Shown here: positions 1-22,940 of the stretch, in pieces
How positions within the stretch are numbered: the stretch's first letter is position 1
How the letters are laid out: every line of letters starts with the position of its first letter
From: a virus
Length of the DNA: 22,940 bases
IMG/VR virus record: IMGVR_UViG_3300030331_002161
Span: 1-22,940 of that record
Strand: one strand, 5' to 3'
Notes under the pieces: model-generated
The model's input: the letters and a program-made list of their open reading frames with translations, nothing else
Database searches by the model: none
Told to the model about the DNA's origin: nothing
Position numbers and translations under genes: made by a program

Positions 1-9
1 AATTGAATA

Positions 10-588
10 ATGTCTAGCGAATTAAAAGTAGATACAATATCAGAAAAGACTTCTGCTGCTGGTGTAACGATTGATGGTTTATTAATTAAAGATGGTGCTG
101 TACCATCTATTACTCAAAATCCAGCTTTTAGTGAAGTTGATATGTGGGTAATAAATACAGATTTAACTTCTGACCATGAACCAATAGGAAGTACATATTT
201 TACTAGACATACAGGAACTTTGGTAAATATGCCCATAGGAACAGGTATGGCTGTTGCGGCAGATGGTGCTTGGACATTTCCATCAACTGGATTTTATGAA
301 GTACAATTTATAGCTAATGTTGAAAATGACACAAACTCTAATGCTACTGAAATATTTATTGATGCTACAGATGATAATTTTTCTAGTGTTGATAGAATTG
401 CTTACGCTAGATTTTATGGAAATGACAATAGTAGAACTACTTATATTGCCACAGCTATTGTAGATATTACTAATACAACTAATGATAAAGTTCGTTTTGA
501 TTTTAATGAAGTAAACACATCTACTTTAAGAGGTAATGCAAATGAGTTTCGTTCTGGAGTAATTTTTAAAAAAATAGCATCAACCTAA
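10..588 (+). CDS. C1q/TNF-like fold virion fibre or adhesin protein
   Basis: 192 aa. The opening residues (MSSELKVDTISEKTSAAGVT) are of the kind that begins many marine-phage fibre or tail-surface proteins, which often carry a C-terminal C1q-like jelly-roll. From about residue 45 the protein is beta-rich with alternating hydrophobic residues. The segment TFPSTGFYEVQFIANVE (about residues 89-105) resembles the C1q signature in which a Gly-Tyr pair starts a core strand. No signal peptide or membrane span is seen. The start overlaps a TAA at 8-10 (TAATG), so a gene upstream of the window probably ends there and the two are coupled. The likely role is a receptor-binding or decorating trimer on the virion. 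Family placement is from pattern only; other beta-sandwich adhesins are possible. Confidence 0.6.
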   Translation: MSSELKVDTISEKTSAAGVTIDGLLIKDGAVPSITQNPAFSEVDMWVINTDLTSDHEPIGSTYFTRHTGTLVNMPIGTGMAVAADGAWTFPSTGFYEVQFIANVENDTNSNATEIFIDATDDNFSSVDRIAYARFYGNDNSRTTYIATAIVDITNTTNDKVRFDFNEVNTSTLRGNANEFRSGVIFKKIAST

Positions 589-613
589 ATTAAGTTTTAA
601 TAAAAAATCCTAT

Positions 614-630
614 GATACAATCGTATTATG
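614..630 (+). promoter_or_regulatory. Extended -10 promoter with apparent leaderless start
   Basis: TGATACAAT at 613-621 is an extended -10 box. It is followed by exactly six bases and then the ATG at 628, which puts transcription start at or next to the start codon. No ribosome-binding site precedes that ATG. No good -35 is visible. It lies in the only real gap between the fibre gene and the lysis genes, so it could drive the lysis block separately. Confidence 0.4.
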
Positions 631-753
631 GATTATTTAATTGGATTTTTATTGGGATATTTTTGTAAAAATTTCTTTGTTTGGTTAGATAAATTTACTA
701 TCCCTAAAATTCCAGATACATACACAGAAGAAGATTGGGATTGGATTAAGTGA
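628..753 (+). CDS. Small single-span membrane protein of the lysis block
   Basis: 41 aa. The N-terminus (about residues 3-20, DYLIGFLLGYFCKNFFVW) is one hydrophobic span. The rest is a short polar tail rich in acidic and aromatic residues, ending EEDWDWIK. There is no Shine-Dalgarno; the start lies six bases after a TACAAT box and may be leaderless. The TGA overlaps the GTG at 750 (GTGA), so the next gene may be translationally coupled. Position among membrane and lysis genes suggests a holin, antiholin or other lysis accessory, but nothing in the sequence proves that. Confidence 0.6.
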   Translation: MDYLIGFLLGYFCKNFFVWLDKFTIPKIPDTYTEEDWDWIK

Positions 754-761
754 AGGATAAT

Positions 762-980
762 ATGAATGGAAGTGTAAAAATAAATATGAATCAAATACTA
801 CAAGGTGGATTAGCTGCCTTAGTAGCTTGGTTATTTAGAACAGTAAATGATTTGCAGCAGGAAGTTGCAACGTTAAAAGCCCTTGTATCTGGTTATCAGA
901 GTGCATTATCAGATAACAATGACCAGCTCTTAATTATTGAAGAAGTTATTAGAGAGATATTATTTAAGGTAGGTGGATGA
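762..980 (+). CDS. Small protein with hydrophobic patch and coiled coil
   Basis: 72 aa from ATG 762. GAAGGA at 752-757 lies four bases upstream, which favours this start. A GTG at 750 in the same frame would give 76 aa and overlap the previous stop. A moderately hydrophobic segment (QGGLAALVAWLFRTV) is followed by a heptad-like helix (NDLQQEVATLKALVSGYQSAL) and an acidic/hydrophobic C-terminus. The organisation, one weak membrane anchor plus a coiled coil beside lysis genes, would suit a holin-like or spanin-like accessory. I do not recognise the family. The TGA at 978-980 overlaps the start of the next tiny ORF. Confidence 0.6.
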   Translation: MNGSVKINMNQILQGGLAALVAWLFRTVNDLQQEVATLKALVSGYQSALSDNNDQLLIIEEVIREILFKVGG

Positions 981-1027
981 TGGGTAGCACTTGTTGTGGG
1001 CAAGGCTGTTGTTCCGGAGGCAACTAA
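980..1027 (+). CDS. 15-aa double-CC peptide (MGSTCCGQGCCSGGN)
   Basis: The ATG at 980 (or 977, same frame, one extra Met) overlaps the TGA of the preceding gene, giving ATGA coupling. The peptide has four cysteines in two vicinal pairs, CC-GQG-CC, and otherwise Gly, Ser and polar residues. Its 3' part encodes the GGAGG at 1016-1020 that is the ribosome site for the next gene. It may be a translated coupling leader, a metal-binding or disulfide micropeptide, or chance. It neatly fills the gap between two genes that otherwise abut others. No family known to me. Confidence 0.4.
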   Translation: MGSTCCGQGCCSGGN

Positions 1028-1534
1028 TTGCTTGAAAAAATTAGAAAAAATATTGCTCTTGTCATCGGTGGTTTTACTATTGTGGGTGGTGTTGTTGGTG
1101 GTATTAATACAGTTGGCAGACTTGTTGATACATTATCTGGTATTGATGATAGAGTTTCTCAATTAGAAGAACTTGTAGCAGATAATGAAATCAATAATCA
1201 AATATCAATACTGTATGAAAAGATATATCAATTAGAACAAGTTGCATACAATGCAGAATATTTAGAGGAACGAGTAGCTTATCTTGATGCTAACTATCAG
1301 AACTTAGACCAAAAGGTAAGAGATTTAGAGTGGGCTTTTGAAGATTACAAGAACAGAGAATCAAACTTTAACGATAGCCAGGCATACGAAGTACAGAAAT
1401 GGGAATGGCAAGATATGCTAAAACAATTAGAGAGATTAAAAACACAAGTAGAAAATGTTAATCAGAAGTGGTATCAAATAGATGATATAAATAACCAGAT
1501 TTCTGATTTATGGAACTATACTCATAGTCATTAG
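1028..1534 (+). CDS. Membrane-anchored long coiled-coil protein
   Basis: 168 aa with a TTG start. GGAGG at 1016-1020 is seven bases upstream, a clear ribosome site that fixes this unusual start. Residues 1-7 are basic, about 8-30 form a Gly/Val/Ile-rich membrane span (NIALVIGGFTIVGGVVGGI), and about 38-165 are almost entirely helical heptads rich in Leu, Ile, Glu and Gln. The topology suggests an inner-membrane anchor with a long rod, as in a unimolecular spanin-like or other envelope-spanning lysis protein. An internal virion or tail rod is the alternative. No lipobox is seen. The stop overlaps the next GTG by one base. Confidence 0.6.
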   Translation: MLEKIRKNIALVIGGFTIVGGVVGGINTVGRLVDTLSGIDDRVSQLEELVADNEINNQISILYEKIYQLEQVAYNAEYLEERVAYLDANYQNLDQKVRDLEWAFEDYKNRESNFNDSQAYEVQKWEWQDMLKQLERLKTQVENVNQKWYQIDDINNQISDLWNYTHSH

Positions 1535-1656
1535 TGAGTTACACAAAAAGATTATATGAAGAAGAAAAACAAAAAAATTGTACATCCAAAAAAATCAATG
1601 GCACTTGGGTAACAATTTGTAATTGTAAATACGGTTATTTTTCACATGGAGGTTAA
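1534..1656 (+). CDS. 40-aa Cys-containing small protein
   Basis: GTG start sharing one base with the TAG of the upstream gene. The product is basic in its first half (SYTKRLYEEEKQKNCTSKK) and then has a short beta-like segment with a CNC motif (TWVTICNCKYGYF). Its final codons, CAT GGA GGT TAA, supply the GGAGG at 1648-1652 used by the next gene, whose ATG follows the stop directly. The tight packing on both sides argues it is a real gene. Function unknown; three Cys could bind metal or form a disulfide. Confidence 0.5.
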   Translation: MSYTKRLYEEEKQKNCTSKKINGTWVTICNCKYGYFSHGG

Positions 1657-2226
1657 ATGAAACTAACAGTAACCAGACACCAATTCGGTGTTGATGCGAC
1701 AAATGGATTATTATTTGTTGATGGTATTTTTGAATGCTATACACTAGAGGACCAATATCAAGCTGGCCCTAAGGTGTACGGTGAAACATGTATTCCAAAA
1801 GGGACTTATGAAATAAAGTTTAGAAAAGAAGGTGGTTTTCATTCAAGATATTCTAAACGTTATGGTGGAAATCACTACGGTATGCTCCACTTACAAAATG
1901 TTCCTGGGTTCACTTTTGTGCTTATTCATAGTCTTAATAATGATGACCAAACGATGGGCTGTCTTGGTGTAGGAAATACTCAACAAGATTTAGATGTAAA
2001 TAAAGACGGGTTAATTACACAGTCACGTGATGCTTATATGTCTTTATATAAAAAGGTAGCAAAAGAACTACTTATAGGAAATAAAGTAACAATAGAATAC
2101 ATGGATATACAACTAGAACCAAAAGAAAAACCACAAGAATCAAATGATATGTATGAAAAGCTGCAAGAGATAAGTGGAGAAATCAAAGTTTTAAATGCTA
2201 AACTTGATGGTAAGAACATAATATAG
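1657..2226 (+). CDS. DUF5675-like protein, probable cell-wall or lysis enzyme
   Basis: 189 aa. The first ~145 residues match the pattern I know for DUF5675: a starting beta strand (LTVTRHQFG), the CIPKGTYEI turn, a Gly/His-containing strand (NHYGMLHLQNVPGFTFVLIH), and a conserved His (H91) followed eleven residues later by Cys (C102) in an IH...MGCLGVG context. That His/Cys arrangement is reminiscent of L,D-transpeptidase-like active sites, but activity for this family is not established as far as I know. The C-terminal 40 residues are a charged coiled coil. GGAGG lies four bases upstream of the ATG. The holin-like gene follows with a one-base overlap, which supports an endolysin or wall-active role. 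Confidence 0.65.
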   Translation: MKLTVTRHQFGVDATNGLLFVDGIFECYTLEDQYQAGPKVYGETCIPKGTYEIKFRKEGGFHSRYSKRYGGNHYGMLHLQNVPGFTFVLIHSLNNDDQTMGCLGVGNTQQDLDVNKDGLITQSRDAYMSLYKKVAKELLIGNKVTIEYMDIQLEPKEKPQESNDMYEKLQEISGEIKVLNAKLDGKNII

Positions 2227-2507
2227 TGTTTGATAGAAAGAAACGAGCAAGAAACCAAGATGGTACATTCAAGAAGGATGTATGGTGGACACCTTGGTCC
2301 GATTCATGGGAGTATAAAATGAGTGATGACTTAAAAAATATGTTGAATAAAACACTCTGGACTTTTATTGAGGCAGCTATCGGTGCCTTAGTGGTAAGTC
2401 CATTAATTGGTGTTGACATAAATGCTTTACAAGCAGCTGCAATTGCAGGTGGTGGAGCAGCATTAGTCGTAGTCAAAGAGTACGCAAAGAAACAAATATC
2501 AAAATAA
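2226..2507 (+). CDS. Holin, r1t-type
   Basis: 93 aa, GTG start overlapping the preceding TAG by one base. The N-terminal ~35 residues are basic then aromatic (RNQDGTFKKDVWWTPWSDSW). Two hydrophobic segments follow (about 45-62, FIEAAIGALVVSPLIG, and 67-84, ALQAAAIAGGGAALVVV) with a Lys-rich tail (KEYAKKQISK). The segment order and the Ala/Gly-rich second span resemble r1t-family phage holins, which form membrane lesions releasing the wall hydrolase. Being next to the DUF5675-like gene fits a holin/lysin pair. Family assignment is by pattern. Confidence 0.65.
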   Translation: MFDRKKRARNQDGTFKKDVWWTPWSDSWEYKMSDDLKNMLNKTLWTFIEAAIGALVVSPLIGVDINALQAAAIAGGGAALVVVKEYAKKQISK

Positions 2508-2508
2508 A

Positions 2509-3681
2509 TTGTCAAACAAAATACCAGACGAGTGGGGTAACAATTTCTACAAGTCTGGCTGGCAACCAGGGCTAGAACTTAATGAGGCTACAGGCCTCGG
2601 AGAAATTACACACGTTGGAACGGACCCAAACTACCGTAATAAGTTTGATGATATTCTTCGTGGCTGGGGTTTTGACCCTAAGTATTATGAAATTGTAGAT
2701 ACAGTAAAAGCATCCTCCTGGAATACACAATTAAAAGGAGGAACTGTTGAAACATTCTATGCCTTTAAAGGTGTTGTTAAAAAGAAAAGACCTGGACAAG
2801 ATAAATACTTCCAGGCATTATTTAAACAAGCTAGTCGTAAGCCACCTCTTAAATTAAAAACACATGGTGGAGATACGGCATTCTTATGGTTTATGGCTGA
2901 TTGGCAGCTTGGTAAAAAAGATTTCGGTGTTGAAAATACTATCAAAAGATATGACCTGGCATTACAAGATGGTGTAAACAGAATTAAAGAGCTGCGCAAG
3001 TCTGGTGTACAGATAGATGAAATATACATGATAGGATTAGGTGACCTTAGTGAGGGCTGCAGTCCGACTTTCTACGATTCCTTACCACACAATATAGAGT
3101 TGTCATTGATTGAGCAATACGCACTTGCTAGGTCCATGATGATGAAAACAGTAGAAACATTTTTACCACATGCAGATAAATTAGTTCTGGCTGGATGTCC
3201 AGGTAATCATGGAGAAGTTTCTCGCACAGGTAAAGGCCAGGTATCTACAAGCAGACTAGATAATTCAGATACAATGCACATTCAAATATGTGAAGAGATA
3301 ATGAAAGCTAATCCAGACAGATATAAAAAAGTCAAGGTTATAGTTCCAGATGGATTTCATCAAGTAATGAAAATTAAATCTATTAGCTGTGCTTGGCTCC
3401 ATGGCCACATGAGTGCTGGCTCGGGGAATGCAGAGGCAAAGATTGAGAATTGGTGGAAGGGTCAGATGTATGGAAAACTAGATACTAAAGATGTTTCAAT
3501 ACTTATCTCTGGTCATTATCATCACTTCCGTGCAAAACAACAGGGAGATAGAACCTGGTTCCAAAGTCCTAGTTTAGATAAGAGTATAGATTTTACAGAG
3601 AGAACTGGTAACTGGTCCCATCCTGGTGTACTTACCTTTACAGTAAATAAAAAAGGATGGGATAACTTAAAGATTCTTTAA
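2509..3681 (+). CDS. Calcineurin-like metallophosphoesterase
   Basis: 390 aa, TTG start two bases after the holin stop. The metal-site motifs appear in order: D131-W-Q133, G178-D179, G232-N-H234-G-E236, H298-G-H300 and G335-H-Y-H-H339. In most family members the first motif is D-x-H; here Gln replaces the His. The first ~120 residues (a W-G-rich segment, then FDDILRGWGFDPKYYEI) resemble the N-terminal extension of metallophosphoesterases annotated in actinobacteriophages. The likely activity is Mn/Fe-dependent phosphodiester or nuclease cleavage, substrate unknown. It is the last plus-strand gene before the convergent junction. It may serve DNA metabolism or virion maturation; being beside lysis genes does not settle this. 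Confidence 0.85.
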   Translation: MSNKIPDEWGNNFYKSGWQPGLELNEATGLGEITHVGTDPNYRNKFDDILRGWGFDPKYYEIVDTVKASSWNTQLKGGTVETFYAFKGVVKKKRPGQDKYFQALFKQASRKPPLKLKTHGGDTAFLWFMADWQLGKKDFGVENTIKRYDLALQDGVNRIKELRKSGVQIDEIYMIGLGDLSEGCSPTFYDSLPHNIELSLIEQYALARSMMMKTVETFLPHADKLVLAGCPGNHGEVSRTGKGQVSTSRLDNSDTMHIQICEEIMKANPDRYKKVKVIVPDGFHQVMKIKSISCAWLHGHMSAGSGNAEAKIENWWKGQMYGKLDTKDVSILISGHYHHFRAKQQGDRTWFQSPSLDKSIDFTERTGNWSHPGVLTFTVNKKGWDNLKIL

Positions 3682-3682
3682 G
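3666..3682. terminator. 17-bp palindrome at convergent gene ends, possible weak bidirectional terminator
   Basis: The sequence reads CTTAAAGATTCTTTAAG, two perfect 8-base arms around a single T. It overlaps the 3' end of the phosphoesterase and lies 4 bases before the stop of the opposing gene. In RNA it could form six A/T-rich pairs with a 5-nt loop on either strand. There is no long T-run, so an intrinsic terminator is only a possibility. Confidence 0.25.
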
Positions 3683-3685
3683 ATG

Positions 3686-3850
3686 TTATATATTTTTCCA
3701 ACATAAATTACAAACACTATGGTCATCATCTTGCTCTGTAATTTCTTTGTTACAAAACATACAATTACCAGAAAAAGGTTTTGCTACTACTTTTGAATTT
3801 GCAATTTGTACATCCCAAAAATCATTTAAAGGTTTACTTAATTTACTCAT
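3686..3850 (-). CDS. 54-aa zinc-ribbon-like mini-protein
   Basis: The ATG at 3850 overlaps the TGA of the upstream minus-strand gene (ATGA). The N-terminal half is unremarkable. The C-terminal half carries two CxxC knuckles, C30-MF-C33 and C47-NL-C50, thirteen residues apart, followed by WKNI. This is the layout of a single treble-clef or zinc-ribbon module. It is the last gene of the minus-strand early block. A DNA/RNA-binding or protein-bridging role is an inference from the fold only. Confidence 0.65.
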   Translation of the reverse strand: MSKLSKPLNDFWDVQIANSKVVAKPFSGNCMFCNKEITEQDDDHSVCNLCWKNI

Positions 3851-4038
3851 TCTTCTTCTGTTTTAGATTTTTTATTTTCTAAGAACATTGGATTGATTGG
3901 TAGAACAGCTTTTAACTCCTGTCTGCCTTTGTTCTGACCAGCATTATGTGTAATTATCACAGACTGAAACAGACCTCTGTTCTCTAATTCAGCTAGCAGT
4001 GTTACAATGTCTGCATCTTTGACTGATAAATCACTCAT
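3847..4038 (-). CDS. Small hypothetical early protein
   Basis: 63 aa. Its ATG shares one base with the TAA of the upstream gene and its TGA overlaps the next ATG, so it sits in a fully coupled string. The N-terminal part looks like a short alpha/beta unit (VKDADIVTLLAELENRGLFQSVIITH). The C-terminus is Lys/Glu-rich and probably disordered. No motif recognised. Confidence 0.6.
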   Translation of the reverse strand: MSDLSVKDADIVTLLAELENRGLFQSVIITHNAGQNKGRQELKAVLPINPMFLENKKSKTEEE

Positions 4039-4319
4039 TAGAACGGTGCCTCCTTAAATTCTTTAAGAGAATACATAGCTACATTACCTTTGTGTCCATG
4101 ATTCCAGTATGGATGTTCTTTACAGTATGCAGATTCAATACGATGGCCCATGTTTTTTAAGTCATGTATTCTTTGTGCATAATCTTTTATAAACATCTGT
4201 AGAAAATGTGTGCCACAAACATAGTCAAATCTACGTTCTCTTAATTTTTCTAATACTCTATGGTTATCGGTACCTTCCTTTGGTTCCTTAGCCTCTGTGA
4301 ATAACATACCTTGCTGCAT
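4038..4319 (-). CDS. HTH_39-like DNA-binding protein
   Basis: 93 aa from the ATG at 4319, which overlaps the TAA of the annealing-protein gene (TAATG). A longer TTG-initiated reading to 4346 is possible but less likely. After a short leader, DNHRVLEKLRERRFDYVCGT opens a winged-helix-like unit, followed by FLQMFIKDYAQRIHDLKNMGHRIES. The A-x-R-I-x-D-L-x-x-x-G-H-x-I pattern matches the phage helix-turn-helix family I know as PF14090 (HTH_39). A CxxxH and His cluster (YCKEHPYWNHGHKG) follows. The likely role is a regulator or accessory to replication or recombination next to the Rad52-like gene. Confidence 0.6.
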   Translation of the reverse strand: MQQGMLFTEAKEPKEGTDNHRVLEKLRERRFDYVCGTHFLQMFIKDYAQRIHDLKNMGHRIESAYCKEHPYWNHGHKGNVAMYSLKEFKEAPF

Positions 4320-5278
4320 TACTTGCTGCCGTCCTGCAATACCCAAGGTGAATCTTCTCTATTTATCCAATCATAAATATTACCCTTAGTTATTGTTCCG
4401 TCATTTAATGCCTTCTTTGCTTTTTCGTAAAGGTCAACATCAATATCAGCTGTTCTTTTCATAGCCTCATTAAATGGTTTTAGTTGTGCCTCGCTAGGTG
4501 GGTCTTGTTCCCAAGGTCCCGATGGTGGTCGTTCTCCCACTTCATCCTCCTTTATTTCTACGTCATCAAAATTTTCTCTGACAACATTCATGTACTCTGG
4601 TTCGCCTTCTCGTTTAGCAAACTCTTCTTTATTCTTTTTAAGAAACTGTGCTGCGATTTCAACAAATTGTTTTTCGTGGTCCTCGTCATAGTCCTTAATT
4701 TTTTCCGGTACTCCCTTCTTAATTTGCATACTATTCAAAGCAAACTTCCAAACTTTATTTGCAAGTGTCTTATCTTTATTACACAAATCTAAAATAATGT
4801 TTTGCAAATCATCAGCATCATCAGAAGGGGATGTCCCAGTCTTTTGTGCTACCTGTAACTTTTTTACAGGGGTAGAACTAACCTCCGTATAATGTTCCTC
4901 TTCGGTTGTTTCTCCAGTCCATAACTCTAGTCCTAGACCTATTCTCATACAGCATCTTTTTATTCCGTCTGAAACTGCTAGTTTTAGAATCTCTGATTCA
5001 GTTATGTTCCTGGCAATTTGGTGTACATCTACATCACCAACTTCTATTATTGTTTGATTATCTTCTTTTAAATAAAGTATGCACCTTGCACCTACTATGG
5101 CATTATCTTTATCCCTTATGACATCATAAGAAAAATCATAACCTCCAGGTATCACATCAACTAAACGTTGTGTATATAAATGATGTGGAACATACTTACC
5201 AAACTTACCTTTAGGCGCAGGCCTTACTACTTCCTTTGGGAAGTTTGCAGTTAATTTTTTTCTAACTTCCTTGTTCAT
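4319..5278 (-). CDS. Rad52-like single-strand annealing protein (phage recombinase)
   Basis: 319 aa. The N-terminal ~125 residues carry the annealing core. LYTQRLVDVIPGGYDFSYDV (about 35-53) is the strand region, and ESEILKLAVSDGIKRCCMRIGLGLELW (about 94-120) matches the Rad52-type helix in which A-x-x-D-x-x-K-R precedes a Gly-rich turn. Such proteins anneal complementary ssDNA during phage recombination-dependent replication. Residues ~125-319 are acidic and low-complexity with a small helical C-terminal domain ending in an exposed acidic/aromatic tail, possibly an SSB or partner contact. GGAAGG lies five bases before the ATG. ERF or RecT-like families are the alternatives, but the core pattern favours Rad52/22. 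No nuclease partner is visible nearby. Confidence 0.75.
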   Translation of the reverse strand: MNKEVRKKLTANFPKEVVRPAPKGKFGKYVPHHLYTQRLVDVIPGGYDFSYDVIRDKDNAIVGARCILYLKEDNQTIIEVGDVDVHQIARNITESEILKLAVSDGIKRCCMRIGLGLELWTGETTEEEHYTEVSSTPVKKLQVAQKTGTSPSDDADDLQNIILDLCNKDKTLANKVWKFALNSMQIKKGVPEKIKDYDEDHEKQFVEIAAQFLKKNKEEFAKREGEPEYMNVVRENFDDVEIKEDEVGERPPSGPWEQDPPSEAQLKPFNEAMKRTADIDVDLYEKAKKALNDGTITKGNIYDWINREDSPWVLQDGSK

Positions 5279-5498
5279 ATTTACCTTCCTGTACTTGTTT
5301 TACAATTGTATATACATGTTTACGTGATATGTCTGCAGCTGCAGCAATCTCCTGTATTCTCATCTTTGTACTCATACGAGAATTAAACAGCTTTACAATC
5401 ATAAGATTTCTTGCTTTGATTTTATTCTTGATATCTTTTGAATTAGATTTTAATTCCTCTAACAACAAATCCTCATAGCTTGCTATTTGTTTTGCCAT
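5262..5498 (-). CDS. Small helix-turn-helix regulator
   Basis: 78 aa. An N-terminal helix (YEDLLLEELKSNSKDIKNKIKARN) leads to an HTH at about residues 45-68: MRIQEIAAAADISRKHVYTIVKQ, with the A-x-x-A-x-I-S turn and the recognition-helix pattern typical of resolvase/Hin- or sigma-70-like HTHs. It overlaps the Rad52-like gene start by 17 bases. The ribosome site AGAGGAAGAGG precedes its ATG closely. It is a plausible repressor or activator of early transcription, perhaps of the GTTAC-box promoters, but that link is not shown by the sequence. Confidence 0.7.
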   Translation of the reverse strand: MAKQIASYEDLLLEELKSNSKDIKNKIKARNLMIVKLFNSRMSTKMRIQEIAAAADISRKHVYTIVKQVQEGKYEQGS

Positions 5499-5620
5499 CT
5501 ACCTCTTCCTCTCTTTTTTATTTCTATTACTATATCTTCAACTGAATCTGTAAGTGAATAATTAATTCCTAAATTATCTAATAAGTTATTTAGAGTGTCG
5601 TCATCCAATGGAACAGACAT
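5483..5620 (-). CDS. 45-aa acidic small protein
   Basis: The ATG at 5620 has AAGGA nine bases upstream. The first 33 residues are acidic (PLDDDTLNNLLDNLGINY, then SVEDIVIEI) and the end is basic (KKRGRGRWQNK). The end overlaps the next gene by 16 bases and its last codons contain that gene's ribosome site. No family recognised. The coding is supported by position, ribosome site and the tight overlap. Confidence 0.5.
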   Translation of the reverse strand: MSVPLDDDTLNNLLDNLGINYSLTDSVEDIVIEIKKRGRGRWQNK

Positions 5621-5645
5621 ACAGTTGATTCCTTCCGTTTTTTAT

Positions 5646-5780
5646 TTACAAATATATGGGTTGGTTTGTTGGAACGTTTATTGTTGGCTGACCAAACAAA
5701 GTGCAAAGATGATTAACACAAACGTGCCTGGCATCTATTACCCTGGTATGTTGGCCACACATCATACAAATGCTTGACAA
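5646..5780 (-). CDS. 44-aa Zn-knuckle protein with TTG start
   Basis: AAGGAGG lies six bases before a TTG at 5780, an ideal site that decides this start; there is no ATG in the right place. The product begins SSICMMCGQHTRVIDARHVC and has C5-x2-C8, C21 and C26, with His at 11, 19 and 24, followed by a Pro/Asn-rich tail. The arrangement would bind one zinc. Role unknown. Confidence 0.55.
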   Translation of the reverse strand: MSSICMMCGQHTRVIDARHVCVNHLCTLFGQPTINVPTNQPIYL

Positions 5781-5819
5781 ACGTTACCTCCTTATACAAT
5801 TGTTAGTAACTATTGTACA

Positions 5820-5960
5820 CTAATTGTCCATATTTTTCATCTTTTTTTTGGCAAAACGGTAGCCCTTCCATGTGAGGAACTGATAATAGGCCACTACTAA
5901 AGTGAACCCTACACCAAATGCTAACATGGTCAACAATATAAAGCCCTGCACACTACACAT
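5820..5960 (-). CDS. 46-aa single-span membrane protein
   Basis: A near-perfect ribosome site, AAAGGAGGTG, precedes the ATG at 5960. Residues ~6-26 are a hydrophobic span (GFILLTMLAFGVGFTLVVAY), followed by an aromatic and Lys-rich cytoplasmic-type tail (WKGYRFAKKKMKNMDN). One Cys lies at position 2. It is the third of three consecutive small membrane proteins here. Functions such as superinfection exclusion or membrane remodelling are possible but not shown. Confidence 0.6.
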   Translation of the reverse strand: MCSVQGFILLTMLAFGVGFTLVVAYYQFLTWKGYRFAKKKMKNMDN

Positions 5961-5982
5961 AACTACACCTCCTTTCTACTCG

Positions 5983-6123
5983 TTATAATTTTTTACCTTT
6001 GTTAATTAGTCTTTGATGTCTTGCATATACTCTCTTGAATTTTCTTTTGGTCTGATACTCTCCAATGATTCTTCCAGCAAGATATGCAACACCAACTGCT
6101 ATCAGCTCAATCAAAGTAATCAT
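5983..6123 (-). CDS. 46-aa single-span membrane protein
   Basis: Residues ~3-22 form a short span (TLIELIAVGVAYLAGRIIG). The remainder is strongly basic (KRKFKRVYARHQRLINKGKK), which predicts an N-out/C-in anchor. The ATG at 6123 directly abuts GGAGG with no spacer. The in-frame TTG at 6114, with about nine bases between GGAGG and the codon, may be the real start (43 aa). It overlaps the previous gene by 17 bases. Confidence 0.6.
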   Translation of the reverse strand: MITLIELIAVGVAYLAGRIIGEYQTKRKFKRVYARHQRLINKGKKL

Positions 6124-6292
6124 CCTCCTTGCCCTTTAGTTTTCTATCAATAGCAGCTTGCACTGCATTTTCACGTTTTTCATATTTATAAAGTTGTTTT
6201 TCTAAATGTTTTATGTTTACAAACATAGCACCCGTTAAGAATGCCCATAAAAATATCACAACTGCTGCTAGTGCATAGATTATTTCAATCAT
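6107..6292 (-). CDS. 61-aa single-span membrane protein with coiled tail
   Basis: The ATG at 6292 overlaps the TAA of the upstream gene (TAATG). An in-frame ATG at 6304 would add four residues (MGSL). Residues ~1-24 are one hydrophobic segment (MIEIIYALAAVVIFLWAFLT). A helical charged tail follows (NIKHLEKQLYKYEKRENAVQ) ending in acidic residues. It is the first of three small membrane proteins in a row. No family recognised. Confidence 0.65.
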   Translation of the reverse strand: MIEIIYALAAVVIFLWAFLTGAMFVNIKHLEKQLYKYEKRENAVQAAIDRKLKGKEDDYFD

Positions 6293-6891
6293 TAGTGACC
6301 CCATCCAGCTGCTGTTTCGTGCATTGGTTTACCATTCCAAGGCCACGCATAACTAAAGCTGCTTGTTCTTATATAACCGTCTTGTGGTACCTTGGTTATT
6401 TCTTCTGAAGTATGTATTGATTCTCTTGGAATTACCAACAATGCACTCGTATAGTCAGCCACTGTTTCATTACCAATCTTAACTACCTTGATAGATGCTT
6501 TTAGTTTTTTTGTGACTTTGTAAAAGTCAACATTTGTTTGGTCATAACCCCAGCTATCAACAAAGATATCTCCAACTTGTATTGAATCAAAGAACTCTTG
6601 CTTTTCTTTTTTCTTTTGTTCTTTGCGCTCTATCTTTAGTCTTGCAATATCTTCTAGCTTGCAGAAGTAATCCGAAATGTATTTATCCATTTGTTTTTTA
6701 TCTTGGAATCTGTAGTACCAATCGTATTTACTTCTCTTGCCACTCCAGGCAACAGCGATTAGCCTATCTTCGTTCTTCAATACTAAGACTTCATCATCTG
6801 GAATCTTAGTAAGTGTTTGTTCAGCTTTTGTGAACTCTGGGTTATCTATGTGTTCTTGTTTCCAAGAATCATAGAACTCTTTGTTACTCAT
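6292..6891 (-). CDS. Conserved phage hypothetical with GYDQTNVDFY motif
   Basis: 199 aa. The ATG at 6891 is chosen because GAAGGAAGG lies just upstream and the TATAAT promoter box lies at 6913-6918; an ATG at 6921 would be upstream of transcription start. Residues ~30-75 form a small alpha/beta unit ending in WYYRFQDKKQM. About 80-100 is a Lys/Glu helix. About 104-145 is a beta-rich module with VGDIFVDSWGYDQTNVDFYK, a motif I have seen in unannotated phage and plasmid proteins. The C-terminus has two Trp-rich loops. Function unknown. Confidence 0.7.
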   Translation of the reverse strand: MSNKEFYDSWKQEHIDNPEFTKAEQTLTKIPDDEVLVLKNEDRLIAVAWSGKRSKYDWYYRFQDKKQMDKYISDYFCKLEDIARLKIERKEQKKKEKQEFFDSIQVGDIFVDSWGYDQTNVDFYKVTKKLKASIKVVKIGNETVADYTSALLVIPRESIHTSEEITKVPQDGYIRTSSFSYAWPWNGKPMHETAAGWGH

Positions 6892-6912
6892 TGTTTTCCT
6901 TCCTTCTCTTTT

Positions 6913-6941
6913 ATTATACATACTCTGTGTAATATGGTAAC
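6913..6941 (-). promoter_or_regulatory. Early promoter with tandem (G/A)TTAC boxes
   Basis: Read on the minus strand: GTTAC (6941-6937), ATTAC (6933-6929), ten bases, then TATAAT (6918-6913). Transcription would start near 6906, giving a leader of about 15 bases with a ribosome site before the ATG at 6891. The same arrangement precedes two other early genes (see 7954-7982 and 9126-9157). Confidence 0.5.
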
Positions 6942-6957
6942 ACTTTTATAAACTTTT

Positions 6958-7233
6958 TTAAACAAGGCCCGAACCTCCATTACAGTATTGACTGTTGCCG
7001 TGTGAACTAAAGCACTCTTCATGTGGCTGTTCGTAAATTAAGTAATGTAAATCAAGTGCTGTTAGTGGTTCTTCATTTGATGGGAATGAAATGTTTTCTA
7101 TCTCTGCTCTTGCCTCGTGCAGTGCTGGCATTCCAATATCTTTGCAATCTTGTGATACATACATGAATGGTGGATTCATAACTCCGTTTGCATCCGAATC
7201 AAATTTGCTGTATGAATCTCTGTGCAATCCCAT
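6958..7233 (-). CDS. Small hypothetical early protein
   Basis: 91 aa. Its ATG shares one base with the TAA of the upstream Cys/His/Asp protein gene, so it is coupled to it. The sequence is polar and acidic with Cys at about 30, 74 and 83 and several His. Segments such as GVMNPPFMYVSQDCKDIGMP and TALDLHYLIYEQPHEECFS show no pattern I know. It ends with a Gly-rich tail. Possibly a partner of the upstream protein. Confidence 0.6.
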   Translation of the reverse strand: MGLHRDSYSKFDSDANGVMNPPFMYVSQDCKDIGMPALHEARAEIENISFPSNEEPLTALDLHYLIYEQPHEECFSSHGNSQYCNGGSGLV

Positions 7234-7733
7234 TATGATGCAGCCTCATTTATTTTTTCTAGCTTTTCCCAATGTGGCTCAAAAGTTGGCCAGTAATAAT
7301 TTCTTATGTAATCTGCATGGTTCTCAAATCCTGGGAATCTTTTTTGAAACTCCTCCTCGGATAACATCCATTGTTCTTTTGCTAATTCAAATGGCTCATG
7401 TGTTTCGTTCTTGAATGTCCATTGATTAAGTTCCTTGATTGTATATTCTTTATAAACATACTTACCTTCTGTAAGCACGTGTGTTTTCTTTACGTACTCA
7501 TCAAAGTCCATACCGTCAACAACACCATCAACAGAACCATCAATTTGTTTTGCGCTGATGCTGTCATCAAAGACTTTGTTTGTCTTTGTGTTTCTTAGAA
7601 AAGCATGGCCACCATAATGTTTACCACCCTTGAAAATATCTCTAAGCGCATGGACCACGACCCAATCTTTTTCTTCTGGCCACTTGTCATGGATTGCATT
7701 CCAAGCTGCTGGATAACAGTTACCTGCACCCAT
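7233..7733 (-). CDS. Putative papain-like Cys/His/Asp protein
   Basis: 166 aa, ATG overlapping the preceding TAA by one base. The first ~60 residues read like a compact papain/NlpC-type core. A Cys sits at the N-terminus of a helix (GNC6YPAAWNAIHDKW), a strand follows (WVVVHALRD), then GGH43AFLRN and VFD56D57S. The Cys, His and Asp occur in the order and local context of a catalytic triad. The rest is an acidic helical C-terminal half rich in Trp and Glu with no known domain. Possible activities are protease, amidase, deamidase or transglutaminase acting in the infected cell. Inactive binding versions also exist. No signal peptide, so it acts in the cytoplasm. Confidence 0.55.
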   Translation of the reverse strand: MGAGNCYPAAWNAIHDKWPEEKDWVVVHALRDIFKGGKHYGGHAFLRNTKTNKVFDDSISAKQIDGSVDGVVDGMDFDEYVKKTHVLTEGKYVYKEYTIKELNQWTFKNETHEPFELAKEQWMLSEEEFQKRFPGFENHADYIRNYYWPTFEPHWEKLEKINEAAS

Positions 7734-7924
7734 TAGGCATCATCCTTTACGAGATTTTCTCTATCTTGTATATAGCCAACTGCATTACCATTAGAATCGT
7801 AAAGCCTCACGTTGTCCTTAGTTTTAATTTCTGGTAGATACTTTTTAATTATCTTTTCAACTTCAAATATTCTGTCATCACCAAAAGAATCATTATCAGT
7901 TTCAATAACAATTTTTATTATCAT
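7733..7924 (-). CDS. Small conserved phage protein, DSNGN-VG type
   Basis: 63 aa. GGAAGG lies six bases before the ATG at 7924. The pattern, a starting strand IKIVIETDNDSF, a middle helix EVEKIIKKYLPEI and a closing LYDSNGNAVGYI, is one I associate with a widespread but uncharacterised group of small phage proteins ending in D-x-N-G-N-x-V-G. It is likely a compact beta-alpha-beta fold. It is the first gene after an internal early promoter (7954-7982) and is coupled to the Cys/His/Asp gene. Confidence 0.65.
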   Translation of the reverse strand: MIIKIVIETDNDSFGDDRIFEVEKIIKKYLPEIKTKDNVRLYDSNGNAVGYIQDRENLVKDDA

Positions 7925-7953
7925 TCTTTACCTTCCTTTACTATCACATAACC

Positions 7954-7982
7954 ATTGTACACATTTATGTAACTTATGTAAT
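7954..7982 (-). promoter_or_regulatory. Early promoter with tandem (A/G)TTAC boxes
   Basis: On the minus strand: ATTAC (7982-7978), GTTAC (7973-7969), nine bases, then TACAAT (7959-7954). It lies in the 79-base gap before the gene starting at 7924. The design repeats that of the promoters at 6913-6941 and 9126-9157. Confidence 0.45.
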
Positions 7983-8003
7983 CATTTTTTATATTATTTT
8001 TTT

Positions 8004-8336
8004 TCATGCTGCAACTTCCATGGCTGGCATCTTTTCTACTTGTAAATAGAAATCCAAATCATAATCGTTGTGTACATATTTTCTTTGTGCTGTTGTGTAC
8101 ATCCCAGAATCTCTACCATCGTAATTTTTTAAATAACTTTTAGTAGTATATTTTTCTATCATGATTGGTCTTTTGTAAACATCTATTTCATCCCAGAATT
8201 TTTTTAATTCTTCTACGGTGCCTTCCTTTGACCATTCACCATTTGTCTTAGTAAATCCCCATTTTTCCAAATAGGATTTTTTCTTACTGCCTAACACTGG
8301 CTTGACTACAACCAGCTTTGCAATCTCTTTTGTCAT
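8004..8336 (-). CDS. Hypothetical early protein
   Basis: 110 aa. AAGGAAGG precedes the ATG by about ten bases. The protein is basic, with Lys-rich N-terminus (VVVKPVLGSKKKSYLEKWGF), a central EELKKFWDEIDVYKRP segment and several Tyr (YLKNYDGRDSGMYTTAQRKY). It ends with MEVAA. Probably a single alpha/beta domain. No motif recognised. Confidence 0.6.
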   Translation of the reverse strand: MTKEIAKLVVVKPVLGSKKKSYLEKWGFTKTNGEWSKEGTVEELKKFWDEIDVYKRPIMIEKYTTKSYLKNYDGRDSGMYTTAQRKYVHNDYDLDFYLQVEKMPAMEVAA

Positions 8337-8364
8337 TTTATTTTTTCCTTCCTTACTTTATTTT

Positions 8365-8505
8365 TTATTTAGCGCCTTGACTGGCATCTATCTCATTCTT
8401 GAATTTCATCGTGTCACGTTCTGGGCCAGTGATTTGGTACACGTCACGTTTGACCTCATTACCAAATATATCAACCCAAACAATTTCTTCTTTTGTATTT
8501 TTCAT
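8365..8505 (-). CDS. 46-aa hypothetical protein
   Basis: The ATG at 8505 follows a GGGGGTGA ribosome site and lies ten bases after the P-loop gene stop. The product is polar (TKEEIVWVDIFGNEVKRDVY, then GPERDTMKFKNEIDASQGAK). The short strand-turn-strand start IVWVDIFGNEVKR resembles small phage proteins of unknown role. Good coding context on both sides. Confidence 0.55.
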   Translation of the reverse strand: MKNTKEEIVWVDIFGNEVKRDVYQITGPERDTMKFKNEIDASQGAK

Positions 8506-8515
8506 TTCACCCCCT

Positions 8516-9118
8516 TCATTTTCTCATTAACTTACTTACTGAATACCCAATAACTTTTCTAATGAATTTAGATTTTACTGATTCATAACCCGATATTATT
8601 TCTAATTCAATGGCGCCAGCTGCTGCCATGAATTTGAGATTTTCTGCAGTTGCTACAGTACCGGCATAATCAAGGGCTACAACAGACAACCTCATGGCCC
8701 TGCTGCTTGTTCTATTTCTTCTGTAAACATTTAGTAAGCAACTAGCCAATGAGTTTTCAACATAAACAAATTTAACGGCCAGACCAGCAGCCAGACCATT
8801 CTTAATATGATTCTGTACCTTGGCCCAGTCTTTACCCCTATTATCAAATAAAACTGAATCGGCTTTATATCTTGCTAAAAATGTTTCGGGGTCATTGAAA
8901 TAATTGGCTAGTAAATCTTTACTTAACTGGCTGGCTGACGGGTGCAGCTGCTCATTAGTTTTGGCATCTAAATCATTAAATGAATTTAGGGCCAGCTTAA
9001 TCTTATCTGGGTCAATCACAAAAGAATTGTCACGGGCTGCAATTTTTGCTGCATGCCTTGATTTCCCAGAGCCAGATGCACCGATAATAAATGTAATTTG
9101 TTTTTGTTCAATTTTCAT
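8516..9118 (-). CDS. P-loop kinase, zeta-toxin/polynucleotide-kinase-like
   Basis: 200 aa from the ATG at 9118. ATGs at 9127 and 9136 in the same frame are upstream of, or inside, the TATAAT at 9126-9131, so 9118 is preferred and would be leaderless. Walker A is G13-A-S-G-S-G-K19-S20 after the strand ITFIIG. FVIDPDKIKLAL (about 34-45) matches the Asp-containing second strand of zeta-toxin and polynucleotide-kinase folds. The Arg-rich YRRNRTSSRAMR is in the place of a lid. The substrate could be a nucleic-acid 5' end, a nucleotide or a nucleotide sugar. Three hand-counted 60-base rows gave about 40-43% G+C against about 30% in one neighbouring row, hinting at recent acquisition. First substantial gene of the early block. 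Confidence 0.75.
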   Translation of the reverse strand: MKIEQKQITFIIGASGSGKSRHAAKIAARDNSFVIDPDKIKLALNSFNDLDAKTNEQLHPSASQLSKDLLANYFNDPETFLARYKADSVLFDNRGKDWAKVQNHIKNGLAAGLAVKFVYVENSLASCLLNVYRRNRTSSRAMRLSVVALDYAGTVATAENLKFMAAAGAIELEIISGYESVKSKFIRKVIGYSVSKLMRK

Positions 9119-9125
9119 ATAATTC

Positions 9126-9157
9126 ATTATAGGCATACTTTTGTAACTAATGGTAAC
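9126..9157 (-). promoter_or_regulatory. Main early promoter with tandem GTTAC boxes and leaderless start
   Basis: On the minus strand: GTTAC (9157-9153), GTTAC (9147-9143), eleven bases, TATAAT (9131-9126), seven bases, ATG (9118). Two further GTTAC copies lie upstream at 9187-9183 and 9213-9209. There is no ribosome site before the ATG, which fits a leaderless message. Confidence 0.5.
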
Positions 9158-9527
9158 AATTTATAAAAAATATTATTTTTCTGTAACCTTCTATATTTCT
9201 TGCAGTCTGTAACTTTTGTACCCTTCATATATAAATTACTAGCGACAAGTTTTATAATTTTTAATCTATCTATCCGTTACAAATTAGGCCATGCCATATT
9301 CATTTTTAAAAAAAATATAGGGGTATTTTTGCAGATGTTTTTATATGTAGTGAAACAAGGCTTTTATTTCTAAAAGGCTTATTTTATTGACCTGCTTGCG
9401 CAACATAATATATGTTATAGGACAAACAAACGGGAATGTAAATTTGCCTGGGGTCTATTCGTATTCGTAACAACATATTGTGTTATTGCCAATTTAATAC
9501 TATATAATGTGTATCTGTAAAGATATA
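9137..9527. other. Non-coding control region with GTTAC repeats and palindromes
   Basis: No convincing gene on either strand. It contains four minus-strand GTTAC copies (9143-9213), and a small GNRA-loop hairpin on the minus strand (CTTTTA-GAAA-TAAAAG near 9360-9376). There is a dyad AACATA-ATA-TATGTT (9402-9416) and the 15-base perfect palindrome at 9521-9535 at its right edge. A 21-codon minus-strand frame at 9341-9406 is preceded by TATAAC-N7-ATG but is too short to claim. Long A/T runs are frequent. The region looks like a regulatory hub or an origin. Confidence 0.4.
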
Positions 9528-9535
9528 CTATATCT
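9521..9535. repeat. Perfect palindrome AGATATA-C-TATATCT
   Basis: Seven-base arms around a single C. A further TATCT (9513-9517) upstream pairs with the left AGATA, giving three half-sites in about 23 bases. This is the look of an operator for a dimeric repressor. It overlaps the 3' end of the 39-aa minus-strand frame. Confidence 0.35.
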
Positions 9536-9647
9536 TGTGTTTGTTAATTGTTTTTGTAGATAAACTACACATATTAGGAGAACTATCACAATAAAAGTTA
9601 GTGTCATTTATTGATTTAAGTTTTCTTTTACATTCTTTGCATCTCAT
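9528..9647 (-). CDS. Possible 39-aa Zn-knuckle protein
   Basis: The reading frame opens MRCKECKRKLKSINDTNFYC and has C3-x2-C6, C20 and C27, a plausible zinc ribbon with a short basic tail (TKTINKHKI). There is no ribosome site. A TATAAA box at 9660-9665 would give a leader of only a few bases. Composition is that of a real small phage Zn protein, but the frame stands alone in a non-coding region, so it may be chance. Confidence 0.4.
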   Translation of the reverse strand: MRCKECKRKLKSINDTNFYCDSSPNMCSLSTKTINKHKI

Positions 9648-9738
9648 TAATAATGTAATTTTATAGAGGGTCATTTTGAATATAACGGGCTATTTTTTTT
9701 TATATTTTAAATTATGAACTAGGATGTTTTGCTAGACC

Positions 9739-9804
9739 TTGGGTACCTTACTTGTCTTTCTAGTTGGTCATGCTGGCTGCATGGTAAGGCTTTTGTACTC
9801 CCGA
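9739..9804. ncRNA. Candidate structured RNA (three-tier hairpin)
   Basis: Three complementary segments nest in register. GGGTAC (9741-9746) pairs with GTAC-T-CCC (9795-9802). CTTAC (9747-9751) pairs with GTAAG (9784-9788). CATGC (9769-9773) pairs with GCATG (9779-9783) around TGGCT. The inner two 3' strands are contiguous. A T-T/G-A pair extends the base. An alternative stem CTAGA (9732-9736)/TCTAG (9759-9763) is mutually exclusive with part of it. It is more G+C-rich than its surroundings and lies outside any gene. Strand is undetermined, and no T-run follows on either strand, so it is not a simple terminator. A tRNA was considered and rejected (no T-arm). Confidence 0.35.
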
Positions 9805-9898
9805 TGTCCCCTTTACCTGTATCTAACTACTATCTCCATGTTGTTTGCGATTAAACTCTACTAGAAAATTTCCTAACTTACAATTCAAAGAAAAAAAA

Positions 9899-10072
9899 TT
9901 AATACTCTATCCAGACACGAGAGCTGCGCTGTATCTTATGTTGATGACACATATCCTTAATAGAGTTTTGTTTGGTCCACCATAACTTGTCCAACATACT
10001 TACAGCCTCTTCCTCACTGTCTGCCTCAATGATATATTCCGTTGTTGTGGTATCTCTAAATTTGTATTTCAT
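9899..10072 (-). CDS. 57-aa hypothetical protein
   Basis: A clear small gene. MKYKFRDTTTTEYIIEADSE is strand-turn-strand, then EEEAVSMLDKLWWTKQ is an amphipathic helix, with a His/Cys stretch (DMCHQHKIQRSS) and a final strand RVWIEY. The pattern looks like the small beta-alpha-beta phage proteins whose helix begins S-x-E-E-A. Its leader is odd: the nearest ribosome-like sequence GGGAG is separated from the ATG by an A/T palindrome (10073-10089). Its stop is followed by a run of eight T on the minus strand, possibly a termination signal. Confidence 0.6.
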   Translation of the reverse strand: MKYKFRDTTTTEYIIEADSEEEAVSMLDKLWWTKQNSIKDMCHQHKIQRSSRVWIEY

Positions 10073-10089
10073 AAAAAAAATTTTTTTTT
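10073..10089. repeat. A8T9 tract in the leader of the 57-aa gene
   Basis: Eight A followed by nine T on the plus strand, directly upstream of the minus-strand ATG at 10072. In the minus-strand RNA the A-run and U-run can fold back and would lie between GGGAG and the AUG. It may also be an intrinsically bent DNA site. Confidence 0.5.
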
Positions 10090-10294
10090 ACTCCCGGGGT
10101 TTTTGTTTTGTTTCATCAACATACTTACCTTTAATTCTAGGATAAGATTTAGGTTTGTGTTTATAACAATATTTGTATTTATTATATTGGGATAAAATAG
10201 TAGTGCATGCAGAATCAACGCAGGTCCGATTCTTTTGGTACTGCGCATTCCTTCTGGAATTAGGGTACTTGTGACCCGATATGTATTCTGGCAT
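10088..10294 (-). CDS. 68-aa Cys/His zinc-binding protein, actinophage-like
   Basis: The core CVDSACTTILSQYNKYKYCYKH has C25, C30, C43 and H45 in a zinc-ribbon arrangement, followed by a basic tail (KPKSYPRIKGKYVDETKQKP). The C...L-S-x-Y-N...C-x-x-H pattern is one I associate with small Zn modules in actinobacterial and actinophage proteins. The ATG at 10294 is preceded at six bases by TATAAT and lacks a ribosome site, so the mRNA is probably leaderless. A longer overlapping frame on the same strand (10069-10320) is rejected as a shadow. Probably DNA binding; it is the gene nearest the late promoter and so a candidate switch protein. Confidence 0.55.
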   Translation of the reverse strand: MPEYISGHKYPNSRRNAQYQKNRTCVDSACTTILSQYNKYKYCYKHKPKSYPRIKGKYVDETKQKPRE

Positions 10295-10297
10295 AAT
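10269..10297 (+). promoter_or_regulatory. Putative late promoter TTGTGA-N17-CATAAT
   Basis: TTGTGA (10269-10274) and CATAAT (10292-10297) are separated by 17 bases. A start near 10304 would give a leader of about 16 bases containing AGGAG (10310-10314) before the ATG at 10320. It would drive the small basic-protein array and head genes. It overlaps the start of the divergent 68-aa gene. Confidence 0.45.
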
Positions 10298-10300
10298 ATT

Positions 10301-10306
10301 ATTATA
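10301..10306 (-). promoter_or_regulatory. -10 box of the divergent minus-strand promoter
   Basis: TATAAT on the minus strand, six bases before the ATG of the 68-aa gene. No good -35 is visible. It sits within a few bases of the presumed plus-strand transcription start, so the two promoters probably exclude each other. Confidence 0.4.
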
Positions 10307-10319
10307 GATAGGAGAAACA

Positions 10320-10373
10320 ATGGCTTACGGCAAAAAAATGCGAAAAGGCAAAAAGAAAAAAAGAAGATACTAA
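10320..10373 (+). CDS. 17-aa ultra-basic peptide (MAYGKKMRKGKKKKRRY)
   Basis: Ten of seventeen residues are Lys or Arg. AGGAG at 10310-10314 lies five bases before the ATG. The stop overlaps the next ATG (TAATG). It is the first gene after the putative late promoter and the first of a chain of small proteins. With that charge it must bind nucleic acid or acidic proteins; packaging, virion-DNA or scaffold-neutralising roles are possible. The coupling and the good ribosome site make it likely to be translated. Confidence 0.5.
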   Translation: MAYGKKMRKGKKKKRRY

Positions 10374-10630
10374 TGGCTGAATATCAAGGCATGAAGGTTA
10401 AGCTAAATAGTCCTACGGCTATTAGAAAAGGCGAACCAGGTTACGGAAGAAAATCTAAAAAGGTATTTGTTATGAGTAATGGCAAAGTCAAGAAGGTTAT
10501 GTTCGGTGACCCTAACATGCCAGTTAGGAAAAATAATCCTAAAGCCAGGGCATCATTTCGTGCCAGGCATAAATGCAGTACAGCTAAAGATAAAACTACA
10601 GCTAGATATTGGGCCTGTAGGGATTGGTAA
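10373..10630 (+). CDS. Small basic protein, DUF5872-like (ARYWACRDW C-terminus)
   Basis: 85 aa from the ATG at 10373 (the open frame extends further upstream, but TAATG coupling and the ATG favour this start). The central part reads SKKVFVMSNGKVKKVMFGDP, then NMPVRKNNPKARASFRARHK, then C-S-T-A-K-D-K-T-T-A-R-Y-W-A-C-R-D-W. That order (K-V-x-F-G-D-P, F-R-A-R-H-x-C, K-x-x-A-R-Y-W-x-C) is a widely distributed signature in marine tailed phages that I associate with DUF5872. Two Cys and one His may bind zinc. Function unknown; its gene usually lies near packaging or head genes. Confidence 0.7.
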   Translation: MAEYQGMKVKLNSPTAIRKGEPGYGRKSKKVFVMSNGKVKKVMFGDPNMPVRKNNPKARASFRARHKCSTAKDKTTARYWACRDW

Positions 10631-10639
10631 AGGAGGAAT

Positions 10640-10756
10640 ATGCCAAAAGGTAAGAAGGGTTATTCTCAAAAGCAAATGAAGATTGCAAGAATAGCACCAC
10701 CAAGAAATAAAATAACTGCTGCTGATTTCGCAGCTCTTAGAAAGAAGAAAAAATAA
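10640..10756 (+). CDS. 38-aa basic small protein
   Basis: AAAGGAGG (10629-10636) precedes the ATG, a strong ribosome site. The sequence begins MPKGKKGYSQKQMKIARIAP and ends ITAADFAALRKKKK. Basic ends flank a short helix. The TAA shares one base with the next ATG. Part of the small basic-protein array. No function known. Confidence 0.6.
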   Translation: MPKGKKGYSQKQMKIARIAPPRNKITAADFAALRKKKK

Positions 10757-10929
10757 TGAAGGTAAAAGGTGTAGATATTTCTACGTTGACTAAAAGACAA
10801 CAAGAAACTATGAAAAGACACGCAAAGCATCATACAAAAAAACACATGGAACACATGAAGAAGAGTATGAAAAAAGGCGCAACATTTACCGAGGCACATA
10901 AACGTGCGATAAAAGCTGTAGGTAAATAA
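10756..10929 (+). CDS. 57-aa Lys/His/Met-rich small protein
   Basis: The opening VKGVDISTLTKRQQETMKRH, then a stretch of Lys, His and Met (HHTKKHMEHMKKSMKKGATF) and TEAHKRAIKAVGK form a pattern I have seen in marine-phage proteins of about this size near terminase genes. It is probably two helices. The His/Met content could bind metal. Both ends overlap neighbours by one base (TAATG). Confidence 0.65.
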   Translation: MKVKGVDISTLTKRQQETMKRHAKHHTKKHMEHMKKSMKKGATFTEAHKRAIKAVGK

Positions 10930-10985
10930 TGGGTGGACCAGATTTGTCAGTAGAATATGCTTTGGCCAAACAAGAAGAAGAGTAA
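10929..10985 (+). CDS. 18-aa acidic micro-ORF
   Basis: MGGPDLSVEYALAKQEEE. The ATG overlaps the preceding TAA and its TAA overlaps the next ATG, so the translation chain is unbroken. Acidic, unlike its neighbours. It may be a coupling ORF that carries ribosomes across the gap, or a real micropeptide. Confidence 0.4.
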   Translation: MGGPDLSVEYALAKQEEE

Positions 10986-11107
10986 TGGCTAAGAGAGTAA
11001 GTTGGATGTTTGGTGGCAAAAGATATTATGGTACTCTAATAAGAGAAACTAAGACACATAAATTTGCTAGAACAGCAAACGGAAAAGTAAAGAAGATAAA
11101 AAAATAA
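10985..11107 (+). CDS. 40-aa basic small protein
   Basis: The sequence starts MAKRVSWMFGGKRYYGTLIR and continues with ETKTHKFARTANGKVKKIKK, a likely three-strand beta hairpin module with a Lys-rich tail. One-base TAATG overlaps at both ends. Not recognised beyond resemblance to other basic proteins in the array. Confidence 0.6.
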   Translation: MAKRVSWMFGGKRYYGTLIRETKTHKFARTANGKVKKIKK

Positions 11108-11325
11108 TGGCAGCAAAAATACCAGCAAGTGCAAACGCAGCACTTATCAAGAAGGCTAAATCAAGTGGCATATCTCTATCTACTTTAAAAAAAGTATATC
11201 GTAGAGGACAAGCTGCATATCTTAGTTCTGGTTCACGACCAGGTGTAAGTATGGGTGCTTGGTCTATGGGTAGGGTAAATAGTTTTATACGTGGCTCTAA
11301 AAAACATGACACTGATTTGCGATAA
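11107..11325 (+). CDS. Small protein with RRGQAAYLSSGSRPG / RVNSFI motif
   Basis: 72 aa, ATG overlapping the preceding TAA. The pattern KKVYRRGQAAYLSSGSRPGV, then SMGAWSMGRVNSFIRGSKKH and D-x-D-L matches a common group of phage proteins and larger phage polyproteins that I associate with DUF5824. In them, R-G-x-x-A-W/Y-x-x-G-x-R-P-G is followed by A-x-x-R-V-N-S-F. A role in head/DNA interaction has been guessed but is not established. The strong resemblance makes it a certain gene. Confidence 0.75.
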   Translation: MAAKIPASANAALIKKAKSSGISLSTLKKVYRRGQAAYLSSGSRPGVSMGAWSMGRVNSFIRGSKKHDTDLR

Positions 11326-11516
11326 TGGCAAAGAGGACACAACCTTATAGATTTGGTGTACCAGCTAAATATTTAGCAGGGTTATCTGACGCAGCTGCAA
11401 GAAAACGTGCAGCAGAAATAAAACGTACTGCTAAGGCATACAAAGCTGGTAAAAGAATAAATACCAAAAAAGTACAAAAATCAAGAATGGCTGACAAAAG
11501 AAAAAAGAAAAAATGA
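11325..11516 (+). CDS. 63-aa basic small protein
   Basis: ATG overlapping the preceding TAA by one base. The core is PAKYLAGLSDAAARKRAAEI, then KRTAKAYKAGKRINTKKVQK, ending SRMADKRKKKK. The R-A-x-E-I-K-R-T-A-x-A-Y-K-x-G segment is one I recall from phage proteins adjacent to the RRGQAAYL-type protein. Almost all helix, very basic. Likely functions together with its neighbour. The TGA overlaps the next ATG (ATGA). Confidence 0.7.
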   Translation: MAKRTQPYRFGVPAKYLAGLSDAAARKRAAEIKRTAKAYKAGKRINTKKVQKSRMADKRKKKK

Positions 11517-11596
11517 TTCTTGATACATTTATCTTAGATGACCTAGATGACGAATTAACCCAAGAAGAAATAGATAACTACAATGCCAAATCTTAA
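11513..11596 (+). CDS. 27-aa acidic small protein before TerL
   Basis: MILDTFILDDLDDELTQEEI and a short end. Ten Asp/Glu make it the charge opposite of the preceding genes. It overlaps the upstream gene by four bases and the terminase start by 14. It is too short to be a classical small terminase. It may be a coupling ORF or a small acidic partner. Confidence 0.45.
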   Translation: MILDTFILDDLDDELTQEEIDNYNAKS

Positions 11597-13475
11597 AATA
11601 GTCAAGTGTCCACATTGTGGTGATAAATTCAAACAAGCACATGGCAGACAAAAATATTGCAAGATACAATGCACCAAAGCTGCAAATGCCAGGACACGAA
11701 CTGAAGAGAAAAAAGAACAAGAAAAATTACAGACACCAAATAACAGGGCAAATCGTGGAGAACATTATTTATATTTCGTAGAAAACTACGCAGAAGAAAT
11801 TGACGAAGGTTTACTTACACAAAAATTTGTAGCAGAGGATATAGGAGTTGACCAGAGTGTTGTTGCAAGAATGATGCTTGCATACAAAGAAGATAAAGCA
11901 AAACTAGCAGCAAGAGAAAACTGGGATATACCAGAAGAGGCCAGGGATTCTTTAAAATCTTTTAAAAAATTTAGAGATAGATACTTCTTAACAGAAACTG
12001 GACAACAATACGAAACAGCTAAGTTTCACAAAAACTGGATTAAAAATATTTTAAAAGCTATTGATAAAGGTGAACAACTTATGATTCTATCACCACCACG
12101 ACACGGCAAAACAGATTTACTTACACACTTTGCTGTATGGCAGATATGTCAGAATCCAAACATAAGGGTTATGTGGGTAGGTGGTAATGAAGATATTGCA
12201 AAAAACTCTGTAGGTGCAGTGCTTGACCATTTAGAAAATAATGAAAAACTAATAGAAGATTTTTGTGGACCAGGAGAAACTTTTAAACCAAAAAGCAGAA
12301 CAGGTAAAACCTGGAGTTCTGGACAATTTACTGTAAAGAATAGAACCGTTACGGGTATCAAATCACCGACTATGGTGGCTGTAGGCAAAGGTGGTAAGAT
12401 ACTATCACGTGACTGCGATTTAATTATCGCAGATGATATTGAGGACCACGGTACAACTGTGCAGCCTAGTTCACGTGAACAAACTAAACGATGGTGGACT
12501 ACAACATTGTCATCACGTAAAGAGGAACATACAGCAATTGTTGTCATAGGTTCAAGACAACATCCAGATGACTTGTATAACTCTTTGATTGATAATGATG
12601 AATGGGAAAAAATAATAGAATCAGCTCATACCTTAGATATTCCTATTGATAGTGGTGAACCTAAAGACCATAAAAAACACATGTTATGGTCATCAAAAAG
12701 AAGTTATAAGTGGCTCATGGCACAAAGGAGAAATGCCGAAACAACAGGTGGTCTTGCGATATTTGAAATGGTTTACTTAAACAGACCGTTTTCAGAAGGT
12801 TTACAAATGTTTAAGGTAGATTCTTTAGATGCAGCAAGAGATGATTCAAGAATAGTTGGACATATACCACCTAGAACTAGATTGATTGCTGGTCTTGACC
12901 CAGCTGCTACGGGTTACCAGGCAGCATTTTTATGGGCATACGATGTAGAAAAAGGCAAACTTTACATGGTAGATATAGAAAATAAAAAAGGTGGTGGTAT
13001 TCCACAAGCATTCAAAACAATAAAAGAATGGCACAGTAAGTATCAATGTTCACATTGGATTATTGAAGAGAATGGATTTCAACGTGCAATAAGACAGGAT
13101 AGAGAATTAAAAGAGTGGGCTGCATCACGAGGCATACATTTAGAGGGACATCAAACACAAAAAAATAAATTTGACCCATATTTCGGTGTTGGGTCCATGA
13201 GTGAACTATTTGACAAAGGCCTTGTAAATCTTCCTTATGGTAATGCAGATTCACAAAATAAGAGTAATATATATCGTAGGCAGCTTTTGTATTTTTCAAA
13301 TGCTGCTAACAAAGCAAGTAGCAAAGGATATAAGTCGGATATAGTTATGGCAAGTTGGTTTCCAATAAAAATTGTAAGAAGATTGCAAAAAGAATTTATT
13401 GCAGAAATGGGATATGATTACAGTCCAAGTTACGGAAACATGAACATAAGCTCTATGAATAAGGCACCATGGTAA
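11583..13475 (+). CDS. terL: Terminase large subunit with N-terminal Zn finger and HTH
   Basis: 630 aa. Residues 9-30 form a Zn finger (C9-x2-C12-x13-C26-x3-C30). About 75-105 look like a helix-turn-helix (KFVAEDIGVDQSVVARMML). The ATPase core has Walker A S170-P-P-R-H-G-K176-T177, Walker B D279-L-I-I-A-D284-D285, and GSRQHPDDLY as the coupling segment. The RNase-H-like nuclease has D439 (AGLDPA), E495/E496 (IIEEN) and D586 (SDIVMA). The protein pumps DNA into the prohead and cuts concatemers. No separate small terminase gene is visible, and the N-terminal DNA-binding part may replace it. The portal gene follows after one base. Confidence 0.93.
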   Translation: MPNLKIVKCPHCGDKFKQAHGRQKYCKIQCTKAANARTRTEEKKEQEKLQTPNNRANRGEHYLYFVENYAEEIDEGLLTQKFVAEDIGVDQSVVARMMLAYKEDKAKLAARENWDIPEEARDSLKSFKKFRDRYFLTETGQQYETAKFHKNWIKNILKAIDKGEQLMILSPPRHGKTDLLTHFAVWQICQNPNIRVMWVGGNEDIAKNSVGAVLDHLENNEKLIEDFCGPGETFKPKSRTGKTWSSGQFTVKNRTVTGIKSPTMVAVGKGGKILSRDCDLIIADDIEDHGTTVQPSSREQTKRWWTTTLSSRKEEHTAIVVIGSRQHPDDLYNSLIDNDEWEKIIESAHTLDIPIDSGEPKDHKKHMLWSSKRSYKWLMAQRRNAETTGGLAIFEMVYLNRPFSEGLQMFKVDSLDAARDDSRIVGHIPPRTRLIAGLDPAATGYQAAFLWAYDVEKGKLYMVDIENKKGGGIPQAFKTIKEWHSKYQCSHWIIEENGFQRAIRQDRELKEWAASRGIHLEGHQTQKNKFDPYFGVGSMSELFDKGLVNLPYGNADSQNKSNIYRRQLLYFSNAANKASSKGYKSDIVMASWFPIKIVRRLQKEFIAEMGYDYSPSYGNMNISSMNKAPW

Positions 13476-13476
13476 A

Positions 13477-15204
13477 ATGAATACTTCAGAATTACAAGAT
13501 AAAATAACGCAATTACATTACGATAATCAAGATAAACATAATTCACGTGGACGTATTCGTTCAATTATGAATGGTGGTCCATCTGGTTTACTTGCTTTAT
13601 TAGGTGACCAGATAAAAGGTTTTGAAGAATGGCAAGTACCTATGCCAAACTTAATGTTATCTGGACTAGAACACCTTGCACAAAAAATAGGAAGAATACC
13701 AAACCTTAAAGTAGATGTTCCTAATAATAAAGATTCTGAACGTGCAAGGAAAAGAGCAGATAAAATAGCAAGAATAGTAACAGCCTATGATGACGTACAA
13801 AGATTAGATTTACAAATGCCACAAGTTGGCAGATGGTTACCAGGATATGGTTTTGCAGTTTGGATTATTAAAGAAAAAAAAGGACCCGATGGCACACCTT
13901 ATCCTTGTGCTGAACTTCGTGACCCTTATAATTGTTTCCCTGGTTACTTTGGAGCAGACCAAATGCCAAAAGAAATGTCTGTTGTTAGAAGAGTGCCTAA
14001 AGCAACACTTGCTAAAATTTATCCACAGTTTGATAAAGAGATTAAAAAAGGCTACAACTCTGTAAGTATTGCTAGTGGTTACGCATCTGCATATCAAGAT
14101 GCCTACAACGGTTCCTGGGCAAACTCAAACAACGAGGGTGATTTAGTATCTGAATATTACAATGAAGAGGGTACATACATTTATCACATGTCATCCAGTA
14201 CAATATTAGATTTTATTCCAAATCCATTACAAAGTGGTCCAGCTTTTGTAGTTGCAAAGAAATTTTCTTTTGACCAGATGCAAGGTCAGTATGACCAGAT
14301 TATTGGATTGATGGCATCAATGGCAAAAATAAACGTTATGTCAATAATCGCTATGGAAGATGCTGTATTTACAGAAACAAATATAACTGGTGAATTAGAA
14401 TCTGGACAGTATAAAAAAGGTAGATTTGCAGTAAACTATTTTTCTCCAGGTAGTTCTGTATCAAAACCAGCATCTAATATTCCTTATCAAATTTTTCAAC
14501 AGATAGATAGAATAGAACGTCAGTTACGTGTTGGTGCATCTTATCCATCACAAGATGATTCACAATCACCACTTAGTTTTGCAACAGGTAGAGGATTAGA
14601 AGAATTAGGTGCATCTATGTCATTAATGATTAGAGAGTATCATACAGTGCTTGCAGATGCTACTGAACAAATTGATTCCAAAAGACTTGAATGGGATGAG
14701 AACATGTATGGTGGTAGAAATAAAGAACTATCTGGATATTATAACAATGAGTTCTTTTCTGAAAAATATGACCCTAATACAGATATAAACGGTGCTTACA
14801 AAACTAGACGTGTTTATGGTGCTATGGCTGGTTATGATGAACCACAAAAAATTGTTACTGGATTACAACTTTTAAGTTCTGGTGTTATAGATACACAAAC
14901 ATTACAAGAAAATCTTGATGGATTAGATAATCTAGCTATGGTCAATGAAAGAATAACAAGAGAAAAAATGGATAAAGTATTGGAAGATACATTATTACAA
15001 CAAGCAGCTGGTGGTGACCAAAAAGCAATTATGGCTGTTGTGCAAATTAGAAAAAATCCAGGCAATATGCAGAACATCTTAGATAAATTTTTTACAGCAG
15101 AAAAACCCGATATACCAGAGCCAGAGGCTCAAATATTAGAAGGTCAAGGTCCCACCACCACGGGACCTGCGCCTTCTATACAACAAGTTTTAGGTATAGG
15201 ATGA
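13477..15204 (+). CDS. Portal protein
   Basis: 575 aa directly after TerL, the standard position. The N-terminal part (SIMNGGPSGLLALLGDQIKG, then MPNLMLSGLEHLAQKIGRIP) resembles other tailed-phage portals. RDPYNCFPGYFGADQMPKEM is a wing segment typical of such proteins, and QIFQQIDRIERQLRVGASYP belongs to the helical stem region. A dodecameric ring at one capsid vertex through which DNA is packed and ejected. The C-terminus is Pro/Thr-rich (GPTTTGPAP) and encoded by a GC-rich inverted repeat (15147-15168). The TGA overlaps the next ATG. Confidence 0.85.
   Translation: MNTSELQDKITQLHYDNQDKHNSRGRIRSIMNGGPSGLLALLGDQIKGFEEWQVPMPNLMLSGLEHLAQKIGRIPNLKVDVPNNKDSERARKRADKIARIVTAYDDVQRLDLQMPQVGRWLPGYGFAVWIIKEKKGPDGTPYPCAELRDPYNCFPGYFGADQMPKEMSVVRRVPKATLAKIYPQFDKEIKKGYNSVSIASGYASAYQDAYNGSWANSNNEGDLVSEYYNEEGTYIYHMSSSTILDFIPNPLQSGPAFVVAKKFSFDQMQGQYDQIIGLMASMAKINVMSIIAMEDAVFTETNITGELESGQYKKGRFAVNYFSPGSSVSKPASNIPYQIFQQIDRIERQLRVGASYPSQDDSQSPLSFATGRGLEELGASMSLMIREYHTVLADATEQIDSKRLEWDENMYGGRNKELSGYYNNEFFSEKYDPNTDINGAYKTRRVYGAMAGYDEPQKIVTGLQLLSSGVIDTQTLQENLDGLDNLAMVNERITREKMDKVLEDTLLQQAAGGDQKAIMAVVQIRKNPGNMQNILDKFFTAEKPDIPEPEAQILEGQGPTTTGPAPSIQQVLGIG
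15147..15168 (+). repeat. GC-rich hairpin AGGTCCC-N8-GGGACCT inside portal 3' end
   Basis: Perfect seven-base arms with the loop ACCACCAC, unusual in such AT-rich sequence. No T-run follows, so it is not an intrinsic terminator. It could tune RNA stability or portal expression relative to downstream genes. Confidence 0.4.
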
Positions 15205-15419
15205 TGGATATAAATAAAGAATTTGTTGATATAGTTTTTAATTCATTGGAAGATGTTGATGAATTAGGTGATGATATATTATTAGAAAATGATGTATTTG
15301 AACCTAGGTTATATCAAAGTACACTACCAACTATTGATTTACCAAAAGGATATTTAATTATTAGTCAAACTTTTATATTTGATGATGAAGGAGAAAATGA
15401 TGGCAACGAGGATAAATAA
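15201..15419 (+). CDS. Acidic small protein after portal
   Basis: 72 aa, starting at an ATGATG that overlaps the portal TGA. Very acidic (EDVDELGDDILLEND, then FDDEGENDGNEDK). A small strand segment PKGYLIISQTFIF sits in the second half. No recognised family. An acidic partner of the basic small proteins, or a head-assembly chaperone, is possible. Confidence 0.6.
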   Translation: MMDINKEFVDIVFNSLEDVDELGDDILLENDVFEPRLYQSTLPTIDLPKGYLIISQTFIFDDEGENDGNEDK

Positions 15420-15744
15420 AAGAAATTCAGCTGTAAAACCAGCATCTAATAATTATATTGACCAAACAAGAATGACTTATGGAGAAAAAGAACCACTAAA
15501 AGCACTTAATAGTGAAGTACAAAATTTAAATCTAACAGAAGAATTACCAATTCCAGCTGCACCACCAACTGCAGCTGCAAGTGTATTTGAACCTACTAAT
15601 CAACCTTTAAGACCAGTAGAAGATGGTTTAGACTTTGGTCCAGGTGTTGGTTCACAAGAACCGATTGATACTACAGAATCTTTGATACAAAAATTTTATG
15701 ACTTAACAGGTGACCCACTTCTAGCACAATTACTAAAGGGGTAA
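15400..15744 (+). CDS. Pro-rich hypothetical head-region protein
   Basis: 114 aa from the ATG at 15400 (AAGGAG at 15388-15393, six bases away); an ATG at 15397 is equally in frame, and the frame opens earlier at 15379. It overlaps the acidic gene by 20 bases. The N-terminus is basic, the middle is Pro/Ala-rich (EELPIPAAPPTAAASVFEPT), and the C-terminus is a short helix (SLIQKFYDLTGDPLLAQLLK). It may act as a linker or scaffold-type protein between portal and the next large protein. No family known. Confidence 0.6.
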   Translation: MATRINKRNSAVKPASNNYIDQTRMTYGEKEPLKALNSEVQNLNLTEELPIPAAPPTAAASVFEPTNQPLRPVEDGLDFGPGVGSQEPIDTTESLIQKFYDLTGDPLLAQLLKG

Positions 15745-15745
15745 C

Positions 15746-18700
15746 ATGTCATATAGCACTTTTGACGCATCATCGTTTCAAGATGATTCAGAAACAAAAA
15801 GAGCAATAAGTAAAGCTGTAGCACCTACTTCAGTCAATCAAGAACAGGCTAATCGTGCATCAGCAATAATTAAACGTTACCCGACAATTAGTAAAGGTTC
15901 TTTAGTAGGTGCAGTAAAACTAGGTATAGCAGAAGATGACCCAAGATTAGGACAGATAGTAATGAAAGAATCTGTTTTAAAAGAAGAAAACGGATTTGAC
16001 AAGTTAAAGGATGCTACACGTAGAGCAGTAAGAGGTGCTTTTATAGGATTCCAAAACTTATGGGAAAGTGGTGCGCCAAGAGGTGTTAGATATTTAGAAG
16101 GCAGACAACAAGGACTTACACATGATGAGGCTGCTAAATTAAGTAAAGCAACTTTGTTAGGTGAAATAGATTCTGCTAAAGCTGCAGGTAAAGATTTAGA
16201 TTTAGGTGAAGGATGGTTCTTAGGTACAACAGACCCAACACAAACTGATGAATATAAAAATTTATTAGCTGCAGGTGTTGACCCGTTAGCTGCAAGAGAG
16301 TTTGTAAGAGATAATATTTTAGGTGTACAGATATACGAAGAGCAAAAGAAAAAAGCAAATCAAATACAATTTGTTGGTGAACGTGCAGAAAAATTTAGAG
16401 ATGCAGGACTAGAACCTACAGTTACAATTGGTAGATATTTATTTAAGCCTATAGATGAAATAATAGAACCAGGCACAAAAGCATATAATTACATGACTGG
16501 AGCAATAGATATTATTGCACAGATATTTGCTGACCCAGTAGCATTACTTGGTTTTGGTGTTGGTAAACTTGGAAAATCTAAATCTACATTTATTGAATTA
16601 AATAATCTAAGTAAATCAGCTAAGATTTTTGAAAACACTGGTTTATTACAAGGTGCAAGAAAAAGTGTATTTGGTCCTACTACACAAGAGTTTTTAGCTG
16701 GTAAAGCTGGTGTAGGATTTAAAAAATTTCTATATGAAAACTCTACATCTGACATTATTGCTGCATCTAAAAATAACATTGATGATTTTAAATTTTATGA
16801 TGAGTTAGAAAAATTTAAAGTTAAAAATAAAGGTAAGTCTTTTGAAGAAATAGATGCAGACTTTACAGAAAATCTTGTAAAGAAAAATCTATTGCTAGAG
16901 GCTACAGCAGGTAATGTTCCAACCGTCAGAAAAAAAGGTAATCGTTTAACAAAAATGTTAGAGAGAACATACGGTAACAGATTAGTTACTGAAAACAAAG
17001 ATGACGCTTTTGTAAAATTAAATAGATTTATTAGATTAGCTACATCAGAAATGGATAAAGGACAACAAGCTGCAATAAGAACTAAGTTTATGTCTGCATC
17101 TATAAAAGCACTTAATGATGCTGATGCACCTACAGCAACTGCTAGATTAGTAAATGATTTTATTAGAAGAGATTTTAAACCACAAGTTGTTAAGGCTTTA
17201 GGTGGTAAAGAAAATCTTACAAAGTTTCAACAAAATCTTGTTGATAGTGGATTAGAGGTACAAGCTAAATTTATTTCTGCTGCAAGAAAAGAAAAAGGTA
17301 TTGTAAGAAGTTATGCAATAGAATCAACTGGAGATAATTTACCATTGACAGATGTTCTTAAAAAATTACAAGGTGGTAAGTTAGATGGAGTTGATGAACT
17401 TGTTGACCCAGTTACAGCTGTGCAACTTGCAGACGAAATATTTTTACCAAACACAAGAGATGTAATCAGAGCTGCAAAAACACTAGATAAAAAATTTGGA
17501 AAAATTGGAAGTAAGATTGCTGCAAACAGTGGTGCAGAAACAGTAACAAGATTTATGGATTGGTATTATGGTGCATTGTTTAAACCTCTTGTTCTTTTAA
17601 GACCAGCATGGACAGTACGTGTGATTTTAGAAGAACAACTAAGAATGATGGCATCTGGTGTAACAAATGTTATTACACATCCAGCACAAATGATTGCAAG
17701 AGTTATAGGTAAAGAAAAAGAATCTGGTAAAACTTTATTAGGCAGCTTTGAGGATAATGCAAGTTTTATTGATGTAACTTTAAATGGTGCAGGTACACCT
17801 AGTGCAATAAGAAGAGGTTACGGTGCAACAGGTGAATTTACCACTGTTACCAGGTCAGAAAATGTAAGAGCTTGGGGTGAGGCATCATTTAGAAACTTTA
17901 TGCAACATAAGTTTGACCCACTGTCAAGAAGGCTTGCACAAGCACAGTTACAACCTACAGCTGCAAAAAGAAGTGCTGAACTTAGAAAAATTATAAAAGA
18001 AACACAAACTCCAGGTAATGTTTTAAATAACCATGTTAGAAAAGTTACTGGTGCAAAAGGTCATGCTTTTAACGGTGCAGGTTTTTCTAGTAGTCCAGGA
18101 GCTGCAAAAGCAGAAGAGTTTGTTCATTATGTAAATGCTGCAGTTGCACAAGCTACTGGTGGTAAAGTTGCAACTACTACAGCTAAAGCTGGTACACCTA
18201 GAGCTGCAAGAAACTGGATTGATGAAAATGGTAATGAAGATTTATTAAAAGCATTAGCAGATGAAGATTTAACAGCACAAGAACTTGTAGGTCTTAAAAA
18301 TGTAGATATGAAAAAGTATTGGGCTGGTCAACTTAAAGAACAGGAATATACATCAATAACTACACAACTTAGAAAAAATCAAGAAAAGATAAAAAAAGAT
18401 TTTATAAAAAAATATAAAAAAGTTTTACCAGAATCTGCAAGAGGAGAACTTAAAAATTCTATATCAAGACAAACAAGAATACTTGATGACTATGTAGATA
18501 TGGCATTTAATTTATTTATGACAATGCCAACAAAAACAATGTCAAGAGCGCCAACATTCAAAAAACATTACTGGGAAAAAGTAGGAGAGTTTGGTCAACA
18601 TCTAAATGCACCAACACTTAGAAAAGTTGTAAAACAAGCAGAAGAGGCAGGACTTGCAACTGGTACTGCTTTAGAAAAAAAAGTATTAAAACAACTACAA

Positions 18701-20416
18701 AGTTATGAAGGTGTAAGAGGTGGTGTAAGTGGTGTGGAACTTGTAGATAAATTAGCATCATCACATGCACTTACGCAAACAAAAAAATTACTTTATGATG
18801 TAACAACTAAAACAAGAGTTGGTAATGCTACAAGAGCTATCTTCCCATTCGGTGAGGCATACTTAGAAATATTCTCAACATGGGCAAGATTACTTAAATC
18901 AGAAGGTCTTAGACCTTTACGAAGAGTACAACAAGTAGTGCAGTCTGGTCGTGAACCAAATCCTATTTTTGATGATGAAGGTCAAAAAGGATTCTTTTAC
19001 AAAGACCCTAACACTGGTGAAGAGTTGTTTGGTTATCCAGGAGAAGGATTACTTAAAAAATTTATGTTTAAAGATTTAGAAGAGAACGGTGTAAAAGTTA
19101 ATTTACCAGTATTTGCACAATCACTAAACATAGCAGGTAATATTGTGCCAGGATTCGGTCCAACAATAACCGTACCTATGGCTGTTATAAATAAACAATT
19201 TAATTTATTAAGACCAGGTAAATGGGAAGAAACATTATTCTTTGGTGATTTTTCTCCACCAAGAGTAGAAAATATAGGTGAGCTTTTAGGTTCAACAATT
19301 CCAGAACCATCATGGTTAAAAAAATTGAGAACAGCTTATGAAATTGGTGGTGCAGAGGCCAAAAGACAATTCTCTAATACCACTATTGATGTTTATAAAG
19401 CATTGTTATATGCAGGACAAATAGAAGATAATACACCAGAAGGTGCAAGTGCAGGTATTGAGTTAGCATCTGATTATGCAAGAAAAATATTTATTATAAG
19501 GTCAATTGCACAAGCTATTGGACCAGCTGGACCAGTTGCTCCTAAATATGAAATATCTGACCAAACAGGTACGTTTTATTTATTTGAAACATTAGCCCAA
19601 GAGTATTGGAATATTCAAAATGCTACACAAGATTCAACAACAGCTGTACAAGTATTCACAGATAGATTTGGTTTTGACCCAGTAGCTATGGCAACTGGTA
19701 GAACATTTACTGTTAAAAAAAGACCAGTGACACAAGACGGTGCTGTATGGGAAAGAAAAAATCCAGAACTTGTAGAAAAATTTGATTTGACTTACGCATT
19801 TTTAATTGACGAAACAGATTCTGAATTTTTATATGAACAATATTATGCGCAGCTTTTAAGTGGTGATAGAGTTCCAAAGACTGCTGAACAATGGCAACAA
19901 TCTAAAAATATACTTTTAGGTAATTTAGAATATGAAACATTCCTTAAAAAGAACAATCTTTTAAATAAAAATGACAAAGTATCAATACAAGCTAAAAGAA
20001 ATAAAAAAGCAGAGATAGCTATGAGATACCCAGGATATGGTAGAAGTATTGATTATTCTCCTACTAAACCAGAAATAGATGATTTAATTGATGAGCTTTA
20101 TACTTGGATAAATCCAACTACTTATGTTTTAGACCCAAGGCTTGTTGGTAATCCAGCAGCAGAGGGATTAAAAGAATATCTTATGTTGAGAGATAAAGTT
20201 ATTGCAGATACAAAAAAATTACCAGGTAACTATTCAAACACTTCATTTAGACGTGCCAATAAATTAGCACCTTATAGGACCTTGTTAAGAAATAAAATAA
20301 AGGCTATATTGGTTACAAAGCCAGAATTTGCACCAATAGCAAAAGAAATATTTGAAAGAGAATTACGTGAGGCTGAAGAGGATATAGAATTATTAAAGGG
20401 ATTATATGACAGTTGA
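15746..20416 (+). CDS. Giant putative internal virion/ejection protein (1556 aa)
   Basis: A single 1556-codon frame, the largest in the window and over a fifth of it. Mostly helical, Lys/Glu/Ala-rich, with a few hydrophobic stretches: about 252-275 (DIIAQIFADPVALLGFGVGK), 610-635 (PLVLLRPAWTVRVILEEQLRMM), 1031-1050 (IFPFGEAYLEIFSTWARLL) and 1128-1150 (NIAGNIVPGFGPTITVPMAV). The C-terminus is acidic. No enzymatic motif is visible to me. Position after portal and before an SLT enzyme suggests a protein packaged in the capsid and ejected with DNA, as with T7 gp15/gp16 or phage polyvalent proteins. That is inference. It starts one base after the previous stop. A MuF/minor-head role is the main alternative. 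Confidence 0.8.
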   Translation: MSYSTFDASSFQDDSETKRAISKAVAPTSVNQEQANRASAIIKRYPTISKGSLVGAVKLGIAEDDPRLGQIVMKESVLKEENGFDKLKDATRRAVRGAFIGFQNLWESGAPRGVRYLEGRQQGLTHDEAAKLSKATLLGEIDSAKAAGKDLDLGEGWFLGTTDPTQTDEYKNLLAAGVDPLAAREFVRDNILGVQIYEEQKKKANQIQFVGERAEKFRDAGLEPTVTIGRYLFKPIDEIIEPGTKAYNYMTGAIDIIAQIFADPVALLGFGVGKLGKSKSTFIELNNLSKSAKIFENTGLLQGARKSVFGPTTQEFLAGKAGVGFKKFLYENSTSDIIAASKNNIDDFKFYDELEKFKVKNKGKSFEEIDADFTENLVKKNLLLEATAGNVPTVRKKGNRLTKMLERTYGNRLVTENKDDAFVKLNRFIRLATSEMDKGQQAAIRTKFMSASIKALNDADAPTATARLVNDFIRRDFKPQVVKALGGKENLTKFQQNLVDSGLEVQAKFISAARKEKGIVRSYAIESTGDNLPLTDVLKKLQGGKLDGVDELVDPVTAVQLADEIFLPNTRDVIRAAKTLDKKFGKIGSKIAANSGAETVTRFMDWYYGALFKPLVLLRPAWTVRVILEEQLRMMASGVTNVITHPAQMIARVIGKEKESGKTLLGSFEDNASFIDVTLNGAGTPSAIRRGYGATGEFTTVTRSENVRAWGEASFRNFMQHKFDPLSRRLAQAQLQPTAAKRSAELRKIIKETQTPGNVLNNHVRKVTGAKGHAFNGAGFSSSPGAAKAEEFVHYVNAAVAQATGGKVATTTAKAGTPRAARNWIDENGNEDLLKALADEDLTAQELVGLKNVDMKKYWAGQLKEQEYTSITTQLRKNQEKIKKDFIKKYKKVLPESARGELKNSISRQTRILDDYVDMAFNLFMTMPTKTMSRAPTFKKHYWEKVGEFGQHLNAPTLRKVVKQAEEAGLATGTALEKKVLKQLQSYEGVRGGVSGVELVDKLASSHALTQTKKLLYDVTTKTRVGNATRAIFPFGEAYLEIFSTWARLLKSEGLRPLRRVQQVVQSGREPNPIFDDEGQKGFFYKDPNTGEELFGYPGEGLLKKFMFKDLEENGVKVNLPVFAQSLNIAGNIVPGFGPTITVPMAVINKQFNLLRPGKWEETLFFGDFSPPRVENIGELLGSTIPEPSWLKKLRTAYEIGGAEAKRQFSNTTIDVYKALLYAGQIEDNTPEGASAGIELASDYARKIFIIRSIAQAIGPAGPVAPKYEISDQTGTFYLFETLAQEYWNIQNATQDSTTAVQVFTDRFGFDPVAMATGRTFTVKKRPVTQDGAVWERKNPELVEKFDLTYAFLIDETDSEFLYEQYYAQLLSGDRVPKTAEQWQQSKNILLGNLEYETFLKKNNLLNKNDKVSIQAKRNKKAEIAMRYPGYGRSIDYSPTKPEIDDLIDELYTWINPTTYVLDPRLVGNPAAEGLKEYLMLRDKVIADTKKLPGNYSNTSFRRANKLAPYRTLLRNKIKAILVTKPEFAPIAKEIFERELREAEEDIELLKGLYDS

Positions 20417-21428
20417 TGAATTTTTTAACAGAGTAGAAAAATTAATTATACAAATTAATGATAATGCTACATTAGGTACAAATAAAATTGGAATAACAAC
20501 TGACCAAAGACTAGATATTTTAAATGCCAATACTATTGATGAGGCTATTCAATTTTTACTTGCATATAACATACCTCAATACATTGTAGATTTCGCTATA
20601 TCTGGACAAGATTTAGCAGCTGTTACATCGGATGATGCAGCTGTTGCAGCAGCAAGAGAACAAACTGGATTATTTGGAAACTCTGATGCTTATATTGGAG
20701 TGCCAGCAACATACGTACCACCAAGAGAAGGTGCTACAGATTTTTATACTCAAAACGATTTAGTAAATTTATTTGCTGGAATAGGAGATGAACAGATTGC
20801 TGGAATACAAGCAGATTTAATAAATGCAAGATTACTTAGTGTAGGTGATGGATTTTTGCCAGGAGAATGGGACACACCAACACAAGGTGCTTTTGAACGT
20901 GTACTTGAACGAGCTAATTTAGGTGGTGTTACAGAGATAGAAAAACAAAATGGGTCAGCATGGAGAAATGTATTAAAAGAATTTGTTGCTAATCCAGTGC
21001 CTATAATGCCAGATACAGAGGTGTTTTTACCACAAGACCCAGCAGAGAATGCACAAACAGTTAAGAATCTTTATGCAAGAGAACTTAACCGTGACCCTTC
21101 TGCTTATGAAATAAAGTTATTATCAAATGAATTATATAAACAAGCAGAGGCAGCTTATAAGCAATCAGAAGAGCTAGGACAAGTTGCACAAGCACAACCA
21201 GCTTTTACTGGTGATGATTTGTTACAAGGTCAATACGGTAATTATGCAGCAGAAAATGTACAACAAGCCATTGATGAACAAGGACTTACACAAATAAACC
21301 CAGCAAGTAGAATGAAAGAAAAGTTTGATAGGATTACTGAAAATGAAAAAGCAAGGTTAGGAGAAAATTATTCTGCAAGGAACACTAGGACTTCTATTCT
21401 TCGTAGCATCGCTGGGAGGCCAAACTAG
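20406..21428 (+). CDS. Putative second ejection/internal virion protein
   Basis: 340 aa, overlapping the giant gene by 11 bases, with AAGGG just upstream of the ATG. Mostly helical, with Asn/Gln/Ala content. QDPAENAQTVKNLYARELNR (about 220-240) and SAYEIKLLSNELYKQAEAAYK look like long helices. No known motif. The coupling to both the giant protein and the transglycosylase suggests the three act together. Similar mid-sized helical proteins accompany SLT enzymes in podovirus-type ejection sets, which is why I guess virion location. Confidence 0.6.
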   Translation: MTVDEFFNRVEKLIIQINDNATLGTNKIGITTDQRLDILNANTIDEAIQFLLAYNIPQYIVDFAISGQDLAAVTSDDAAVAAAREQTGLFGNSDAYIGVPATYVPPREGATDFYTQNDLVNLFAGIGDEQIAGIQADLINARLLSVGDGFLPGEWDTPTQGAFERVLERANLGGVTEIEKQNGSAWRNVLKEFVANPVPIMPDTEVFLPQDPAENAQTVKNLYARELNRDPSAYEIKLLSNELYKQAEAAYKQSEELGQVAQAQPAFTGDDLLQGQYGNYAAENVQQAIDEQGLTQINPASRMKEKFDRITENEKARLGENYSARNTRTSILRSIAGRPN

Positions 21429-21429
21429 C

Positions 21430-22122
21430 ATGTCACAAGAATTAGTAGCTTTTATGGAATCAATTAAAACACAAGAAAATGCTGGTGGAGATTATCTATT
21501 GGAACATAAACCAACAGTTATAAAAGGTTATGACGGTAATCCAGTACAAGTCCAGGCATTAGGTGCTTATGGAATATTAGATATTAACTGGGATAAGTGG
21601 GCAGAACAAGCAGGTTACAAAGGTGCAGACTGGAGAGTTCCAGAAATGCAAGATATTGTAGCTGCATATAAATTTACAGAATATTACAACACTTATGGTA
21701 GTTGGGATTTGGTAGCTGTTGCATGGTATGCAGGACCAGGAACAGCAAATAAAGCAAAAGAATTAGGTATTGATTCAGTTGGTAATATAGAAAACTTAGA
21801 GAGTTTTGGACCAAATGTTTCTGAATATGTAAATAGTGTTATGGATAAGTATGAAAAGGTATTGAAAACTGCAAGTAACGATACTGTTGATTCTTATGTA
21901 AATCAAACTTCTACACAAACTGTAACACCAAATATACAAACTCAACCAGATGGTATGACACCAGAACAAAACAGATTTGAAAAATATGCAGCTGATATGT
22001 TAAGAGCTTTAGTCCCAGACACATCTTCTGACTTTGCATCACAAGTTCCAAAACAAGCTGGTTCTATGGAGGCTGCAAAAATTAAAACAGACATCCGTAG
22101 AGAAGAGATGGGTGCAGAGTAA
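21430..22122 (+). CDS. Virion-associated SLT-type lytic transglycosylase
   Basis: 230 aa. Residues ~8-107 are a goose-type/SLT fold. E16 (TQENAGG) is the likely general acid, followed by GAYGILDINWDKW (45-57, the Gly-x-x-Gly-[I/L/M] strand of SLTs) and VAVAWYAGPGTANK (95-108). It cuts the glycan strand of peptidoglycan. The C-terminal 120 residues are Thr/Gln-rich linker and a helix, without a signal peptide, which fits a virion enzyme that opens the wall at entry and not a secreted endolysin. It starts one base after the preceding stop. The TAA overlaps the next ATG. Confidence 0.8.
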   Translation: MSQELVAFMESIKTQENAGGDYLLEHKPTVIKGYDGNPVQVQALGAYGILDINWDKWAEQAGYKGADWRVPEMQDIVAAYKFTEYYNTYGSWDLVAVAWYAGPGTANKAKELGIDSVGNIENLESFGPNVSEYVNSVMDKYEKVLKTASNDTVDSYVNQTSTQTVTPNIQTQPDGMTPEQNRFEKYAADMLRALVPDTSSDFASQVPKQAGSMEAAKIKTDIRREEMGAE

Positions 22123-22940
22123 TGGCTTATCAAGGTGACAAATATGTTGGTGATTTAGCTTTATATTATATTGCAAAAAAATTAGAATCTGGACAAAAAA
22201 CTGGTTCTGTTAAAGATGTTATTAGTCAAAGTGATATTAATAAACAATTAAAAGGTTCTTCTGATAGAAAACCAACTGCTGAATTAGGCAAAGTAAAGAT
22301 ATATCCTATATTTGGTCCTAATGCCACTGCTAAAGCTACACAGTTTAATCAAGATGAAATAAGTGCTGCTATGAATATGGCAGATAATTTACTTGGTTTA
22401 CCAGACCCTATAGACACAGATGATGCAGTTGCTAAGTTTCGTGAGATGGAAAGAAACACAGAAGAAGTAAAGAATGTAGAAAAAGTTGTAGAACAGTTTG
22501 CTGGACCTAATGATATAACATTTGACTTTGCTCCTAACAAACCAATAGAAGTAGTTATTAAAGATTCTAAAGGTGCAAAAGACCCAGTATATACAGGAGT
22601 TACTTTTGACTTTGCACCTAATCGTGACCCACAAGATGTCATAGCAGAGGCTAAGTTAGCAGTAGCAGCAGGTGTTCCTGCATCATTTGATGTGCCACAA
22701 ACAACTGCAGAGGAGTTAGGTTTTATTCCAGGTACACCAACTGACCCTGTATCAAAACCAACACCTGGTACAACACCTACTACATCTACAACTACTACAC
22801 CTACTACACCTACTACAACTACTACACCTACTACTACTCCTAATACCACTACTACTACACCAGGAAGAAATATAAATTCAAATAAGAATCAATTTAATAA
22901 TATTCCAGAAGGTGCAGATTTAGTTGAGGTAGAAGGACAG
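22122..22940 (+). CDS. Thr/Pro-linker virion protein, partial at window end
   Basis: The ATG overlaps the transglycosylase TAA and the frame is still open at the window edge (273 codons so far). The N-terminal ~200 residues begin MAYQGDKYVGDLALYYIAKK and include two copies of the heptapeptide TFDFAPN exactly 28 residues apart (codons at 22518 and 22602). Residues ~213-246 are almost only Thr and Pro with some Ser and Asn, a flexible or O-glycosylatable linker. After it the sequence turns Asn-rich. Likely a further virion component; the C-terminal domain lies beyond the window. Confidence 0.7.
   Translation, partial: MAYQGDKYVGDLALYYIAKKLESGQKTGSVKDVISQSDINKQLKGSSDRKPTAELGKVKIYPIFGPNATAKATQFNQDEISAAMNMADNLLGLPDPIDTDDAVAKFREMERNTEEVKNVEKVVEQFAGPNDITFDFAPNKPIEVVIKDSKGAKDPVYTGVTFDFAPNRDPQDVIAEAKLAVAAGVPASFDVPQTTAEELGFIPGTPTDPVSKPTPGTTPTTSTTTTPTTPTTTTTPTTTPNTTTTTPGRNINSNKNQFNNIPEGADLVEVEGQ

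Follow-up and report, generated by a model that had tools for sequence, protein, structure and literature searches.

A candidate leader RNA heading the early operon of uncultured, probably marine phages, and its exchange for an unrelated structured RNA

The window, i.e., the whole stretch of DNA analysed, is a 22,940-base IMG/VR record classed as linear. Its leftward genes span about 3.7–10.3 kb, and the rightward genes at its right end include those for the terminase large subunit (TerL; PHROG 38, 1.3e-74) and for a long conserved protein of family F1. The initial annotation had placed a possible new structured RNA at 9732–9804, in a gap without genes in the control region. The gap is gene-free only over about 9648–9898, with a 39-aa minus-strand ORF at 9528–9647, and the proposed segment, whose G+C content (0.45 vs about 0.25–0.33 in the surroundings) agrees with its description as G+C-richer than the flanks, falls within a longer element at 9730–9829. 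In all 19 phages compared, the element lies between the leftward early genes and terL; the terL start is 84 nt away in class B (defined below) and up to 1.8 kb away in others, with small genes in between. The first gene after the leader varies among members, and a small Cys-rich ORF is found there in many of them; no such ORF was present in the sequence inspected of the class B contigs L100, L116, L118 and L108. Elsewhere in this region, the stretch at 9899–10072, containing a 57-aa ORF, is conserved in L006, L007 and L009 but runs the other way round there, which points to a local inversion, and the palindrome AACATAATATATGTT at 9402–9416, which looks like an operator, belongs to a 26–27-nt stretch kept in the otherwise divergent L007, L023 and L036. 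The features of the locus are as follows.

9528–9647, minus strand: first leftward ORF, 39 aa, Cys-rich (MRCKECKRKLKSINDTNFYCDSSPNMCSLSTKTINKHKI), no Pfam match
9683–9690, minus strand: motif GCCYGYTA (TARCRGGC on the plus strand), ~45 nt downstream of the leader, with small variations among the type I carriers listed
9730–9829, minus strand: putative type I leader RNA, whole element (match to covariance model R1, 114.3 bits; alignments A1, A2 and A4; covariation)
9732–9737, minus strand: P0, 3′ arm (same pair counts as its 5′ arm)
9742–9745, minus strand: P1, 3′ arm, UACC (same pair counts as its 5′ arm)
9746–9751, minus strand: P2, 3′ arm (covariation, pair counts)
9752–9768, minus strand: purine-rich conserved unpaired strand ACCAACUAGAAAGACAA between P3 and P2′, UAGRAAS(R)CAA nearly invariant
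9769–9773, minus strand: P3 hairpin, 3′ arm (complementary stem variants)
9779–9783, minus strand: P3 hairpin, 5′ arm, pairing with 9769–9773 (complementary stem variants)
9784–9789, minus strand: P2, 5′ arm, pairing with 9746–9751 (in the five counted pairs both sides change; 100% paired on minus)
9795–9798, minus strand: P4, 3′ arm (pair counts)
9806–9809, minus strand: P4 small hairpin, 5′ arm, pairing with 9795–9798, loop AUCRGGA (pair counts)
9814–9817, minus strand: P1, 5′ arm, GGUR, pairing with UACC at 9742–9745 (paired in 43/43 on minus, the variable pair being A-U or G.U)
9821–9826, minus strand: P0, 5′ arm, pairing with 9732–9737 (five pairs changed on both sides across relatives; pair 9733–9825 above all nulls)
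9855–9860, minus strand: −10 of the putative leftward promoter, TAGAGT, spacer 17 (sigma70 PWM scan)
9878–9883, minus strand: −35 of the putative leftward promoter, TTGTAA (sigma70 PWM scan, consensus match only)

Comparison of the first relatives and a scan with an exact pattern revealed a patch of ~100 nt that is 85% identical between phages whose flanks cannot be aligned. A degenerate pattern from the 3′ part of the element (in plus notation) recovered at least 119 stretches, 63 of them distinct over the compared stretch, and altogether the ~100-nt element is kept in ~60 distinct homologues from more than 119 IMG/VR contigs; since collecting by pattern is biased towards members that retain it, diversity is underestimated and these abundances are lower bounds. 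The homologues fall into two classes: in class A, which includes the window, P3 is reached via a TTGGT junction, and in class B the junction is shorter and P3 differs. When a covariance model was built from class A alone, it retrieved class B at E-values between 1e-12 and 1e-20 (the next best match reached 15 bits), and it found exactly one copy per contig in all 20 longer contigs. The contigs are mostly fragments, and statements of absence in this study refer to the sequence examined. GTDB bacterial contigs contained no exact pattern match, and no host or prophage was found; blastn of the elements against isolate phage records returned nothing of substance, and TerL relatives among isolates showed ~30% identity or less among the matches listed. 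The designation of the carrier phages as marine is drawn from the sequences and the collection rather than from sample records, and is used here in that presumptive sense.

No Rfam 15 family matched the window at the gathering score or the element in eight divergent relatives with E up to 3. Permissive thresholds yielded chance matches only, e.g., BTnc231 outside the element (16.8 bits vs a gathering score of 80.4). A tRNA/tmRNA search found none at the element, consistent with its earlier description as not being a tRNA, and a search for structured RNAs of this kind in marine phages found none in the literature covered. In two relatives, compact sequences of 75–81 nt matched the tRNA-like part of RF00023 (L098:1039–1113 and L108:502–582, both on the minus strand), at 43.4 and 40.8 bits (E of 5e-14 and 6.5e-13; gathering score 47); they are without an mRNA-like region, ARAGORN finds nothing there, and they could possibly represent a phage mini-tmRNA, a decoy or an ssrA-derived attachment site.

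The consensus architecture consists of the nested helices P0-P1-P2-P3 plus the P4 hairpin, ~100 nt in total. The three nested stems proposed initially are all present as written, i.e., GGGTAC at 9741–9746 with GTACTCCC at 9795–9802, CTTAC at 9747–9751 with GTAAG at 9784–9788, and CATGC at 9769–9773 with GCATG at 9779–9783. The latter two correspond to P2 and P3 and are borne out by the relatives; the outer stem GGGTAC/GTAC-T-CCC is not supported, the conserved GGTA (9742–9745) pairing instead with TACC (9814–9817). The closing stem P0 (9732–9737/9821–9826) shows strong covariation, one P2 pair shows all four Watson–Crick types, and the P3 stem variants (CATGC, CTTAC, CAGG, ATCG, ATAC, ACTG, ACAC and ATAGGT) are all complementary. 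In P4, read on the minus strand, the outer pair is G-C, U-A, U.G or C-G in 43/43 and the inner one R-Y in 43/43, and one of the four pairs is broken in 25/43, the window among them. The stem CTAGA/TCTAG, from which a two-state switch had been suggested, occurs in the close kin of the window and is absent in other classes (e.g., GTTGT/CCTAG in L016), so that a switch of that kind is not supported.

On its own, the single sequence folds no better than chance (plus strand, z = +0.38, with 125/200 shuffles folding equally well or better; minus strand, z = −0.86, with 40/200). In the comparison, 94.4% of the cells for 19 pairs (P0, P1, P4 and P2) were paired on the minus strand, with 218 double-change cells vs 71.9 in shuffles (0/500), so that the compensatory substitutions named by the initial annotation as a test are plentiful. 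For class A alone, 95.5% of the cells pair, with 67 double-change cells vs 22.9 in shuffles. Covariation was assessed with a home-made, tree-preserving permutation test on the R-scape principle, and the two alignments and the shuffle tool agree. In the unguided MAFFT alignment, pairs 9749–9786, 9746–9789 and 9733–9825 exceeded every tree-based null, and the top-ranked pairs traced helices P0 and P2; in the structure-aware alignment, seven pairs in P0, P2 and P3 exceeded every null and three more had E ≤ 0.05, the P3 values being favoured because this alignment was fitted to P3. By these tests the covariation of several P0, P2 and P3 pairs is beyond what phylogeny explains and, judged from the conservation of its pairing, the segment 9730–9829 is a genuine folded RNA of ~100 bases, previously uncatalogued. 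Abundant compensatory changes, with no family match in Rfam 15, therefore uphold the suggestion that the control region holds a new structured RNA.

Relatives with and without this element, hereafter type I, were gathered by a TerL alignment search. Those without it carry a second conserved noncoding island of ~190 nt in the same slot, type II (about 47 loci, e.g., L249:3405–3650 and L228:3148–3356), in which a hairpin and a fully paired pseudoknot (CCAGCU/AGCUGG) both covary and for which Rfam has no match. Among the loci examined, 160 contained type I, 47 contained type II and none contained both. Type I was found in 14 and type II in 22 of the 41 TerL relatives with at least 1 kb of upstream sequence; the other five had neither type, each within less than 1.75 kb of upstream sequence. 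The TerL tree requires at least five changes between the types, all of them forced by well supported branches. At closer range, the homology between L228 (type II) and L226 (type I) reaches the start of the small Cys-rich ORF (L226:3713–3715), breaks across the leader and resumes over the −10 region (29 nt at 96.6%), and L278 (type II) and L281 (type I), which are 92–95% identical in TerL and its surroundings, lose homology at the leader. On the evidence of the tree and these breakpoints, related phages have repeatedly exchanged type I for a quite different folded RNA. The motif TARCRGGC was not found in the examined relatives without type I, i.e., type II phages; in many relatives a small hairpin lies between this motif and the type I element.

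The strand from which the RNA would be made was judged from wobble pairs and promoter-like sequences. The same 19 pairs are standard in 83.8% of cells when read on the plus strand vs the 94.4% on the minus strand, a difference that stems from P1 (A-U/G.U vs A.C), P4, the innermost P0 pair and one P2 pair; the variable P1 pair is broken in 20/42 on plus. Consensus folding shows a slight preference for minus (−11.43 vs −10.63), and wobble events in type I P0, P2 and P3 alone are near even between the strands (6.6 vs 8.6). In the type II stems, G.U pairs on minus account for 15.6 events plus 3 inferred ones vs 2 A.C, an independent sign that the slot is transcribed leftward. A plus-strand reading, suggested by the G.U fit of TTGGG/CCCGA on that strand, was given up because P1 (GGUR/UACC), P4, the type II wobbles and the promoter placement favour minus. 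A sigma70 scan to the left of the element gave no signal on either strand, and a plus-strand late leader ahead of terL was rejected for want of a sigma70-like signal there.

Promoters and terminators were called as pattern matches scored against shuffles. The putative leftward promoter (9855–9883) is a moderate consensus match, with a median shuffle rank of 18 of 100, and in 29/47 distinct relatives its −10 ends 23–30 nt from the element; in L226 and L228 the leftward −10 lies inside the palindrome TGATAAAGTTATCA. A stronger rightward promoter-like site (median shuffle rank 7.5 of 100) overlaps the leftward one at about 9830–9885 in the window. With this sigma70-like promoter candidate just upstream, the evidence points to the minus strand and to type I as the leader at the 5′ end of the leftward early operon. 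Most economically, transcription would run leftward, with the element within the first ~120 nt and the early genes after it. Many uncultured marine phages appear to begin their early transcript with type I RNA, and this placement, together with the repeated exchange, suggests that it steers the transcription of the genes downstream.

Leftward intrinsic terminator-like sites are enriched in the early units, with 13 in 19 phages vs 1.1 expected in shuffles. Several of them lie directly between consecutive leftward genes, with up to 12 leftward genes beyond, and strong ones occur in the early regions of L201, L203, L204, L210, L214 and L218 (e.g., TAGGGATGTGCGAAAGCATGTCCCTAG-CTTTTTTTT in L203). 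In lambdoid phages, nut or put is needed under just such an arrangement of terminators. The operon-head position, the indifference to the first gene and the replacement of the unit by an unrelated RNA suggest that the element acts in a general way, on the transcript or on the polymerase. Our preferred interpretation, held tentatively and at somewhat less than even confidence, is that type I serves in cis as an exchangeable leader RNA and alters how the early operon is transcribed, probably through put- or nut-like antitermination. RNA polymerase would start at the leftward promoter and transcribe ~20 nt before the element, which would fold into P0/P1/P2/P3 and the small P4 hairpin. Once folded, the leader would influence the early operon downstream, most probably through a change to the elongating polymerase, in which a host or phage protein may or may not take part, and the modified polymerase would read through terminators between early genes, as with put and nut RNAs. 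The early unit of the window has no clear internal terminator, and read-through would thus be unneeded there unless termination is rho-dependent or occurs further away. Further promoters may follow the terminators.

In lambdoid phages nut and put alternate, and lambda nutL (boxA/boxB, N-dependent) sits in the early leader. Type I resembles nutL in its place in the early leader, and the alternation of nut and put resembles the type I/II exchange. On the other hand, nut is a short site that depends on the phage N protein, whereas no early protein family within 8 kb occurs in all 19 type I carriers, the most widespread being present in 10/19, and no protein partner co-segregating with type I was found within 5–8 kb. 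Both nut and put have been described (PMC9378689), and HK022 put is ~70 nt long, comprises two neighbouring stem-loops just downstream of PL and acts alone on RNA polymerase (PMC9378689). Like putL and putR, type I is a structured, presumably cis-acting RNA just past a putative early promoter, heads an early operon with terminators and is one of several alternative modules in related phages; it differs in its ~100-nt nested P0/P1/P2/P3 and P4 as against two adjacent stem-loops of ~70 nt. The best match of R1 in the whole HK022 genome (12.7 bits, E of 0.25) lies away from the early leader. In antitermination and antipausing, put acts in cis through the zinc-binding domain of the RNA polymerase beta′ subunit. 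Since neither sequence nor architecture matches put, we would say, with the same sub-even confidence, that type I works like a put rather than that it is one. The EAR/epsC motif of Bacillus exopolysaccharide operons is likewise a structured leader RNA, with reported antitermination activity (PMC2864571), and differs in belonging to a bacterial operon rather than a phage. The manA and wcaG motifs are structured 5′-UTR RNAs from marine metagenomes and phages (PMC2864571) that precede metabolic genes of T4-like cyanophages, whereas type I, without a match to these or other Rfam families, heads an early operon in a different phage family.

The same leader position would also suit an RNA that binds a phage or host protein, or a small molecule, and thereby acts on the first early genes at the level of translation, stability or local attenuation, and the conserved unpaired purine-rich segments, which resemble binding sites, as well as the small Cys-rich ORF that comes next in many members, could be read in this way. 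However, no T-run terminator hairpin lies between the leader and the first gene in the window, where, as the initial annotation had stated, a terminator T-run is missing (no terminator-like site occurs in the 8.9–10.7 kb region). In addition, the first gene varies, the four class B contigs named above showing no Cys-rich ORF in the sequence inspected, and exchange between near-identical phages is more fitting for a general device than for a gene-specific sensor. We consider such a gene-specific leader unlikely. An independent trans-acting RNA, e.g., a decoy or regulator of host RNA polymerase or ribosome factors that is processed or terminated after the element, would be compatible with a compact, strongly conserved, single-copy element with its own promoter-like sequence, but is improbable in view of the missing downstream terminator, the obligate place at the head of the early operon and the exchange exactly at the leader slot.

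The adjacent large terminase gene raises a role in packaging or replication, as a pRNA-like molecule or as a primer or origin RNA. It would fit the 84-nt distance to terL in class B and the noncoding region between divergent units; yet in other members 1–2 kb and opposed genes come before terL, and the near-identical TerLs of L278 and L281 work with either of two unrelated RNAs, which is unexpected for a terminase partner, and we hold this role to be quite improbable. That the conserved unit is DNA, such as an operator, a pac or cos site or an origin with protein-bound inverted repeats, and gives no RNA, seems very improbable: the control region does contain palindromes and overlapping divergent promoters, but the strand asymmetry of wobble pairs in P1 and P4 of type I and in type II, the nested helices with variable loops and junctions, the type II pseudoknot and the purine-rich loops conserved on one strand all argue against it.

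Early antitermination by an interchangeable leader stays our preferred, if tentative, reading of type I. Its extension to both types, in which these two unrelated RNAs would be exchangeable antitermination devices that abundant marine phages use largely without protein help and swap as cassettes between one and the same promoter and the early operon, is possible but rather doubtful. To our knowledge, very few phage RNAs are thought to control the transcription of an early operon unaided, and those known to us come from lambdoid phages. The present analysis adds two RNA families, type I and type II, that are absent from Rfam 15. In a large family of uncultured, probably marine phages, two unrelated and strongly conserved putative leader RNAs share one slot and have been exchanged at least five times, and near-identical phages with either RNA, such as L278 and L281, provide a natural experiment on what the leader RNA is required for.
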